Assembly: GCA_000421065.1 (NCBI GenBank)
Contig: ATWD01000001.1
Span: 1-64,000 of the forward strand
DNA from: Acidobacteriaceae bacterium TAA 166
GTDB taxonomy: Bacteria > Acidobacteriota > Terriglobia > Terriglobales > Acidobacteriaceae
Length of the DNA: 64,000 nucleotides
Direction: 5' to 3'
Shown piece after piece: positions 1-64,000 of this stretch (positions are counted from its first letter, which is position 1; every line of letters starts with the position of its first letter). A model generated the notes under the pieces. It saw nothing but the letters and a program-made list of their open reading frames with translations, did not search any database and had not been told where the DNA came from. A program made the translations under genes and the position numbers.

Positions 1-507
1 GGCTGCGACGACTTTATTGGAGTTTCCCGCTGCCACAAGCCGAAGCACTGCGATCTCCCGCTCCGTGAGATCTGGTGCGGATGCGTATTGCTCGATCCTT
101 GAGGCTACCTCCGGAAGCACTACACACTCTCCGGAGTAAACCCGTCGAATCGTCTGCACCAGATCCTTGCTGAGCATGCTTTTGAAAAGATATCCCAGAG
201 CACCGGCTTGATACGCCCTCTTTGCCGGCACGTCACCGTGGTAGGTTGTCAGCACAATGAACTTTCCCTCTGGGAAAGACTTGAGAATTTCTCCCATTGC
301 GATGATGCCGCTCATATCTGGCAGGCGCAGATCGATCAGAGTAACGTCCGGCCTATGCAATGGATAGAGCCGAATCGCTTCGGCCCCTGTACAGCCTTCA
401 GCGACTATCTGGATATCGAACTCCTCCTGTAGCGCGTAAGCAATTCCTCCCAGCGCAATCGGATGGTCGTCCACCGTCATTATTCGTATAGTCGCCTTAT
501 CGTTCAA
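1..507 (-). CDS. NarL/FixJ-type response regulator (3' end outside the window)
   Basis: Cytoplasmic two-component response regulator that would control transcription after phosphorylation by a partner kinase. The 169 visible residues show a receiver domain (VDDHP acidic pocket near residue 12, phospho-acceptor Asp in LIDLRLPDMSG, conserved Lys in LFKSM) followed by the start of a LuxR-type helix-turn-helix (DLTEREIAVLRL). The C-terminus runs off the left edge. I chose a TTG start at 507: GGGGAGG lies six bases upstream and the receiver begins immediately, whereas the ATG at 480 would remove the first beta strand. The TTG overlaps the TGA of the upstream kinase reading frame (TTGA), so the pair was translationally coupled. 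The partner kinase is now a pseudogene, so this regulator may be orphaned. The family assignment is secure; the target genes are unknown. Confidence 0.85.
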   Translation of the reverse strand, partial: MNDKATIRIMTVDDHPIALGGIAYALQEEFDIQIVAEGCTGAEAIRLYPLHRPDVTLIDLRLPDMSGIIAMGEILKSFPEGKFIVLTTYHGDVPAKRAYQAGALGYLFKSMLSKDLVQTIRRVYSGECVVLPEVASRIEQYASAPDLTEREIAVLRLVAAGNSNKVVAA

Positions 508-1478
508 GACGAGCCTCCCCTAAAAAACCGTATCCGGTTCGGCGAAGTCGAGCAATAGCAGACAGACCCAGGTACGGTCAGTTGAACTTCCGTACGGCCC
601 GTCGATCGCCCTCGCAAAACAAAGTTTGCTCCTAATTTCCTAGCTCGCTTCTGCATGCCCAAAAGACCCCAGTGTCTCGTGTCCTCGTTGCGTTCCAATG
701 CATTCATGGGAACTCCCTTGCCGTCGTCGCGGATGCTTGCACGAAGTTCCGATTGACCAAATCGAAGCTCCACGTCGATTGCTTGAGCTTCGGAGTGCCG
801 GAAGCCATTCGAAAGTGCTTCGCCTGTGATCGCTCAGATCGCTTCAAATGCATCGACAAGAAGCGGCTGTGGCGTTCCGACGACGTGAAGAGAAAAATCA
901 GCGGGCCATTGGGAGCTTGGGTCTCCGGCAGCCGCGCTGAGGCAACTGGCAAGATCTCCCGAAGGGCGCGACGACGCTCTGAGTTGCCAAACCCAGACAG
1001 TCCCTTCCGGAAAGGAATAGTTCGTGAGGACACCATGCTTAAGGAGGCTGCAGCCTCCTAGCCTGTAACCGATCCACAGACCTCCGTCGACTGTCGCCAT
1101 TAAGGCCGAAATATCTGATTGTGGAAGCGCAGGACCGGTGGTTGGCCGGAATGCTTCAAAGGTAACCCCATCGAATCTCACCAGGCCGCTGGGTGTTGCC
1201 AGCCAAAGAAAACCACCCGTTGTCTGAGCGAGGTCAACGATTCCAATTGATGCTCCCAGACGCACTGTCCAGGAGCTGTGATCGAACTGCTTGATCGTTC
1301 GAGAAGGATCTAATGCGTTCGCCGTCTGCAAGAACAGGATAAACAATAGAAACTCAAGGATTCGTGCGGCTACTCGTCCAGGAAAGAACGGGTTACGACA
1401 GGAATGATCGGTCAGGGCCAAAGTCGCGTGACAGGTATGGAATGCTCGAGGCAGCAATCCATCCTCTCGGCTGGGCAT
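504..1478 (-). pseudogene. Collapsed propeller-type sensor histidine kinase
   Basis: Remnant of a membrane sensor kinase of the two-component-propeller class, normally about 1000 residues. The N-terminal part keeps a hydrophobic leader (LEFLLFILFLQTANA) and one propeller repeat (GGFLWLATPSGLVRFDG). The sequence then jumps to the C-terminal HATPase region (ITGEALSNGFRHSEA, then DDGKGVP and GLLGMQKRARKLG). The remaining propellers, the Y_Y_Y domain and the His-phosphorylation domain are missing, consistent with a large internal deletion around 900-1050. A TGA at 834-836 interrupts the N-box, where a CGA Arg codon would fit (EAI-stop-AITGEAL). Both halves are in the same frame. It ends in a TTGA overlap with the response-regulator gene. 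Family recognition is strong and loss of function is clear. Confidence 0.8.
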
Positions 1479-1657
1479 GGTGATCAGATCCCTCTCTTCG
1501 TATTACGTCGCGCTTATCACGATACGTCACACGGAATCGAAAGTATTTGCAGTTCTGACCATTATGTTGAGAACCGTCAATTCACGCACGACTTCAATTC
1601 AGAGCCGCCCACTGCTTGTTTGTGGCTTGGCAATCAATGGAGCCAGGGTCGCTTGCC

Positions 1658-2323
1658 TCAAGCCTTTTTCCGGAGTCGCTGAGTTTTATGCTTCACTTCT
1701 GACGCCTTCGTGGCGTCGGCTTTCAGCAGTATGTAGAGCGTGAAATGGAAGAAATCTTCTATCGGCACTCTGCTCTTTGAGCTTTTCATCAGGAGCAAAG
1801 CACCTTGCCAGCAGGCCATCAGATATCGACCCAACTCTTCTGGATTGTGCGATGGATCGATCTCGCCTCTCTCTTGGGCGAGCTTCAAAGATGCCGCGAT
1901 TGCAGCGTCCCATCGCTTGAAACTCTGATTGATCAACTTACGAAAGCTCGCAGGGAGAGTATCGGACTCTGCCGTAAAGTTTCCCATCAAACATCCCAGG
2001 GAACCGTTTGGTCCCTCCTGGAAATGTGCGGCCTGCATGAACTGATTGCGAATCCGTTCAACGTATGACTGCGCGTCTTTCCCAGACGTAGCCGCGACTT
2101 CAGTGGTGTCAGGAGAAGTGAACACTTGGTCTGCGATGCAAGCGTAGTGCTTCAAGGCCTCAAGAGCCAACCGCTCTTTGCTTTTGAAATAGTTGTAAAA
2201 CGTCCCTTTCTGAACGCCAACCATATCCACGATGTCCTGCACGCTGCTGCCGTTGTAGCCGAAACGGTAAAAACGGACGTACGCTGCCTCTATGATCTTC
2301 TCGCGAGTTCCGTTCTTCGCCAT
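1658..2323 (-). CDS. TetR/AcrR family transcriptional regulator
   Basis: DNA-binding repressor of 221 residues. The N-terminal helix-turn-helix is clear: TREKIIEAAYVRFYRFGYNG, SVQDIVDMVGVQKGTFYNYF, then KSKERLALEAL. The C-terminal ligand domain (about residues 80-200) contains GSLGCLMGNF and a WQGALLLMK segment, as in TetR proteins of the AcrR/YbiH-like C-terminal group. The tail is Lys/Arg-rich. The nearest genes are the broken kinase downstream and a lone receiver gene upstream, neither an obvious target, so the regulated gene cannot be named. The start is the first ATG, preceded by a purine-rich GGGGGG run (C-run on the + strand at 2326-2331). Its length is normal for the family. Confidence 0.85.
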   Translation of the reverse strand: MAKNGTREKIIEAAYVRFYRFGYNGSSVQDIVDMVGVQKGTFYNYFKSKERLALEALKHYACIADQVFTSPDTTEVAATSGKDAQSYVERIRNQFMQAAHFQEGPNGSLGCLMGNFTAESDTLPASFRKLINQSFKRWDAAIAASLKLAQERGEIDPSHNPEELGRYLMACWQGALLLMKSSKSRVPIEDFFHFTLYILLKADATKASEVKHKTQRLRKKA

Positions 2324-2461
2324 AGCCCCCCCTTTGTTACAGTTCGATCATAGCGAACTGAACAACCGCTGTCGCACCTCAGGGGTACTGCTCTTCGTTT
2401 GAAGAAGGCGCGTCTTGGGCTAGGGATAGGACTATCCAAACTCGCGGATTCGACCGCACTT

Positions 2462-2899
2462 TTAGGGAGCGTCCCGCATCATTGCTTGCTCCAGGTATGC
2501 TGCGACGATTGCCAAGATCTCCTCAATAGGCGTCCCCTTTGTGATACAGGTTGAGAACAGGACACGGACCTCCGGTGGAATTCCCTCGACGCAACCGCTC
2601 AAAAGGAGGATCGGGCAAATCGCTCGGGCAGTTCTCAATCGGAGAAACAGTTCCCTGCCGTTCATCTCTGGCATGTCGTAATCCAGCAAGATCAGGTCAA
2701 TGACAGACAAATCTTGTTCGAGGGCCTCGCTCGGCCGATCTATGGAGATCACCTGATAGCCCGCTCGCTCGAGGATTGCCCGGCGCAGGTGAAGGCTCGC
2801 AAGGTCATCGTCCACGCACAAGATTCGCCATGGGCCACGTATTGGGGGTAAGCTCTTGTCCAATTGGTCCTGACGGATGAAGCGTGATTGAGATCCCAT
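2462..2899 (-). CDS. Stand-alone receiver-domain response regulator
   Basis: Single-domain CheY-like receiver of 145 residues with no output domain. It shows ILCVDDD (acidic pocket), LLDYDMPEMNG (phospho-acceptor Asp), LLLSG (conserved Ser) and CITKGTP (conserved Lys). About 25 residues precede the domain. I prefer the ATG at 2899, with AAGG just upstream; an in-frame TTG at 2959 would add 20 residues with no evident role. It would work as a phosphorelay intermediate or by binding a partner protein. No kinase is adjacent except the pseudogene 1 kb away, so a partner is likely encoded elsewhere. It lies about 95 bp after the hydrolase gene on the same strand and could share its transcript. Confidence 0.8.
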   Translation of the reverse strand: MGSQSRFIRQDQLDKSLPPIRGPWRILCVDDDLASLHLRRAILERAGYQVISIDRPSEALEQDLSVIDLILLDYDMPEMNGRELFLRLRTARAICPILLLSGCVEGIPPEVRVLFSTCITKGTPIEEILAIVAAYLEQAMMRDAP

Positions 2900-2993
2900 G
2901 ACCTTGCGCCCGGCGTAATAAATGTCACCGACTCCATCGAATGATCCGACTACCTCCAAACTAATGGCCCTCGAGATTCGCGGCGAATTCGAT

Positions 2994-3788
2994 CTATGGC
3001 TTCAACGTGGACGCCGCCTTCTCGATGAAAGCAGATACGTCTGTCGGATGCGCCAGCAAAGCTACGTGGCAAGACTGCAAAGTGATTGTGGTCGCTTTCG
3101 CCCGGGTCGCCATCGTCTGCTCCAGCTGTGGCGAAATAACCCGATCGTTTGCCGCGACGATGAACCAGGAGTGTCTGCCCTTCCACGCCGGGTTCGTGAT
3201 GGTGCCTCCAAGAGCGTTCGGAAACGAGATCGGCCCCTGCGTGACAGCCAGCGACGCTTTCTCCGTGTCCGTAAGTTCTGGTGCAAAATCTTCCGAGATA
3301 CCTTCCGCCGATAGCTTGGCGTAGCCTTGCATGTCCGCCTGGACGGTAGCACCGACCGGCGTCGCAGCAACGGTGGCACCGAGCAAATTGGCCGATTCAC
3401 CTTCATCCGGCGCAAACGCAGCCACGTACAGCAAACCTTCCACCTTCGGATCGTTCCCCGCCTGCGTAATGACAGCGCCTCCGTAAGAATGACCGACCAG
3501 CAGCACAGGTCCGGTTTCTACGGCGAGAGCACGCTGCACTACGGCTGCATCATCGGCAAGAGAAGTAAGAGGAAGTTGGACTGCGACAACGTTGTACCCG
3601 TCCGCTTGCAGGAGGGGGATTACCTTCGACCAGCTGGACCCATCCGCCCAGGCTCCGTGGACAAGAAGGATATTCTTGACCCCGGTTGGGCCTCCAGCTT
3701 GAACGGGGATGCCGGAGTTGCATCCAAGCAGAATTGTGCTTCCACACGCTGCGAAAATAAGTCCAAACCAATTCTTTGTGTTCACCAT
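2994..3788 (-). CDS. Alpha/beta-hydrolase, predicted lipoprotein (EstC-like)
   Basis: Secreted hydrolase of 264 residues with a lipobox (ILLGC, residues 18-22), so probably anchored to the cell envelope. Core motifs are the oxyanion segment LLVHGAWADGSSW (residues 41-53), nucleophile elbow VGHSYGG (Ser near residue 99) and a C-terminal catalytic His in SCHVALLAHP. This resembles the small-ester or amide hydrolases often called EstC/salicylate-esterase-like; the substrate is unknown. The start is supported by GAGGAC upstream of the ATG. The gene is followed by the lone receiver gene. Family certainty is high, substrate certainty low. Confidence 0.85.
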   Translation of the reverse strand: MVNTKNWFGLIFAACGSTILLGCNSGIPVQAGGPTGVKNILLVHGAWADGSSWSKVIPLLQADGYNVVAVQLPLTSLADDAAVVQRALAVETGPVLLVGHSYGGAVITQAGNDPKVEGLLYVAAFAPDEGESANLLGATVAATPVGATVQADMQGYAKLSAEGISEDFAPELTDTEKASLAVTQGPISFPNALGGTITNPAWKGRHSWFIVAANDRVISPQLEQTMATRAKATTITLQSCHVALLAHPTDVSAFIEKAASTLKP

Positions 3789-4265
3789 TTCTGTCCTCGA
3801 TTCTGGATTCGATTGCGAGAGCTGATCTTCTTACTGCCGACGAGTCTTCCCGCGCTCGCCGAAGGTTCGATGAAACTGCTCATGAGGCTGGCAGGCAAAG
3901 GGTTTAAGCCAGCCCGCAGAGTGACGAGAGAGAGGTAGCGCGCCCTCGTTCCACGCATACCCATCTGCCGACTCTGCAACCTTAGCCGAGCGCGCTTTGA
4001 GTTATCTTGTCGAACACAGCCAGCGTTTGTCGGATCACGCCAGAAACCCGTGGCCGTCGAAAGCGCGATGAGAAATGGCATATAGAGCGGAACCTGCGTT
4101 TGCCCGCCTGCCAGTTACATCGAGACGGTCTCGCGAAAGCTCTGGCATTTCATACGCTTACGAAGATATCCACCTACCCCCCAAATGAGGAGTTAGCATT
4201 TCATGAGGAATCTGGTACGACTGGTCGTATTATATATTTCACGAGCCCACACAAAGGGGTTGAAC
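3789..4265. other. Intergenic region between divergent hydrolase and AraC genes
   Basis: About 480 bases without a credible gene; the short open frames have no family motif. It should hold promoters for the leftward hydrolase and the rightward AraC gene. The only notable site is the C-rich box at 4177-4197. A purine-rich AAAGGGG at 4253-4259 serves as ribosome-binding site for the ATG at 4266. Confidence 0.5.
4177..4197 (+). promoter_or_regulatory. C-rich box CCCCCCAAATGAGGAGT, shared with 6018-6037
   Basis: The box CCCCCCAAATGAGGAGT followed by TAGC lies about 70 bases before the AraC start. A nearly identical box occurs in the leader of the DUF4126/haloperoxidase pair. The spacing and repetition suggest an operator or promoter element; the identity of the binding protein is inferred only from proximity. 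Confidence 0.4.
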
Positions 4266-5183
4266 ATGGATAGCCACGCGAATACTCAACCATTTGAGAA
4301 CTGGACCGATCGATCGATGCCCATCGTTCCAGAATCCATCCTCCCGGCGGGGCATCCCATTTCAACGCCAAAGGTTGCTCTTATCCCATTGGTTCGGCAG
4401 GTGGGAGCCCCTTCACAAGCAATAAGCCACATTCTTTTGCAACGGCTTATCGTCACAGTTCAATTCAATCCGGCATCCGTGCAATTACGTTGGGCCTTGG
4501 ACATTTCAGACGATGACAAGCTCGACATCATTGCCAAAGCGCTTAGCGGAGCTTCCCGCGGCAACCTGCATTTTGGCAAAGCGAACACCTACGACAGCGT
4601 TCAGTATCATCTTCCGCGGACCACCCTAAACCAATTCACCGACAATCAGGGTCTTCCGCGTATTTCGACTGAGCTCGAAGATATCCCCTGCGAAGCCTCC
4701 GTATTTACCCGCCTTACACATCTAATCCTCCCCAGCCTCGAATCCCCCGAGTTGTTTTCGTCTTCCTTTATGGAACATTTCGTGATGCTCTTCTGTTCGC
4801 AAATTGTCCACCTCCGAAGTTTGGGACCTGCGGACAAGAGAATCCATCGAGGTGGCCTGTCAACTTCGCAGAAGCGTCGTGCAATCGAACTCTTATCCAA
4901 AGGGACTTACAGCGACGTCCGGCTGTCGATCGTTGCGAAGGAATGTGGTCTGTCGGTCAGTCATTTCGCACGATCATTCAAGACCAGTTTCGGTCAGCCG
5001 GTACATCGATGGGTGATCGCGCAGCGGATCGCTCGCGCGAAGCATCTCCTCTTGAACTCCGATGAATCGCTTCTTGAAATTGCCTTTCAGGCAGGCTTCT
5101 GTGATCAGGCTTCTTTCAACCGAACATTCGCGAAGTTGACCGGCACAAGCCCGGGTCGCTGGCGAAGAGACTTCAAAGGGTAG
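4266..5183 (+). CDS. AraC family transcriptional regulator
   Basis: DNA-binding regulator of 305 residues from the ATG at 4266 (AAAGGGG seven bases upstream). The N-terminal two thirds is a ligand or sensor region with no recognisable fold in this reading. The C-terminal double helix-turn-helix is clear: LSIVAKECGLSVSHFARSFK, then a linker, then LLEIAFQAGFCDQASFNRTF with the closing GTSPGRWRR. This layout is typical of AraC proteins next to small oxidoreductase or hydrolase genes in soil bacteria. It may act on its own leader and on the 6291-7797 pair, because both leaders carry the same C-rich box. It ends 21 bases before the convergent TetR gene. Confidence 0.88.
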   Translation: MDSHANTQPFENWTDRSMPIVPESILPAGHPISTPKVALIPLVRQVGAPSQAISHILLQRLIVTVQFNPASVQLRWALDISDDDKLDIIAKALSGASRGNLHFGKANTYDSVQYHLPRTTLNQFTDNQGLPRISTELEDIPCEASVFTRLTHLILPSLESPELFSSSFMEHFVMLFCSQIVHLRSLGPADKRIHRGGLSTSQKRRAIELLSKGTYSDVRLSIVAKECGLSVSHFARSFKTSFGQPVHRWVIAQRIARAKHLLLNSDESLLEIAFQAGFCDQASFNRTFAKLTGTSPGRWRRDFKG

Positions 5184-5204
5184 GTCTGCGGCTTCATGCA
5201 TATG

Positions 5205-5846
5205 TTAGCCTTCCGATGCAGAAGGAAAGGGAGGCATGGAGGGGGTACCGGACTTCGCACGATTTAGAAGTCCATCGACTGCCAAAAGAGCAGCGGCTTG
5301 GGACTCTGGAGAACGGAGAAAACGCGCGGAAACATGGAAGCTGTAGCAAATTCCAGAGAGTTCCGAGACGAATTGCTCGCTGTTCAGATCTTGTCGGAAT
5401 GCGCCTGTTTCAATCGTTTCCACAACCAGCTGGCGCAGGTGATCTCGCCATGCGACCTCCTGTTCCAGCAGCGCGTCTCTGACCGCTCCCTCTCTGTCGT
5501 CGAACTCGAAAAAGCCCGCGATCAGAGGAGATCCGCCGAATGTTCCTGGCCGTGCTGTCCATTCCAGCCACTTGGACATCGTCGCTTCCAGCCGAGGCAG
5601 GCCCGCATCCGATTCGAGTGCAGGCAGAATCACGTCTGATCGAAACACTTCACCTGCATAAGCGATCAACGCGAGATGTACCTGTTCGATTGATTTGAAG
5701 TGGGCAAAAAGACCGCTCTTCGACATCCCTACCTTGCGCGCAAGATGCCCCAGCGTGACTCCGGCGAAGCCATAGACGCAAACGATTTCAAATGCCGCCT
5801 GAAGAATGAGCGATCGCGTTCCTTGAGTAAATCTCTGTGCATTCAT
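5205..5846 (-). CDS. TetR/AcrR family transcriptional regulator
   Basis: Regulator of 213 residues from ATG 5846; an in-frame TTG at 5921 would add 25 residues. The N-terminal DNA-binding domain reads TRSLILQAAFEIVCVYGFAG, VTLGHLARKVGMSKSGLFAHF, KSIEQVHLALI. The C-terminal part contains GGSPLIAGFFEFDDREGAVR, found in a TetR C-terminal subgroup common in actinobacteria and acidobacteria. It points away from the DUF4126/haloperoxidase pair, whose promoter region it shares, so control of that pair is plausible. Functional target is inferred only from position. Confidence 0.85.
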   Translation of the reverse strand: MNAQRFTQGTRSLILQAAFEIVCVYGFAGVTLGHLARKVGMSKSGLFAHFKSIEQVHLALIAYAGEVFRSDVILPALESDAGLPRLEATMSKWLEWTARPGTFGGSPLIAGFFEFDDREGAVRDALLEQEVAWRDHLRQLVVETIETGAFRQDLNSEQFVSELSGICYSFHVSARFLRSPESQAAALLAVDGLLNRAKSGTPSMPPFPSASEG

Positions 5847-6290
5847 GCCCCACTCGTTTCCGTGGGCCCGCAGTCCATCGCGTCGTAATCCGTAGGCCGT
5901 CTCCCTGAAAGTTCCGTTCAAATACAGCTAACGATATAGGCGCCTCACGCGCGTTAACTTTGCAAATGTCACCACGTTTTGGCCTAACACGTTATCAAAG
6001 GCTTTGATCGTACCATCCCCCCCAAATGAGGAGTAGCTCCGTGACTACGTTCTAGGCGGCGCAGCATACAGATCCATTGATCGATCTGCCGAACTCATCG
6101 TTAGGGGATGTTGAGAGTCTATGGATAGAAGCAATCGAGGCGAACGAAGGAAGATGACCGCCAAATTCGTAAAAAGAAGATCGCATTGACAAAGATGTCG
6201 CCCGTACCTCTGCCATAGCTTGTGAACAGCGCACTCGGGGTTGGGATCCCAGCTTCAGCGAATGCCTGTCGTGACACTATCGGAGGTCCC
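5847..6290. other. Divergent promoter region, no gene
   Basis: About 440 bases between the TetR start and the DUF4126 start. No coding remnant is recognised. It contains the second copy of the C-rich box (6018-6037) and, at its right end, the GGAGG ribosome-binding site used by the DUF4126 gene. Confidence 0.5.
6018..6037 (+). promoter_or_regulatory. Second copy of the CCCCCCAAATGAGGAGT box
   Basis: Matches the box at 4177-4197 over the full 17-base core and differs only by one T in the trailing AGC part. It lies about 255 bases before the DUF4126 start and on the same strand as that gene. Chance repetition of a 17-mer within 2 kb is unlikely, so a shared binding protein or a duplicated leader is the simplest explanation. 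Confidence 0.4.
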
Positions 6291-6758
6291 ATGGACTGCT
6301 GGCTTCTTGCATTACTGATCGGAGTTGTCTGCGGTCTGAGATCATTTACGGGGTTAGCAGCAATAAGCATTGCTGCACGGGCAGACCGGCTCGGACTCTC
6401 TGGTTCGAAGATCGCTTTTCTCGGATACAGGTATACTCCGTGGATCTTTGCCGCTCTCGCGCTTGTCGAATATGTGACAGACCAACTTCCCAAAACACCA
6501 AGCCGGAAAGTGCCTCAGCAGTTCATCCCGCGCGTGCTGGCGGGAGCACTCTGCGGCGCTGCAATGTGTGTTGCCAGCGGCTCTACACTCTTCGGGATTG
6601 TTGCGGGCATCGTCGGCGCGATTGCCGGGACTTTCGGGGGCGCAAAGGGACGTCAACTCTTGGCGTCTGCCTTTGGAAAAGACATGCCGGCTGCCTTCCT
6701 GGAAGATGCAATCGCAATTGGATTGGCTCTCCTGGTCGTCACTCGCAACACTATCTAA
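6291..6758 (+). CDS. DUF4126 family membrane protein
   Basis: Integral membrane protein of 155 residues, rich in small and hydrophobic residues, with about four membrane segments ([55 protein letters not shown]). The GLRSFTG segment after the first helix and the DQLPKTPSR loop are characteristic of DUF4126. The biochemical role of the family is unknown. The start at 6291 has GGAGG four bases upstream; an earlier ATG at 6222 lacks a site. The haloperoxidase-like gene starts 25 bases after its stop, so the two probably form an operon ending at the hairpin 7807-7848. Confidence 0.8.
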
Positions 6759-6783
6759 CTGGTTTCACCTTCAGGAGGCCAAA

Positions 6784-7797
6784 ATGTCACAAAACCTAAT
6801 ATGTTCCGTCAAGCAGGACGAGGAGAGTTCAACTTCCTCCGAGGCTCAGGTTCACATTTCGCGAAGAAATGTCCTGATCAGCGGGGCGGCTATGGCAGCC
6901 ACGCTCGCACTTCCGAGCGTGGCTTTCGCGTTTCAACCCGAAACAATAAAACCAAAATCAGGCTCCAAAGGAGACACAGTGAACACTCTTACAGTGAAAG
7001 ACGGCAATAGCATTTACTACAAGGACTGGGGCACGGGTCAGCCCATCGTCTTCTCGCACGGCTGGCCGCTCACAGCGGACGCCTGGGATGCGCAGATGCT
7101 CTTCTTTGGGCAGCATGGCTATCGGGTCATCGCTCATGATCGTCGCGGTCACGGGCGTTCGAGCCAGCCGTGGAATGGCAACGACATGGACACCTACGCG
7201 GACGATCTCGCGGAGTTGTTCGAGAAGTTGGACTTGAAGGACGCCATTCTCGTAGGTCACTCGACGGGCGGCGGCGAGGTCGCACGTTTCATTGGGCGCC
7301 ACGGAACCAAGCGTGTGGCAAAGGCTGTTTTGATCTCTGCAGTAACACCGTTCATGCTGCAAACGCCCGATCATCCCGGCGCCCCCATGTCCGTCTTTGA
7401 TGATTTGCGCAATGGGCTTGTGAGCAACCGCACTGAGTTCATTCGGAATTTGTCGATCGCGTTCTATGGCTACAACAAACCAGACGCGAAGATCTCCGAG
7501 GGCATTCGTGAGTCGTTCTGGTTGCAGTCCATGATGGGCGGGTTGAAGTGCGAGTACGACTCCATCAAGGCCTTCTCTGAGACTGACTTTCGCGGAGACT
7601 TGGCCAAGTTTACGATTCCAACATTAGTTCTGCAGGGCGATGTGGACGAAATCGTACCGCTTCAAATCTCCGGCCCTCTCACGGCGAAACTGGTCAAGAA
7701 TTCCACTCTGAAGATCTACCCCGGTCAGCCACACGGATTGTGCACCACATTCGCCGATCAGGTAAACGCCGATATTCTGGCCTTCATCAAATCGTAG
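6784..7797 (+). CDS. Tat-exported non-haem haloperoxidase-like alpha/beta hydrolase
   Basis: Protein of 337 residues from the ATG at 6784 (AGGAGG seven bases upstream). The N-terminus carries a twin-arginine signal ([11 protein letters not shown], then [10 protein letters not shown]), so the folded enzyme is exported. The mature part matches cofactor-free haloperoxidases/esterases: [26 protein letters not shown], nucleophile elbow GHSTGGGEV, acid loop GDVDEIVP and His in YPGQPHGL. In vitro such enzymes make peracids that halogenate; their usual natural role is ester or lactone hydrolysis. It is the second gene of a pair with the DUF4126 protein. Export by Tat is inferred from the motif. Confidence 0.88.
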
Positions 7798-7806
7798 ATC
7801 TTCGCT

Positions 7807-7848
7807 GAAATAGCTCAGGGCCGCCTTTCGGCGGCCCTGAGCTATTTC
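7807..7848 (+). terminator. Strong hairpin terminator after the haloperoxidase gene
   Basis: A perfect 19-bp inverted repeat (arms 7807-7825 and 7830-7848, four-base loop TTTC) starts ten bases after the stop codon. The stem is GC-rich in its centre (GGGCCGCC/GGCGGCCC). No long T-run follows, so termination may rely on the hairpin alone or the structure may protect the mRNA end. Confidence 0.7.
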
Positions 7849-8467
7849 CCGAATCCCCTCACGTTGTTATAACTTTCGATGTGCGACCAGCCTGTGCCCA
7901 TACATCCATGGCTGAATGAGGAATTGAGCAATCCCCCCCTGAAAGGAAGGGACTCGGCCAAGATCCTCTCGCACATGGTGTCCATGACGCATTTGCTTGT
8001 CACGAGGCAGTGACGTGGGAGCGCGGCGAGCATGACTGCTTCAAAGCTGTCTGAGGGGTCTGCCGATCCGCGTTCCTCGTTTATTCCGACACTGCGAGCG
8101 AGAATCGGTGCCCGGCGTGCGGCACCCAATTTATGTCGATCTTCGAAGTGAGCGTCTATGCTCCAACGATCGAAGAGAAGTCGAAGGAGACTGGCATCAG
8201 TAGACTACAACTCGCAGACCGGCCGTCCAGGAGATGGCTCGAGATGCTCGAAGACGTGATGTACAGGGGTGAGCAAATATCTTGAGTAGCTGCAGACAGA
8301 AGGATTTCCAGCAAGTGCGTCCCGCCTCGCGGTGGCCTTTTCACCGTTCGCAGGAGAACCCGTCTTCAATCTCGAGGAGGGTTCATCCCTACGACCGCAA
8401 GAATCAGCTCTCGTACGTCCTCCGCCGGGCGAGGACGCCGTGTCTCTCCCGGCGGAGTTTCGGACCT
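7849..8467. other. Intergenic region with a possible decayed small ORF
   Basis: About 620 bases between convergent genes. The only coding-like trace is a + strand frame of about 75 codons ending at TGA 8283-8285, which contains CPACGTQF (a single CxxC, zinc-ribbon-like) followed by a helical stretch ending LEMLEDVMYRGEQIS; an ATG lies at 8133. No family is recognised and it may be a relic. Confidence 0.3.
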
Positions 8468-9424
8468 CTACAGGGCAAACGTGCGACGGCTCGCAGATCC
8501 AAGGTGCTCAAGCAGCAAGTCCGTTGTTTCCCCAGGCTTTTCTTCAACAACGAAATGGCCGCTGTCGGCAAGGTGAACGACGCGAGGATTTGTGGTCCGA
8601 CGCATCAAGAAATCGTTCAACCATCCGTATGCCACGCCCCCGATCCCAAGAGTAGGCATCGTCAGCCGTTCTGGATAGCTACGCTGATCAATAATGTCCT
8701 GCGTGAATGTCTGGTACCAGGCATTACCCGCCCTGATGGAATCGCGTGTGTTGTATGCGGCCGCATATACAGCTCGGTCGCGTTCATCCAGGGCGTCTTC
8801 TTTTAGCAGCAGATAGTCAAAGAACCATTCCTGCAGGATATGCGCACGACCTTCAAGAAGAGCCTCGGGCATACCGCGAACCTGATTAAAGGCAAACCAC
8901 CACGTGAAGGGGTGCGCGGGATCGATCTTGTCGCCGAATGTTCCGTGCTCGGGGAGGAGGCGCATCTGAAGCACCCCTTCATCCGAAGCCGGTACGTCTA
9001 CAAGGGTAAGCGACGTAGTCGCCTCTGGATGATTGGCCGCATAGGAGTAAGCGACCTGGGAGCCGATATCGTGGCCAACAATATGTGCACTGTGATGACC
9101 CAAGCTGAGAACGAGCTCATAGACGTCCCGGGCCATATTCTTCTTGTCGTAACCGACGGCCGGCTTCTCTGAGGCGCCCATGCCGCGAATGTCCATCGAA
9201 ATAACCCGGTACTGCTTAGATAGAGCGGGCATGATCTTGCGATAGGCCCACCAGTTTTGCGGCCAGCCCGGAAGGAGGACTACGGCCTCTCCAGACCCGC
9301 CACCAACATAATGCAGCCGAGCGCCGTTCACATCCGCAAAACCGCGTTCGAAGCCCGGCAGTTCGCGGACCAAGGTATCATCGGAAACGTCAAAGTTCGA
9401 GGATGGGCTAGTCTTGAGAGTCAT
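8468..9424 (-). CDS. Epoxide-hydrolase-like alpha/beta hydrolase
   Basis: Enzyme of 318 residues. It shows the epoxide hydrolase/haloalkane dehalogenase layout: VVLLPGWPQNWWAYR (HGxP-type oxyanion segment, with Pro in place of His), DIRGMGASEKP, an aspartate nucleophile in VGHDIGSQVAYSYA, a cap region rich in Trp and Phe (HPFTWWFAF, LQEWFFDYLL) and the C-terminal His in ADSGHFVVEEKP. The Asp nucleophile and the DSGHF ending favour epoxide hydrolase over esterase. The substrate is unknown. An AraC gene on the same strand lies 128 bases upstream and is the likely regulator. No strong ribosome-binding site precedes the ATG. Confidence 0.85.
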   Translation of the reverse strand: MTLKTSPSSNFDVSDDTLVRELPGFERGFADVNGARLHYVGGGSGEAVVLLPGWPQNWWAYRKIMPALSKQYRVISMDIRGMGASEKPAVGYDKKNMARDVYELVLSLGHHSAHIVGHDIGSQVAYSYAANHPEATTSLTLVDVPASDEGVLQMRLLPEHGTFGDKIDPAHPFTWWFAFNQVRGMPEALLEGRAHILQEWFFDYLLLKEDALDERDRAVYAAAYNTRDSIRAGNAWYQTFTQDIIDQRSYPERLTMPTLGIGGVAYGWLNDFLMRRTTNPRVVHLADSGHFVVEEKPGETTDLLLEHLGSASRRTFAL

Positions 9425-9552
9425 TTTGATTTACCGGTTGCATTTTTCACAGTCCCCAAAACATATCAGCACCCCACACCGGAAGATTGATCAATACGTG
9501 CATAATTAGGCCTTTAGCGCCATTGCCATGTCGCTTCCGTTATTTTTGTTGG

Positions 9553-10461
9553 TCATGTTTTTTGCTGTCGACGCCATTCCCCCGGACTCACTCCGACATA
9601 GCGTCGGAAGATGCGGTTGAAGTGCGATTGATCGGCAAATCCACAGTTCACGCCGATCTGAGCGAGGGACATCTCCGACGTGCGGAGGGAACTCTTGGCA
9701 AGGGCGATCCGCCTCTCAAGCAACCACCTGTGAGGCGGATGTCCGGTGCTCTTTCTAAAGGCCCGGGTGAAGTGGCTAACGGAGAGTCCACATGCTAAGG
9801 CGACGCTGGAGAGAGGGATCTCCCCGTCCAGGTTAGCGCTCAGAGCCTCGGTCGCCCGCCTAAGCTGCCAAGGCTCCAGTCCTCCCCGGACCTCGCCTGG
9901 GAATCTCATGCCACCATATCGTCGGGCGAGATGGATGTGCATCGCAGAAGCAATATGGTCCACGAACAATTGATTAGCTTCCTGTGGATGGTCGATCGTC
10001 TCGAGCATGGCATAGCCGAGATGCCGAACGACGGGATCATCATAACTTTCTCCCGGGCGGAAGATCAGGTTATCAATGCGGCGAGCACCAACGTCGATGG
10101 CCACGCTGTCCAGCGCGGAGCGGGGCACATAAAAATGAATCTGGTCAAACGCGTCCACAAGGTCGGCGATTGGGTCTTCAGCAAGGTCGACAACGCTGAA
10201 CGTCCCAGCTAGCATCGCACCCGGACGCAGGGGCTTTCCCCTCATGTAGAGTTCATGCTCAAATAGATTACTTAACTTGAAGACGAGCGCATGGGAATCC
10301 TCGGGCGGGATTGGGAGGGTTCTACCGTGATTGCGTTCGGTCGAGGTTAGGCGCGTAGCGGCGAAACTCACCTTGTTTAGTCTTCTCACGACCAATCCAT
10401 CATGCGGCTCCAAACGGAACCGCTCGCAGATGCGTCGCCCATACGCTCCATCATTACTCAT
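9553..10461 (-). CDS. AraC family transcriptional regulator
   Basis: Regulator of 302 residues from the ATG at 10461, which has GGGAG five bases upstream; an earlier in-frame ATG at 10494 is less well placed. The C-terminal tandem helix-turn-helix reads LSSVALACGLSVSHFTRAFR and LAQIGVNCGFADQSHFNRIF, closing with VGVSPGEWRR. It resembles the AraC protein at 4266-5183 in this domain (same HRWLLERRIALAK-type linker). It is followed 128 bases later by the epoxide-hydrolase-like gene and is its likely regulator by position. Confidence 0.88.
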   Translation of the reverse strand: MSNDGAYGRRICERFRLEPHDGLVVRRLNKVSFAATRLTSTERNHGRTLPIPPEDSHALVFKLSNLFEHELYMRGKPLRPGAMLAGTFSVVDLAEDPIADLVDAFDQIHFYVPRSALDSVAIDVGARRIDNLIFRPGESYDDPVVRHLGYAMLETIDHPQEANQLFVDHIASAMHIHLARRYGGMRFPGEVRGGLEPWQLRRATEALSANLDGEIPLSSVALACGLSVSHFTRAFRKSTGHPPHRWLLERRIALAKSSLRTSEMSLAQIGVNCGFADQSHFNRIFRRYVGVSPGEWRRQQKT

Positions 10462-11188
10462 ACTTTCTCCCAACAAGATTTCGTTCGAGAACATTCCGTT
10501 TTAACAATTGGATGTGATTGCCAATTCATCGATACTGGAAAATTATGAAGCTGGACGAGATACAGCTATTCGAGGCCCGGCAACCCGGAATCCGGAGTGG
10601 TTTGTCAGACCCTTCTTAAGGGTCAACAGGCAGCGCTCAGGGACATAGCAGTATTTGTAAAACTTCTCGAAAAGGGAAAGATTGGCCCGCCTCCGCCTTC
10701 CGAGCAGATCGCGTAGATGCTTCTTGTAGAGGTGGGCAAAGGCGTCAGGGGTGATGATATATGGGTGTTTTCCGACCAAGTTTCTGGTGTGATCTTCTTC
10801 CGGTTGAATTAGAAGGAGGTACGGCGGAGGTGCGCGGTCTACACCAGGTCCAATCTCCCTGGGCACACCTCTGACTTGTTAGCAGCCGTGTCTGACGATC
10901 CACTGTCGAAGGTCGAACGCTGGCGCGAACTCGAAACGATGTCAAGCTTCACTCGCCCCGGTCTACAGGTCGCCTTATTGGAGTGCAACCCGTTCCCACT
11001 TGCTGAGTAGATACAGATTGCGGTTAGAAGGCGTGCACCCCGTTGAATCCGCATGGCTGCAATCGCCCACAGCGGTAAAACAGTTCAAACTGCACACATC
11101 TATTTGTAAAGAAGAGCGTAAGTCGATGACATAAGAGAACAAGGCCCTAGCGTGCAAAATCTTCGCCCCAAAACCAACTTTAACATCT
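10462..11188. other. Region without a recognised gene; contains a duplicated relic
   Basis: About 725 bases. A minus-strand open frame at 10543-10866 (107 codons) has plausible amino-acid composition but no recognised motif, and I do not call it a gene. Near 11010-11052 the minus strand encodes TPSNRNLYLL, which resembles TPNRNLHLL encoded by the minus strand near 29565-29610; the DNA is also similar there. This indicates a duplicated and decayed sequence next to the AraC gene. Confidence 0.35.
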
Positions 11189-12259
11189 TTAGTATCCAAG
11201 TTCTCGCCGGTACGCCCCGGGCGGTAGACCAAAGCGTTTACGAAAGACAGAGGTCAAATGGGACTGACTGGAAAATCCACACTCCGCCGCAATGTCGGTC
11301 AAAGTCATCTTTTTCAGTCCTAAAAGACGCGCAGCTCGTTCTAAGCGTCGATTGAGTACATACTCATGCGGTCTCAGGCCCGTTTGAGCGTGAAACCACC
11401 GCAAGAAATAAGCCCGACTGTACCCACATTCATCCGCTAGACACTTTAGGGTCAATTGTCGTCCGAGTTCCGCGTCAACTCGCTCTTTCACCCGATCTAG
11501 TTTGGCGTCTCGCGGAAGGCGTCTCAATGTCGTTGAACCGCCGAGTCCGGCTGAGGTTAGCTTTAGGACCCTAATTACGAACGCACAAGCCAAGGAGTCG
11601 ATGTATAGTTGCTGTTTCACGCTCTGTGCCTCAAGCTCTGCCAAGAAGAGGTTGAATATATCCTGGAGTTGCGCATCCTGTTTGTTTGTAATGATGCCCA
11701 TATCGCTTGATATAGAGCCTTTCATTTCTCTCGCGATTTGCGTGACGAAGTCCGAATCGAACGCACAATAGGCGAATTCCGATTGAGTGAGAAGTCTTAT
11801 TTCAGGAACCGGTCCAGGTGGAAACACTGAAATGGCCCCATACGTCACTCGATTTGAAGCAAATGCCCCTGTTCCATCTTTGTACTCATAGTGGGAACTG
11901 GCGGAGCGTAGCATGATCGCAACCGGTCCGTCTAAAACAGCCCCTCTGGGCAATCCGGGCATATTGATATGCTGCTCGACCGAAATGCAATTCCAGCCCA
12001 ATAGCCTGCTGGATCGAAGGACTTTCGGAGACGGAGTGGCGGCTACTGCAATAGTCGAATGTAGAGCTTGATATCGCATTATTCCGGAAGCGTTTAGCTC
12101 AGCTTCCCCGGGATATCGTTTCATGCTTGGAGTCATCCGCCCTCTTACGCTCTTCGTGGTGCTGATCTCAAAGTTCGGATGATTCGTGAGATATAAATCA
12201 TCCAGTCCCGTTCTCTGCAAGTCTGACGCGTTGATCTCTCTCTGGCTCGGTGCGGCCAT
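11189..12259 (-). CDS. AraC family transcriptional regulator (cupin-like sensor half)
   Basis: Regulator of 356 residues. The N-terminal 230 residues form the sensor half, with a region like AraC-binding-domain proteins (GAISVFPPGPVPEI, FAYCAFDSDFVTQIAREM). The C-terminal domain reads LKCLADECGYSRAYFLRWF, RPHEYVLNRRLERAARLL and LTDIAAECGFSSQSHLTSVF, ending PGAYRREL. GAAGG precedes the ATG. A decayed paralogue of its C-terminal half lies at 31385-31960, about 175 bases after the DUF418 gene. The 29-bp element 16 bases upstream of its ATG recurs in front of that same DUF418 gene, suggesting autoregulation and a common regulon. Confidence 0.88.
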   Translation of the reverse strand: MAAPSQREINASDLQRTGLDDLYLTNHPNFEISTTKSVRGRMTPSMKRYPGEAELNASGIMRYQALHSTIAVAATPSPKVLRSSRLLGWNCISVEQHINMPGLPRGAVLDGPVAIMLRSASSHYEYKDGTGAFASNRVTYGAISVFPPGPVPEIRLLTQSEFAYCAFDSDFVTQIAREMKGSISSDMGIITNKQDAQLQDIFNLFLAELEAQSVKQQLYIDSLACAFVIRVLKLTSAGLGGSTTLRRLPRDAKLDRVKERVDAELGRQLTLKCLADECGYSRAYFLRWFHAQTGLRPHEYVLNRRLERAARLLGLKKMTLTDIAAECGFSSQSHLTSVFRKRFGLPPGAYRRELGY

Positions 12260-12274
12260 CGGCCTTCGCCAATA

Positions 12275-12303
12275 TTGCTAAATATATCAATTTTGCCGAA
12301 TAT
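12275..12303 (-). promoter_or_regulatory. 29-bp element before the AraC gene, repeated at 29733-29761
   Basis: Read towards the gene, the element is ATATTCGGCA, three variable-rich bases, TTGATATATT, one variable base, AGCAA. It ends 16 bases before the AraC start codon. It matches the copy at 29733-29761 in 26 of 29 positions and both copies face their downstream gene. A site this close to the start codon fits an autoregulatory operator or promoter core. Confidence 0.5.
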
Positions 12304-12770
12304 TATCTATGGCGAAGATCGTGAACAGTTACAAGTAGAGAGCCAGATATGCTGAGCCAGCAATCGTGGTGTCTGGCTTGTCCCATCGGGGTGGGCTACT
12401 CTTTCGGCCTACTACACCAAGCATCTCCGGCAAACTTCTAGCCGTCCTCACCTGAACATACGGCCCTCGGCATTGGCTGGTAGCGTTACGGGGATGCGGG
12501 TCTCAGTGCGTTCTCCGAGCGGTAAGATCTCTCGATCCGTTATGGAGGTTATCCTCCAAGCAGAAGTTCCTGTGACGCGACTCCTGGTAGGTGACGCTAT
12601 CTTCGAAGTGACTTCTATCGTCTCGCGAGTTCAGTGGCGTCGAGCGTCAGACAATATAACTATGGCAACAGAGCAAGCCAGTATGCCTCTCTCTATATAT
12701 CGAGGCATACTGCCCTTTTAGGTTCCCGCACTGCTTATGATCAAGTACTCCAGTTATATCTTGGTCTGCT
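12304..12770. other. Intergenic region before the IS3 relic
   Basis: About 470 bases with no recognised gene. An 82-codon + strand open frame (12473-12721) has no motif. The right part holds the hairpin 12679-12712. Confidence 0.35.
12679..12712 (+). terminator. Hairpin followed by CCCTTTTA
   Basis: Perfect 11-bp inverted repeat CAGTATGCCTC/GAGGCATACTG with a 12-base loop, followed on the + strand by CCCTTTTA. It is terminator-like, but no intact gene ends just before it on that strand; it may belong to lost sequence. Confidence 0.4.
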
Positions 12771-12782
12771 CGGCTTGCTTTT

Positions 12783-13145
12783 GTGCCAGTGAATAAGAGA
12801 AACACTGGACAAGGAGATCAAGATGGCCCGAGCAAGCGGTATCAGCCGGAGCAGGCAGTAAACCTGCTGAGACAGATTGAAGCGGCTGTGGCGAACGGGA
12901 AGACGACGGCACAGGCGTGCAAGGAAGCCGAGATTGTGGAGCAGACGTATTTCCGCTGGCGCAAGGAGTATGGCAGGTTGCAGATCGACCAAGCGAAGCG
13001 ACTGAAGGAGCTTGAGCAGGAGAACTCCAAGCTGAAGCGGTTGGTGGCGAACCTAAGCCTGGATAACCTTGTGCTGAAGGACATCGCCTCGGGAAATGTA
13101 TGGTCCGCTCCGTTTTTGCAAGCGCAGTTTGCTTTTGACACATAG
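12783..13145 (+). pseudogene. IS3-family orfA (3' end replaced)
   Basis: Encodes the helix-turn-helix protein of an IS3-family transposase: RYQPEQAVNLLRQIEAAVAN, TAQACKEAEIVEQTYFRWRKEYG, then the leucine zipper LKELEQENSKLKRLVANLSL. It breaks at KDIASGN (about 13099), where an intact orfA would end within a residue or two; the remaining 15 codons come from the inserted IS110-derived segment. It cannot give a transposase because orfB is broken. Confidence 0.75.
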
Positions 13146-13341
13146 CGGTTTGCATAAATGTATCCGGCCTCTCGCGAGTTGGCCGCTTTTGGTGACCAGG
13201 CCATGATGAGATCTGCGCATGCTGTTCCCAATAACTTGGGTCGGTCTTGAACAAGACCGGTTACCCCGAGCGGGTTTACAGCGTGCCGATCCACCGTTGT
13301 GCCATCTGTTCTCTGAGCAGCAAACTTGGGAAAAGCTTGTG

Positions 13342-13478
13342 TCAGACCTCCGCCCAGCCATAGATCTCTTCGGGCTTGGTGAGAATCTTCCAGGCGACTC
13401 GGGCGATCTTGTTAGCCAGTGCGACGATAACCTTATTGCGATGCATGCGTTGTTCAAGCTTGGTGATCGGAACGCTGG
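13342..13478 (-). pseudogene. IS110-family transposase, C-terminal fragment
   Basis: The minus strand encodes MHRNKVIVALANKIARVAWK followed by ILTKPEEIYGWAEV and a TGA at 13342. This matches the C-terminus of IS110-type (DEDD) transposases, where RxxxNKVVVALANKxARIAW is characteristic. The sequence beyond it to about 13100 is probably the non-coding end of that element. It lies inside the IS3 relic in the opposite orientation, so it inserted there or was joined by deletion. Confidence 0.7.
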
Positions 13479-13897
13479 CCGATGTCATGGTGATGAAGGG
13501 AGTACCGGATCATCTTCGATCGGACAACGGTCCGGAGTTCGTCGCCAAAGACCTGTGCAAATGGCTTGCCTACACTGGTGCAAAGACTCTGTACATCGAA
13601 CCCGACTCTCCCTGGGAGAATGGCTACTGCGAATCGTTCAACCCGAAACTTTGAGATGAATTCCTCAACGGCGAGCTCTTCTACTCGATAAAAGAACTGC
13701 GTGTGCTGGCCGAGCGCTGGCGTGTCCACTACAACGTCGTCAGACCACACTCTTCGCTGGGCTACAGACCACCAGCACCAGAGGCATGGCTGACTTCGAC
13801 CACTCGGCAGCAAGGGGAGCCAGTCGCTTCGCTCCCGGCTCCCCTTGCTGCCATGCGCTGCATCGATCTGATCCCAGAGATCAATGCGCTACACTAA
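13479..13897 (+). pseudogene. IS3-family orfB, C-terminal half with nonsense codon
   Basis: Integrase-core remnant. It shows MVMKGVPDHLRSDNGPEFVA (second catalytic Asp in the SDNGPEF motif) and IEPDSPWENGYCESFNPKL (catalytic Glu), then a TGA at 13652-13654 where Arg would be expected (NPKL-stop-DEFLNGELFY), and the closing VHYNVVRPHSSLGYRPPAPE. The N-terminal part with the first catalytic Asp is absent. Definitely non-functional. Confidence 0.8.
13806..13852 (+). repeat. 16-bp inverted repeat near the IS3 end
   Basis: Perfect inverted repeat, arms GGCAGCAAGGGGAGCC and its complement, separated by 15 bases. It lies in the last codons of orfB and may be a transcription terminator or a structural part of this IS group. 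Confidence 0.5.
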
Positions 13898-14008
13898 CTC
13901 CTCACCGGTACAAAACAAGCCAGTAAATTCTCGGTGTGCCGATTGGCCTTTGATTCAGACCATATTCAATAGATTCTGGCCAAGTCGTACGTCGAATAGA
14001 TTCGGCAT

Positions 14009-14779
14009 TCAGGGAAGTTGAACCCCGGAATAGAGCTTGCAAGCCTCCAGTAATTCATCTTGGCAGCGCCTGTCATGTGTCACCGGAGCAGGAGGGCGAA
14101 GCAGACCGTGATAAAAGTATTGCCCGGTAACTTTCGCACCGGGCTCCTCACTTACAGCTAGCCACGCCTGAGTACGATACGCCAGATCCAGATCGTCTGG
14201 CGCTGATGGTCCGCCCATCTTTGTGGCAACCCACCCCGGTTCAAGCGCGTTGCTGAGCACATCCGGCCAAAGTCGGGCAACGGCGAAACCGAGCAGTACG
14301 TTGTGCAATTTGCTGTCCGAATATGCCTGTGTTCCATCCCAGCGGCGTTTTTCCCAAAGAAGGTCTTGCAAACTGCCATCGCCGTCTAAGTGGAGCTTTG
14401 AGCTCACGTAGACGAGTCTCTTAGGTTTGCGGATCAGTGCCGTCAATATGTACGGCGCCAGCGTGTTGATCGCAAACACGTGCGCAAGACCATCCTTCGT
14501 AATCTTTCGAGCCGGTTCTCGATAGCCTACAGCCGCATTGTGTATTACCGCATCGAAAAAACCCAGTTTATTCACCTGGTCGGCGACGCTCTTCGTTTGG
14601 GCAATGCTTGAGAGATCCCCGATTACAACTGCCTCGGCAGAAGGAAGGGTGGCAAGCGCCTGTTCGCCTCTCTCATTGTTCCGAGCGTGTAGAACGACTG
14701 CATGCCCCTGCTTCAATAAGAGTTCAGCTGCCATAAGGCCAAGCCCGTCCGATGAACCTGTAATAATGACTCTTGCCAT
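14009..14779 (-). CDS. Short-chain dehydrogenase/reductase (SDR)
   Basis: Cytoplasmic NAD(P)-dependent reductase of 256 residues. It has the nucleotide-binding TGSSDGLG (residues 7-14), HNAAVG, the Ser in VYVSSKLH and the catalytic YSDSK (Tyr and Lys, residues about 159-163). The layout is close to retinol-dehydrogenase/WW-domain-oxidoreductase-like SDRs; the substrate is unknown. AAGGAG precedes the ATG. It is the last of three NAD(P)-binding reductase genes on this strand and lies 140 bases after the second, so co-transcription is possible. Confidence 0.87.
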   Translation of the reverse strand: MARVIITGSSDGLGLMAAELLLKQGHAVVLHARNNERGEQALATLPSAEAVVIGDLSSIAQTKSVADQVNKLGFFDAVIHNAAVGYREPARKITKDGLAHVFAINTLAPYILTALIRKPKRLVYVSSKLHLDGDGSLQDLLWEKRRWDGTQAYSDSKLHNVLLGFAVARLWPDVLSNALEPGWVATKMGGPSAPDDLDLAYRTQAWLAVSEEPGAKVTGQYFYHGLLRPPAPVTHDRRCQDELLEACKLYSGVQLP

Positions 14780-14918
14780 CTGATTGTCTCCTTCGGCCGC
14801 ATGTGCGGATCTATGGTGGCAGCCAACACTGCAAGCCCTATATCGGGCTATGCAGTATCCGTCACCCCCTGTCCATTTGTTCGCCTACGATGCGTTCTCT
14901 CAATTCAGGTCAACAGTG

Positions 14919-15677
14919 TTACCAAGGGATAGTCTCTCCGAAGTGCATGAACTTCCCTGTTGGACCATTTTCGTCAAGAAGTGCGAGTGCTGCACTCGTT
15001 TTTCCGCCCTCACTCAACTCCAAGGTGGCATTGCTTCCCCCAAGGTCAGTCTTGACCCAGCCCGGATGAGCTGAATTTACTTTGATGGGCGTATCACGGA
15101 GGGCATGTGCGAGGTAGATCGTGAATGCGTTCAATGCGGTTTTGGAGCTTCCGTAGGCGAAGGATTTGTATTCGGAGACAAGCGGCGACTGCGGGTCGGC
15201 ATGGAGTGTCAGCGAGCCGAGAATGCTCGATACGTTAACGATGCGGCCAGCCTGCGACAAACGAAGCAGAGGCAAGAGAGTAAGGGTCAGATCATAGACG
15301 TTGAAGAAGTTTACGTCATAGGTCTCTCGCAATCCTTCGATCCCGACAGTTAGCACGGTGTTGTGCGGACCGAGATCCGATGCATTCCCCTCGAGCGTGA
15401 ATGCTGCATTGTTCACAAGAATGTCGAGTCGGCCATACCGAGTCTTCAGATACTCATAAAGCAGACCGTGATCCCCTTTGTTCACCAAGTCGAACTTGAT
15501 CGCTTCCGCATCGATTCCCTGATTACGCAACTCGCTAGCTGCATGGTCACCGGCGGTTGGGTTTCTCGATCCCATGACGACTTTAACGCCTGCCAGACCA
15601 AGCTCACGTGCCGTTTCCAGCCCCAAGCCTCTGTTCGCGCCCGAGATAAATGCAATTTTCTGACCGTTGTTGCTCAT
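14919..15677 (-). CDS. Short-chain dehydrogenase/reductase (SDR)
   Basis: NAD(P)-dependent reductase of 252 residues of the carbonyl-reductase-like classical SDR group: SGANRGLGLETAREL (residues 10-24), LVNNAA, INVSSILGSL-type Ser segment (IVNVSS), YGSSK catalytic Tyr/Lys and PGWVKTDLGG. GAGGAC precedes the ATG. It sits 57 bases after the NmrA-like gene. The three neighbouring reductases suggest handling of reactive carbonyls or quinones, but this is inference from context. Confidence 0.87.
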   Translation of the reverse strand: MSNNGQKIAFISGANRGLGLETARELGLAGVKVVMGSRNPTAGDHAASELRNQGIDAEAIKFDLVNKGDHGLLYEYLKTRYGRLDILVNNAAFTLEGNASDLGPHNTVLTVGIEGLRETYDVNFFNVYDLTLTLLPLLRLSQAGRIVNVSSILGSLTLHADPQSPLVSEYKSFAYGSSKTALNAFTIYLAHALRDTPIKVNSAHPGWVKTDLGGSNATLELSEGGKTSAALALLDENGPTGKFMHFGETIPW

Positions 15678-15733
15678 AACAGTGTCCTCATTTCTAGTTT
15701 TTGAAGCGTTTGGACTCGTCCACTTGACGAGCC

Positions 15734-16606
15734 TCAGCGACGTTCCGTTTTAGCGAGAAACGACCTGATGACAGTCTCGAAGGAGGTTGTTCCCTTACGG
15801 GTGTGCGCCTCCCCACTTTCGAAATCAATCCATCCCTCGTTGAACCCGTCCAACATCTGGATACGAGGTGCCGGGTTCTTCATCCCCGTAGAAGCGAATA
15901 CGGATTCCCACGCATTACGCGGCACGTCGTGCAGTTGCACACTATGGCCAAGAATCTCAGCAAGGGTCGAGGCGATCTCGCGAGGGCTGAGTCGCTTCGC
16001 TCCTTCGAGCTCGACGATCCTCTGTCCGGGCCACGTCTCGAGCAAGAGCTCGGCAGCGGTTTGACCAACATCGGCGGTCGCCACCATCGGGAGTGGCTTG
16101 TCGCCCGGTTGAAGAAAGTTGGAGATGACTCCCGTTTCCTGCGCATTCCCGAGTTGCCAGATGTAGTTCTCCATGAACCAGCCGGGCCTCAAAAATACGA
16201 GTGGCGTCGCTAGGGTGCCGAGTTCATGCTCCAGCAGATGAAGTTGGCTCAGCAGGTTGGGCTTTTCTGATTGGGCCCCGATTGAGGACAATGCAACGAT
16301 ACGCTGCGGGTTGGCATTATCGAGCGCCCAGCGGATCGAGTGAACAATCGACCTTACTTCTTTGAAATCCGGCGAAGGATCAAAGTTTGGCGGCAGCATC
16401 ACGAAGACCCCTTCAGTGTCAGCGAACGCAGCCACCAATGCGTACGGCGAATTGAGATCGGCGACTGCAATCTCACAGCCTAGTGCTTTCCAAGGTTCGC
16501 CTTTTTCCTCATCACGCACGACTGCGCGGACGGTTTTTCCTTTCGCGAGGAGCGTGTGGGCCACCGCACCTCCGACCTGACCCGATACACCGACGACAGC
16601 AAACAT
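15734..16606 (-). CDS. NmrA-like NAD(P)-binding protein
   Basis: Atypical SDR of 290 residues. The N-terminus has MFAVVGVSGQVGGAVAHTLL (GxxGxxG dinucleotide-binding fold), followed by VRAVVRDEEKG and VALSSIGAQ, with FLRPGWFMENY in the middle, as in NmrA/QorB-like proteins that bind NAD(P) and act either as redox sensors or quinone reductases. The start at 16606 is chosen because GGAGG lies seven bases upstream; an in-frame ATG at 16627 lacks a site. It is the first of three reductase genes and follows the efflux operon by 172 bases on the same strand. Confidence 0.85.
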   Translation of the reverse strand: MFAVVGVSGQVGGAVAHTLLAKGKTVRAVVRDEEKGEPWKALGCEIAVADLNSPYALVAAFADTEGVFVMLPPNFDPSPDFKEVRSIVHSIRWALDNANPQRIVALSSIGAQSEKPNLLSQLHLLEHELGTLATPLVFLRPGWFMENYIWQLGNAQETGVISNFLQPGDKPLPMVATADVGQTAAELLLETWPGQRIVELEGAKRLSPREIASTLAEILGHSVQLHDVPRNAWESVFASTGMKNPAPRIQMLDGFNEGWIDFESGEAHTRKGTTSFETVIRSFLAKTERR

Positions 16607-16777
16607 CTTTTGACCTCCGTTGAACATCTCGTACTCGTATGTGATGTCTCAAACATTGATGCAATGCAAACCCATGTGTCATTTCACGAATGACACGTAG
16701 TCATCAATGAAGAAGACTCGAGCGAACGCTTCCTGCCGAAGCAGATTCAGGCGTTCGACATGCGACTTTTGCACCTG

Positions 16778-18238
16778 TCAGCGCCACCCACCACCGAGCG
16801 CCGCGTAGAGTTCAACCAGCGAACTGGCTTCTCTCTCCTGAGCCTGTACAAGCTGTAGTTGTGCCGAATAGAGGTCCGTGTCCGTCGTCAGAACCTCAAG
16901 ATAGCTGGAGTTCCCCCCTGAATACCGTAGCTTTGCCAAGCGAACTGCATCGGCGGCCGACTCGACCTGCTCTGCCTGGCGCTCCCGATGTTCGCGGGTC
17001 TCGGAATAAGCGACAAGCGAATCAGATACATCCCGGAGAGCATTGAGGATTGTCCTTTGGTACGTAAGAACCATCTCCTGTTCCTGCGATTGTGACAGCC
17101 GATAGTTGCTGCGGATCCGCCCCCCATCAAAGATGGGCTGCGTGATCGATCCGGCGGCATACCAGTACGTTGCTGGCCCCTTAAAGATTGAATTAAGTTG
17201 ATTGCTCGCAGCCCCACCGAGGCTTGTCAGGGATATCTGGGGAAAAAATTGTGCCCGGGCGACGCCGATGCGCGCGTTAGCAGCAACAAGCCTCTGTTCA
17301 GCCTCCTGCACGTCCGGTCGACGTTCCAGCAATTCAGAGGGGATTCCAACGGGAACCTGTTCTGGGTGCGGTTGTTCTGCAATCGAAAGACCGCGCTGGA
17401 TTGAGCCTGGGTTATGTCCCAACAAGATACTGAGCGCGTTCTCACGTACAGCAATTTGTCGCCTCAGTTCTGGAAAGTTCGCCTGCGCAGCATGAAGAAG
17501 CTCCTCCGCCTGCCGGAGATCCTCAAGGGATGCCGCGCCTCCTTTTTGGAGCGCCTGTATTAGTTTCACTGAGTTTTCCCGGGCTTCGATCGTGCTGCGT
17601 GTGATCTCCAATTGGCTATCCAAGCTACGCAGATCAAAGTAGGACACAGCAACATCCTGTACGAGCGCTGTCTGGGTCGCCCGTTGCCCCCATGTACTTG
17701 CCAACATCTCGGCCCGTGCCGCCTCTGTCTGCCGACGATAGAGCCCCCAGAAGTCAAGGTTCCAGGCTGCAGAGGCACTCGGACCACCTCCGTTAAAGAA
17801 CCTATTCCCCGTCCTTCCATCGCTGTTCTTGCCGGCGAGAGGCGGCGGGAGCTGCTCCGCGCTGTAGTTTCCGCCGCCGGATACAGTAGGAAACTGCTGC
17901 GATCTCACGACACCAACTTCGGCGCGGGCTTCGAGGATTCGTTGCGCTGCGATCCGGAGATCAAGGTTGTTTGTGAGCGCCTCCTTTACCAGCCGTTCCA
18001 GCACCGCATCTTTGAAAATGCTGGCCCACTGTTCGTCGGCAAATGAGGGAGCGGGTATCGATTCCGCAATTTCGGGAGCAAGTTTACCGCGGTACCCAGC
18101 TGGAATATCTGCAAGCGGTCGTTTGTAGTTAGGCCCAACGTTGCAGCCGACGAGGGACCCGAACAATGAGATCGACAGAACGACCCTCCCTGCCTTTCTC
18201 ACGAGATCATTCGTAATATGCCCTTGGAGCTTGATCAT
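16778..18238 (-). CDS. Outer-membrane efflux factor, NodT/TolC family lipoprotein
   Basis: Outer-membrane channel component of an RND efflux system, 486 residues from ATG 18238 (GAGG upstream). The signal ends in a lipobox (LVGC, Cys near residue 32) followed by NVGPNYKRP, the classic start of NodT-type channels. Two OEP repeats follow, with PTVSGGGNYSAEQ and AWNLDFWGLYRRQTEAARAE in the first and RRPDVQEAEQRLVAANARIGVARAQFFP-type sequence in the second. The gene begins 11 bases after the adaptor stop codon and completes the three-gene efflux operon. Confidence 0.92.
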   Translation of the reverse strand: MIKLQGHITNDLVRKAGRVVLSISLFGSLVGCNVGPNYKRPLADIPAGYRGKLAPEIAESIPAPSFADEQWASIFKDAVLERLVKEALTNNLDLRIAAQRILEARAEVGVVRSQQFPTVSGGGNYSAEQLPPPLAGKNSDGRTGNRFFNGGGPSASAAWNLDFWGLYRRQTEAARAEMLASTWGQRATQTALVQDVAVSYFDLRSLDSQLEITRSTIEARENSVKLIQALQKGGAASLEDLRQAEELLHAAQANFPELRRQIAVRENALSILLGHNPGSIQRGLSIAEQPHPEQVPVGIPSELLERRPDVQEAEQRLVAANARIGVARAQFFPQISLTSLGGAASNQLNSIFKGPATYWYAAGSITQPIFDGGRIRSNYRLSQSQEQEMVLTYQRTILNALRDVSDSLVAYSETREHRERQAEQVESAADAVRLAKLRYSGGNSSYLEVLTTDTDLYSAQLQLVQAQEREASSLVELYAALGGGWR

Positions 18239-18248
18239 TATATGTACC

Positions 18249-19502
18249 TCACCGAACCTGAACAGTTTGACCATCATGAAGCAGATCTCCCGGGCTAGAG
18301 ACAATCGCGTCTTCCGGGCGAATACCGCTGAGTATCTCTACGTCGGTTCCGAGATCCTTCCCCAGTACGACCGGCAGAAAACGGAGTTTATTGCCACTCT
18401 GAACTGCCACAACATGCATACCGTTTGGCTCGATGACAAGAGAACTGGTCGGAACGATCAGGGAGGTTCGTGGCTCCGCGAGAGTGAACTTCACATCGGC
18501 ATACATGCCTGGAAGTAAAGACCCATCGCGATTGTCGAGTTGCACTTCCGCACGCATTGTTCGGGCAGCACTATCGAGCGAATTCGCATTTCTCACGACC
18601 GTTCCGGTGTACTCCCGGCCAAGACGTTCTTTTACGGAGAGCATAGCGGTCTGCCCATCCTGTATATTCACCGCCTGAGACTGCGGAACATCAACCTGGA
18701 TACGAAGTGTTCCGCTCTGAGCAATATTGAATAGGGCTCGTCCCTGTCCGGCGCTTCCCGTCGTGATCAGGTCACCCTGCTCAACGTTTCGCGCAGTGAT
18801 CACACCTTCGAAGGGTGCGACGATCCTCTCAAAACTCTGTAGTTGAAGTAGTCTGGCCACATTCGCCTGGTTCGCCGTGACGTTGGCCTCCGACGCCACA
18901 ATATTCGCATTCGCAGCGGATACATCGGCAGCCCTGGCATCGAAAGCCTGTACAGCCTCGTCCACGATCTGTTGAGAGATCGCATGCTGCTCTCCCAAAG
19001 GGAGATCCCGTTCTTTGGTGAGGCGTGCAAGTTCCTGATTCGCCTTAGCCTGTTGCAGAGCTGCCTTGGCCTGTTGCAGAGCGCCTATAGATTGAGCGAG
19101 CGTGCTGCGAGCCTGCTGCAGTTGCTGGTCTACCTCAGGAGAAGCAATCACCGCAACAAGTTCCCCAGCCTTCACTTTGGAACCGATGTCCACAAACCTC
19201 TTTTGCAGGTAGCCGTCGGTTCGAGCGTAGATTGCAGCAGAATAGAGAGGTTCGACATTGCCGGGCAGCAGCAACTCGGACGTTGCCTGTCCCTTTCGGG
19301 GATGCAGAATAGAAACCAGTGGATGCGTTATCTGAGATTCATTGGTGGCTGCGAGAGCCTCGCGGTTGCGAAAGACACGAGGCATTGTGCCTATGGCGAG
19401 GAGAGCGGTCAGAACTACAGCACCGCCTAAAATCCTCAATTTGCTGCCGGAAGCTGCTGCATGTCGTTGCTGGGGCGATTTGGTGACGACTTGGTGTGTC
19501 AT
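18249..19502 (-). CDS. RND efflux periplasmic adaptor (HlyD/MFP family)
   Basis: Membrane-fusion protein of 417 residues linking the inner-membrane pump to the outer-membrane channel. It has one N-terminal membrane anchor (LGGAVVLTALLAIG), lipoyl halves (IYARTDGYLQKRFVDIGSKV and FERIVAPFEGVITARNVEQG), a coiled-coil hairpin rich in Gln/Ala (about residues 130-210) and a C-terminal beta-barrel (LPGMYADVKFTL). The ATG overlaps the pump stop codon by four bases (ATGA), showing translational coupling. No substrate can be read from the sequence. Confidence 0.92.
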   Translation of the reverse strand: MTHQVVTKSPQQRHAAASGSKLRILGGAVVLTALLAIGTMPRVFRNREALAATNESQITHPLVSILHPRKGQATSELLLPGNVEPLYSAAIYARTDGYLQKRFVDIGSKVKAGELVAVIASPEVDQQLQQARSTLAQSIGALQQAKAALQQAKANQELARLTKERDLPLGEQHAISQQIVDEAVQAFDARAADVSAANANIVASEANVTANQANVARLLQLQSFERIVAPFEGVITARNVEQGDLITTGSAGQGRALFNIAQSGTLRIQVDVPQSQAVNIQDGQTAMLSVKERLGREYTGTVVRNANSLDSAARTMRAEVQLDNRDGSLLPGMYADVKFTLAEPRTSLIVPTSSLVIEPNGMHVVAVQSGNKLRFLPVVLGKDLGTDVEILSGIRPEDAIVSSPGDLLHDGQTVQVR

Positions 19503-22500
19503 GCGATCTCCTGTGATGTGCTGTGACCTGAATGAACGAAACTGAACATGAGCGGAACAAAAAACAAGGTCGCAAACGTTGCCATCGTCAGACCACCGAT
19601 GACGGCGCGTGCGAGTGGCGCATTCTGCTCTCCACCTTCACCCAATCCCAGAGCCATAGGCAGCATCCCGACGATCATTGCAAAGGCAGTCATGACGATC
19701 GGGCGGAGTCGTGTAAAGCCTGCCGTGACCACCGCTTCGGAAGCAGGCGTGCCGTCCTTGAGCAGACCATTTGCGAACGTTACGAGAAGAATCGAGTTCG
19801 CAGTTGCGACGCCGATCGACATAATCGCTCCCATGAGGCTCGGGACATTGAAGGTAGTTTGGGTTAAGAAGAGGGCCCACACAATACCGCAAAAGACGCC
19901 TGGCAATGCACAGATGATTACGAACGGAGCCGCCCAGCTCTGGTAGTTCACGACCATGAGCAAATAAACCAGCAACGCGGCAAAAGCCAGTCCTATCCCC
20001 AATCTTGTGAAGGCTTCGTTCATACTTTCGACTTGTCCGCGCACTACGATCGACGTGCCAGGTGGTAGGGACTTGCTCTCCTGCTTGACAATTTGCTGCA
20101 CGCGCGCCGAGACGGAGCCAAGGTCGGTGTCCTGCGTGTTGGCATACACATCAAAGACCGGTGCCGCATTGTGATGATTCAGGACGACCGGTAACACGGA
20201 AGGCTTGATCGTCGCCATGTTGCTCAGAAGCTCGCTTCGATTGTTGACCGTCCGGATGGGAATCGGCGTGTTCTCGAGAGCGTTGATGGAGTTCATCCGA
20301 TACTGGGGCGTCTGTGCCGCGACGTAGTATGTGATTCCCATCTTTGGATCGAGCCAGAAGTTGGGCAGAACCGCTGTGCTCGAGCTGAGCGAAATAAAAA
20401 TGCTGTTTGCTACGTCTTGTTCCGTCAAACCGAACTGCGCGGCTTTTATACGATCGATGTCTAAATGGATGTCCGGCGCATTGACTACCTGATGCAGATG
20501 AACATCTACTAACCCCCGAACACCCGCGACTTTGTCTCGCACTCTACGTGCAATTTCGTAATTTCCAGGGTCATATCCTTGCACCTGAATGTCGATGGGA
20601 GATGGAAGGCCAAAGTTCAGAATCTGTGTAACGATGTCAGCGGGCTGGAAGAAAAACGTGAGATCAGGAAACTGCTTCTGTAATTGAGAGCGCAGCTCTT
20701 TGACATAACGCTCACTCGGAGCATGATGCTTTTCGTTGAGCGCAATCAGGATTTCTCCGTCTGCGCTGCTAATCGTTGCTCCTCCTCCGAAGGCATAGTT
20801 GTATGTCTCGTGGCTCAGGCCGATGTTGTCGATAATCAGATCGAATTGGTCGGATGGAATTATCTTCCGGATGTGCTCTTCAACTTCACTGAACAGGACT
20901 TTGGTTGTCTCAATTCGCGTGCCGGGCTGAGCTCTTACGTGCAATCGAATCTGTCCTGCATCGACAGAGGGAAAGAAGTCTCTGCCGATGAACGGAAGTA
21001 GTACAAACGCACTTGCCATGACTGCGACAGAAGCGATGAGTGCTTTCTTTCGGTTCGCGAGAAAGATTCGGAGAGACTCCGTATAGCGATCTTGCACCCA
21101 GAAATACCCCTGGTTGAAACGGCCATGAATCCGCCGGAAGATCGAATAGTGAGCGTCTTCTAAATCCTTCGATTGCTCGCCATGCCCAGACAAATGCTCG
21201 GACGCAAGCAGGAAGTTCACCAACACCGGCACCAAGGTCCTCGAGAGCAGATAGGACGCCATCATGGCAAAGACGACCGCCAGTGCCATGGGAGTGAATA
21301 AGTACTTTGCTGGCCCCGTGAGAAAGACAACAGACACGAAAACGATGCAAATGGTCAGCGTCGAAACGAATGTCGGGGTCGCAATCTCTGCAGCGCCGAT
21401 CAATACTGCTTCCCTAAGCGGCTGGTCTTCCATGTGTCGATGGATGTTTTCGATTGTGACCGTCGCGTCGTCGACGAGAATTCCGATCGCGAGCGCAAGG
21501 CCTCCAAGCGTCATCGTGTTCATCGTCTCTCCCATCGCACTCAGCGCGATGATCGAGCTCAGAATCGAGAGAGGAATGGATATGGCAATGATGAGAGTAC
21601 TGCGCCAGCTTCCAAGGAACAGAAGAATCATGAGTGCCGTTAGCGATGCCGCGATGACACCTTCCCGAAGCACTCCCGTAATTGATGCCCTCACGAAGAG
21701 CGACTGATCGAAAAGTTCCCTGATCTTCATCCCTTTTGGCGCTGCGCGGCGCGAAATCGGCAGGACATCGTTCTTGATCTGATTCACGATATCTAGGGTG
21801 GAAACCGAGCCAACCTTCATCACTGAGAGGAGGACGTTTGGTTTTCCGTCCGCTCGGGAGACGTTGTCTTGGACTGCCCACCCGTCGCGGACATGGGCGA
21901 TATCCCTCATGTAGACCAGGGATCCATTAACGGTCTTTACCGGCACATCATTCAGAGTGAGAGCGTCTACCGGGCTGGAATTCGTACTGACGGTGTACTC
22001 ATGGGATCCCATTTTCGTTGTACCCGAGGGTAGCGTGACGTTTTGGGCGTTGATTGCGTTCGTCACATCGATCGCCGTGATGCCTTTTGCCTGCATCGAC
22101 GACTGGTCCATGTCCACCATGATCTGCCGGGCTACGCCGCCATAGGGAGTCGGCAATAGGGTTCCAGGGACGGTCGACAGTTGTTGACGGACTCGAAATA
22201 GACCGTAGTCGTACAATTCCGATTCTGAAAGTGTGTCGCTGGACAACGAGAGTTGAATGATCGGCACAGTGGATGCGCTGAACCGCACAATCCACGGCGG
22301 ATTCACCCCCGGGGGCATTCGAAATCGGATTCCATTCACCGAGGCGTCGATCTGAGCCATCGCCGCGTCGATGTGTACCTGAGGCTGAAACGAGATCCTG
22401 ATAACGCTCGCGCCCGTTACAGTCTGCGAATCGATCGACTTGATGTCATTGACATTGGCCATAACGAATTCGCTATACGTCGTGATTCGATTCTCCATCT

Positions 22501-22672
22501 CCTTGGCGGAAAGTCCCGAGTATGACCAGATAATCGTTACGACGGGTATATCGATGCTGGGAAAAATGTCGGTCGGTGTTGTAGCAAGAGAGGTGAAGCC
22601 GAGAACCAAAATAAGGATCGAGGCTACGATGAACGTATACGGTCGGTTTAGCGCTAGTTTTACAATCCACAT
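19499..22672 (-). CDS. RND family inner-membrane efflux pump
   Basis: Proton-driven transporter of 1057 residues from ATG 22672 (GGTGGAG upstream). The pattern is that of AcrB/MdtC-like (HAE1/HAE2) pumps: N-terminal LALNRPYTFIVASILILVLG, porter domain to about residue 340, then helices including GILVDDATVTIENIHRHME, whose Asp-Asp pair carries the proton relay. The second half repeats this layout, with LLMVVNYQSWAAPFVIICAL and VGMLPMALGLGEGGEQNAPL. It heads the operon pump-adaptor-outer factor and is divergent from a LysR gene. Drug or solvent efflux is likely; the substrate is not predictable. Confidence 0.93.
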   Translation of the reverse strand: MWIVKLALNRPYTFIVASILILVLGFTSLATTPTDIFPSIDIPVVTIIWSYSGLSAKEMENRITTYSEFVMANVNDIKSIDSQTVTGASVIRISFQPQVHIDAAMAQIDASVNGIRFRMPPGVNPPWIVRFSASTVPIIQLSLSSDTLSESELYDYGLFRVRQQLSTVPGTLLPTPYGGVARQIMVDMDQSSMQAKGITAIDVTNAINAQNVTLPSGTTKMGSHEYTVSTNSSPVDALTLNDVPVKTVNGSLVYMRDIAHVRDGWAVQDNVSRADGKPNVLLSVMKVGSVSTLDIVNQIKNDVLPISRRAAPKGMKIRELFDQSLFVRASITGVLREGVIAASLTALMILLFLGSWRSTLIIAISIPLSILSSIIALSAMGETMNTMTLGGLALAIGILVDDATVTIENIHRHMEDQPLREAVLIGAAEIATPTFVSTLTICIVFVSVVFLTGPAKYLFTPMALAVVFAMMASYLLSRTLVPVLVNFLLASEHLSGHGEQSKDLEDAHYSIFRRIHGRFNQGYFWVQDRYTESLRIFLANRKKALIASVAVMASAFVLLPFIGRDFFPSVDAGQIRLHVRAQPGTRIETTKVLFSEVEEHIRKIIPSDQFDLIIDNIGLSHETYNYAFGGGATISSADGEILIALNEKHHAPSERYVKELRSQLQKQFPDLTFFFQPADIVTQILNFGLPSPIDIQVQGYDPGNYEIARRVRDKVAGVRGLVDVHLHQVVNAPDIHLDIDRIKAAQFGLTEQDVANSIFISLSSSTAVLPNFWLDPKMGITYYVAAQTPQYRMNSINALENTPIPIRTVNNRSELLSNMATIKPSVLPVVLNHHNAAPVFDVYANTQDTDLGSVSARVQQIVKQESKSLPPGTSIVVRGQVESMNEAFTRLGIGLAFAALLVYLLMVVNYQSWAAPFVIICALPGVFCGIVWALFLTQTTFNVPSLMGAIMSIGVATANSILLVTFANGLLKDGTPASEAVVTAGFTRLRPIVMTAFAMIVGMLPMALGLGEGGEQNAPLARAVIGGLTMATFATLFFVPLMFSFVHSGHSTSQEIA

Positions 22673-22852
22673 ACTCGGATCTCCACCATCGGCCTGTGGG
22701 CTGATGTCATTCCTAAATTCGAGCCGCCGCAAACAGCGCCTGTTAAGCCTTGGAAAAGTGCGGGGCTTCTCGCATCTAGCAATCAGATGTCAGGCCGCTT
22801 GATTTTGCGGCATCATCAATGTCATTCTGGAAATGACCGAAAGGCATGAATC

Positions 22853-23779
22853 ATGAGTTTCGACGAACGAGTACTGAACGGAATGAGCGTACTTTCAGCG
22901 ATTGTTCAAAATGGAACTTTCGCCGGCGCTGGCCGATCATTGAATATGACTCAGTCGGGCGTCAGTCGGGCCATGGCTCGATTGGAGGCAAGGATGGGGA
23001 CCCGACTTCTGGAACGTACGACTCGTTCCGTAGTTCTCACTGACGATGGAAGACGCCTCTATGAGCAAGTTGTTCCTCTGCTGACGGGCCTGGAGGACGC
23101 TGTAGCGTCTGTCGCCGAAGGTAAAGCAGTTGTGAGGGGTAGACTTAGGGTGAACATCCACCCCTTTTTTGCCCAACTCATTCTCGGGCCTCAGTTGAGA
23201 AAATTTCTCGAAGGCCATCCAGAACTTCAACTCGAAATGATTACCCGCGAACAGATGGGCGATATGGTTGCGGAGGGATTCGATCTTGCCATTCGCTTCG
23301 GTACGCCCCGCCCCTCCACACATATAGCCCGCAAACTTCTCGACACTCGCATCGTCACCGTCGCTACGCCCGGCTATATCAAACGGCGCGGGAAGCCACA
23401 CTCGCCCGAGGAACTCAACAGCGGAGGGCATACCCTGATCGACTTCCGTGATCCCGAAGCAAGCAGGCCATTTCAATGGGAGTTCCATAAAGGTCGAAAA
23501 ATGCTGGGCGTCGCAACCGGAGGACAACTCATGGTGAGCGACGTATTGACCATGCACCGGATTTGCCTTTCCGGATATGGAATAGCACAGGTCATGGAAC
23601 TTGGCTGCGAAAATTTATTGGCAAGCGGACAACTGATCGAGCTTTTTCCGGATTGGTCCGATGAGAATTTTCCGCTCTATGCCCTTTACCCATCTCGCAG
23701 TCACCTGCCAGCCAAGACACGTGCGTTCCTTGAGTTCGTCGTCTCGCTGATCCAACGGACTGCGACGGTGAAGGGATGA
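22853..23779 (+). CDS. LysR family transcriptional regulator
   Basis: Regulator of 308 residues. The winged helix-turn-helix is at the N-terminus (FAGAGRSLNMTQSGVSRAMA, LEARMGTRLLERTTRSVVLT) and the LysR substrate-binding domain follows (residues 95-300), with LDTRIVTVATPGYIKRRG in the effector cleft. AAAGG lies upstream of the ATG. It is transcribed away from the RND pump gene across a gap of about 180 bases, the usual LysR arrangement, so it probably controls the efflux operon. This is positional inference. Confidence 0.9.
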   Translation: MSFDERVLNGMSVLSAIVQNGTFAGAGRSLNMTQSGVSRAMARLEARMGTRLLERTTRSVVLTDDGRRLYEQVVPLLTGLEDAVASVAEGKAVVRGRLRVNIHPFFAQLILGPQLRKFLEGHPELQLEMITREQMGDMVAEGFDLAIRFGTPRPSTHIARKLLDTRIVTVATPGYIKRRGKPHSPEELNSGGHTLIDFRDPEASRPFQWEFHKGRKMLGVATGGQLMVSDVLTMHRICLSGYGIAQVMELGCENLLASGQLIELFPDWSDENFPLYALYPSRSHLPAKTRAFLEFVVSLIQRTATVKG

Positions 23780-23805
23780 GTCAGGTCAGGGACTCGGGCA
23801 GAAGG

Positions 23806-23837
23806 CAGCGTGGGCTCGGTCCACGAAGCCCACGCTG
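23806..23837 (+). terminator. Hairpin terminator after the LysR gene
   Basis: Perfect 11-bp stem CAGCGTGGGCT/AGCCCACGCTG with a ten-base loop, followed by TTTAA, 26 bases after the LysR stop codon. It also faces the convergent pirin gene, about 300 bases away. Confidence 0.65.
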
Positions 23838-24135
23838 TTTAAGCTGATGCTTAGCAAATCCCTGTGCGCCGGCCAGAAATTCTCTCTTGTTCGACCAAGG
23901 ACACGCTGCTGGATAGATTGCCACGAAGTCATCGGCAATTAATTGCCGCATTGCCTTTGATCATTGTTGAACAAGCTGTCCCATACGAGTTAGCGAATGC
24001 TCAGCAACTCTTTGCGTTCTGCCCCGGTGGACCTGGCACGGGGTTGGGAGCGGGCCCAAGGCACAGAGAGTGACCGCGCGGGAAAATACTTCTATGAGTT
24101 TCAAATGATCATCTCCGATCGAATGGCGGATTCAA

Positions 24136-24840
24136 TTAGCGTCGCGATGCTGTCACAATAAGCACAACTTCTGCGTTCACCAGAGCCTCGATTCGAACGG
24201 AAGTCTCGTCTTGAATAACGAGTCCATCTCTGGCTCTCACATGTACACCATTAACATTCAAACTCCCGGTAGCGGGGACGAGGTACGCGACATCGTCCTT
24301 CGGTATCGTGTACTCGAGGATTGTCCCTCCCGCGAAAATCGCCCCTAATACTTCGGCGTCTGTGCGAATGGGAAGAGCATCGCTCGCGGACCTGCCGCTC
24401 GCGAGAGTAACGAATTGTCCGGATCGATCTGCCCTCGGGAACTGCTTAGAGCCCCACTGTGGCGTGCCGCCCGGCTGCCTGGGGGTAAGCCATATCTGAA
24501 ATAGCCGCGCTGGGATCGTCTCGTCGTTTCGCTCCGAATGACCGATGCCGGTACCGGCACTCATGACCTGTACATCTCCCGCGGGGATATAGCCTTTGTT
24601 CCCTAGATTGTCCTCGTGCGTTACGACGCCTTCACGCACATAGGTGATGACCTCAACATTCGAATGATGATGAAGGCCGAAACCGGAATGGGGCGCGATC
24701 TCGTCATCATTGAAGACATAAAGATTGCCCACAGGGCCGTGAATCGGATTCCCATAATGTCCGATTGCGAAATGATGCTTGGCTTTGAGCCATCCGGAGT
24801 CTAGGCCACCAATCTCTGCATAGGGTTTGAGTTTAATCAT
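24136..24840 (-). CDS. Pirin family protein (bicupin, quercetinase-like)
   Basis: Cytoplasmic bicupin of 234 residues. The N-terminal cupin carries the metal-ligand pattern FGLHHHSNVEVITYVREG followed by THEDNLG and the third histidine in GIGHSERN, as in YhhW-type pirins that cleave quercetin or act as iron-dependent redox sensors. The C-terminal cupin lacks obvious metal ligands, which is normal. AGGAGG precedes the ATG. It is the last gene in the YceI-azoreductase-DoxX-pirin set, 70 bases after DoxX. Confidence 0.88.
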   Translation of the reverse strand: MIKLKPYAEIGGLDSGWLKAKHHFAIGHYGNPIHGPVGNLYVFNDDEIAPHSGFGLHHHSNVEVITYVREGVVTHEDNLGNKGYIPAGDVQVMSAGTGIGHSERNDETIPARLFQIWLTPRQPGGTPQWGSKQFPRADRSGQFVTLASGRSASDALPIRTDAEVLGAIFAGGTILEYTIPKDDVAYLVPATGSLNVNGVHVRARDGLVIQDETSVRIEALVNAEVVLIVTASRR

Positions 24841-24910
24841 CTTTCAATCCTCCTCGTTTCTTTTATGAGGCGCGCCGCGGTGACGCCCCGTGACCTTCCA
24901 TAGGTGGAAC

Positions 24911-25306
24911 TTATGCGGCAACGGAGTCTGTTGTCCGAGGTTGAACCAGCTCTTTGAACACCCCTCGAACGCTGAGTGCGGTAAGAACCCAGAGGACTGA
25001 GGCAATCAATGCCATCGGTAGGCCTTCTGGCGCCATGAAGGCATGAAAGAGGACGATGTTGACGATCACGGGCGCCAACAGGAATAGCGCCAGCGGCACG
25101 AAACGGTTCACAAGGAGCAGCACGCCGACGATCACCTGGAGGGCCATGATGACAACGATCTCATGAGAGACAAAGAGGGCCCCCATGAACTGCGCCGCAG
25201 CTCCCGTGGGGGGAGGCAGTTTGATGAACTGCAGGAATCCGTTGAGGCCGAAGACGAGGAAGAGCACGCCGAGAAGAATCCGTGCGATGGTGGAAGTGAG
25301 TTTCAT
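24911..25306 (-). CDS. DoxX family membrane protein
   Basis: Inner-membrane protein of 131 residues with four membrane segments (IARILLGVLFLVFGLNGFLQ, VVIMALQVIVGVLLLVN, LALFLLAPVIVNIVLFHAF, LIASVLWVLTALSV). The GLNGF segment after helix one and the overall size match the DoxX family, which interacts with thiol/quinone redox chemistry in several bacteria. AAAGGAC precedes the ATG. Its place between an FMN azoreductase and a pirin supports a redox-stress role; the precise function is not known. Confidence 0.85.
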   Translation of the reverse strand: MKLTSTIARILLGVLFLVFGLNGFLQFIKLPPPTGAAAQFMGALFVSHEIVVIMALQVIVGVLLLVNRFVPLALFLLAPVIVNIVLFHAFMAPEGLPMALIASVLWVLTALSVRGVFKELVQPRTTDSVAA

Positions 25307-25394
25307 GGCGATTTGTCCTTTGCAATTGAGTAAGAAACATGGGATTTCGCGGGATACGGTGGACCGCTGGCGGCGTCCACCGTATATAGGGAAA

Positions 25395-26027
25395 CTAGAC
25401 TTTGCCTGCTGCCGCAGTCACCTGTTCTGAGAATGCGGCGAGGAAGTCTTCGGGCTTCTCAACACCGCGATCGATCTTCCAGGTCGATCCGGCCTGGATG
25501 AAGTTCACATCGGTGACACCAATGAAGCCGAGGATCGCACGCAGGTAAGGCTTCTCCGCGTCATATCCCTCGGTCGGCGTGCCGGGCAGATATTCCCCCG
25601 CGCTGGAGATGATCACAGTGGCCTTCTTGCCGGTGACCAGGCCGGTGTAGCTGCCGTCCGCATTGGCGTTGAATGTCTTTCCGATACGGACGATATGGTC
25701 GATATAGGTCTTCAGCTTTCCAGGCACTGCGAAGTTATACATTGGAGTTGCAATCAGCCACTCATCAGCCGCCTCCAATTCAGAAATCAAGTCATCTCCA
25801 ATCTTGAGAGCGGCCTTTTGCTCTTCGTTGTGCGTGGATGGATCGCTGTAGGCAGCCATGATCCATGGAAGCTCCACATGAGGGAGTTCGGTCTTGGCGA
25901 GGTCACGCTCAATCACCTTGCCGTTGGCATGAGTCAGCTTCCACTGCTCGACAAACTGGTTTGAGAGCCTGCGGGAGACAGAGTAGTCGCCGCGGGTGCT
26001 GACATCGATTTTCAGAAGCGTAGGCAT
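25395..26027 (-). CDS. FMN-dependent NADH-azoreductase (AzoR-like)
   Basis: Flavodoxin-fold quinone/azo reductase of 210 residues from ATG 26027 (AAGGGA seven bases upstream). It begins LLKIDVSTRGDYSVSRRLSN, the phosphate-binding start of AzoR proteins, and shows the FMN-contacting PMYNFAVPGKLKTYIDH and SSAGEYLPGTP segments. AzoR enzymes reduce quinones and azo compounds with NADH. An in-frame ATG at 26123, directly after the YceI stop codon, would add 32 residues (MANILNRLFGRDKSGS...) not typical of the family. The start is therefore the uncertain part; the function is well supported. Confidence 0.87.
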   Translation of the reverse strand: MPTLLKIDVSTRGDYSVSRRLSNQFVEQWKLTHANGKVIERDLAKTELPHVELPWIMAAYSDPSTHNEEQKAALKIGDDLISELEAADEWLIATPMYNFAVPGKLKTYIDHIVRIGKTFNANADGSYTGLVTGKKATVIISSAGEYLPGTPTEGYDAEKPYLRAILGFIGVTDVNFIQAGSTWKIDRGVEKPEDFLAAFSEQVTAAAGKV

Positions 26028-26125
26028 GGATAATCCCTTCTTGAGGTTTGTTGGTCCCGTTGGTTGTTTTAGCGAGCTGCCGGATTTGTCTCGCCCGAAT
26101 AGCCGATTGAGAATATTTGCCATGG

Positions 26126-26707
26126 CTACTTTTGCCCCACCTCAAGGTCAATGGTGATCTTCACTTCGTCGCTTACCATTGCATTCGGATACTTGCTGCC
26201 GAAGTTGAAGTCGCTTCGCCCGAAGGTCGTGGTGGCTTCGAGGCCACTGACCAGGCCGCCTTCCATTCCCTTCTGCAGCAACGTCGGGCCAGTCACGTCG
26301 AGCACGACGGGCTTCGTGACTCCCGCCATGGTCAGATTTCCTGTTACCTTCAATTCGTTCCCGGAAGGGGTTACAGAGGTTGGTTTGAAGATCGAGGTCG
26401 GAAACTTCTGCACATCGAAGAAGTCTCCGCCCTTCAAATACCCGTCGCGGTAGTTGCTTCCCGTGTTGATTGTGGTTGCGGTCAAAACAGCTTTCACGCT
26501 GTCTTTCGTAGAATCTTTGGGATCCCAAATGACCGTTCCAGTGAGCTTGCTCATTCCGCCGCGCACATTCGTCATCGAGAGGTGGCGGGCCTCGAACGTA
26601 GCCTGGGTGTGAGCCGGATCAATGCTCCAAGTGGTGCTCTGGCCAAATGCCGAGACTGTCGAGGCAGTGGAGATAATCAATACCGTGGCTAACATCTTTA
26701 TTTTCAT
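26126..26707 (-). CDS. YceI family periplasmic lipid-binding-like protein
   Basis: Secreted protein of 193 residues from ATG 26707 (AGGA upstream). A signal peptide (MKIKMLATVLIISTASTVSA) is followed by the YceI lipocalin-like domain: TWSIDPAHTQATFEARHLSM, GGMSKLTGTVIWDPKDSTKD, YLKGGDFFDVQKFPTSIFK and FGRSDFNFGSKYPNAM. Family members bind polyisoprenoids or amphiphiles in the periplasm. It is the first gene of the four-gene set and is divergent from a TetR gene. Confidence 0.9.
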   Translation of the reverse strand: MKIKMLATVLIISTASTVSAFGQSTTWSIDPAHTQATFEARHLSMTNVRGGMSKLTGTVIWDPKDSTKDSVKAVLTATTINTGSNYRDGYLKGGDFFDVQKFPTSIFKPTSVTPSGNELKVTGNLTMAGVTKPVVLDVTGPTLLQKGMEGGLVSGLEATTTFGRSDFNFGSKYPNAMVSDEVKITIDLEVGQK

Positions 26708-26762
26708 GGAAATCCTCGGCTGAAGGTGGCGCTGATAGTTTTGAACCCAAACCACACATTTG

Positions 26763-26831
26763 ATAATCAACAGTAGACGGATAACCGACGACTGTTCGTT
26801 ATATAACCAACAGATGTTCACTATCCAACAG
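26763..26831. promoter_or_regulatory. Three direct repeats between YceI and TetR genes
   Basis: Three copies of an 11-base unit ending in CAACAG: ATAATCAACAG (26763-26773), ATAACCAACAG (26803-26813) and CTATCCAACAG (26821-26831), spaced 40 and 18 bases apart. They lie between the two divergent start codons, nearer the TetR gene. They are good candidates for the TetR operator, which would couple autoregulation and control of the redox operon. Confidence 0.4.
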
Positions 26832-26886
26832 CTGATTCTTTTCTTAGAATAAAAAGAATACGAAAGATGAGAATGAGAGAACCCGA

Positions 26887-27501
26887 ATGACCGAGTCCGA
26901 ACACAAAAATCTCGACCCACGCATCAAGAGGACTCGCCTCCTATTGCAAGAAGCCCTGCTCCGGTTGCTCCAAAAGAAGAACTTCGACGAGATCTCCGTC
27001 CAGGATCTGACCGACGAAGCGACGCTGAACCGAGGTACCTTTTACGCGCACTACGACGATAAATACGCTCTGCTGGAATGCATGACGGCAACCCGGTTCC
27101 TCAGGCTATTGGAGGAGCGAGGTGTCAGCTTTGATGGAACCTGCGCCTCCGCCCTGCGCGCGATCCTGCTTGGAATATGTGACTATCTCCTCGCGGCGAT
27201 GGGAGATCCCGCACGGCAAGGGCGCCCCATGGATCCTCACATGGAGTCCGCCATCATTGCCGTTGTCCAGAAGATGTCCTTCGACGGATTGAAACAACAG
27301 GAGCAACCGTGGCAAGGCCCAGTTTCCCAGGAGACGGTTGCGAACATTGTGAGTTGGGCGCTGTATGGAGCGGCCAAAGAGTGGGTTCTAAGGCCGAATC
27401 GTTGTCCTGCCGAGGGGATCGCGGACGGCGTCGTCGGGCTACTAACCCCGCTCGTCCATCCTGTCACCCAACCCGTGTCGGAACCTGTGGCCGCCTCCTA
27501 A
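26887..27501 (+). CDS. TetR/AcrR family transcriptional regulator
   Basis: Regulator of 204 residues. The DNA-binding domain reads DPRIKRTRLLLQEALLRLLQ, FDEISVQDLTDEATLNRGTF and YAHYDDKYALLE, a variant typical of TetR proteins with an AcrR-like C-terminal domain. The C-terminus is rich in Pro and Val. It is divergent from the YceI-AzoR-DoxX-pirin operon and is followed 33 bases later by the flavin oxidoreductase gene on its own strand, so it may control both sides. Confidence 0.88.
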   Translation: MTESEHKNLDPRIKRTRLLLQEALLRLLQKKNFDEISVQDLTDEATLNRGTFYAHYDDKYALLECMTATRFLRLLEERGVSFDGTCASALRAILLGICDYLLAAMGDPARQGRPMDPHMESAIIAVVQKMSFDGLKQQEQPWQGPVSQETVANIVSWALYGAAKEWVLRPNRCPAEGIADGVVGLLTPLVHPVTQPVSEPVAAS

Positions 27502-27534
27502 GAAGGCAGGCGCAGGAATTTGGAGGATCTCGAA

Positions 27535-28587
27535 ATGCAGATTGGAATCGATAGCTTTGTAGCCTCTGTCCCCGATGCCCTCACGGGCCAGAATCTCTCT
27601 CCTTCAGATCGCCTAAATCACCTGATTGAGGAGATTGTCCTCGCGGATGAGGTTGGCTTGGACGTATTCGGGATTGGCGAACATCACAGGGCGGAGTTTC
27701 TGGATTCGGCCCCCGAGACCCTCCTTGCTGCTGCCGCAATAAAGACGAAACACATTCGCCTTACCAGTGCGGTAACGGTTCTAAGCGCGAACGACCCAGT
27801 CCGCGTGTTTCAGCAGTTTGCCACTATCGACCTGCTTTCGAGAGGCCGTGTGGAGATGATTGTGGGACGCGGATCGTTCGTCGAAGCCTACCCCCTCTTC
27901 GGGCTCGACCTCCGAGATTACGATTCTCTCTTTGCCGACAAACTCAACCTGCTTCTCGCTCTTCGCGAGAACACTCGTGTCCACTGGTCGGGAAAACATC
28001 GGCCTCCACTCAGCGGTCAAGCCGTCTATCCTCGCCCACTGCAGAACCCGCTACCCGTCTGGCTCGGTGTCGGTGGGACGCCGGCTTCCTTCGAGCGTGC
28101 CGGAAGACTTGGCCTTCCCCTTATGGTTGCCATCATCGGGGGCGAGCCGCACCGCTTCCGTCCTTTGGTCGATCTTTATCGGGAAGCAGGCCGGCATGCC
28201 GGGCACAGTCCGGAGAAGCTAAAGGTTGGCGTGCATGCCCTTGGTTATGTTGCCGACACCGATCAGCAGGCCGCAGATGAGTTCTTCCCGGGGTACGCGC
28301 AGTCATTTACCGAGATCGGGAGAGAACGTGGCTGGCCTCCCGTCACCCGCTCCCAGTTTGAGGCACTGCGGAAGCCGAAGGGTGCCATACTGGTCAGCGA
28401 CCCAAATATCGTTGCGGACAAGCTCATTGCATTCAGCGAAGCCCTGGGAGGTATCTCGCGACTGAGTTTCCAGATGAGTATCGCGTCCCTTCCGCACGTG
28501 AAACGAATGCACGCGATTGAACTTCTCGGAACCCGCGTGGCTCCGCGGATTCGTAAGCACGTAGAACCAGCTCCCATGCTTGCTTAG
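27535..28587 (+). CDS. LLM-class flavin-dependent oxidoreductase (luciferase-like)
   Basis: Enzyme of 350 residues from ATG 27535, with TGGAGG eight bases upstream. The sequence matches bacterial-luciferase-like monooxygenases: DEVGLDVFGIGEHHRAEF, AAIKTKHIRLTSAVTVLSAN, DLLSRGRVEMIVGRGSFVE and GVGGTPASFERAGRLGLPL. Such proteins bind FMNH2 or F420 and oxidise small organic substrates. It lies between the TetR gene and a broken aldo/keto reductase, consistent with a small redox-detoxification cluster. Confidence 0.9.
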   Translation: MQIGIDSFVASVPDALTGQNLSPSDRLNHLIEEIVLADEVGLDVFGIGEHHRAEFLDSAPETLLAAAAIKTKHIRLTSAVTVLSANDPVRVFQQFATIDLLSRGRVEMIVGRGSFVEAYPLFGLDLRDYDSLFADKLNLLLALRENTRVHWSGKHRPPLSGQAVYPRPLQNPLPVWLGVGGTPASFERAGRLGLPLMVAIIGGEPHRFRPLVDLYREAGRHAGHSPEKLKVGVHALGYVADTDQQAADEFFPGYAQSFTEIGRERGWPPVTRSQFEALRKPKGAILVSDPNIVADKLIAFSEALGGISRLSFQMSIASLPHVKRMHAIELLGTRVAPRIRKHVEPAPMLA

Positions 28588-28647
28588 TGATGGTTCGATC
28601 GGTCTCTGTCGCCTAAACAAACTACGAAGCATCCACGCGAGGTAAGT

Positions 28648-29299
28648 ATGTCGATCAAAAGTACAGCGCCTCTCGCCTCCAGCCTCTCTGCCAACGGCGC
28701 CGCAATTCCAACGCTGGGCTACGGCACCTACGTCATGCACGGGCCCAGTCTAGTGAGAATGATACAAGCAGCCTTGAAAGCGGGATTTCGCCCCTTCGAT
28801 ACCGGGCAAGTCTATGGGAACGAAAGTGCGGTTGGAGAGAGAAATGATGCTGTCCGGCATTCCCGCACGGAAGTCTTCATCACGACGAAGGTCTGGATCG
28901 CAAATTCCACCCTTCCAGATTTGTACGATCGGTCGATGAAAGCTTTCGTTCACTTCACATCGCCTACATCGATCTGCTTTCCCCGCATTGGCTCTCCGAT
29001 GCTGCTCGGCTAGCCGATCAACTTCAGCGCGTTGAATGCTGTGATTGAGGCTGGTAAAGTCAGGCATGTTGGGGTCAGCAACTCCAATAGAGGCTTGCTG
29101 CGGTAGGCAGTGCGGTTGTATGAATCAAATCGAGTATCATCCTTTCCTGGGACAATCCGCCCCGGCCTCCGTGACACGCAACAGGGGAATGGCTGTTGCG
29201 GCATACTGCGCTACGGCCGTGGGCAGGGTGCTCTCCGATCCGACTTTGAAGAAGATCGCCGCTTGCTATGAAAGGGGCATCTCGCAGATTGAACTTTGA
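28648..29299 (+). pseudogene. Broken aldo/keto reductase (diketogluconate-reductase-like)
   Basis: The first 60 codons are a good AKR start: IPTLGYGTYVMHGP, then ALKAGFRPFDTGQVYGNESA with the catalytic Asp and Tyr. The frame fails after about residue 95 and stops at 29013. Later pieces appear in other frames: AGKVRHVGVSNSN near 29050 and CMNQIEYHPFLGQ followed by GMAVAAYCATAVGRVLSDP near 29120-29240. At least two frame changes and missing sequence separate them. The gene starts 60 bases after the luciferase-like gene and probably belonged to its operon. Confidence 0.8.
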
Positions 29300-29475
29300 T
29301 GGCTGGTGAAGCCAAAACGAACAGGCAATAAAGCTGCCTTCACGGCCGTCAATGCCATCAGAATCGCCCCCTTAGCGATAGACCAGATTGTCTTCCGTCA
29401 GATGTTCTTGAATGACGGACAAAATCGAAAGCCATCGAGGGTCCGAAGGGCTGATGAATCGCATCATCAGCATCA

Positions 29476-29697
29476 TCAGCATCGAGGCGTCGGCTGTCTT
29501 TCGATGCAGTACAGACTGAGAGTGCGACGCTTTCGTTGTGATCCCTGCCTGCGCGCCCAACAGATGCAGATTGCGGTTGGGAGTTTGCATACGATTGAAT
29601 CCGAAGTCAGCAATCTTTCATCAAGCGATAAGGCAGCCCGGACGGAGATCCCGAGCAAGTCTGCCACTTCGGTGGTCGTGAGGATGGCTTTCTCCAC
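29476..29697 (-). pseudogene. Truncated helix-turn-helix protein relic
   Basis: The minus strand from a GTG at 29697 encodes KAILTTTEVADLLGISVRAA, the start of a MerR/excisionase-type (HTH_17) DNA-binding domain. After that the sequence departs from the family; another frame continues with TPNRNLHLLGAQAG, which resembles a relic near 11010-11052. It appears to be a fusion or frameshifted remainder of a small DNA-binding protein. It is divergent from the DUF418 gene. Identification of the N-terminal motif is fair; the rest is unknown. Confidence 0.4.
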
Positions 29698-29732
29698 AAA
29701 CTTCCCTCGATATGCACTCCGTCATATTTGTC

Positions 29733-29761
29733 ATATTCGGCATATTTGATATATTCAGCAA
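29733..29761 (+). promoter_or_regulatory. 29-bp element before the DUF418 gene, repeated at 12275-12303
   Basis: Reads ATATTCGGCA, then TATTTGATATATT, then CAGCAA towards the DUF418 gene and matches the element in front of the AraC gene (11189-12259) at 26 of 29 positions. Mismatches fall at positions 11, 13 and 24. It lies about 70 bases before the likely start of the DUF418 protein. A decayed paralogue of the same AraC gene sits just beyond the DUF418 gene, supporting a regulator-target relationship. Confidence 0.5.
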
Positions 29762-29828
29762 ATACCCGCGATCTGTACGCTTGCACCTGCGGATATTCCT
29801 CCACAAATGCCCCGCAGGGAAAGGTAAA

Positions 29829-31208
29829 TTGCCCCAAGTGAAAAACGCCCCGATTCATGACCGCCTAAGCGATGCGGCCCTGCCGTCACAACCCACATCG
29901 GCGCAAGAACGAATATTCAGCATTGATGTCTTACGTGGGTTTGCTCTACTGGGTATCCTGGTGGCCAACATTGACGATTTCGCGACGCCTGAGGCCATGT
30001 TTGACATTCCCCTAGGGTTACCGTTACCCGCATTTTCAGGTCCCCACTCTCATCTGAATCTCATGATTCTCACGTTTAAATGGATGTTTATTGAGGGAAA
30101 GATGCGATCGTTGTTCGCAATGCTATTCGGCGCTGGCGTTGTTCTTATGGCCGAACGTGGGAGTCGAAGAGGAACACAGGAGCAGACAGCCGACATCTTT
30201 CTCCGTCGCAACATGTGGCTCTGCTTGCTTGGCGTGCTGCACGCTTGCCTAGTCTGGCATCATGACATTCTTTTCTGTTACGGACTGACAGCTCTGTTGT
30301 TTCTTTATCCCTGCCGCAAGCTCAAGCCTAAGACGTTGATCCTCTCCGGGAGTCTGATTTCATTGGTCTTCGCGACATTCGGCATGTTCGGGCTCCTTGG
30401 TGCCACATCCGATTTCTCTCTTAGTAAGGATTCTGCGCGCATTGAGGCTATCGAAAGAAAAGGCGGTGTGCTGAGTCCTGATCAACAGGACATTCAAAAA
30501 GCCTGGAAGGCACGTGTGGACTCGCAGACTGTAACCCCGCAAAGCATCGATGCGGCGATGGCGGATGCCAATCAACCTTATCTGGCGAGCGTACTTGAGC
30601 GAGTCCAGTTTCTATACACCGGGGCACCGGCGGCAACGGTTGAACTGTTTCTTGTGATCGACGCACTGGGTACCATGCTTATTGGAATTGGCCTTTTCAA
30701 GAACGGTTTTCTGACAGGCGAAAAGCCCAATGCGACTTATGTCTGGACCGCAATCGTTGGATTTGGGATCGCGGAACCGCTCTACCTGATAGGAGTATGG
30801 AAGTCCTATCAGAGCGGCTTCTACTTCCTAACCATAGAAAAGTGGCTTTTCCTCCCCTACTACCTCACACGCGAAGCTGGAGCTCTCGCAATCCTTTCGG
30901 TACTGCTCCTTATTATTAAAGGCCAGGTCATGTACCGCATCCAGGCACTCGTGGCAGCCGTCGGGAAGACTGCACTCAGCAATTACATCTTCACCAGTCT
31001 GCTTTGCCAATTTCTTTTCGTATGGGGGCCCTGGGACCTTTACGGCAAGCTTGAGTACTACCAAATCCACTATGTTGTTATCGCCGTATGGGCTGTGAAT
31101 CTAACCATCAGCCAAGTCTGGCAACGACGGTTTCTTTTCGGTCCGATAGAGTGGCTATGGAGATCCCTTACCTACGCTCGACCTCAACCGTTTCAGCGCA
31201 GTGAATAA
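29829..31208 (+). CDS. DUF418 family membrane protein
   Basis: Integral inner-membrane protein of about 459 residues. The family signature is at the N-terminus (RIFSIDVLRGFALLGILVANI), followed by HSHLNLMILTFKWMFIEGKM, RSLFAMLFGAGVVLMAERG and several membrane helices; the C-terminal DUF418 core includes YRIQALVAAVGKTALSNYIF and ends near FGPIEWLWRSLTYARPQPF. DUF418 proteins are predicted transporters or acyltransferase-related membrane proteins of unknown role. The frame is open from 29712, but the AT-rich 29-bp element lies within that extension, so I place the start at TTG 29829 (GGGAAAGG just upstream); GTG 29838 is an alternative. Confidence 0.8.
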   Translation: MPQVKNAPIHDRLSDAALPSQPTSAQERIFSIDVLRGFALLGILVANIDDFATPEAMFDIPLGLPLPAFSGPHSHLNLMILTFKWMFIEGKMRSLFAMLFGAGVVLMAERGSRRGTQEQTADIFLRRNMWLCLLGVLHACLVWHHDILFCYGLTALLFLYPCRKLKPKTLILSGSLISLVFATFGMFGLLGATSDFSLSKDSARIEAIERKGGVLSPDQQDIQKAWKARVDSQTVTPQSIDAAMADANQPYLASVLERVQFLYTGAPAATVELFLVIDALGTMLIGIGLFKNGFLTGEKPNATYVWTAIVGFGIAEPLYLIGVWKSYQSGFYFLTIEKWLFLPYYLTREAGALAILSVLLLIIKGQVMYRIQALVAAVGKTALSNYIFTSLLCQFLFVWGPWDLYGKLEYYQIHYVVIAVWAVNLTISQVWQRRFLFGPIEWLWRSLTYARPQPFQRSE

Positions 31209-31384
31209 TCCTTGGTGAGCAGAAATATGATCGAAATCTAATGCTTGGCCCAAGATAATTAAGCCCACGGTTGAGCCGCCCTACGCCGAGGAACAACTTG
31301 AGAGCGGTGGATCCGGTTCAGCTAGTCCGCCGCTACTAGATGGCTGTAGACAATCCATCTGATTTGCTCTTTAGCCCATCTCTA

Positions 31385-31960
31385 GTATCCGAGTTCTCGC
31401 CGATAAGCTCCAGACGGCAGACCAAAACGTTTACGAAAGGCCGATAGCAGATATAACTGACTGGAAAATCCATACCCCTCCGTAATGTCGGTCAAAGTCA
31501 TCGTTTCTCAGCCTGAGAAGTTGTGCAGCTCATTCAAAGCACTGATTCAGTAGATACTCATGCGGTCTCCGACCCATCTGAGTGCGGGGCCATCGCAAGA
31601 AATAGGCACGACTATGTCCACAATCCACAACCCGCACCCATCTTTAAGCATGTGAGAATCAAGTGCCTACCGAGTTCCGCGTCAACTCGGTCTTTCACAC
31701 GATCCAGTACGGCATCTCGCGGGAGACGCTCAGCGCGCTTGTGATGTCGATCCTGGATGAACTCAGACTTCGGATCGTAATTACGAACACACAAGCCAGA
31801 GAGTCGATATATCGCTACTGCTTCATCCCCTACGACTCAAGCTCTGTCAAGGGGAGGTTGAACATAAGCTGGAGTTGCATGTCCTACTTGTTTGTAATCG
31901 CCCCATACCGTCAGACATGGAGCCTCTTATTTCTCCCAGGATTTGCCTGATGATCTGGTC
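31385..31960 (-). pseudogene. Decayed AraC regulator, paralogue of the gene at 11189-12259
   Basis: Extended DNA similarity to the C-terminal half of the AraC gene at 11189-12259, in the same orientation relative to the coding strand. A preserved piece reads RLPRDAVLDRVKDRVDAELG against RLPRDAKLDRVKERVDAELG in the intact gene. Several indels and stop codons break the frame, and the N-terminal sensor half is absent. It begins about 175 bases after the DUF418 gene (convergent). Function is lost; the remaining similarity shows a duplicated locus. Confidence 0.8.
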
Positions 31961-32214
31961 TTAGATGATTCACATTTTCGGCATAGAGAACCAGTGCTCT
32001 GTTGACAATAGAAAGCGCTAATGCCATTTCATGCGGTTGATCATTTGCGATTCGCGCCTACATATAATTTAGGTGTCGTGCTTAGATCTCCCTTCGCTCG
32101 CGGAGAGGAGCTCGCAGAAACAGCTTCTCTCCGCATTCGAGGAAGGCTTACAGCTTCTCTCTTATTGAGGATCGCTGCAGGGTACGGCCACCTATGTGAT
32201 GGCTGTAGCTCCTG

Positions 32215-33540
32215 TTAACTGATTTGTGAAACATTGTTCAAGCGCGACACCTGTTTCATTAACTGAACCATTTCAACAACGGCGTTATGCTGGTCAAATT
32301 CTGCGGCCAGTTCTCGCACTCGCTTGGCGTAAGCCTTTTCTCGAAGCACTGTATCGATAGCAGCCGACAAATCTTGCACTGTCGGGTACGCTTTCCCCAG
32401 GCTAATACCTGCACCTGCCTGGGCCACACGCATTCCATTCTCTGGTTTGTCTCCATCTTCGCCCGAAACAACCAACGGAACTCCCTGCTGGAGCGCCAAG
32501 CAGATCGTACCGTATCCACCGTTTGTCACTACAAGCGATGCGTGCTTCAAAAGTGCGTACAGGGGAACAAATGTTGATATGAAGGCATTGCTTGGCAATT
32601 CCATACCTATCTCTTTCACCGGCCGCCCGCCCGTTGTCGCGATTACGATGATGTCTTGACGCTCGGCCAGGGCGCGGATTGTAGGCGCTAACAATTGGCT
32701 AAGATCTCGATTCTCCAAGGTGCCCTGAGTCACGATAACCAGACGCTTGCCGCTATCTACATGAGCCTGCAGATCAGCGGAAAGGCCATTATTTTCTATG
32801 GAAGGAAGATTACCGATGAATTGCACCGTATCAGGAAGGTCGGATCTCGGAACTTCAAAACTGCGAACTCCCAATTGCATATGAATATCCGGCACTCGAA
32901 TCAAGGCATCAAACAAGTCACAAGGAAGTTCTGTCGCTCCCAGCTCTGCCAATATTGAATTCACTCGGTCCGTCAGCGGGATATTCCAAACCGGCGCTAG
33001 CTCATTCGCCATTTTCCGATAAGCGACAGCCTCAGGTGAATCGGGTGCAACAGGCATTAGGCCAGGACCGAACAGAGCACCATCATCTCGATGCAAGGGC
33101 ATGGGTACGACGCCTAAATTTGCAACGACTGGACGTTTCTTACCAAGGGCTCCCAGCACGATGGGCTGTGCACCCAGATAACCGGTCTCGCTCAGGATCA
33201 CGTCCGCAGGAAACTGCTCCAATAGAGTACAAAGCCCGTGGTATTGGGCCTTCATTGGCTCGAGGTGAATCTTGACTATGTCAAAAGTGAATCGCTCCAG
33301 ACCAACTGGGATGTTCTTGCGTTCTGGGTAGGCTGAGTCCAGATCAGACAAGTCAAGGTGCGCGCCATTCGGTGCGGGCACAAAGTAGAGTCCGGCCGCC
33401 TCGGCTCTGGCACGGAATGGTTCCGCAGTGGTAAAAGCGACTTGATGACCTGCGTCTTGTAGAACTCGGCCCGCCTGAATCATAGGGGTAACATGACCTG
33501 AAAGAGGCGTAGAGGTCAAAATAATCCGCATATTGTCCAT
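32215..33540 (-). CDS. GT1-type (UDP-glucuronosyl/MGT-like) glycosyltransferase
   Basis: Glycosyltransferase of 441 residues with GT-B layout. The N-terminal domain begins RIILTSTPLSGHVTPMIQAG with the catalytic-base His in SGHVTP, and the C-terminal donor-binding domain contains RLVIVTQGTLENRD, TFVPLYALLKHASLVVTNGG, YGTICLALQQGVPLVVSGED and KPENGMRVAQAGAGI. This matches macrolide/flavonoid glycosyltransferases that add UDP- or TDP-sugars to small molecules. AAGGAG precedes the ATG. A decayed relative is at 45889-46730. No biosynthetic cluster surrounds it, so an antibiotic-inactivation or xenobiotic-conjugation role is as likely as biosynthesis. Confidence 0.88.
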   Translation of the reverse strand: MDNMRIILTSTPLSGHVTPMIQAGRVLQDAGHQVAFTTAEPFRARAEAAGLYFVPAPNGAHLDLSDLDSAYPERKNIPVGLERFTFDIVKIHLEPMKAQYHGLCTLLEQFPADVILSETGYLGAQPIVLGALGKKRPVVANLGVVPMPLHRDDGALFGPGLMPVAPDSPEAVAYRKMANELAPVWNIPLTDRVNSILAELGATELPCDLFDALIRVPDIHMQLGVRSFEVPRSDLPDTVQFIGNLPSIENNGLSADLQAHVDSGKRLVIVTQGTLENRDLSQLLAPTIRALAERQDIIVIATTGGRPVKEIGMELPSNAFISTFVPLYALLKHASLVVTNGGYGTICLALQQGVPLVVSGEDGDKPENGMRVAQAGAGISLGKAYPTVQDLSAAIDTVLREKAYAKRVRELAAEFDQHNAVVEMVQLMKQVSRLNNVSQIS

Positions 33541-33700
33541 GGTGATGCTCCTTGGTTGAAAACTTGAGATCGACTGTGTGAATCGATCGAGCTTCGGAGA
33601 GTGTCTTTGTCTCTAACGATCATGCTCGACACCATTCCGAAACGCCCATGTACTCGTTTTACGCATAACCGAATGCGAAATCTTACATAAAAGTGTCATA

Positions 33701-33796
33701 CAGAGTGGGAGCGTCCATCGTGGGAGGGCCGGAGCTCAGGCTACCGTTCTCATTGTGTTCTACGCGGGAACAACCGGACTTCTACTATCCCAATAG
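33701..33796 (+). pseudogene. Cupin gene relic (last 31 codons), paralogue of 50020-50424
   Basis: An open stretch ending in TAG at 33794 reads GSVHRGRAG followed by TVLIVFYAGTTGLLLSQ. The intact cupin at 50020-50424 ends GSIHRGKTG and AVLIVFYAGTPGLPLSH. Everything upstream is lost. In both places the next downstream element on the same strand is a GTG-initiated frame starting VIPxISGEM, so a two-gene segment was duplicated. Confidence 0.7.
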
Positions 33797-34053
33797 CTGG
33801 GACTTCAAAATTGAAAGCCTGGACCAATAGTGCAGCTCACCGTTAGTGCCATTCAGATTCGCCGCTCAAGCAACGTCGCCCTCCGAACATTCCGCTATTT
33901 AGAACGCCGAAGGATCGAGTACGTCTTCGCGGGTTTATCCCGCGATGTCGGAGACGAACGGCTGAGAAATACTCACAAGCGAGGCCGTAACTGTAGCAAA
34001 GGTACGCGGTGTCACAGCCTTCGACACAACGAGGAGGAAACAAGGAGGACTCT

Positions 34054-34985
34054 GTGATTCCGTATATTTCTGGAGAAATGACAAGGGCGCTGGCGGAAGG
34101 ATTGGGTCTAGTGAAGTCCGATCCGACTCTTCAGGATCGCGCTCTTGTCTCTGAGGTGCAGAATCAATACGCATATTCGGCGCGGGACGGGCGTCGAGTT
34201 CCTCTCCAGCAAATCGCCGCAACCGACTTAACTTCCGAAACGGGCGTCCTGCGCCAATTCAACCGTTCGAGGGCGATCACCATCTCCTGCTATCCGCTCT
34301 CGGGGGAACTGGCTTCGACCGTACTCGACGCGGCTATGCCGCAGATCGAGAAGATGTCAGCGCGCCTTCCTCCTGGTTATTCGTTCGTCTTTGCGGGCGA
34401 GTACAAAGCGTAGAACAGCGGGTTTGCGGATCTCGCCGTTGCGCTGAGCGTATCCGTCCTCGCGATCTATCTCGCCCTGATGCTCCAGTTCAGGAATGTC
34501 GTAAAGCCGCTTATCATCTTCGCCGCGATTCCCTTTGGCTGTGTAGGCGCCTTCGCGGCGCTCTACGTCATGCATCAGCCGTTTGGTTTTATGGCATTTC
34601 TTGGCGTAGCCAGTCTGATGGGGGTTATCGTGAGCCACATCATCGTGCTATTCGACTACATCGAGGAACAACGCGAGAAAGGTGAACCGTTGGTGCAGGC
34701 TCTCCTCGACACAGGTCTGCTTAGACTGCGCCCGGACTGATCACCGTTGGCGCCACCGCTTTCGCGCTTATTCCATTGGCGGCACATGGTGGCCCTCTCT
34801 GGGAGCCTCTGTGTTACGCCCAAATTGGAGGACTGTTCTTTTCTACGTTCGTGACACTCTTGCTGGTCCCCACGCTGTATGCCTTTGTTGTTCTTGATCT
34901 GCGTTGGATTACCTGGAAACCTATGCAGTCGACCAGTTCCGCACGCTCCTTCGATAACTCGCCAACGAGAGGGGTGTGGCCCTAA
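34054..34985 (+). pseudogene. RND transporter C-terminal relic fused to an unknown gene start
   Basis: From GTG 34054 (AAGGAGG five bases upstream) the frame reads VIPYISGEMTRALAEGLGLV, a start also found at 49764 on the other strand. Further on it becomes an RND pump: RVPLQQIAATDLTSETGVLR, MSARLPPGYSFVFAGEY, then a TAG at 34411. Reading continues as LALMLQFRNVVKPLIIFAAI, PFGFMAFLGVASLMGVIVSH and LRLRP before a frameshift near 34735 to VGATAFALIPLAAHGGPLWE and LLLVPTLYAFVVLDL. The pump's N-terminal two thirds are missing. It is clearly non-functional; how the unknown start relates to the pump is unclear. Confidence 0.75.
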
Positions 34986-35368
34986 CAACGATCGTGGCGA
35001 AATATACTGACGCTTTAGCTCCATCTATGGCCTCATCCGGGAACGCTGGGGCCTCCGCTGTCAGTCTTGGTCCATTCAGAGGTGGCAAGAATTGACCTTC
35101 ATCCGTGTTCACTTCAGCACTCCAGCCTCAACACGGGTGTACCCCGCCACCGAAAAAAATCGAGATTGAGTCTGTCAGATACTGCAGAGTCCGGATATCG
35201 TGCCCGAGGATAGATCGTCGAGTGTCACCCTGCATCTTCCACGAACTGCTCCGAGCGTGAGAGAGTGTGGGGGGCGAGCTGGATCTCTTCACTCAAGCAG
35301 ACTTCAGCTATTCGTTGGTGTGGCGGTTCGTCATCCAGCAGATACATCCAGCATCAGGAGGGCACAGC
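34986..35368. other. Intergenic region between RND relic and giant hydrolase gene
   Basis: About 380 bases. No gene or recognisable relic is seen. The only structure is the hairpin at its right border. Confidence 0.4.
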
Positions 35369-35398
35369 GGCAAGACGCTCAGCGATAAGCGTCTTGCC
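35369..35398 (-). terminator. Hairpin terminator of the giant hydrolase gene
   Basis: Perfect 11-bp inverted repeat GGCAAGACGCT/AGCGTCTTGCC with an eight-base loop, starting ten bases after the stop codon of the giant gene on its strand. It lacks a T-run. Confidence 0.6.
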
Positions 35399-35408
35399 TC
35401 CGTGTGAT

Positions 35409-38400
35409 TTACCAACCGATACCGAATGCCATATGTTCCGGCTTCGGCGTATTGATCGTCGTGCTTTGGTTGTTGTTGTCATCATAAGAAAAGCCATATG
35501 CCAAGCCTCCTATGGAATGCTTGTGCCAAAACTGAGAGTAGAAGTTAGCTGGTCCGCTTCCGTAGTAGGCTGAAACATTGCTCCATTCCGCAGGGGCGAA
35601 AAAGACGTGGCGGTTGATGGCCGAGCATATCTGATTCTCCAGTTGTTTTTGCTCATTGTCCTCATCAGTGAGACGATCCGTGCTGCGGTCAGTGCCCAAG
35701 GCCATGGTGCCATCGCAGCCAAGTATGTCTTGTGTGGAAGGCTGCTGCACCACAAATACTTCACCAGATTTTTCCGGAACTGGATTGACCTCAGTGAAAG
35801 TGAACTTCGGTCCTGATGTTGTACCAATGAACTTACGATTCGCCAAGGCTATCGTGAGTGGAGTTCCGCTGTATTGTGCCCAGCCACTCGTGATGTAGTT
35901 ATCGAAGTAGTTCGCATTCGCGCCGCCAGGGGCCATGGAGAGCTTGGCTGGCGAGAAGATGCGAAGATCGGACATTGTGGCTGGCTGGAATTGCGCTGGC
36001 ACCTCACTAGCGAACTCACTATCGATTTGCGCAACCGACTCGGTAATTCCAACCTGCTGATGGAAGCTTCCACCGTCACCCCACACATCGAGCAACAGGG
36101 GCAGCCCGAACTGATCAACTTGCGTCGTGTTGATGAAGATGCCGTTGACATTGTTGAATTCGTACCAGTCATAGTGCGTGTTGATATTGGGGTCGGTCGC
36201 ATTCTGTGGGTTGGGTCCCGCATAGCCTGCAACGCCACCCATTCCATTCCCATTTACCTGAACATACAATGGTTCTCCCAGCGAGATATAGGCACGGGCT
36301 GAGGTGAAAGGAGGGACCTTCAACAGCTTGCTTTGCGCCAACGTGAAGGAATAGTTACCGTAGTTCTGACCGTTCTTCGTCAAGTGCCCAGGGGCAGAAG
36401 TATCGGCGAGAGTGAAGTTTACGATTGTACCGTCAGGAGTCAAATAAGAGTAGTTTCCATTTTGATCTTGCCCGATCACCGTGACGTAAATTTGGTTGTC
36501 AGCCCACGCACCCTTCGTGTTGTTATTGAGATCGACCCCAATAAATCCCGGATAGATCGTGTAGCCTGAGCCGGAGTTATTGACTGTAAGAATGGCACCC
36601 GATGAAGTGACCGTACCGTTCGGATTACCGACTGTGACACTGTAGGCTTCCCCGTTATCAGTTGCTGACAAGACGGGTGTTGTGTAACTCGCCGCAGTGG
36701 CGCCCGAAATGGAGATACCATTCTTAAGCCACTGATAGGTGAATGGAGCCGTCCCGCCTGCAACTACGGTAAAGGTTGCCGTAGCCCCTACATCAACGGA
36801 TTGGCTCACAGGTTGCGTGGTGATCGTCGGTGCGGTACCAACTCCATATACCTCGAATTCGTAAAGCGAGTAGCCATACGGTGTTGCACGCGCTATTCCA
36901 AACATACGGACGTAGCGTCCGCTTACGGGTGGGAAGGTAAGGTTCTCCACTCCTCCCTGACCATTGGACTGGTTAAACGCTGTGGTCCAGGTCTTCTCGT
37001 CATTTGAGACCTGAATCTGATAGGCCTTGCCGTAAGAATTTTCCCAGTGAAGAATAACCTGCCCGATGGTTCTTGGCGATCCAAGATCGACTTCGATCCA
37101 TGAGGCATCCGCGAAGGCCGATGACCAACGTGTATTGAGGTTGCCATCGACGGCGTTTGCCGAGCCAAGGTTGACGTCATTCTCGCTGCCACTCTCCTTG
37201 GTGGGCTGATTCAGCGCCAAGTTTAATCCCGTTGGGCTACCAGCGTTGACAGTCACGATCGCCTTGGAAGAAGTACTTGCTCCATTGGCATTGCTGACCT
37301 TGACAGTGATGACGCTTCCATTATCTGCAGACATCAGGACTGGCGTTGTATAGTTAGCCGCGGTTGCACCGGGAATTGCCACCCCGTTCCTGAGCCACTG
37401 ATATGTGAACGGTCCATCACCTCCTGCAACAACAGTGAAGGTCGCCTTATCCCCGGCACTCACTGTTTGGCTGAGAGGTTGCGATGTGATTGAGGGTACA
37501 TCCGCGCCATAAATCTGGAACTCATAGAGCGAATAACCGTACAGCGTAGCTCTTTCCGTGCCATTGAAGCGAATGTAGCGTTCGATAATGGCGGGGAAGG
37601 TTAGCGTCTCGACGCCGCCCTGCCCTACCGTCTGCGTGTAAACCGTGGTCCAGGTTTGTTCATCGTTTGATACCTGTATCTGGTACGCCTTTCCAAATGC
37701 GGCCTCCCAGTACAAGACAACCTTATTTACAAGCGTCGGTGTGCCGAGGTCAACCTCAAGCCATGAAGGATCAACGAAGGCGGATGACCAACGTGTAGTG
37801 AGGTCGCCGTCCACAGCATTTAGTGGGCCTAGGCCGTCATTTTCATTTCCACTTGAGGTTACGGACTTTCCGAGTGCGAGATTGGCCACGCCGGATACTG
37901 GATTTGTGACGGTCAGGGAGGCATTGGCGGAGGTAACCGATCCTCCGGCATTGCTCACTGTCACGCTGAAAACAGCACCGCTATCCATCGAGGTAACCTC
38001 GGAAACTGTATAGGCAGCACCGGTTGCGCCCGGGATAGCAATTCCGTTGCGCAACCACTGGTACGAAAATGGAGGGTTGCCGCCTGCCACGACCGAGAAT
38101 TGCGCCTGGGAGCCTGCGATTGCCGTCTGGCTAACGGGTTGGGTCACAATCGTTGGAAGGACGGGACCGTATACCTCAAATTCCCACAGAGAGTACCCGT
38201 ACTGAGAAGCGCGCTGGATTCCGTACATTCTGACAAAGCGCGCATGGACGACCGGAAACACAAGGTTTTCGCTTCCTCCCTTCCCAGCAGGTTGATTGAA
38301 CGCCGTGCTCCACGTCTGCCCGTCAGTTGAGGTCTGAATCTGGTAAACGGTTCCGAAGGACCTCTCCCAGCGCAAAACCACCTGTCCGATCGCCTGAACA

Positions 38401-41400
38401 GAACCCAAGTCAATCTGTATCCATGAGGGATCCACAAAAGCGGATGACCAGCGCGAGGTGAGGTCGCCATCTGCGGCGAGACTCGGAGGAAAAGAGGTAT
38501 CCTGGTCGCCGCTCGATATAACCTGCCTGCCGAGTGCCAGGTTTGGGCCAACTGGCACGGGCCCCGACCCAAATCCGGGAATAGCAGTATCCGTATTGTT
38601 TGTATTTCCTGGATCGCCGCCCCCACCGTCGACCGGCGGAGGAGCATTGTCGGTGACTGTGAGCACACCCGCGGTGCTGGCTGCGCTGAGTCCATTGCCG
38701 CCAGTCACGGTGACACTGAACTGAGCATTGTTGTCGATATCGGAGACGGCTGGCGTGGTATAGGAAGGCACACCGGTGACGGAGACGGGAGCGCCGTTCT
38801 TGAACCACTCGTAGGTTGTTGGCGCCGTACCAGAGGTTGTGGCAACAACGTTGAACTGGGCCGCCAGCCCCACATTCGAGGTTGTATTCGTCGGCTGAGC
38901 AGTAATCGCCGGAGCAACCGCAGTCGGTCCTTGAGTGCAAACCACCGCCCCAGGCGAATTGTCGATAATGCTGAAATCGATCGCACCTGCGGACGAGACT
39001 GTATAGGCACGTTCAGGATCTGACGGATCGGCGGTCGATGTCCATGTACTCCATGGCTTCGGGAAGGCGCACGATGCGGCATTGCTGCCGCTGATCGCAA
39101 TCGCTTCATCTCGGGTTGGAATTCGCATTCCTTGTTGGGCACAATACGCGATTGCGCTGCCTTGCGTGAACTGTGCCCCAGGGTCCGCAAGTGTGAATTC
39201 GGAACGGCTCCAAGTAAGACCACTCAGGTTGTCCAGCAACAGTCCTGTATTTGTCCCGTTGATCGTATAACGTTCGCTCGACGGACCACAGAGGGCGGCG
39301 TTGTAGATCGAGAATTCAAACAGAGAGTATCCATACTGGGTCGCGCGCTGTGTGCCAAACATCCGCACATAGCGTGCCTTCTGAGTCGGGAAGGTGAAGT
39401 CCTCTACTCCCCCGGAACCAGATTTTTGATCATAAGCAGGTGTCCAAGTAACATTGTCGTCCGACACCTGGATCTGATAAGCGACAGCATAGGCGTTCTG
39501 CCAGTTCAGGACCACACGATTGAAGGTCATGACCGCACCAAGATCAACTTCCAGCCACTGGGGATCGCTAAATGCGGAACCCCACCGAGTGTTGGTGGCA
39601 TCGCCATCGAATGCCGCGCTTGCCGGAAGTGCTTGTTGATCTTCGTAGCTGCTGGCGACAGCTGTCTTTCCAAGCGCAAGGTCAAAGCCTGGAGGTGCAA
39701 GTGTCAGGACAGCTGGTGCGCTGGTTGCCGCCCCTGCGATGTTGGTTGCAATAACGGTATAGGCACCTATATTGCCGTTTTCCACAGACGGAATGACAAG
39801 GGTAGAAGTGCTTGAACCATCGCTATTCTGCACGTTCGTTACGCTGGCGGAGTTGGACGCAATACTGCTGCCTCCACTCTGCCACTGAAATGCGATAGGC
39901 GTGGTGCCCTGAACTGCAACAGCGAAAGTAGCGGACTGCCCTGGCAGAACGCTAATATTTCCAGGCTGCGCGACGATGGCCGGAGGAACGGCGGCACTAA
40001 CTGTCAAGGTTGCCGACGCCGAGGCGATGGTGTTGACCGGGTTCTTGATCGACACAGCAAATACCTCGCCGCTGTCTTCAACCGTAAGCACAGGGGTTGT
40101 ATAAGTCGACCCTGTGGCTCCCGCTATTGGAGTCCCATTCTTCAACCACTGATATTGAAGAGTAGGAGAGCCGGCGGCGATAACCGAGAAGGTGGCAGTC
40201 TGTCCCGCGAAGGCGGTTCGCGAGATTGGTTGCGTTTTAATTGTAGGAGCTTCTGCTGTGTCTACGGTGAGAGTTGCCGCACTCGAAGTGGCTTCGCCCA
40301 GACTGTTGCTGACGACCACCGTAAAGCGCGCGCCGTTGTCGGCACTTGTCGTCGCTTCCGTAGTCAGAGCGGTTTCCGTAGCAGTGGGGATCGGGGAGCC
40401 ATTCTCCATCCACTGGAAGCTGAGTGGAGACGCACCGGATGCAGTGACGGCAAAATGTGCCGGTTGACCGAGAGTGACCGCAGCATTCACTGGTTGGGCA
40501 ATGATGGAAGGGCGAGTAGCCGCGGGCGTGGACTGTGGCGCTGCCTGTGAAATCGAGTAGGAAGCTGTTCCGCTACCGAGGCCAGGGGAGGTTGCGACAA
40601 CGGTGACTGTTCCTGTTGTGAACTGGCTGCGGATCGCTATCTTTTGCAACCCCCCTTCGGCCTGTAGCTCCGGATCTCCAGGAGAGTGATAACCCAGCGG
40701 CTTAGTCGGGGTTACAAGTTGCTGTGTCCCTCCCATGTATGTTCCGGGTCCCGTGACGGCAAAGGTTATGCTGTTCGAAGCAGTTGGAACGACAACACCG
40801 TTAGCATCGACAACTTTGGCAACGACGAAAGCGGTATCGGAACCATTGGCGGTTATGGCAAACGAGGAACCGTCGGGGCGAACCACTTCGGGAACAAGGT
40901 CCAGTTCGATATGGTCTGCATTGCCGGCGGTTACCTGCTGGTCGGTAGCAACGGTACGGCCAAAAGAGTCAAGACATGCGGCTGTTACAGTGCCGCTCGC
41001 CCACGTCACATTCCAGTGGACCTGGCCAGCGAGACTTGTGGTATTTTGCGTCGCAGCAACATCACCGTCGTTGCTGGCCGTTGATGTCGCTGAATTAGGG
41101 ACTTGATCCGCGCCCTGGGGAACACCGTTAATCAACAGACGAACCTGAGGGCAGTTGCTGAATGCATTGACGGTAATTGCCCCGGTCCGGTTCCAGGTGT
41201 TCGCGAGCTTCACCACAGGCTTGATCTGATACGGAACCCAGTTCGCCTGGTTGATGTAGTAGAGCATCCTGGGAAAACGATTGAAGTCGGTCATCGAGTC
41301 GCCGATCGAACGCTCCAGGGTTTGGTCTGTGAGATCCGTATAGGTGCCAGTCTCTCCTGGAGAATCGGCGAAGTACCATTGTGCCAATCCGAAGACATGC

Positions 41401-43100
41401 GCTGTGACGCCCTGGCTCCAACTGTCGACATATGGTGCTGCGAAGGAGAGTTCATTGTCGTAGTCCTGACGAATGGTCCCCGTTCCCCAATATTCAGCGC
41501 CCCACGCGGGATTGTCCGGGAACTGCTGTTTTACGCCGACATCGCATCCCTCCCGAGAGCAGCTCAGAATATCGCCATTGGCTGGATTGGGCGTACGATC
41601 CGACTGCGCGCGCAGAGCCAGGTTGTCCCACTGTGTGCCGATCGCTTTCAGCTGCACCGCTAGCGGCGTGTTCATCTGACCGTTATTTGCCTCCCACGCG
41701 AGGATCGAGGGATGGTTTCGATCACGGACAATCATGTCGCGATGCAGTTCCTTTTTCAGGGTCTCTCGATCACAGGTTGGGCCATCGTCACATTGATTTT
41801 GAAATGAATTCTCTCCGTCCCCGCTCGGCTGAACGATCATGATGCCCAGAGCATCTGCAGCATTCACAAATTCTTCGCTTGACGTTGAATGCCCGGGGCG
41901 CCAGAGATTGCCGCCGGCAGCTGCGAGTTGCTGTAGATCACGCCATTGTTGCTCTTCTGGGACGGAAGTACCCAGAGCTGGATAGTCATATCGACCCGAA
42001 GCTCCCCAAAGATGCTGAGGTTTACCGTTGAAATAGGGAAAGTCTTTGTCCCAAGTGAGCGTCCGAATTCCAAGAGGACTCTGCACCGCATCGATGACAA
42101 CACCGTTCACGCTGACGGTATGGAAGACCTTATACATATAAGGCTTTCCGTAGATACTGTTGTTGGGATACCAGAGTGTGGGATTCTTGACGGTCAGCAT
42201 CTGATCAAATGTTGGCGACTGGGCAGCAAATCCTCCAACTCCGGTCGCGGGGATGGTTTTCGCATCCTGCGCTGTTGCCACGACATTTCCCTGGGCATCG
42301 ACAATCTGCGTGGTGAGCGTAACATCCTGATTGCCCGTTCCTTCGTTCAAGACATTTGTCTGAACCTCGACCTCCGCCGTGCTGTCGCTGGCAGAAACCG
42401 TATTGACATACGTCCCCCACGTGCCTAGCCCTGCGTAGATATTCTGCGGGATGTGGACCGGATCGGTGATGTACATGTATGTTGGGCGGAAAAGCCCGGA
42501 GTCAGATTGTCCAAATCGGAAAGCCTCCGAGAAACCTGGGTCTTCAAACCAACCTGCACTCTTAGCGACACGAACTGCGAGAACATTGTCTGACCCATCG
42601 AATTTCAGATACGGCGTGAGGTCCACGATAAACGGCACGAAGCCAACAACGTGTGTCGCTTGTGGATTGATGGCGCTGTTGCCAGATAAAAATTGGCCGT
42701 TGATGTATACCTGAGCGCCAGTGTGTGCGCCCTCAAAGACGACTTCGACTTTGCTCTTGGCATACTGAGGGTCCATCGGGAAGTGCTTGCGATACCAAAT
42801 CACCGTACCGCTTAGGAAAGCCTGCCCACCTCCCGATTGGGTATTGAGAAAAGTGTCTAACTGGTCGGCAGAATAAGGAATGCCCACTTGCTTCCAAGCG
42901 GAGTCGTCAAAGCCTGGTGCCTGAGCATTCGCAGGGTCCTGATCCTTCGAAAACTGCCAGGGGGTCTCGCCCAAATTGATGACGACTCGCTTCGAAGGTG
43001 CAAGTGTCGTGCCCTGAGCATCAGCAAATGGTAATAAGTTGAAAAGGCACAAGGCAAAGAGACAGGTGAAGCGGAAGGCACAACGAACGTGCTTGTTCAA
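35409..43100 (-). CDS. Secreted multi-module glycoside hydrolase: GH2-like, Ig-like, discoidin and GH64 domains
   Basis: Exported protein of about 2563 residues from TTG 43100 (GAGG eight bases upstream; a TTG at 43133 is the alternative). A signal peptide (FTCLFALCLFNLLPFADA) is followed by GH2 sugar-binding, Ig-like and barrel domains to about residue 665: VNLGETPWQFSKD-like start, VYINGQFLSG, FNGKPQHLWGASGRYDYP, NHPSILAW near 462 and AEYWG with Glu 536. Three Ig-like repeats follow, then four discoidin (F5/8 C) modules near 1135, 1515, 1737 and 1959, separated by Ig-like repeats; a DUF1566-like insert (GLTWSRSE) follows the first. The last 385 residues are GH64-like (beta-1,3-glucanase), with Glu 2314 in DWYEF and Asp near 2329 in TQVDQFGLP. 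Likely degrades complex glucans such as fungal walls. Exact linkages are unproven. Confidence 0.85.
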   Translation of the reverse strand: MNKHVRCAFRFTCLFALCLFNLLPFADAQGTTLAPSKRVVINLGETPWQFSKDQDPANAQAPGFDDSAWKQVGIPYSADQLDTFLNTQSGGGQAFLSGTVIWYRKHFPMDPQYAKSKVEVVFEGAHTGAQVYINGQFLSGNSAINPQATHVVGFVPFIVDLTPYLKFDGSDNVLAVRVAKSAGWFEDPGFSEAFRFGQSDSGLFRPTYMYITDPVHIPQNIYAGLGTWGTYVNTVSASDSTAEVEVQTNVLNEGTGNQDVTLTTQIVDAQGNVVATAQDAKTIPATGVGGFAAQSPTFDQMLTVKNPTLWYPNNSIYGKPYMYKVFHTVSVNGVVIDAVQSPLGIRTLTWDKDFPYFNGKPQHLWGASGRYDYPALGTSVPEEQQWRDLQQLAAAGGNLWRPGHSTSSEEFVNAADALGIMIVQPSGDGENSFQNQCDDGPTCDRETLKKELHRDMIVRDRNHPSILAWEANNGQMNTPLAVQLKAIGTQWDNLALRAQSDRTPNPANGDILSCSREGCDVGVKQQFPDNPAWGAEYWGTGTIRQDYDNELSFAAPYVDSWSQGVTAHVFGLAQWYFADSPGETGTYTDLTDQTLERSIGDSMTDFNRFPRMLYYINQANWVPYQIKPVVKLANTWNRTGAITVNAFSNCPQVRLLINGVPQGADQVPNSATSTASNDGDVAATQNTTSLAGQVHWNVTWASGTVTAACLDSFGRTVATDQQVTAGNADHIELDLVPEVVRPDGSSFAITANGSDTAFVVAKVVDANGVVVPTASNSITFAVTGPGTYMGGTQQLVTPTKPLGYHSPGDPELQAEGGLQKIAIRSQFTTGTVTVVATSPGLGSGTASYSISQAAPQSTPAATRPSIIAQPVNAAVTLGQPAHFAVTASGASPLSFQWMENGSPIPTATETALTTEATTSADNGARFTVVVSNSLGEATSSAATLTVDTAEAPTIKTQPISRTAFAGQTATFSVIAAGSPTLQYQWLKNGTPIAGATGSTYTTPVLTVEDSGEVFAVSIKNPVNTIASASATLTVSAAVPPAIVAQPGNISVLPGQSATFAVAVQGTTPIAFQWQSGGSSIASNSASVTNVQNSDGSSTSTLVIPSVENGNIGAYTVIATNIAGAATSAPAVLTLAPPGFDLALGKTAVASSYEDQQALPASAAFDGDATNTRWGSAFSDPQWLEVDLGAVMTFNRVVLNWQNAYAVAYQIQVSDDNVTWTPAYDQKSGSGGVEDFTFPTQKARYVRMFGTQRATQYGYSLFEFSIYNAALCGPSSERYTINGTNTGLLLDNLSGLTWSRSEFTLADPGAQFTQGSAIAYCAQQGMRIPTRDEAIAISGSNAASCAFPKPWSTWTSTADPSDPERAYTVSSAGAIDFSIIDNSPGAVVCTQGPTAVAPAITAQPTNTTSNVGLAAQFNVVATTSGTAPTTYEWFKNGAPVSVTGVPSYTTPAVSDIDNNAQFSVTVTGGNGLSAASTAGVLTVTDNAPPPVDGGGGDPGNTNNTDTAIPGFGSGPVPVGPNLALGRQVISSGDQDTSFPPSLAADGDLTSRWSSAFVDPSWIQIDLGSVQAIGQVVLRWERSFGTVYQIQTSTDGQTWSTAFNQPAGKGGSENLVFPVVHARFVRMYGIQRASQYGYSLWEFEVYGPVLPTIVTQPVSQTAIAGSQAQFSVVAGGNPPFSYQWLRNGIAIPGATGAAYTVSEVTSMDSGAVFSVTVSNAGGSVTSANASLTVTNPVSGVANLALGKSVTSSGNENDGLGPLNAVDGDLTTRWSSAFVDPSWLEVDLGTPTLVNKVVLYWEAAFGKAYQIQVSNDEQTWTTVYTQTVGQGGVETLTFPAIIERYIRFNGTERATLYGYSLYEFQIYGADVPSITSQPLSQTVSAGDKATFTVVAGGDGPFTYQWLRNGVAIPGATAANYTTPVLMSADNGSVITVKVSNANGASTSSKAIVTVNAGSPTGLNLALNQPTKESGSENDVNLGSANAVDGNLNTRWSSAFADASWIEVDLGSPRTIGQVILHWENSYGKAYQIQVSNDEKTWTTAFNQSNGQGGVENLTFPPVSGRYVRMFGIARATPYGYSLYEFEVYGVGTAPTITTQPVSQSVDVGATATFTVVAGGTAPFTYQWLKNGISISGATAASYTTPVLSATDNGEAYSVTVGNPNGTVTSSGAILTVNNSGSGYTIYPGFIGVDLNNNTKGAWADNQIYVTVIGQDQNGNYSYLTPDGTIVNFTLADTSAPGHLTKNGQNYGNYSFTLAQSKLLKVPPFTSARAYISLGEPLYVQVNGNGMGGVAGYAGPNPQNATDPNINTHYDWYEFNNVNGIFINTTQVDQFGLPLLLDVWGDGGSFHQQVGITESVAQIDSEFASEVPAQFQPATMSDLRIFSPAKLSMAPGGANANYFDNYITSGWAQYSGTPLTIALANRKFIGTTSGPKFTFTEVNPVPEKSGEVFVVQQPSTQDILGCDGTMALGTDRSTDRLTDEDNEQKQLENQICSAINRHVFFAPAEWSNVSAYYGSGPANFYSQFWHKHSIGGLAYGFSYDDNNNQSTTINTPKPEHMAFGIGW

Positions 43101-43828
43101 GGGTCGTTCCTCAATTAAGGTTATATGTCGCAACCAAGACCAGCAGAATAGGCATAATCGGTATTGAAAGTCGACCTTGTTGGGTTTGATTGCACTGATT
43201 CAATAGCCTGGCATTACTCCTAGACATTATGTGGTTTTGTTCTAGAAAGCTCTTTCAGAATTGGGTCATTCTGTCACACAGGTCACCTAATTAAATGATT
43301 CATCAGATTTCTTGCGACCTTCCACCCAACATATTCCCGACTGTACCCCGGCAAATATCTGAATCAGATTTGGCCTGCGCTTCTCTTCTTCTGTAAATTG
43401 GAAAGATACTCGAGATTAGTTGTGTCATCAGCTGTATCCAGAAGATTCAGCTCTGGTTAGGTCCAGAGGCGACGACCGAAAGGAACCACAACTACTACTC
43501 GATCCCCCAATGCCATGTGACAGATCAAGTCGCTCAGGCTACCCTTGCGGCTATCAATTCGATCTTTGACCGTGTAAGACTCTACCCAACCCATTCCTGC
43601 CCCAAAATAAGAGATGCGATGTCCTTGGACGTCAGGAATGTCTTCCCATGCATAAGAAAAAGGCTGCGGAATCAAGTTCAGGCAGCTGCAATGCCACCAT
43701 CAACGAACAGGTTTACGAGCGGAGACTCCCACAACACCAGGTAATGCAGAGAAGGAATAAATATCTCTGGTCGTTGTCATCTTTACGGGAGGCTAGCGTA
43801 ATGATGGCCTTCACAGAAAGAGGAATCT
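43101..43828. other. Divergent promoter region with a possible coding relic
   Basis: About 730 bases between the giant hydrolase gene and a rightward hydrolase gene. On the minus strand 43457-43675 an open frame reads FSYAWEDIPDVQGHRISYF, then GAGMGWVESYTVKDR; it looks protein-like but I do not recognise it and its upstream part has no sensible continuation. The rest is AT-rich and should hold the promoters of both flanking genes. Confidence 0.35.
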
Positions 43829-44776
43829 TTGACTACCAAACTTCGGCCGACAACGGCCTCACTTATCGTCTTCCTTTTGCTCTCAGTCCCGAGCGCTTTT
43901 GCAGCACGGAATACGAGACTCGCCGAAGGCGAACATGTCGGGCATATCAATGGTCGAAGCTTTCGCTATTCCATCGCTGGACACGGTCCACTCGTGATTG
44001 TCCAGGCTCCAGGATGGGGTATTGGATCGGCATACCTCGAAAACGGACTAGCGCCTTTAAGGAAGCGCTTCACACTACTAGTCTTTGACCCTCGTGGGAC
44101 TGGCGGCTCAAGCCCGGTATTCAGAACTGATCGATTGACCAATGGGGATTTAGTGGAAGACCTGGAACAATTACGAAGCTACTGGGGTCTCGAGACGATG
44201 GACCTTATCGGGCATTCGAACGGCGGTGCGATAGCGATTCTTTACGCGGAACGCTATCCAAACCGGGTTCGTAAATTGCTGCTCATCGGATCGCAGCTGC
44301 TCGGATACAAAGGAACCGACAATCCAGTGCGTACAGCTGAAGTAGAACGTCGGAAAAGTGATCCGCAATTCACTTATTACCTCGCCCATATTGATGATCC
44401 AGCGCCAAAGACCGACGAAGCGTTCACACGATACTTTAAAGAACGCGCGGGATTCTATTTTTACGATCCATCAAAGGATGTGCCCACCTTTCTAAAGACC
44501 ATGACACGTCCTATGAGTGCTTCAGTCAACGAGGCATTTATTGAATCACCGCCTGTTTCTCAAGCTCCTCCGCTTGGAGATCTCACTAAAATCAATGCCG
44601 AAACATTGGTTATAGAGGGGCGACAGGACCCTGCCTGTCCTCTCGATGAATCAGAAAGAATTCGGGCGGGGATCACCAAATCGAAAATCGTAGCGATTGA
44701 TAGGTCGGGACATTTCCCCTGGATAGAACAACCGAAGATCTTTTTTTCAGCGGCGTTTAAGTTCTTGGAACAATAG
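43829..44776 (+). CDS. Secreted alpha/beta hydrolase (proline-iminopeptidase-like)
   Basis: Exported hydrolase of 315 residues from a TTG at 43829 (AGAGGA five bases upstream). The signal peptide is TASLIVFLLLSVPSAFA. The mature part shows GPLVIVQAPGWGIGSAYLEN (oxyanion segment without the usual HG), FDPRGTGGSSP, nucleophile elbow IGHSNGGAIAILYAERYP and the C-terminal acid/His pair in GRQDPACP and SGHFPWIEQP. This is the proline iminopeptidase/epoxide-hydrolase-like subgroup; peptidase or esterase activity cannot be decided. It ends at a strong hairpin. Confidence 0.85.
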   Translation: MTTKLRPTTASLIVFLLLSVPSAFAARNTRLAEGEHVGHINGRSFRYSIAGHGPLVIVQAPGWGIGSAYLENGLAPLRKRFTLLVFDPRGTGGSSPVFRTDRLTNGDLVEDLEQLRSYWGLETMDLIGHSNGGAIAILYAERYPNRVRKLLLIGSQLLGYKGTDNPVRTAEVERRKSDPQFTYYLAHIDDPAPKTDEAFTRYFKERAGFYFYDPSKDVPTFLKTMTRPMSASVNEAFIESPPVSQAPPLGDLTKINAETLVIEGRQDPACPLDESERIRAGITKSKIVAIDRSGHFPWIEQPKIFFSAAFKFLEQ

Positions 44777-44808
44777 ATCTCGACCTCGGAAAGAGTCTAT
44801 CCGGTCCT

Positions 44809-44848
44809 CCAGCCATCCGACTTTTGCCTCAAGAAGTCGGATGGCTGG
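44809..44848 (+). terminator. Hairpin terminator after the secreted hydrolase
   Basis: Fifteen-base-pair stem, arms 44809-44823 and 44834-44848 (CCAGCCATCCGACTT and complement), ten-base loop, followed by CTTGTTATCT. It lies about 33 bases after the stop codon. Confidence 0.7.
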
Positions 44849-45225
44849 CTTGTTATCTGAACCTGAAAGTCTTTTTCAGTATGCACTTCGTCGCGGAACA
44901 GACATCGACCGTTTTCTGTCGTTCAACAAGCCCGTTCTGTCATAGGAACGTTCTTGGGAAGACGATTTCCCTTTCGATCCTTTTGGCAACGCTTAACGGA
45001 CAGACGTTAAAATGGTTTCACGTTGCCCCCGTGACAAAATGTTCGCAATATTAAATACGGGAAGCTTGCCAAGGATTAAAACAGGCATATCAGCTTCCGC
45101 TGGCGAGCATTAATTAACTCAGCTATATCATCACTTTGCTGGATCACTGAAAATCTTCCCCTTACCTGGCAATCATTATCTGATCCTCAGTTTTGACTAC
45201 AAAGGAATTTCTTACCTCTAAAACG
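44849..45225. other. Intergenic region, no gene seen
   Basis: About 375 bases, noticeably AT-rich near 45040-45200. No coding relic is recognised. It should contain the promoter of the NTF2-like gene. Confidence 0.4.
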
Positions 45226-45777
45226 ATGAAGACTATATTATCTCTGCTTATCACGGCCATTGGACTGTCCCCTTCGATATCTGCACAGGAACACAATCAG
45301 CCCGACGGTCCGACTCCAACATTTAGCTACACAGTAGTTCAGTTGAGAAAGACAGTGCCGGACCCGTCGCCCGCAGACGTTTCGTCACCCGAAGCTATTG
45401 TGAACGCTTTGCATGAAGCTGTAAGCGGCCCACAAGGCAGGTGGAACCCTGAACGGTTACGATCACTCTGCGTACCCAATGTGCAATTTGAATACACCGA
45501 CAAGGCAAAAGATGGAACAGCTCGACTGTCAACGATCACCTTGGATGACCTCATCGGCGAGTTCGCGAAGCTACATCAGGCCGGGCCGTGGTATGAAAGC
45601 ATCGGCAATATCTCGGTCACAAACTTAAAACCTGCCGCGGATTCAATTGTGGCGGTTGTCACCTATTCAGAAGCTAGCGGACCGAGCAAACTTAATCGTT
45701 TCCCGTCCAGTCCAGCTCTGGTTACGACACTGATCTACGCGGACAAGCGGTGGTGGATAGTAAGCCATGTCTGGTAA
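45226..45777 (+). CDS. Secreted NTF2-like (SnoaL/DUF4440-like) protein, paralogue of 52519-53094
   Basis: Exported protein of 183 residues from the ATG at 45226; an upstream TTG would add 11. The signal peptide is KTILSLLITAIGLSPSISAQ. The mature domain reads DVSSPEAIVNALHEAVSGP, RWNPERLRSLCVPNVQFEY, TLDDLIGEFAKLH and ends YADKRWWIVSHVW, the pattern of NTF2-fold proteins with a terminal strand ending in WWIVSH. A clear paralogue (RWWIVSHIY ending) lies at 52519-53094 on the other strand. Enzymatic or binding role is unknown. Confidence 0.75.
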   Translation: MKTILSLLITAIGLSPSISAQEHNQPDGPTPTFSYTVVQLRKTVPDPSPADVSSPEAIVNALHEAVSGPQGRWNPERLRSLCVPNVQFEYTDKAKDGTARLSTITLDDLIGEFAKLHQAGPWYESIGNISVTNLKPAADSIVAVVTYSEASGPSKLNRFPSSPALVTTLIYADKRWWIVSHVW

Positions 45778-45888
45778 CAATCTCATCGATTCTAAATCTG
45801 CCTATTAGCCGGACGATATCACGTCGGGACTGCTGTACTCATTCGCCGTTGATCCAACTAGCCCCGTTCATCACTGAGGCAAACATTT

Positions 45889-46730
45889 ATGGCACGCATC
45901 GGATTTATCACTCTCTACACTCCAGGTCATCTAAATCCTTCACTTTGTCTTGCTCGCGCCCTCAAGAACCATCGGCATGAGGGCGTCTTCTTCAATGTTC
46001 CTGACACGGAATAGGCAATCGGAATAGCATGTATGCGATTGGTGCCATTCGCTCGATCTGCATTTCTGCCAGGATCTCTCCGGGTCAGCCTGCAAACGTC
46101 GGGAACCCTCTTCGGTGCTGCTACGTTTGCCTATTACGTGGAGCGTATACGCCCCATTTTCTTGGCCATGGCTCGGCGGACGCCCACTCATCTATGCGTC
46201 ATGTGAGACCATTCAAATCCGGCTTGAGCACGTTTTCCGGGCAATCGTTCACGTCTGTGCGCCTCTGGACGCGCAAACCGTCATCGCCCTCGGAGATGAT
46301 GGACTGTCTCCGGACCTGTTTGGGGAGATTCCACCGAACATCAAGCTGTTGAAGTACGTTCCTCAGCGAAGCCCTCTCGAGCAGGCCAGTCTCTGTATTC
46401 ACCACGGGGGATTCAACACCGCCCTAGGTTGTCTTGATCTTGGCGTACCAGCAGTCGTGATCCCAATCGCGAGCGAGCAGCCAGGAATAGCTATGCGCCT
46501 AACCCGAGTCGATGTGGCCGTTGTTTTGCCTCTTTCCGAACTGGCATCGCCCACACTCGGTAATGCAATCCATATGGCGTTCCATGACCCCAAATATCGC
46601 AACGCTGCTCTTAGCGCTGCCGACCAGTTACGAGAACCCCATCCAAGGGATGAGGCAGTTCATATTATTGAACGTGCTCTACCGTCTGCACTTCTTGCGA
46701 TCCAGGCCTTGCAAAGATGTTTGAAGCTCC
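45889..46730 (+). pseudogene. Decayed GT1-type glycosyltransferase
   Basis: The frame from ATG 45889 begins MARIGFITLYTPGHLNPSLC (GT-B start, His in PGHLNP), hits a TAG after about 42 codons, continues to FAYYVERIRPIFLAMARRTP, then shifts frame near 46170 and resumes as RPLIYASCETIQIRLEHVFR, PPNIKLLKYVPQRSPLEQAS and LCIHHGGFNTALGCLDLGVP with the donor-binding HHGGFNT motif. At least one stop and one frameshift, plus missing sequence in the middle, make it inactive. It belongs to the same broad family as the intact enzyme at 32215-33540. Confidence 0.8.
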
Positions 46731-46801
46731 GAAGACTTAGCAGAAGCTGCTCTCGCCAAGTCTTCGGACCGGATCCGACGGCAACCCTCCGAAACATGGA
46801 T

Positions 46802-47576
46802 CTACTGCCTTTCTTGAACTTTTTTGAACTGAGAGATCATGGGATTGATTTGACCGGGTACTTCGCAGGGCGAAAAATGTCCTGAACCGATGGTACGTGT
46901 ATAGATGAGTTGTGGAACAGGGCTCTGAAGTCCGTTCAAATCGGGTAACGGCATGATCGAAAAGATATACGTGATCGGAAGATGGCAAGCCACAGCTGCT
47001 TCAGTGGCATCGTAGCTCGTCGTATGGTTTGCGAGGGCTGATGCCAGAACATGTCTTTCCACGGTCATCGAAGCTATTAGATCCAAAGATCGCTCATCGG
47101 TTGGGAGGCACATTGTTATCGTCGAATGTCGATAAGCATCAAGATAGTGAGCTCCGGCGAAAGCCCCGGTCAAACTGTGCCAAAAGAGGTTCGAGCAACT
47201 CGGGTAGCGGAGGCACTACCGATTCAATCCTCGCAAGAGATGAAGGAATCTCCGGACGCTGAGCCGGCAACTCCAATCCTAGGTCTCCTCCCATACTATG
47301 TCCGAGCACGATAGGCTTAACCAACTCGAACCTACCGCACGGCCAAGCAATATCATCGGCGACCCCTGCCATGATGTAGTTCTGCTGGGGAGCGTCACTC
47401 ATCCCATCCCCCCGAAGATCAACGGCGATGACACGATGCGATCTACTGAAGAAGTTGATTTGTTGTGCCAACGAGAGATGATCAAAGCCACTACCATGAG
47501 TAAAAATCATAGGTAAGAATTCAGTGTGCGTATCTTCATAAACAAGCCTGACAGCGTCTCTTTTAATAAATTGCAC
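46802..47576 (-). pseudogene. Alpha/beta hydrolase with a single frameshift
   Basis: From GTG 47576 the protein shows LPMIFTHGSGFDHLSLAQQI, VDLRGDGMSDAPQ and nucleophile elbow VLGHSMGGDLGLEL, then stops early near 47139. The adjacent frame continues the same fold: TVERHVLASALANHTTSYDA, YIFSIMPLPDLNGLQ, then TIGSGHFSPCEVPGQINPMI with the catalytic His. The two parts overlap around 47140-47175, so one inserted or missing base explains the break. It is close to 3-oxoadipate-enol-lactonase-like hydrolases. If the shift is a sequencing error the gene is intact. Confidence 0.75.
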
Positions 47577-47675
47577 GTTGTCTCTTTTGTTTTGTTTATT
47601 TTCCCTGCTCTTATTCGTTGCCTCCACCTGAAAATTCGCCCAGTGGGGCCAATAGACACGTCAAAGGGATGATGT

Positions 47676-49427
47676 CTATGGAGCTTCAGTCGATAGGTCG
47701 TGACCGTATAAAAGTCTGCTGTGAACAGCCAGGTGATCCAGGAAACTGCGACTATAACGGACTTCGGGCCTCAGCGTGTTTGCCCCACCATTGGTCACCT
47801 TCAGGAGTTGCCGATAGAAAGCGGCCGCATCTTCGGGTTTTCCGGCAGCTTCGGCAGCCTGTCCAGCATTGTAGAGCGCATCGAATCGGTTGGGGCTCAA
47901 TCGCAGCGCAACACGATATTGAACAAGAGCTTCGGTTGGTCTATTTTCAGCGAGAAGCATATCGGCAAACATCTCTCGTGCCGGAATATCGACCTCGGCT
48001 TGCCCGACTCGATCCTGTATATCGGCCGCAACTCTAATCTCTTCTAAGGCTTGCTCATCTTTCCGATGCGCAAAGCTTTGCCATGCCTTAATCGTTGCCT
48101 GGGAGACAGCAATCTCCAACCCAATAGGGCTCTGCTCTTTTTCTGTCTCATCCGCCCAGCGCGAAGCCAAAGCGACTGCTGCATCGGCGGTCGCGGCGTC
48201 ACGCAAATGACCTGCCGCAATCGCCTGTGACCAGGAGCGGAAGTATCTGGCGGAAGGAATCGCATCTTTTGGTTCACGGATTGCCAGAACTGCTTTCCAC
48301 TCATGCATTTCGAGGTGATATATGCTGGGAAGTTCAACTTCAAAATAAGTGAGAAAGTGCTCCATTCCATCGTTTTCTATTCCGGGAAGGGAACGTAAAT
48401 GCGAAGCGGTAGACTCTAAGTTATCGATGATGAATTTCGCTTTAGCATCGTCGCCCTGTTGCAGATATGCATAGAGGAGAAACTCCAATGCATGGAATTC
48501 ATGGGTCACACCTCCAAGTGAGTGTTTCTCTGCGTATTCGGAAGCTCGCACGGACGCCAGATTGGAGTCGATATCCTCTCTCCACATACCAAGGCGGGCA
48601 AAAATGTGTCCAGGCATATGCAACGCATGCGGAGACGATGGTGCAATAGCGGCGTACTTTTCCGCCGCTAAAAGCCCTTCGCCAGCCAGCTGTGGACTAT
48701 CGCAGGTGTGAATCATGTAGTGTGCAAAACCGGGATGGTCTGGATGAGCCCGAAAGCCCGGTTCCAGCACCGAGATGGCCTTCCGTGCATCGCCTAGCGG
48801 ATCAGCCTGCCCGATGTTGGATGCAAGCGCCAAACCATAAAATGCCTGTGCCTCCACATCCTCTGGATATGCGGTGTACAAAGAATCCATAGCATCGACA
48901 TATCGTCGCAACGGTTCGCTTCCCTCGGTTGAATCGGCATGGAGATAACTGCTTAGCGCGGCGACATAGCGGCGTTCACGATCAGACTTAGGATGCAATT
49001 CAACGGCCCTGTCGATCTCGATGCGGCCGGCATCACGACGCTCGGGCGGCAAGCCATCCCAAAATGGCCGCCATTCCGTCATGGCAATCCCCCAATACGC
49101 CATTGAACACTTCGGATCCGCGGCCACAACAGATCGAAACTGTTTGGCCGCTTCCTCATACCAGAAGGAATGCAGCAGCGCGATACCACGCTCGAATGGA
49201 GTCTGCACTGAGGCGGCACAGGAGATCGGCATGTCCACAGTCCCAAGCTTTTGAAGAGCGGCTTCCCTATCTCCTCCTCCAACTTGCGAATGATGGTGGA
49301 CCTGTGCTTCAACAACTGCACCGGCGTGCAGGACAAGAACAATAACCAGCCCCCAGATAGGACTGCTCCCCTTGAGACAATGCGATAACATCGCGTAGAA
49401 CAAGGCCACTCCAGATCGATTAAACAT
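47676..49427 (-). CDS. Tetratricopeptide-repeat protein, secreted or membrane-anchored
   Basis: Protein of 583 residues. An N-terminal hydrophobic segment (IWGLVIVLVLHAGAVVEAQ) serves as signal or anchor. The body contains TPR-like helical repeats: RGIALLHSFWYEEAAKQFRS (residues about 80-99), a middle section with HPGFAHYMIHTCDSPQLA and SSPHALHMPGHIFARLGMW, and C-terminal TPRs (ALVQYRVALRLSPNRFDALY, AGQAAEAAGKPEDAAAFYRQ). The HYMIHxxDxP and HxPGHIxxRLG motifs mark a conserved bacterial TPR family of unknown role. I kept ATG 49427; ATG 49391 is an alternative. Confidence 0.82.
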   Translation of the reverse strand: MFNRSGVALFYAMLSHCLKGSSPIWGLVIVLVLHAGAVVEAQVHHHSQVGGGDREAALQKLGTVDMPISCAASVQTPFERGIALLHSFWYEEAAKQFRSVVAADPKCSMAYWGIAMTEWRPFWDGLPPERRDAGRIEIDRAVELHPKSDRERRYVAALSSYLHADSTEGSEPLRRYVDAMDSLYTAYPEDVEAQAFYGLALASNIGQADPLGDARKAISVLEPGFRAHPDHPGFAHYMIHTCDSPQLAGEGLLAAEKYAAIAPSSPHALHMPGHIFARLGMWREDIDSNLASVRASEYAEKHSLGGVTHEFHALEFLLYAYLQQGDDAKAKFIIDNLESTASHLRSLPGIENDGMEHFLTYFEVELPSIYHLEMHEWKAVLAIREPKDAIPSARYFRSWSQAIAAGHLRDAATADAAVALASRWADETEKEQSPIGLEIAVSQATIKAWQSFAHRKDEQALEEIRVAADIQDRVGQAEVDIPAREMFADMLLAENRPTEALVQYRVALRLSPNRFDALYNAGQAAEAAGKPEDAAAFYRQLLKVTNGGANTLRPEVRYSRSFLDHLAVHSRLLYGHDLSTEAP

Positions 49428-49509
49428 ATATTTTTCTCAGCGTCGCTTTCTGTAGAACTCGAAATATCGATTGACCGGATGCTCACGGAATATTCGTTGC
49501 TTGGACTGC

Positions 49510-49764
49510 TTAAAGCGTTCTTTTCCGCTCTACTCGCTTTTTGGTTCCTCCTACAGATGAGCGCAGGGCGGCCAGCCAGCGGCGCCAACAGGAAAGCCGA
49601 TTGGAAGGTTCATGAAGGAACAAAGGCGACTCTAGAAGCGGAACTATGAATCGCTCTTTTGGACATTTGGATTCAGGTGTATCAAAAAGATGCTGGTCGG
49701 ATTTTATTAGGCCCAAGGATTCCGCCATGGCCTTAGCCATTTCGCCAGAAATATGTGGGATCAC
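49510..49764 (-). pseudogene. Short frame starting VIPxISGEM, paralogue of the frame at 34054
   Basis: From GTG 49764, with AAGGAG six bases upstream, the frame reads VIPHISGEMAKAMAESLGLI and KSD. The frame at 34054 reads VIPYISGEMTRALAEGLGLV and KSD. Over 23 codons the DNA differences are mostly synonymous or conservative, which indicates past selection for the peptide. After this the two diverge and neither continues into a recognised protein here. The intact cupin gene lies just upstream on the same strand, as the cupin relic does at 34 kb. Identity unknown. Confidence 0.45.
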
Positions 49765-50019
49765 ACAATGCTCCTTAATTAAACTTCTGTTGGCCCAGAA
49801 CCTATGGCATTCCGCATCTTCGCTACGGTCACGGGACAACTTCTGACTGCTTCTAGGTCAATGGTTCTTCATCGAGACCTACTTTTTGGGTAAATGATCG
49901 GCTTCTCAGACTTCGTCATACCGATATGGGTTAGAAGCGACACTACTTCAACTGGGGATCTAAGTGGCAGCGCGAGGAATCAAGTCACTGTTGCTGACTT
50001 CCTATCGCAAACATCTCAG

Positions 50020-50424
50020 CTAATGCGACAGGGGCAATCCTGGCGTCCCTGCATAGAACACAATAAGAACTGCGGGATGAATGCCAGTTTTCCCCCGATG
50101 AATGCTGCCGACCGTCTCTGCGATCGTGTCACCGGCGACAAAGTGATGTCGAGTGCCATCCTGCTTTTCGACTATTAGTTCCCCTGACAACAGATAGCCT
50201 GCATTCGGCATCGGATGTGAATGCCATTTCAGTGTCGTGTTGGGAGCGATCGTTATTTTCAAAACCGTAATCTGAGGTTTCCCGATAGGGTATTGGGCAT
50301 ACGGTTCTCCATCCCAAGAAGAAGAGTTTTGAGCAAGGGTCTCTATTTTGAGGGAGGCTTGATCTTGTGCCATTGTGAAATAAGGGAAACAAGCCAATAT
50401 CGCGAATAAAAGTGCACGCATCAT
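50020..50424 (-). CDS. Secreted cupin-domain protein
   Basis: Small exported protein of 134 residues from the ATG at 50424. The signal peptide is RALLFAILACFPYFTMAQ. A single cupin barrel follows: ITVLKITIAPNTTLKWHSHP with the HxH metal-ligand pair, then NAGYLLSGELIVEKQDGTRH and FVAGDTIAETVGSIHRGKTG with the distal His. The product ends LIVFYAGTPGLPLSH. The usual Glu ligand of motif one is not evident. A relic of a paralogue is at 33701-33796. The function is not predictable beyond metal or small-ligand binding. Confidence 0.82.
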   Translation of the reverse strand: MMRALLFAILACFPYFTMAQDQASLKIETLAQNSSSWDGEPYAQYPIGKPQITVLKITIAPNTTLKWHSHPMPNAGYLLSGELIVEKQDGTRHHFVAGDTIAETVGSIHRGKTGIHPAVLIVFYAGTPGLPLSH

Positions 50425-50635
50425 TTTGATTTCCGAACTACTGTGAGTGGAGGCCGTTTGAGCTTGAGTATTGCGAAAGGCATTGTGCGAGCTGCCATAT
50501 CCCAAAGCGATGTTGTTTCGCCACCGATTCGTGGCGATCGAGGATTACTTTCGAAAAGATCAATTTATTGACTCAATCTGTTCAATGAATGCCAGATAGA
50601 AACTGGAGATCTAGTGAACGTTGACAAGCAGTTCA

Positions 50636-51919
50636 TCAGACCTCCTTGCATTTTGGTGCGGATATAAGACCGATCCATCCGATCGCGCTGAACACAGCGA
50701 GATAGTGCGCAGCGCTTAGTTTGTCCTTGTGCATCAGCAATGAGACAAGAAAGGGCGTCAGTCCGCCGACGATCGCTTGAGCGGTGTTATAGGCAAATGA
50801 CACTCCGGTAAATCGCACTTCGACAGGAAATGCCTGCTCCATAACGAGCGGCACCAACACTACCGACCCCGCTGCTACACCGGCCAACACATGCCACCAG
50901 GGAAGGCTCCACGTCATAGAACCGTCAGCGCTCAGGAAGAGACCATAAGCCGCAATCACGAGCAGAAGGATCAGAGGCAAGCTGAGACGACGTGCGCCAA
51001 AGCGGTCGGAGGCAAGGCCAATCGCGACGCAGGCCCCGGCTTGCACAAGAGATGTAAGCAGGTTCAGAGACTGCGCTACTTTTAACGGAATGGCATAGAA
51101 CGAGTGCAAGAGCGTTGGAGTCATCAGTAACAGCACCGCAATCGTCGCCGACAACATTGCAGTGCTAGCAATCGATGAAATGACGGACCTGGCATACTGT
51201 TTGAAGATAAGACGTAATGGCAACTCTTCGGCTATCTTCCGATGCGCTTGCATTTCAAGAAATACAGGTGTTTCGCTGAGTTGCCTGCGAAGAAATAATG
51301 CGCCAATACCGAAGATTCCTCCGACGATAAAGGGCAGACGCCATAACCCGCCCTCGATCTGTATAGGGGTGCAAAACGTATTCAACCCTGCCGCCGACAA
51401 CGAGCCGAAGAATATCCCCATCGTCAGACCGCTCGTTAGAAGACCGATGAAGAGGCCACGCTTTCCCGGTGGCGCGTGTTCGGCTACAAAAGTCCATGCT
51501 CCCGGCGCCTCACCTCCAACTGCTGCCCCCTGGAGGATTCTCATCAGCAGCAATAGCAGCGAAGCCGCTCCCCCAATGCTCTTATAGGTTGGGAGTAAAC
51601 CAATCGCCAGAGTCGGAAGCGCCATTAACAGAACACTAAAGGCAAACGTGCGTTTCCGTCCCAAACGATCGCCGAAATGGGCGATCACAATTCCCCCGAC
51701 AGGACGCACCAGATACCCAGCGGAGAAGATTCCAAACGTTTGCGTCAAACGCAACCAATCAGGCATGGTCACCGGAAAGAACAATTTAGCAAAAGTCGTG
51801 CTGAAGTACACGAATACGACAAAATCATAAAACTCCAGAGCGCTTCCCAAAGAAGCGAGGATAAGCGTGCGGAGATGAATCCATGTCAGAGCGCTTCGTG
51901 TACGAGTGATGCTATTCAA
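50636..51919 (-). CDS. MFS transporter, metabolite:proton symporter (MHS) family
   Basis: Inner-membrane transporter of 427 residues with 12 predicted helices. The MHS signature is clear: LASLGSALEFYDFVVFVYFS, the loop GRKRTFAFSVLLMALPTLAI preceded by GDRLGRKR, and RILQGAAVGGEAPGAWTFVA followed by EHAPPGKRG. Relatives take up small carboxylates, betaines or shikimate. The start is a TTG, because no in-frame ATG precedes helix one; GGGGAG lies further upstream than usual. No catabolic genes adjoin, so the substrate is unknown. Confidence 0.88.
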   Translation of the reverse strand: MNSITRTRSALTWIHLRTLILASLGSALEFYDFVVFVYFSTTFAKLFFPVTMPDWLRLTQTFGIFSAGYLVRPVGGIVIAHFGDRLGRKRTFAFSVLLMALPTLAIGLLPTYKSIGGAASLLLLLMRILQGAAVGGEAPGAWTFVAEHAPPGKRGLFIGLLTSGLTMGIFFGSLSAAGLNTFCTPIQIEGGLWRLPFIVGGIFGIGALFLRRQLSETPVFLEMQAHRKIAEELPLRLIFKQYARSVISSIASTAMLSATIAVLLLMTPTLLHSFYAIPLKVAQSLNLLTSLVQAGACVAIGLASDRFGARRLSLPLILLLVIAAYGLFLSADGSMTWSLPWWHVLAGVAAGSVVLVPLVMEQAFPVEVRFTGVSFAYNTAQAIVGGLTPFLVSLLMHKDKLSAAHYLAVFSAIGWIGLISAPKCKEV

Positions 51920-52155
51920 GATGTGATGGGCTCCCCTTTTGATAGTTCTAGTTTCAAGAAGCAGGGATTGCCTTGTCCTACAGATCAGTGCTCATTTGTC
52001 GCATTAGTGCGCAGTCAGACAAATAATTCAATTTTCAACGAGGCAATGGGCCGCCAATGTTCCTCTGCCTCAGATCGCACGATTACATCCTGATTAATGG
52101 GACACCATCATCTACGGAATCGCCTGATCTTTACGGGAATGCGGATAATGAGTGA
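51920..52155. other. Intergenic region, no gene seen
   Basis: About 235 bases between the MFS gene start and a coding relic. Nothing beyond a presumptive promoter for the transporter is seen. Confidence 0.35.
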
Positions 52156-52502
52156 AGAGTCACTGGGTTCTTAGTTGTTGCTGCGACACGCGAGATCCTT
52201 TCAGCACTCGAGCTAAGTCCGATCTGCTACGGGGTTCCCTGGGAGCCCTTTAGAAAAGTGGACGAACTTGACCACTTCATCTTCGCGCTCGAACACCGGA
52301 ACGATCTAGCCTCGGCATTTATGATGACCTATACGCTTTTCTTTTAGAAGATGAGAACCACTTAGCAACCGTCTGCCTCCCTTTCGCGACTGATCTGGTC
52401 GTTCATCTGCCTTGGTTCGAGCTTCGATCCATAAGGCATAGCTGTGGATTCATTGTCGCGAACGAGAGACCGCCTCGTGCTAGTTTCATCGCTGGCTCTT
52501 GA
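52156..52502 (+). pseudogene. Unidentified decayed coding sequence
   Basis: Two adjacent + strand frames look like parts of one protein. The first reads VVAATREILSALELSPICYG, VPWEPFRKVDELDHFIFALE and stops at 52347. The second, in another frame, reads IYDDLYAFLLEDENHLATVC, LPFATDLVVHLPWFELRSIR and ends at TGA 52500. The composition is protein-like in both, and one frameshift around 52310 would join them. I do not recognise the family. Confidence 0.4.
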
Positions 52503-52518
52503 GCGGACTGCCAGCTAT

Positions 52519-53094
52519 CTAATAAATATGGCTCACGATCCACCACCGTCTACCTAGATAGATCATCGAGGTGAACGATGTTTTCTTCTCGGTTTCTTCA
52601 GGAATTGGCGTCTGTGGCGCCTCTATTGCTGTAGCTGACAAAGTTACCAGAGTAGCCTGTGTGCCTCTCCTGATCTTGATCAGTGTAGGCACGTCAACCG
52701 CAATTTCGTACCAAGATGTCTGACGGTGAAGTCGCTGAAGATCTCGAACGAGGTCTTCAAGCGATAGTGTGGAGATACGAAGGGTGCCATCTTTCCCGGC
52801 ATCGTCATATCCGAAAAACACATTGGGAATAAACAGAGATCGAAACCTGTCAGGATTCCACTCGCCCTTTGGCCCACTCACCGATTCATGGAGAGCTCTA
52901 ATGATAGCTTCGGGAGAAGAGACGTCTTCAGGACGCGGCAGAGGAACCAACTTCTCCAGTTCCTGTTCGGTGTATGTAGTCGATGCGGTCAACGATGCGT
53001 CGGTCGGTTTATGAAGGGGACCGCTCTGTGCATGGAAAGGGACGGATATCAATGCAGCGCCAAGAGTGAGAAGGAACGATTTCCGACTAAGCAT
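52519..53094 (-). CDS. Secreted NTF2-like protein, paralogue of 45226-45777
   Basis: Exported protein of 191 residues with signal peptide RKSFLLTLGAALISVPFHAQ. The mature part aligns with the protein at 45226: DVSSPEAIIRALHESVSGP, EWNPDRFRSLFIPNVFFGY, DGTLRISTLSLEDLVRDLQR and the terminal RRWWIVSHIY. The paralogues share about half of their residues by eye in these blocks. The fold is NTF2/SnoaL-like; no catalytic residues can be assigned. It is divergent from the relic at 52156-52502 by position and follows the esterase gene on the same strand with a gap of about 155 bases. Confidence 0.75.
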   Translation of the reverse strand: MLSRKSFLLTLGAALISVPFHAQSGPLHKPTDASLTASTTYTEQELEKLVPLPRPEDVSSPEAIIRALHESVSGPKGEWNPDRFRSLFIPNVFFGYDDAGKDGTLRISTLSLEDLVRDLQRLHRQTSWYEIAVDVPTLIKIRRGTQATLVTLSATAIEAPQTPIPEETEKKTSFTSMIYLGRRWWIVSHIY

Positions 53095-53248
53095 ATTTAC
53101 CTATTCGATAAGGGCGTTAGAGTCCAGCTAAGGTGTTCGATGGGGACAGAGAATTAACGTCCATCGCGAGGCAGGGGCGACACCCTGTCTCGCGGTGGTA
53201 GTAGTGCTATTGTTAGCGCAATTGAAGGCCTTGTAGCCGAGGGGATGA

Positions 53249-54217
53249 TTAGACGAACGCCTGACGGAGTTCCTCGGCTGTTCGATCAATGATCGCTTTT
53301 CCGGCGTCAAGCACACCCGCCAGCGACGCGAACCCGTGAATCATCCCAGTCCAGCGAATATGTATCACTTTGACATTTGCCTGCTTCAGCTTCGTTGCAT
53401 ATGCGTCTCCCTCATCAGAAAGAGGGTCGTGATCCGCAGTAACAATTAGGGCTGGCGCGAGGCCGACGAGATCCTCTGCAAAGAACGGGGAAACTTCCGG
53501 TCTAAGACGATCCACTCCTTTGGGAATATAAGCATCGAACATGTCCACCATGTCGGAATGAGAAATGATATAGTCTCCGTTCCCGAGGGTCTTCCATGAG
53601 GCGCTCGACGTCGTCGTATCAAGATTCGGATATAACAACACCTGGAGACGAATCCCGATACCCTCTTCTCTCGCTTTCTGGCTTACAAACGCTGCCAGCA
53701 GCCCGCCTGCGCTATCGCCTCCAACGGCGACACGATGCGGATCGGCTCCGATCTGTGACGCATAACTGATAGTCCAGACAAGGGCTGTCCATGCGTCATC
53801 GTTAGGGGCAGGATACGGATTTTCCGGAGCAAGACGATAAGCGACAGAGAGGATGAGACATTTCCCTCGATTTGCCAGACCCCGAAGTAGCGTGTCGTGA
53901 CTATCAAGGCTTCCAGCGACAAATGCTCCGCCATGATAATAGACCAAGATCGGCAGACTAGCGGACGATTTAGCTTCCTGAAGGGGAACATAGAGACGAA
54001 CCGAAATATTTCCGCCCGGGCCAGAAATATCAAAGTCTTTCGTCTTTGCGACCGATTCGAACGGAAGACCGAGAGACTTCGTAACCTCCATACTCTGCCT
54101 TCTTCTTGTCACCACCTCCATCAGTGACAACTCTTTACCCGCATCCGGATTCTGAACTGCCTGCGCTTGGAATTGCTCCAATAGCGCCTTCACCTGGGGA
54201 TCAATTTCGCTGAGCAT
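53249..54217 (-). CDS. HSL-family (alpha/beta hydrolase fold-3) esterase
   Basis: Cytoplasmic esterase/lipase of 322 residues from ATG 54217 (GAAGAG upstream). It has the hormone-sensitive-lipase hallmarks: VYYHGGAFVAGSLDSHD (HGG oxyanion motif), SVAYRLAPENPYPAPNDDAW, nucleophile elbow VGGDSAGGLLAAFV, acid Asp in DHDPLSDEGDAY and His in GMIHGFASL. Such enzymes cleave short-chain esters. No signal peptide is present. An upstream TTG or ATG at 54250 would add 11 residues. Confidence 0.9.
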   Translation of the reverse strand: MLSEIDPQVKALLEQFQAQAVQNPDAGKELSLMEVVTRRRQSMEVTKSLGLPFESVAKTKDFDISGPGGNISVRLYVPLQEAKSSASLPILVYYHGGAFVAGSLDSHDTLLRGLANRGKCLILSVAYRLAPENPYPAPNDDAWTALVWTISYASQIGADPHRVAVGGDSAGGLLAAFVSQKAREEGIGIRLQVLLYPNLDTTTSSASWKTLGNGDYIISHSDMVDMFDAYIPKGVDRLRPEVSPFFAEDLVGLAPALIVTADHDPLSDEGDAYATKLKQANVKVIHIRWTGMIHGFASLAGVLDAGKAIIDRTAEELRQAFV

Positions 54218-54401
54218 TTGAACTCTTCTTCTTTCAGGACAAGATGACAATGGCCGCCGTTCTTCTTTTAGCCTTCGAGATGTATCAAGACGACATCAAC
54301 TTAGCGTAGACGGCAGTGTTCATTCACGATGATACGAAGCTCGATAGCCTTCGTCTTTCAAGAGAGTGCGAACTGACAAAATAGTATTAAGTTAGAAAGG
54401 A

Positions 54402-54590
54402 CCGTGGCGAACTCACTAGAATCTTTAGCGGCAAAAAGATTGCCATGCGTGCCCTTGTACGCGAGGAGCAGCAGGACATACTTCCCGGCGTTGAATATGT
54501 GACCGGAAACTTCGACGACGAAGGTTCGCTAAGAACCTCGTTGGCCGGGGTAAAGCGAGCATTTCTCGTATTGATCGGCCTCGGTATTTT
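54402..54590 (+). pseudogene. NmrA-like gene fragment cut by an insertion sequence
   Basis: Coding stretch GKKIAMRALVREEQQ followed by PGVEYVTGNFDDEGSLRTSL and AGVKRAFLVL, the second half of the dinucleotide-binding region of an NmrA-like protein. The start with the GxxGxxG motif is absent on the left, and the sequence ends at the left inverted repeat of the IS element at about 54591. No continuation is found to the right of the element. Confidence 0.7.
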
Positions 54591-55787
54591 TGAGCCAGTT
54601 GAGGTGTTAGTCTTCGGCAAAATCCGATAGGAGATTTTGTCATGAAGAAGAAGCGCTTCAGTGTGGAACAGATCATCGGCGTGTTGAAGCATGCCCAGGC
54701 AGGAGTACCTGTCGCCGAAGTAATACGGCAAGCGGGGATTAGCGAGCAGACGTTTTACCGATGGAAGGCGAAGTACGCTGGCCTGGAGGTAGACCATGTT
54801 CGGCAGGTGGCGCAGCTGCAAGGAGGAGAACCAGCGGTTGAAGAGGCTGGTGGCGGACCTTACGCTGGACAAGACGATGCTGCAGGATGTGCTGTCAAAA
54901 AAATGGTGAAGCCTTCGGGGCGTGGACCGATGGTCGAGCATCTGGAACGGTTGTACTGCGTGGGAGAGCGGCGAGCTTGTCGCGTGTTGCGAGTTCCACG
55001 AGCGACCTATCGTTACCGGAGCCGCCTGGATCCGCGAACGGAGCTACGGATGCGTATCCGCGAGATCGCCCAGGCGAGAGTTCGGTATGGATACCGCAAG
55101 ATCCGTGTTCTGTTGAACCGCGAGGGCTGGAACGTGGGCAAGTGTCTGGTGTACCGTCTGTACTGCGAAGAGGGCCTGTGTCTCCAGCGCAGGAAGCCCG
55201 TAGGCAAGCGCAAGTCATCGCGACTACGCGCGGAGAAGCTCAAGGCCATGGCTCCTGATGAAGCGTGGAGCATGGACTTCGTTGCCGATCAGTTGCAGGA
55301 TGGCACGAGGTTCCGTTCGTTGACCATCGTCGATGTCCATACCCGGGAGGCAGTTGCGATCGAAGCAGGTCAGAGTCTGAAAGGAGACGATGTGGTGCGC
55401 ACGCTAAACCGGGTCAAGCTGGAACGCGGCGTGCCAAAGGTGTTGTTCTGTGACAACGGAAGCGAGTTCACCTCGCAGGCCATGGATATGTGGGCTTATA
55501 GCAATGGTGTGAAGATCGACTTCTCGCGTCCAGGCAAGCCCACCGACAACGCCTTCGTCGAGAGCTTCAACGGAACCTTCCGAGCCGAGTGCCTCAACAC
55601 ACACTGGTTCGCCGATCTGCAGGAGGCAAGGCAGCTCATCGAGGCCTGGAGGCGGGAATATAATGACAGTCGTCCTCACGCATCTCTCGCGGACAGGACC
55701 CCAAGCGAGTTCGCCAGCCAGTACGCGGCTAGCCGCGTACTGGCTGAAACCAAAACAGCTGCGGACTAACATCTGACTTGGTACAAG
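54591..55787 (+). mobile_element. IS3-family insertion sequence (IS407-like group)
   Basis: About 1.2 kb element with imperfect terminal inverted repeats: GAGGTGTTAGTC in the left end (54601-54612) against GACTAACATCTG in the right end (55764-55775), extending outwards to about 54591 and 55787. It carries one long transposase frame. It interrupts an NmrA-like fragment on the left and abuts a foreign IS end on the right (55805-55840), so it lies in, or has promoted, a rearranged region. Confidence 0.75.
54642..55769 (+). CDS. IS3-family transposase, orfA and orfB fused by one inserted base
   Basis: Continuous frame of 375 residues. It opens as orfA (KKKRFSVEQIIGVLKHAQAG, RQAGISEQTFYRWKAKYAGL) and closes as orfB with the integrase core: AWSMDFVADQLQDGTRFRSL (first Asp), VLFCDNGSEFTSQAMDMWAY (second Asp), PTDNAFVESFNGTFRAECLN (Glu). 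Normally the two are joined by a -1 ribosomal slip at the A-run near 54897 (TCAAAAAAATGG). Here an extra A near 54821 (CTGCAAGGAGG, where CTGCAGGAGG fits) shifts the frame early. The leucine zipper that should read ENQRLKRLVADLTLDK is replaced by a Gly/Ala-rich stretch. Transposition competence is therefore doubtful although the catalytic triad is intact. Confidence 0.85.
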   Translation: MKKKRFSVEQIIGVLKHAQAGVPVAEVIRQAGISEQTFYRWKAKYAGLEVDHVRQVAQLQGGEPAVEEAGGGPYAGQDDAAGCAVKKMVKPSGRGPMVEHLERLYCVGERRACRVLRVPRATYRYRSRLDPRTELRMRIREIAQARVRYGYRKIRVLLNREGWNVGKCLVYRLYCEEGLCLQRRKPVGKRKSSRLRAEKLKAMAPDEAWSMDFVADQLQDGTRFRSLTIVDVHTREAVAIEAGQSLKGDDVVRTLNRVKLERGVPKVLFCDNGSEFTSQAMDMWAYSNGVKIDFSRPGKPTDNAFVESFNGTFRAECLNTHWFADLQEARQLIEAWRREYNDSRPHASLADRTPSEFASQYAASRVLAETKTAAD

Positions 55788-55804
55788 AAAACTAGGCCCT
55801 TCAA

Positions 55805-55840
55805 TCAATGCGCTACACTAACTCCTCACTGGCACAAAAC
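55805..55840 (+). repeat. Right end of the 12.8-13.9 kb IS3 element, second copy
   Basis: Thirty-six bases starting TCAATGCGCTACACTAACTC and ending GGCACAAAAC match 13881-13916 at 34 positions. The similarity stops exactly at ACAAAAC on the right, marking the true end of that element. Nothing else of it remains here. Confidence 0.75.
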
Positions 55841-56033
55841 ATCGGGCAATCCACCTTCAGCAGCTCACGATTGTCGATCTGCGCTTCTCCGGGAAGATAG
55901 AACGCCTGATGAAACTGCAGATCAAGTGCCGGCTCCAACTCTCCGAGGCGCGCCGCATCGACTCGCTGCAGCAGAGCCTCGAAGCGACGCGCCTCACCAG
56001 CAAAGCCACAATGTCTTCTCCTCGCGACAGTGT
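55841..56033. other. Unassigned fragment
   Basis: About 190 bases that look protein-coding but are not identified. The minus strand reads RRFEALLQRVDAARLGELEP and ALDLQFHQAFYLPGEAQIDN; the plus strand also has an open, helix-rich frame. No family is recognised. Confidence 0.3.
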
Positions 56034-56885
56034 TCAGGCGATCGCCAGTTGAGCGGGAGTGCAATTCTTCTTGGCCGCCATGGAGTTCAGCACAGCGACG
56101 GTTTCAAGATTCTTGGCAAGATTCTCCTTCTGAAACCGAGGGAGGTTCGCTCGAGAATCATCTTCGGACAAATCCGGACTATCGAGGCCAGCGAGAAGGC
56201 CCTGACCCAACACGTTGTACGCAACAATCGAGATACCGAGCTCGCGTGCCGTTGGCAGGATATCGGGCTCAATCATTCGAGTGGCAAGGGAGTACTCAAT
56301 CTCGAGAGCGGTAACCGGATAAAAGCTGTGAGCTCTTCGGAGTTGATACGAGTTGACTTCCGATAACCCAAGGTAGCGGGCCTTCCCTTCTTGAATCAGA
56401 TCGGCGATCGCGCCAACTGTATCTTCGATGGGAACGGCAGGATCGATCCTGCCTGGCTGATAAAAGTCAATCACGTTTACGCCCAAGCGCTGCAAAGAAT
56501 TGTGGCGAAGTTCTTTATGGACTTAGGTCTGACGTCGAGTCCAAGAAAACTTCCAGACGGCCCTCGGAGGACCCCACACTTGACGCTGATAAATGCCTGC
56601 TCTCTTCTATGCTCGATGGCGCGAGCGACGATAGTCTCGTTATGCCCTTGTCCATAGAAGTCTCCGGTATTGATGAAATTCATACCAGCATCGAGAGCGG
56701 CCTCTATGGTCGCCACACTCTCCTTGAATTCCTCCGAATGCCTGGTCGGCTGTGTCCCTGTGAAGCTCGACATCCTCATACATCCGAGACCCAGCGCCGA
56801 GACAACCGGGCCACCCCGACCAAGAACCCTGGTCTTCGGCGAGGTGATGAATTTCTTGATCAGCGGAAGATTTCCAACGGAAGAG
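56034..56885 (-). pseudogene. Broken aldo/keto reductase
   Basis: AKR-family sequence in two frames. The first holds TRVLGRGGPVVSALGLGCMR, ALDAGMNFINTGDFYGQGHN (catalytic Asp/Tyr region, with INTGDFYG) and ISVKCGVLRGPSG. The second resumes LQRLGVNVIDFYQPGRIDPA, KARYLGLSEVNSYQLRRAHS and LGISIVAYNVLGQGLLAG. One base is missing near 56500. The start codon is lost on the right, where the sequence joins a helicase fragment, and the C-terminus is cut after CTPAQLAIA. It is non-functional. Confidence 0.8.
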
Positions 56886-57340
56886 GTGTGGACTGGAACC
56901 GTCAAAGAACTCGCCGCTCTTCTGGAACTCGGCACACTAAGCGATAAAGCGGCGGAGTTTGCAGCATACGACGAAAGCATTGACGAAGAAGTCCAAAGCG
57001 AAGAGGCGTTATCAAATCCGAATATCTACGCTGCTGTCGATGGAGTGCGAGTGGCGCTGGCGACGATTCACAGTGTAAAGGGCGAGACCCATGACACCAC
57101 GTTAGTCTGCGAGACCAGGTACGGTTTCTGGTATGACATTCAAGAAATGGCGGAGTTTCTGTGTAATCCAGATGCTGTAAGGTCTGTCGCAGACTATACC
57201 CAGCCGAAGAGCAAGGCGACAAACAGGGCGGCTTTCATGAGGCGGTTGTTCGTCGCCATGAGTCGACCTCGGTATTTGCTTTGTCTGGCAGTAAAAAAGA
57301 CCCATCTGACCGAAGCGCAGGTTGACCCCGCGCAGCGCCA
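56880..57340 (+). pseudogene. UvrD-like superfamily 1 helicase, C-terminal fragment
   Basis: The + strand encodes the last motifs of a UvrD/PcrA-like helicase: VRVALATIHSVKGETHDTTL (motif V region), a segment with YDIQEMAEFLCNPDAVRSVA, and FMRRLFVAMSRPRYLLCLAV (motif VI, Arg in SRPRYL). The ATPase half is missing. Helicases of this sort occur in DNA repair and, paired with OLD-family nucleases, in Gabija-type phage defence, but no nuclease is present here. It borders the broken AKR head to head. Confidence 0.7.
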
Positions 57341-57571
57341 TTTCCGTGGTTCTCCGGGAGTTAATTCGGGTGCAACGATATTATCACAAGGTTCCCCGGA
57401 GAGAGTTTGGCGAGCGCGATCTGCAGTAAGCACGGTTAGAGCGCAGGCCGCTGTTCGAGAACATCGGCGCACCAACCTCCACTCCTTCGTCCTTCTCGGC
57501 CATAGGTGTCAGCTCACTGATGCGGTGGGACCGAAACTAGATCACGATACATCTCGACGGATGGAGAGATA
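57341..57571. other. Intergenic region, no gene seen
   Basis: About 230 bases between the helicase fragment and the TIGR03435 gene. No recognisable relic; the helicase frame stays open without family similarity. Confidence 0.3.
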
Positions 57572-58333
57572 TCAATTTTCTGTGGGCGTCTTGTCCAAAT
57601 GGTCAATCACCAGCATCTCAACGGGAATTTGCCCTCGCTCGAGCCTCAATCCGAGTTGTTCCTTCAGAGCCGTAAAAATAGATGGTGAGGATGAATTGGT
57701 ATCTCCCTCCTGAGCGAAGTCCAGGGTGAAGTTATAGTTTCCCTTGATGCTTGTCTCGTCAATGACCGGACGGTTGACAACGTGAACGAGGAGAGTTGCA
57801 AGCGTGCTCATTGGCCGATCGCACGCTTGGAGCTTATTGGGGGCGATATAGGTTCCGCAAGAGTCTCCTTTCGCCGCAGGGACCTTCAGGCCACCTCGCT
57901 CCACCTTCAGTTCATAACCTTTGATATTTTTGCTTTCACGATGAACCGCCAGATGGAATCTTGCAATAAGCAAGTTTTGCAACAAAGGGCGCAAGTTCTC
58001 AATGTCGAGCTTCTTCTCGTTGCTGGTCTTGGCAGAGATGTCGAAAGTGGGAGACTCAAGCTTGGCTACTCCCCCGTCTAGTTGATATGTCTCAAGGCCG
58101 TATGCCAGCTGGATCAATTGAGATAGGGGAACCCGACGGGCCATAAACGTTGTTTGCCCGGCAAAGCTAATATCGGAAAATTGATTTCCGTCCGGTCGGC
58201 TGGCCCTTATCGATGCCACCTCGAACGTTGTGGCGCTCTGGGCTTCCACCAGTCCGGTTGGAGCCAGAGATAACGCGATCGCAGCCGCTATAAACCTTGC
58301 GCTCCAAACCCAGCAGATCGAGCGGATCACCAT
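57572..58333 (-). CDS. TIGR03435 family protein (soil-associated, secreted)
   Basis: Exported protein of 253 residues from ATG 58333 (GAGGGGG seven bases upstream). A signal peptide ends near LVEAQS. The mature domain shows TTFEVASIRASRPDGNQF, ARRVPLSQLIQLAYGLETYQ, DGGVAKLESPTFDISAK, LLQNLLIARFHLAVHRESKN and YELKVERGGLKVP, all typical of TIGR03435, a family expanded in Acidobacteria whose function is unknown. It ends near RPVIDETSIKGNYNFTLDFA and VEMLVIDHLDKTPTEN, also characteristic. It is divergent from the Oar-VWA pair and shares a palindrome with it. Confidence 0.9.
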   Translation of the reverse strand: MVIRSICWVWSARFIAAAIALSLAPTGLVEAQSATTFEVASIRASRPDGNQFSDISFAGQTTFMARRVPLSQLIQLAYGLETYQLDGGVAKLESPTFDISAKTSNEKKLDIENLRPLLQNLLIARFHLAVHRESKNIKGYELKVERGGLKVPAAKGDSCGTYIAPNKLQACDRPMSTLATLLVHVVNRPVIDETSIKGNYNFTLDFAQEGDTNSSSPSIFTALKEQLGLRLERGQIPVEMLVIDHLDKTPTEN

Positions 58334-58449
58334 ATGATTCCCCCTCTTGAAACTCAGTCCGTTGAAGATCGGGAGGCGGTGTTCGACTGAGATTCCCCCG
58401 CCCGGGCTCTGCCTCATCACGCCAAGCCTCGCCGTTGTTCGCCACTATT

Positions 58450-58459
58450 GAGCGCTCAC
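58450..58459. promoter_or_regulatory. Palindrome TGAGCGCTCA upstream of the TIGR03435 gene
   Basis: Ten-base perfect palindrome, followed by C, about 117 bases before the TIGR03435 start codon. Its core is identical to that at 58796-58807 and to the symmetric lac-type operator core. Binding by a LacI-family repressor is inferred; none is encoded in the window. Confidence 0.45.
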
Positions 58460-58795
58460 AGAATCAAACCGTACTAGGAGTTTGGGGAATGGTCAACGGA
58501 TACGGGACTTGGTGAATGAAACGGGAGGGTTGACCGCGTCCTGCCAGGCGAAGGCGCGGGCAGTCTTTGGAGTTGCTCAACCTCACTATATCCTTGGGCC
58601 CTCGAGGGCATATACCCATTAAACCCTTATCATTTATGCGCTTATGGTGCTTCGGCCACCCGCTCGGTCTTACAAGAGCAATGCATCTCCGGCAATAGGG
58701 GCGATCAGGAACGGGCCAATGGGAGGTGACACTCATTCGCACCCTAGACCCAACTCACACTTACGTCGAGGCTTAACGGATACTAAACCTAGCCT

Positions 58796-58807
58796 GTGAG
58801 CGCTCAC
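58796..58807. promoter_or_regulatory. Palindrome GTGAGCGCTCAC upstream of the Oar-VWA pair
   Basis: Twelve-base perfect palindrome lying about 100 bases before the chosen Oar start. It has the symmetry and core of LacI/GalR-family operators. With the copy at 58450 it frames the divergent promoter region. Confidence 0.5.
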
Positions 58808-58908
58808 TGATATTATTATTGGTCGTGCTCCACCTGATGACTAGGTACGTCAAATCTTGGCGATCGGGCATGTCAATTGCGAATGCAGCTCTTGCATGCA
58901 GCCGAAGA

Positions 58909-61848
58909 ATGGGCCTGTCGAGGCACCTTCCTCTCAAGTGCTTGGTTCTACTAGCGTTGCCCCTAAACTCGTTGGTTGGGGCGGCGGCCGAACACTACGG
59001 GAAGGTGACGTCGGGCGGGTACGCAGTGCCGGGAGCGACGGTGACAGCTTCCAAAGGCGGATTGAAGGTCGTGGCAACGACCGATGGTGGGGGACGCTAT
59101 ACCTTACCGAATCTGGAGCCTGGTCCGTGGGATCTACACGTCGAAATGCCGTGCTTCGAAACCGTGGGCCGCCATATAGTCATCCAAGCCACACCTTCCG
59201 CTGATGACTTCGTGTTGACGATGTCACCTCTTGAGAAGATCCTGGCGAGCGATGAGAAGATAAAACTCGTTCCGGCAACCGCAAGCGCTCCTGTGAATAC
59301 AGCCCCAGTCAACCACGGTGGACTCTCTTCGGCTGCTGAACAGGACCCGAACGAAGGCCTTTTAGTTAACGGCAGTTCCAATAATGCTTCGAGTTCCAAG
59401 TTTGGCACGTCTCCTGCTTTAGGTAATCAACGCCCCAGAAACATCGCAGTTTACACAGGCGGATTGGCTTTTCATTTCGGGAACTCGGCCCTTGATGCGA
59501 AGCCTTATTCAATTACGGGATTCGATATACCCAAGCCCGAATACAGCAATCTGACCGGTATTGCTACCTTAGGCGGCCCAATCCAAATCCCACATTTACT
59601 CCGGCACGGGCCAAATTTCAGTCTGGTCTATGAATGGACGCGCAACAACAACGCGATGTCGCTCTCGGGCCTAATGCCAACTACGGCCCAGCGGCACCCT
59701 GGCTTCGCCCTGGATCCCGTTGCGCAATCCCTCCTCGGACTCTACCCACTTCCGAACCTGTCAGGGAGCGCAAATTACAACTATCAAAGATCTGTATTAA
59801 ACGGACAACATGTCGACAATGTCGAGCTTCGTCTCGACAAGACCATGGGAGGGTGGGGCAGCCTGTCGGGGGTTTTCAACCTAGCCAACCAGCGAGCAGA
59901 CCAAACGAGTATCTTCGACTTCCACGATGTCACCAAGACACTTGGCTTGAACGCACATGTCGACTGGCAACACAAAGTCTCGCAACACGCATACGCTACG
60001 CTCGGGTACAACTTCAGTCGTGCTAGGACAGATCTTCGACCAAATTTCCTGAATGAGAGGAACATCTCCGGCGATGCGGGCATGAAGGGAAATTTGCAGG
60101 ACAGTCGCGACTGGGGACCGCCGACGCTTAGCTTTTCGACCGGGATCGCCTCGTTGACTGACGCACAGAGCCAGTTCAATCGCAACCAGACCGATATGGT
60201 GAGCTATGGTTTTCAGGAGTATCGCCAGCGTCACAACATAAAAGCAGGAGGAGACTTCCGCCGCCAGCAGTTCAACTACCTGCAGCAACTCGATCCGCGC
60301 GGGACCTTCACCTTCACAGGCGCTGCCTTCGGTAGCGATTTTAGTGACTTTCTGCACGGCGTTCCGGACACAGCCTCTATCGCCTATGGCAATGCAGACA
60401 AGTATCTGCGCCAATCCGTGACCGATCTGTATATAAACGATGACCTACACCTGATGCCCGACCTTACAGTGAACTTGGGTCTTCGTTGGGACTACAGCGC
60501 CCCGATCTACGAACTCAAGGATCGCCTCGTTAACCTCGACATTGCCGGTGGGTTTACGCGGGAAGCACCGGTCTTGGCGAGCGACCCTGTTGGACTCGTT
60601 ACGGGCCGATCGTACCCTCGCTCCCTCATGAAATCAGACTTCGGCAAGTTTCAGCCGCGGATAGGTGTTTCTTGGCGTCCAATTTCCGGCTCTTCCACTG
60701 TGGTTCGGGCAGGTTATGGGGTGTATGTGGACACATCGGTCTACCAGCAGATCGCATTCCAGTTGTCCCAGCAGTCGCCGCTATCCTACACAATCACAGC
60801 GAATAACGCGGATTGCGCGCAGACCCTGGCACGTGGTCCTGCCCCTTGCTCTACTTCAACTGCCAACACCTTTGCGGTCGATCCAGACTTTCGCATGGGA
60901 TACGCCCAGACATGGCAACTAGGCATCCAACAGGATCTACCGTGGTCCCTCCAGATGTCGGCAACGTACAACGGACTCCGCGGAGCCCACGGTGTGCAGC
61001 AGTTCCTGCCCAACACCTACGCTCCAGGCGCACCGAACCCCTGTCCCTCATGCCCGGTCGGGTTTCTGTACGAGACCTCGAATGGGACCTCAATTCGCCA
61101 CGCAGGCTTCCTGAGTCTGCGCCGCCGTTTGCACAGCGGCTTCGCGGCTGAGGCGACCTACACGTTCTCGAAGTCCATCGACAGCGACTCCGTGCTTGGA
61201 GGACAGGGCTCCCTTGCCACTGGCACCGCAACCGCGAACTTAGGCACTTCAACCATTGCGCAAAACTGGCGCAATCTGAGTGCGGAACGGAGCTTGTCGA
61301 GTTTCGACCAGCGCCACTTGCTGAGTCTCTCCGGGCAATACACCACAGGGACGGGGGCGACAGGAGGGACACTGCTCAGTGGCTGGAGAGGGCAACTCTA
61401 CAAGGAGTGGACGTTCGCCATGACTTTGTCTGCAGGGACGGGCAGGCCACTCACTCCCGTATATCTTGCTGCATTGAACGGCACCGCCGTTACGGGGCTG
61501 ATTCGCCCGGATGTGACAGGCATCTCGGTATACAGTGCATCGGGTGACCGTCACTTGAATCCGGCTGCTTTCACCTCACCCCATCCTGGTTACTTCGGCA
61601 ATGCGGGTCGCTACTCGATCGAGGGTCCCGCGCAACTGACCCTCGGTTTCTCCGTGTCGCGAACCTTCCGCCTATCGAGGCGTTTCAACCTGGAGATCCG
61701 GAGTGATGCGAGCAACTTCACCAACCATGTGACCTTTTCCGGGTACAACACCACCATCAGTCCGACATTAGAAAGCCCAACGTTCGGCCTACCTACGCAG
61801 GCTGGCGCGATGCGCACTGTAAATATCACGGGAAGACTGAGGTTCTAA
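58909..61848 (+). CDS. Oar-like outer-membrane protein with carboxypeptidase-regulatory domain
   Basis: TonB-receptor-like outer-membrane protein of 979 residues. ATG 58909 gives a clean signal peptide (RHLPLKCLVLLALPLNSLVG); the frame is open from 58819, with ATGs at 58837 and 58870 as alternatives. Residues about 30-110 form the carboxypeptidase-regulatory beta-sandwich (SGGYAVPGATVTASKGGLKV, GGGRYTLPNLEPGPWDLHVE). The plug and barrel follow, with GPNFSLVYEWTRNNNAMSLS, INDDLHLMPDLTVNLGLRWD, WKPISG-like GVSWRPISGSSTVVRAGYGV and the terminal RTVNITGRLRF ending in Phe. Oar proteins are abundant in Acidobacteria and may take up large ligands. It is followed directly by the VWA gene. Confidence 0.87.
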   Translation: MGLSRHLPLKCLVLLALPLNSLVGAAAEHYGKVTSGGYAVPGATVTASKGGLKVVATTDGGGRYTLPNLEPGPWDLHVEMPCFETVGRHIVIQATPSADDFVLTMSPLEKILASDEKIKLVPATASAPVNTAPVNHGGLSSAAEQDPNEGLLVNGSSNNASSSKFGTSPALGNQRPRNIAVYTGGLAFHFGNSALDAKPYSITGFDIPKPEYSNLTGIATLGGPIQIPHLLRHGPNFSLVYEWTRNNNAMSLSGLMPTTAQRHPGFALDPVAQSLLGLYPLPNLSGSANYNYQRSVLNGQHVDNVELRLDKTMGGWGSLSGVFNLANQRADQTSIFDFHDVTKTLGLNAHVDWQHKVSQHAYATLGYNFSRARTDLRPNFLNERNISGDAGMKGNLQDSRDWGPPTLSFSTGIASLTDAQSQFNRNQTDMVSYGFQEYRQRHNIKAGGDFRRQQFNYLQQLDPRGTFTFTGAAFGSDFSDFLHGVPDTASIAYGNADKYLRQSVTDLYINDDLHLMPDLTVNLGLRWDYSAPIYELKDRLVNLDIAGGFTREAPVLASDPVGLVTGRSYPRSLMKSDFGKFQPRIGVSWRPISGSSTVVRAGYGVYVDTSVYQQIAFQLSQQSPLSYTITANNADCAQTLARGPAPCSTSTANTFAVDPDFRMGYAQTWQLGIQQDLPWSLQMSATYNGLRGAHGVQQFLPNTYAPGAPNPCPSCPVGFLYETSNGTSIRHAGFLSLRRRLHSGFAAEATYTFSKSIDSDSVLGGQGSLATGTATANLGTSTIAQNWRNLSAERSLSSFDQRHLLSLSGQYTTGTGATGGTLLSGWRGQLYKEWTFAMTLSAGTGRPLTPVYLAALNGTAVTGLIRPDVTGISVYSASGDRHLNPAAFTSPHPGYFGNAGRYSIEGPAQLTLGFSVSRTFRLSRRFNLEIRSDASNFTNHVTFSGYNTTISPTLESPTFGLPTQAGAMRTVNITGRLRF

Positions 61849-63969
61849 ATGCCAAGGATCGTTGCGCACCTTCTCTTGTCATTGGCAGTTACATCAGGTT
61901 TGGAAGCCTTTGCCCAGACAATTGGGCAGACCAAGTCCGCGGACGCCCCGACGTTCACGCTGAGCGTCCGTTCCCAACTTGTCATCGAATCTGTAGTGGT
62001 CAAGGACAAGAGCGGGAATCTTGTGCATGGACTAAACGCAAAGGACTTCAGGCTCACCGAGGAAGGAGTGATGCAGGAGATCCGTGTGTTCGATCACCAA
62101 TCGCTCTCAGCGGGGACAGAGCCGTTGCCGCCTCGATCCAAAGACGAGGAACAGCTCACGGTCTATGGGCGGCTCGCGAGAGGGCAGATCGCAGGGGAGA
62201 AGTTCGAATCACCGAAATACAAAGACCGACGCCTGATTACACTCTACTTCGATCTCTCAACGATGATGCCTTCCGACCAACATCGAGCGTTTGCTGCAGC
62301 AGAGCACTTTGTTCGCGAGCGACTGACCGCCGTGGACCTGGTGTCGATCATGCGCTATGACGGTGGCGCGGTGGATGTCCTGGCGGACTTCTCTGCTGAT
62401 CGGAACCGCCTGCTCAGTATTCTACGTACTCTTAGCATTGGTGAAGGCCGGGGCGGCATAGAAACGAGCCAGGACGCTGGCACGGCAGATACAGGCGCAG
62501 CCTTCGGTCAGGATGACGCCGAGTTCAATGTCTTTAACACGGACCGGCAGCTCGCGGCTCTCCAAACAGCAACGAAGATGCTTAGCTCCCTGAATGAGAA
62601 GAAGGCTCTGGTTTACTTCGCTGGTGGGATGCGCCTGAATGGTTCAGACAACCAGGCGCAGTTGCATTCGACGATTGACTCAGCGATACGTGCCGGCGTC
62701 TCCTTCTGGCCTGTCGATACCCGTGGGCTTGTGGCCGAAGCTCCAATGGGCGATGCGTCGCAAGGGTCTCCGGGCGGGCAGGCGATGTACACGGGTGCCA
62801 CTGAGCAAACCATGCAATCAAATCTTGCACAGTCGCAGGACACCCTCTATGCCCTTGCGAGCGACACAGGGGGGAAGGCGTTTCTTGACAACAACGATCT
62901 TGAACTTGGAATCCGCAACGCACAGGCCTCGATCTCGGATTACTACATTCTGGGCTACTACACCTCGAACAAAACGCTCGATGGGCGGTTTCGACGCGTG
63001 AAGATTGCGATTAACAATCCTGATTGGAAGCTGGAGTATCGGCAGGGCTACTACGCTGGAAAAGAGTTCGAAAAGTTTACGGCGGCAGACAAGGAGCGTC
63101 AGTTGGAAGATGCTCTGATGCTGGAAGATCCCATCACAGAGCTGACCCTCGCCGTCGAACTGAACTACTTCCAGCTCAACCATGCCGAATACTTCGTACC
63201 GATTACCGTCAAGATTCCGGGGCGAGAGCTCGCAATGGCCAAGAAGGGGGGAGCCGAACACACCCTCATCGACTTCATAGGGGAAATCAAAGAGGCAGTC
63301 GCTGGTACGACAGTCACGAACGTACGTGACAATGTGAACATCAAACTTACGAACGCAACAGCACTGCAGCTTGCACAGAAACCAATTGAGTATGACACCG
63401 GTTTCACGCTCCTGCCCGGTCGGTACACCATCAAGCTTCTCGCTCGTGACGACGAAACGGGCCGCATCGGCACATATCAGACATCGTTCACCATCCCAAA
63501 CCTGAACACGCAGGGGGTGCGAGTGCCGATCAGCTCAGTCGTGCTGAGCAGCCAGCGCGTCGACCTAAATGACGCCCTCTACAGCGCTCAGAAGGGCAAG
63601 AATATTGCCAAGGATACCGCTGTGAATCCTTTGGTCTCAGACAACCAAATACTAATTCCAAGCGTAACGAGGGCCTTCAGCAAGAAGCGCCCACTCTTTG
63701 TCTACTTGCAGGCATATGAAAATGCTGGCGAGAGCAACGAGCCGTTGGTGGGTTTTGTCTCGTTATACAAAGGCGGGATAAAGCTTCTTGATTCCAATCG
63801 AGTGGCCGTCACACCGTTGCCCAGCACGAGACTTACTCCTGTGCCAATGACGTTCGGACTTAGTCTCGAGCACCTGTCGGAGGGGGACTACGACTTGCAA
63901 GTATCGGTCCTGGCTCCGCAGAGCAAACGAACGCAGTTTTGGAGGGGGATAATAACGGTCCTTCCATAA
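61849..63969 (+). CDS. VWFA-related Acidobacterial domain protein (TIGR03436-like)
   Basis: Exported protein of 706 residues with signal peptide RIVAHLLLSLAVTSGLEAFA. Residues about 35-85 form the conserved preamble (QLVIESVVVKDKSGNLVHGL, FRLTEEGVMQEIRVFDH). The VWA domain follows, with LITLYFDLSTMMPSDQHRAF at the position of the metal-binding DxSxS site, here D-L-S-T-M, then SIMRYDGGAVDVLADFSADR and KKALVYFAGGMRLNGSDNQA. YYILGYYTSNKTLDGRFRRV closes the conserved part. The start codon directly abuts the Oar stop codon (TAA-ATG), showing tight translational coupling. Role unknown; surface adhesion or complex assembly is likely. Confidence 0.88.
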   Translation: MPRIVAHLLLSLAVTSGLEAFAQTIGQTKSADAPTFTLSVRSQLVIESVVVKDKSGNLVHGLNAKDFRLTEEGVMQEIRVFDHQSLSAGTEPLPPRSKDEEQLTVYGRLARGQIAGEKFESPKYKDRRLITLYFDLSTMMPSDQHRAFAAAEHFVRERLTAVDLVSIMRYDGGAVDVLADFSADRNRLLSILRTLSIGEGRGGIETSQDAGTADTGAAFGQDDAEFNVFNTDRQLAALQTATKMLSSLNEKKALVYFAGGMRLNGSDNQAQLHSTIDSAIRAGVSFWPVDTRGLVAEAPMGDASQGSPGGQAMYTGATEQTMQSNLAQSQDTLYALASDTGGKAFLDNNDLELGIRNAQASISDYYILGYYTSNKTLDGRFRRVKIAINNPDWKLEYRQGYYAGKEFEKFTAADKERQLEDALMLEDPITELTLAVELNYFQLNHAEYFVPITVKIPGRELAMAKKGGAEHTLIDFIGEIKEAVAGTTVTNVRDNVNIKLTNATALQLAQKPIEYDTGFTLLPGRYTIKLLARDDETGRIGTYQTSFTIPNLNTQGVRVPISSVVLSSQRVDLNDALYSAQKGKNIAKDTAVNPLVSDNQILIPSVTRAFSKKRPLFVYLQAYENAGESNEPLVGFVSLYKGGIKLLDSNRVAVTPLPSTRLTPVPMTFGLSLEHLSEGDYDLQVSVLAPQSKRTQFWRGIITVLP

Positions 63970-64000
63970 GGGCCAAGGCGCTTTAGGAAGCTGATGTCCG

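What the first reader, a model, noticed from the sequence alone, without database searches (positions are those of the whole stretch)
35409..43100. Giant secreted enzyme joining GH2 and GH64 catalytic domains through Ig-like and discoidin modules
The sequence shows a GH2-type N-terminal half, three or more Ig-like repeats, four discoidin modules with intervening Ig-like repeats, and a C-terminal GH64-like domain whose Glu/Asp pair is visible. GH64 domains are normally found in small single-domain glucanases, and I know of no standard architecture combining them with GH2. It could attack branched or mixed glucans with both ends of one long flexible protein, with the discoidin modules anchoring it to polysaccharide. 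The combination is inference from motifs read by eye.
Basis: partly seen in the sequence, partly recalled or inferred. Interest (0 to 1): 0.8.

Follow-up and report, generated by a model that had tools for sequence, protein, structure and literature searches.

The report
Giant GH2–GH64 enzyme, displaced catalytic acid
A bacterium related to Granulicella encodes a single 2,563-residue, predicted secreted protein with a GH2 sugar-cutting module at one end and a GH64 beta-1,3-glucanase module at the other, joined by Ig-like and discoidin modules; the same design recurs in many other bacteria, would likely serve to break down glucan-rich (probably fungal) walls, and its GH2 end lacks the usual catalytic acid, a job probably taken over by another conserved glutamate.

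Summary
It is no assembly join: Granulicella mallensis X5P3 has a matching frame, 79% identical end to end. The architecture is not unique: 142 of 215 listed relatives carry both modules, each with GH2 before GH64. What stands out is the GH2 end. In 386 of 386 aligned rows (sets overlap) the acid/base position of the GH2 'NE' motif is Gly (370), Ala or Ser, never Glu or Asp, while the nucleophile and most of the -1 subsite are kept. The nearest solved structure, the beta-glucuronidase 6HPD, has Trp there; GH2_21 is the published precedent, with a substitute Glu that I map, by inference, to invariant E441. GH2 of this clade is tied to GH64 more than once: fused to two distant GH64 lineages, and as adjacent genes in two genomes. 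One Dyella-centred branch has lost the GH64 catalytic Asp (to Asn). New variant of a known kind; activity untested.

The parts
35409..43100 (-). gene for the GH2-CBM32-GH64 protein, 2,563 aa from TTG at 43100
   Evidence: ORF; GAGGA 7 bases before the TTG; P0001
43017..43100 (-). signal-peptide-like N-terminus (residues 12-39: basic start, hydrophobic core, ADA-Q)
   Evidence: read from the sequence; no signal-peptide predictor was run
40566..42962 (-). GH2 module, residues 58-856 (GH2_N, Ig-like, TIM barrel, DUF4982, GH2_C5)
41811..41813 (-). E441, after strand 3, invariant; inferred substitute acid/base
   Evidence: 386 of 386; aligns with a Glu of 6HPD
41679..41696 (-). loop-4 motif W480-E481-A-N-N484-G485: Gly where the acid/base Glu should be
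   Evidence: aligned with WSIGNE of 4ypj; conservation
41493..41495 (-). E547, nucleophile position
   Evidence: 386 of 386; aligns with ESEY of 6HPD
39720..40505 (-). three Ig-like domains
39318..39662 (-). discoidin/CBM32 module 1
   Evidence: E 2.6e-26
38985..39239 (-).
   Evidence: E 1.4e-5, 25.8 bits against a 34.9 cut-off; PF07603 listed for many relatives
38718..38858 (-). weak Ig-like domain
   Evidence: E 0.041, below cut-off
38181..38516 (-). discoidin/CBM32 module 2
   Evidence: E 5.7e-22
37908..38156 (-). Ig-like domain
   Evidence: E 1.1e-7
37521..37862 (-). discoidin/CBM32 module 3, nearest to Paenibacillus-type glucanase/chitosanase discoidin domain 4zy9
37248..37496 (-). Ig-like domain
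   Evidence: E 1.6e-8
36858..37181 (-). discoidin/CBM32 module 4
   Evidence: E 1.2e-29 (PF22633)
36582..36830 (-). Ig-like domain
   Evidence: E 1.9e-8
35424..36542 (-). GH64 module, residues 2198-2570
   Evidence: E 2.2e-80; 9vp9 E 3.8e-73
36159..36161 (-). E2325, GH64 proton donor position
   Evidence: 147 of 147; solved entries 5h9x and 5h9y differ here, Glu against Ala
36114..36116 (-). D2340, GH64 base position
   Evidence: Asp in 110 and Asn in 37 of 147

Best explanation
The gene encodes one long, predicted secreted protein whose C-terminal GH64 module likely cuts beta-1,3-glucan chains, whose four discoidin (CBM32) modules likely hold it on the wall, and whose N-terminal GH2 module likely removes terminal sugars by a retaining mechanism in which the usual acid/base glutamate is gone (Gly485) and another invariant glutamate, probably E441, would do that work. 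Shown: the frame, the domains and their order, recurrence, the Gly at the acid/base position, and the retained nucleophile and most -1 subsite residues. Inferred: secretion, activity of both ends, the identity of the replacement acid, and the substrate. I commit to a wall-degrading enzyme aimed at glucan-rich walls, fungal walls first. The inference rests on the GH64 family's beta-1,3-glucanase activity, on discoidin domains nearest to those of a glucanase/chitosanase, and on repeated coupling of this GH2 clade to GH64.
For: GH64 at 2198-2570 with E2325 and D2340 in place. GH2 fold by AlphaFold2 (pLDDT 89.5, pTM 0.93); 6HPD is the first solved match by sequence, by Foldseek (E 9e-80) and by Z (38.1, rmsd 2.1, 732 residues; tied with two further GH2 chains within one Z unit). 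Active-site audit of 387 GH2 rows, one of them without letters at these positions: E441, R381, H415, E481, N484, E547 and E594 in 386 of 386, R412 and W586 in 385 of 386. Position 485 is Gly in 370, Ala in 10, Ser in 6 of 386 (by set 209 of 209, 71 of 75, 90 of 102). The sets overlap; at 80% identity they make 111 clusters, 102 with Gly, 7 Ala, 2 Ser. Control: the other four GH2 genes of the same genome keep NE. Precedent: PMC12243196 reports for GH2_21 that the acid/base is replaced by Trp in the characterised enzyme, with another Glu (E402 of T2KN75) conserved and hypothesised to replace it (section 23); 6HPD shows Trp at that position in my alignment. Coupling: 142 of 215 listed proteins carry both modules, 142 of 142 with GH2 first, GH64 within 5 residues of the C-terminus in 141 of 142. 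A second, distant GH64 lineage is fused to this GH2 in G498 and lies next to it, as a separate frame on the same strand with its own signal-like N-terminus, in G072 and G141. One clade of all GH2-linked GH64 is rejected (AU p 2e-6 over 28 linked and 4 unlinked rows).
Against: No substrate was tested. E481, also invariant and the last residue of strand 4, and E594 are competing candidates for the acid. The match between E402 of T2KN75 and E441 rests on alignment and a numbering offset I could not check. The GH64 tree has long end branches that meet and only four unlinked rows. The eight neighbouring frames scanned hold no recognised polysaccharide-degrading gene: a luciferase-like monooxygenase, DUF418, two glycosyltransferases, two alpha/beta hydrolases, a TPR protein and one without a family. 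68 of 215 listed relatives have the GH2 without GH64, and on the GH2 tree the label fused/not fused needs at least 11 changes, frames cut off by contig ends counted as not fused. A Dyella-centred branch has lost the GH64 Asp.
Confidence: 0.55

Rival explanations
1. The GH2 module is a pseudoenzyme: a GH2 fold without general acid, kept as a sugar-binding or spacer domain for the GH64 enzyme.
For: No Glu or Asp at the acid/base position in 386 of 386 rows. In one branch GH64 lost its Asp too, so some of these giants might bind rather than cut.
Against: Nucleophile E547, Asn484, Arg412, His415 and Trp586 are kept in 385-386 of 386 rows, also in stand-alone relatives of about 950 aa without GH64. 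A pure binding domain would not be expected to hold these. GH2_21 has an active member without the canonical residue (PMC12243196, section 23).
Confidence: 0.22
2. The GH2 module works without any protein acid, on substrates with a good leaving group, or as a transferase (compare myrosinase or thioglycoligases, both recalled).
For: Gly in place of the acid/base resembles engineered acid/base mutants (recalled).
Against: Three other glutamates in or just after barrel strands (E441, E481, E594) are invariant in 386 of 386 rows, and a substitute Glu is proposed for GH2_21 (PMC12243196, section 23).
Confidence: 0.13
3. The protein mainly acts on algal, plant or bacterial glycans, not fungal walls; GH64 and CBM32 serve other beta-glucans (for example callose or bacterial curdlan).
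For: The nearest GH2 structure is titled a beta-glucuronidase, and P17_GH2 of Formosa agariphila, which I infer to be that enzyme, is listed among ulvan-degrading enzymes (PMC8511951, passage).
Against: Discoidin module 3 is nearest to a domain of a glucanase/chitosanase, and a discoidin domain of a beta-1,3-glucanase binds chitin best of three polymers and gives its GH16 module greater antifungal activity (PMC2789033, abstract, background and binding section).
Confidence: 0.3
4. The frame is an assembly join or a one-off fusion.
For: None found.
Against: Three full-length relatives at 79-81% identity, and 50 of 75 GH2 frames in 71 genome loci carry GH64 in the same stop-free frame.
Confidence: 0.01

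Closest known systems
GH2_21 and the solved beta-glucuronidase 6HPD (taken here, by inference, as T2KN75 / P17_GH2 of the ulvan pathway)
   Same: First match by sequence and Foldseek, first by a tied Z; acid/base Glu missing; equivalents of E441, E481, N484 and E547 kept.
   Different: 27-30% identity; Trp in 6HPD against Gly here; the R381-Y384 segment is different in 6HPD; its chain has 990 residues.
GH2_19 (PMC12243196, section 23)
   Same: Another GH2 subfamily in which some members lack NE: TV in the solved 7XYR, NA or NQ in others.
   Different: There NE is still the commonest form; here it is absent in 386 of 386 rows.
GH64 laminaripentaose-producing beta-1,3-glucanases (3gd0, 5h9x, 9vp9)
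   Same: Sequence match over the domain, Glu/Asp pair.
   Different: Members described in the passages read of PMC8394091 are non-modular, or bi-modular with a ricin-like domain; here GH64 ends a 2,563-aa chain.
Discoidin/CBM32 domains of a glucanase/chitosanase (4zy9, 2rv9; Paenibacillus by recall)
   Same: E 3.6e-37 for module 3 and shared core motifs.
   Different: Four copies interleaved with Ig repeats; one loop is a residue shorter; ligands unknown.
Paenibacillus LamA (GH16 beta-1,3-glucanase with CBM4 repeats and one discoidin domain; PMC2789033)
   Same: Large modular beta-1,3-glucanase with a polysaccharide-binding discoidin domain.
   Different: GH16 catalytic module; neither GH2 nor GH64 in its described architecture.

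Membership tests
GH64 | sequence match over the whole catalytic domain | tested here: met
   E 2.2e-80, profile 3-368 of 370
GH64 | catalytic Glu (donor) and Asp (base) | tested here: met
   E2325 and D2340 align with the pair in solved members; roles from PMC8394091 (passage)
GH64 | beta-1,3-glucanase activity | not testable with these tools
   no assay
GH2 | GH2 N, Ig-like and TIM-barrel fold | tested here: met
GH2 | nucleophile Glu in loop 7 with Arg in strand 2 | tested here: met
   E547 386/386, R412 385/386
GH2 | acid/base Glu of the NE motif in loop 4 | tested here: not met
   Gly485; Gly, Ala or Ser in 386 of 386 rows. PMC12243196 keeps GH2_21 and NE-less GH2_19 members in GH2 although they lack it, so I file it as a GH2 variant, not as a canonical GH2 enzyme
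GH2_21 | acid/base replaced, other Glu (E402 of T2KN75) conserved | tested here: inconclusive
   replacement seen, but by Gly, not Trp, Lys, Arg or Asn; E441 aligns with a 6HPD Glu, numbering offset unchecked
GH2_21 | assignment by the CAZy subfamily network or HMM | not testable with these tools
   model not held
CBM32 | F5/8-type-C sequence match | tested here: met
   four matches, E 6e-22 or better
CBM32 | carbohydrate binding | not testable with these tools
   no assay

The most novel reading that the evidence does not exclude
A widespread GH2 lineage has moved its catalytic acid out of loop 4, leaving an almost fixed Gly, and has been wedded more than once, by fusion and by gene adjacency, to GH64 glucanases as a two-ended machine against fungal walls; in one Dyella-centred branch the GH64 end has itself lost its catalytic Asp, turning the giant into a one-ended enzyme that still grips glucan.
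Probability: 0.35. Interest if true: 0.65.

Novelty: new variant of a known kind. Interest (0 to 1): 0.45.

Why it matters
It adds a large, uniform set of natural GH2 proteins without the textbook acid/base residue to the few cases in print (GH2_21, some GH2_19), so the proposed acid replacement can be tested with simple mutants. Repeated linkage to GH64, fused and side by side, suggests which activity this GH2 works with and gives a substrate hypothesis for proteins that databases now name variously beta-galactosidase, discoidin-domain protein or beta-1,3-glucanase family protein.

Tried and rejected
Assembly error: rejected. A polysaccharide-utilisation locus around the gene: not seen in eight neighbouring frames. 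Neighbours of the stand-alone Fibrobacterota GH2 genes as a clue to substrate: mixed and uninformative (7 such proteins; one GH95-like, three without a family). Promoter and terminator scan at 43000-43900: nothing found. A paper describing this fusion: none seen in the listings of ten searches, which showed 5-15 titles at most each; the main text of the GH2 subfamily paper has no 'GH64' (its supplements were not open to me). PMC8802321 (passages) lists a secreted GH64 protein of Andreprevotia ripae without its architecture. The library holds open-licence papers only, and Reisky 2019 is not held. Chitosan-binding residues of the discoidin domains are known to me only by recall, so I make no residue claim. 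Co-inheritance: GH2 and GH64 distances correlate (r 0.78, 0 of 500 permutations as high, 192 rows, loci and proteins partly the same), which shared ancestry alone would give; many pairs are discordant. Sampling: the three protein searches listed only the best 120 of 188, 421 and 1,828 hits, so the counts describe near relatives, not GH2 at large. A first GH64 tree took the wrong, antisense frame for three loci (L019, L029, L031); it was redone with the right frames and a mixture model, without L037 (identical to P0104), which is the one cited; the rejection of one clade stayed.

Full report
What is there. The minus-strand frame 35409-43133 is open for 2,574 codons. The most likely start is the TTG at 43100, preceded by GAGGA at a distance of seven bases, giving 2,563 aa. 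Residue numbers here follow the 2,574-aa frame. The N-terminus reads like a signal peptide (basic residues, hydrophobic core, ADA-Q); no predictor was run. Pfam finds the GH2 domains, four discoidin stretches, Ig domains and GH64; piecewise scans give the order GH2, Ig x3, CBM32, Lcl_C-like (below cut-off), weak Ig (below cut-off), CBM32, Ig, CBM32, Ig, CBM32, Ig, GH64. The four CBM32 copies are 49-64% identical to each other. The genome shows one GH64 match and five GH2 barrel matches, this one included.

Not an artefact, not unique. Granulicella mallensis X5P3 has a 2,572-aa frame, 79% identical over 2,571 columns, and two database proteins match at 81%. Two protein searches listed 215 distinct proteins (the best 120 of 188 and of 421 hits). 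Of these, 142 carry both modules, 68 GH2 only and 5 GH64 only; in 142 of 142 GH2 precedes GH64, and in 141 of 142 GH64 ends within five residues of the C-terminus. A genome scan returned 71 loci with 75 GH2 frames; 50 of the 75 carry GH64 in the same stop-free frame: 43 Pseudomonadota, 6 Acidobacteriota, 1 without phylum, in genera such as Dyella, Paraburkholderia, Luteibacter, Pandoraea and Nitrospirillum. Some of the 25 others are cut off by contig ends. In the window's own phylum the GH64 family is patchy: 11 of 396 genomes and 6 of 150 of the family, the window's genome included in both. By a profile of the window's four copies, the 142 fused proteins hold one to five CBM32 copies.

The GH64 end. 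It matches solved GH64 enzymes (9vp9, 5h4e, 5h9x, 3gd0). E2325 is Glu in 147 of 147 rows; the solved entries 5h9x and 5h9y differ at this site, Glu against Ala. D2340 is Asp in 110 and Asn in 37 of 147; 36 of the 37 lie in proteins that also carry GH2. The roles, donor and base, are as given for GH64 in PMC8394091 (passage). On the GH2 tree the Asp/Asn difference needs one change, on a branch of 12 rows, ten of them Dyella by title. The window keeps Asp.

The GH2 end. The standard GH2 motif in loop 4 is NE, the Glu being the acid/base (PMC12243196, section 23). The window has W480-E-A-N-N484-G485; against 4ypj (WSIGNE) Gly falls on the Glu. Gly stands there in 209 of 209 near relatives, in 71 of 75 frames of genome loci, with 3 Ala and 1 Ser, and in 90 of 102 further proteins of 782-1,593 aa, with 7 Ala and 5 Ser: 370 Gly, 10 Ala, 6 Ser of 386. 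No Glu or Asp occurs. The sets overlap; clustered at 80% identity they give 111 representatives, 102 Gly, 7 Ala, 2 Ser. The 386 rows with letters all keep E441, E481, N484, E547 and E594; R412 and W586 are kept in 385. By their place in the model these are the strand-2 Arg, loop-4 Asn, loop-7 nucleophile and loop-8 Trp of the published GH2 active site; H415 (386 of 386) would be the loop-2 His. The loop-6 Tyr is missing: residues 527-542 of the window hold none. The other four GH2 genes of the same genome keep NE. AlphaFold2 gives a confident GH2 fold, with strand 4 ending at E481 and Gly485 in the loop after it. The first solved match is 6HPD, a beta-glucuronidase by title; by Z it leads two other GH2 chains by less than one unit, a tie. 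It has Trp at the acid/base position.

Known precedent. PMC12243196 (outline, sections 19, 20, 23 and 24, passages and part of the reference list seen) says of GH2_21 that the acid/base is replaced by Trp, citing Reisky 2019, is often Lys, Arg or Asn in the subfamily, and that another Glu (E402 of T2KN75) is conserved and hypothesised to replace it. It also reports NE-less members of GH2_19. I infer that 6HPD is the Trp enzyme and that E402 corresponds to 6HPD chain residue 411 and to E441 here; the nine-residue offset is unchecked. The window module is therefore GH2_21-like, with a residue, Gly, that the paper's text does not list.

Coupling to GH64. Besides the main fusion, a distant GH64 lineage is fused to this GH2 in G498 (3,059-aa frame) and lies directly beside it on the same strand in G072 and G141, as a separate frame with its own signal-like start. 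All three GH2 copies carry WE..NG. On a GH64 tree these three group with stand-alone GH64 of two Silvimonas genomes (100/100 support) and not with the main fusion; one clade of all 28 GH2-linked rows against 4 unlinked ones is rejected (AU p 2e-6). On the GH2 tree fused/not fused needs at least 11 changes, so GH64 has been gained or lost often, or cut off by contig ends. GH2 of this clade also stands alone in Fibrobacterota and one Spirochaetota bin, in tandem sets of three in two loci. The window's GH64 is 80% identical to that of P0003 while the GH2 modules are 62% identical, and its GH2 is 69% identical to Silvimonas proteins whose GH64 is 54-55%, so modules may have been exchanged, or evolve at different rates.

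How it would work. GH64 would cut beta-1,3-glucan; the discoidin modules, of which module 3 is nearest to a domain of a glucanase/chitosanase, would hold the chain to the wall. A discoidin domain of another beta-1,3-glucanase binds chitin, lichenan and Avicel (PMC2789033, section 13) and conferred greater antifungal activity on its catalytic module (background). The GH2 module would remove terminal sugars, with E547 as nucleophile and, most likely, E441 as acid/base. Binding, activities and substrate are inference.

Verdict. The unusual element is the missing acid/base in a large GH2 clade repeatedly linked to GH64, for which GH2_21 is the nearest known case.

Noticed in passing
L047 and eleven other loci of the Dyella branch; 37 of the proteins P0001-P0120 region, mostly P0054-P0096: GH64 catalytic Asp replaced by Asn in 37 of 147 proteins and 12 of 50 loci, one change on the tree; an Asn base is known in another inverting family (recalled), so activity is open.
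   Followed up: partly
L059:3714-12733; L069:3799-12706: Tandem sets of three stand-alone GH2 genes of the same acid-less clade in one Fibrobacterota bin.
   Followed up: partly
L099:2894-11981; L098:4517-14784: GH2-CBM gene directly beside a GH64 gene on the same strand; G141, whose contig length equals that of Silvibacterium bohemicum L055, holds this pair and a fused form (L101) as well.
   Followed up: yes
window 38985-39239: Lcl_C-like module between discoidin 1 and 2, function unknown, also listed for many relatives.
   Followed up: no
window 32215-33540 (-) and 46115-46885 (+): Two UDP-glycosyltransferase-like genes on either side of the giant gene.
   Followed up: no
window 35424-36542 against P0003: GH64 80% but GH2 only 62% identical to P0003: possible exchange of modules between fusion proteins.
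   Followed up: partly
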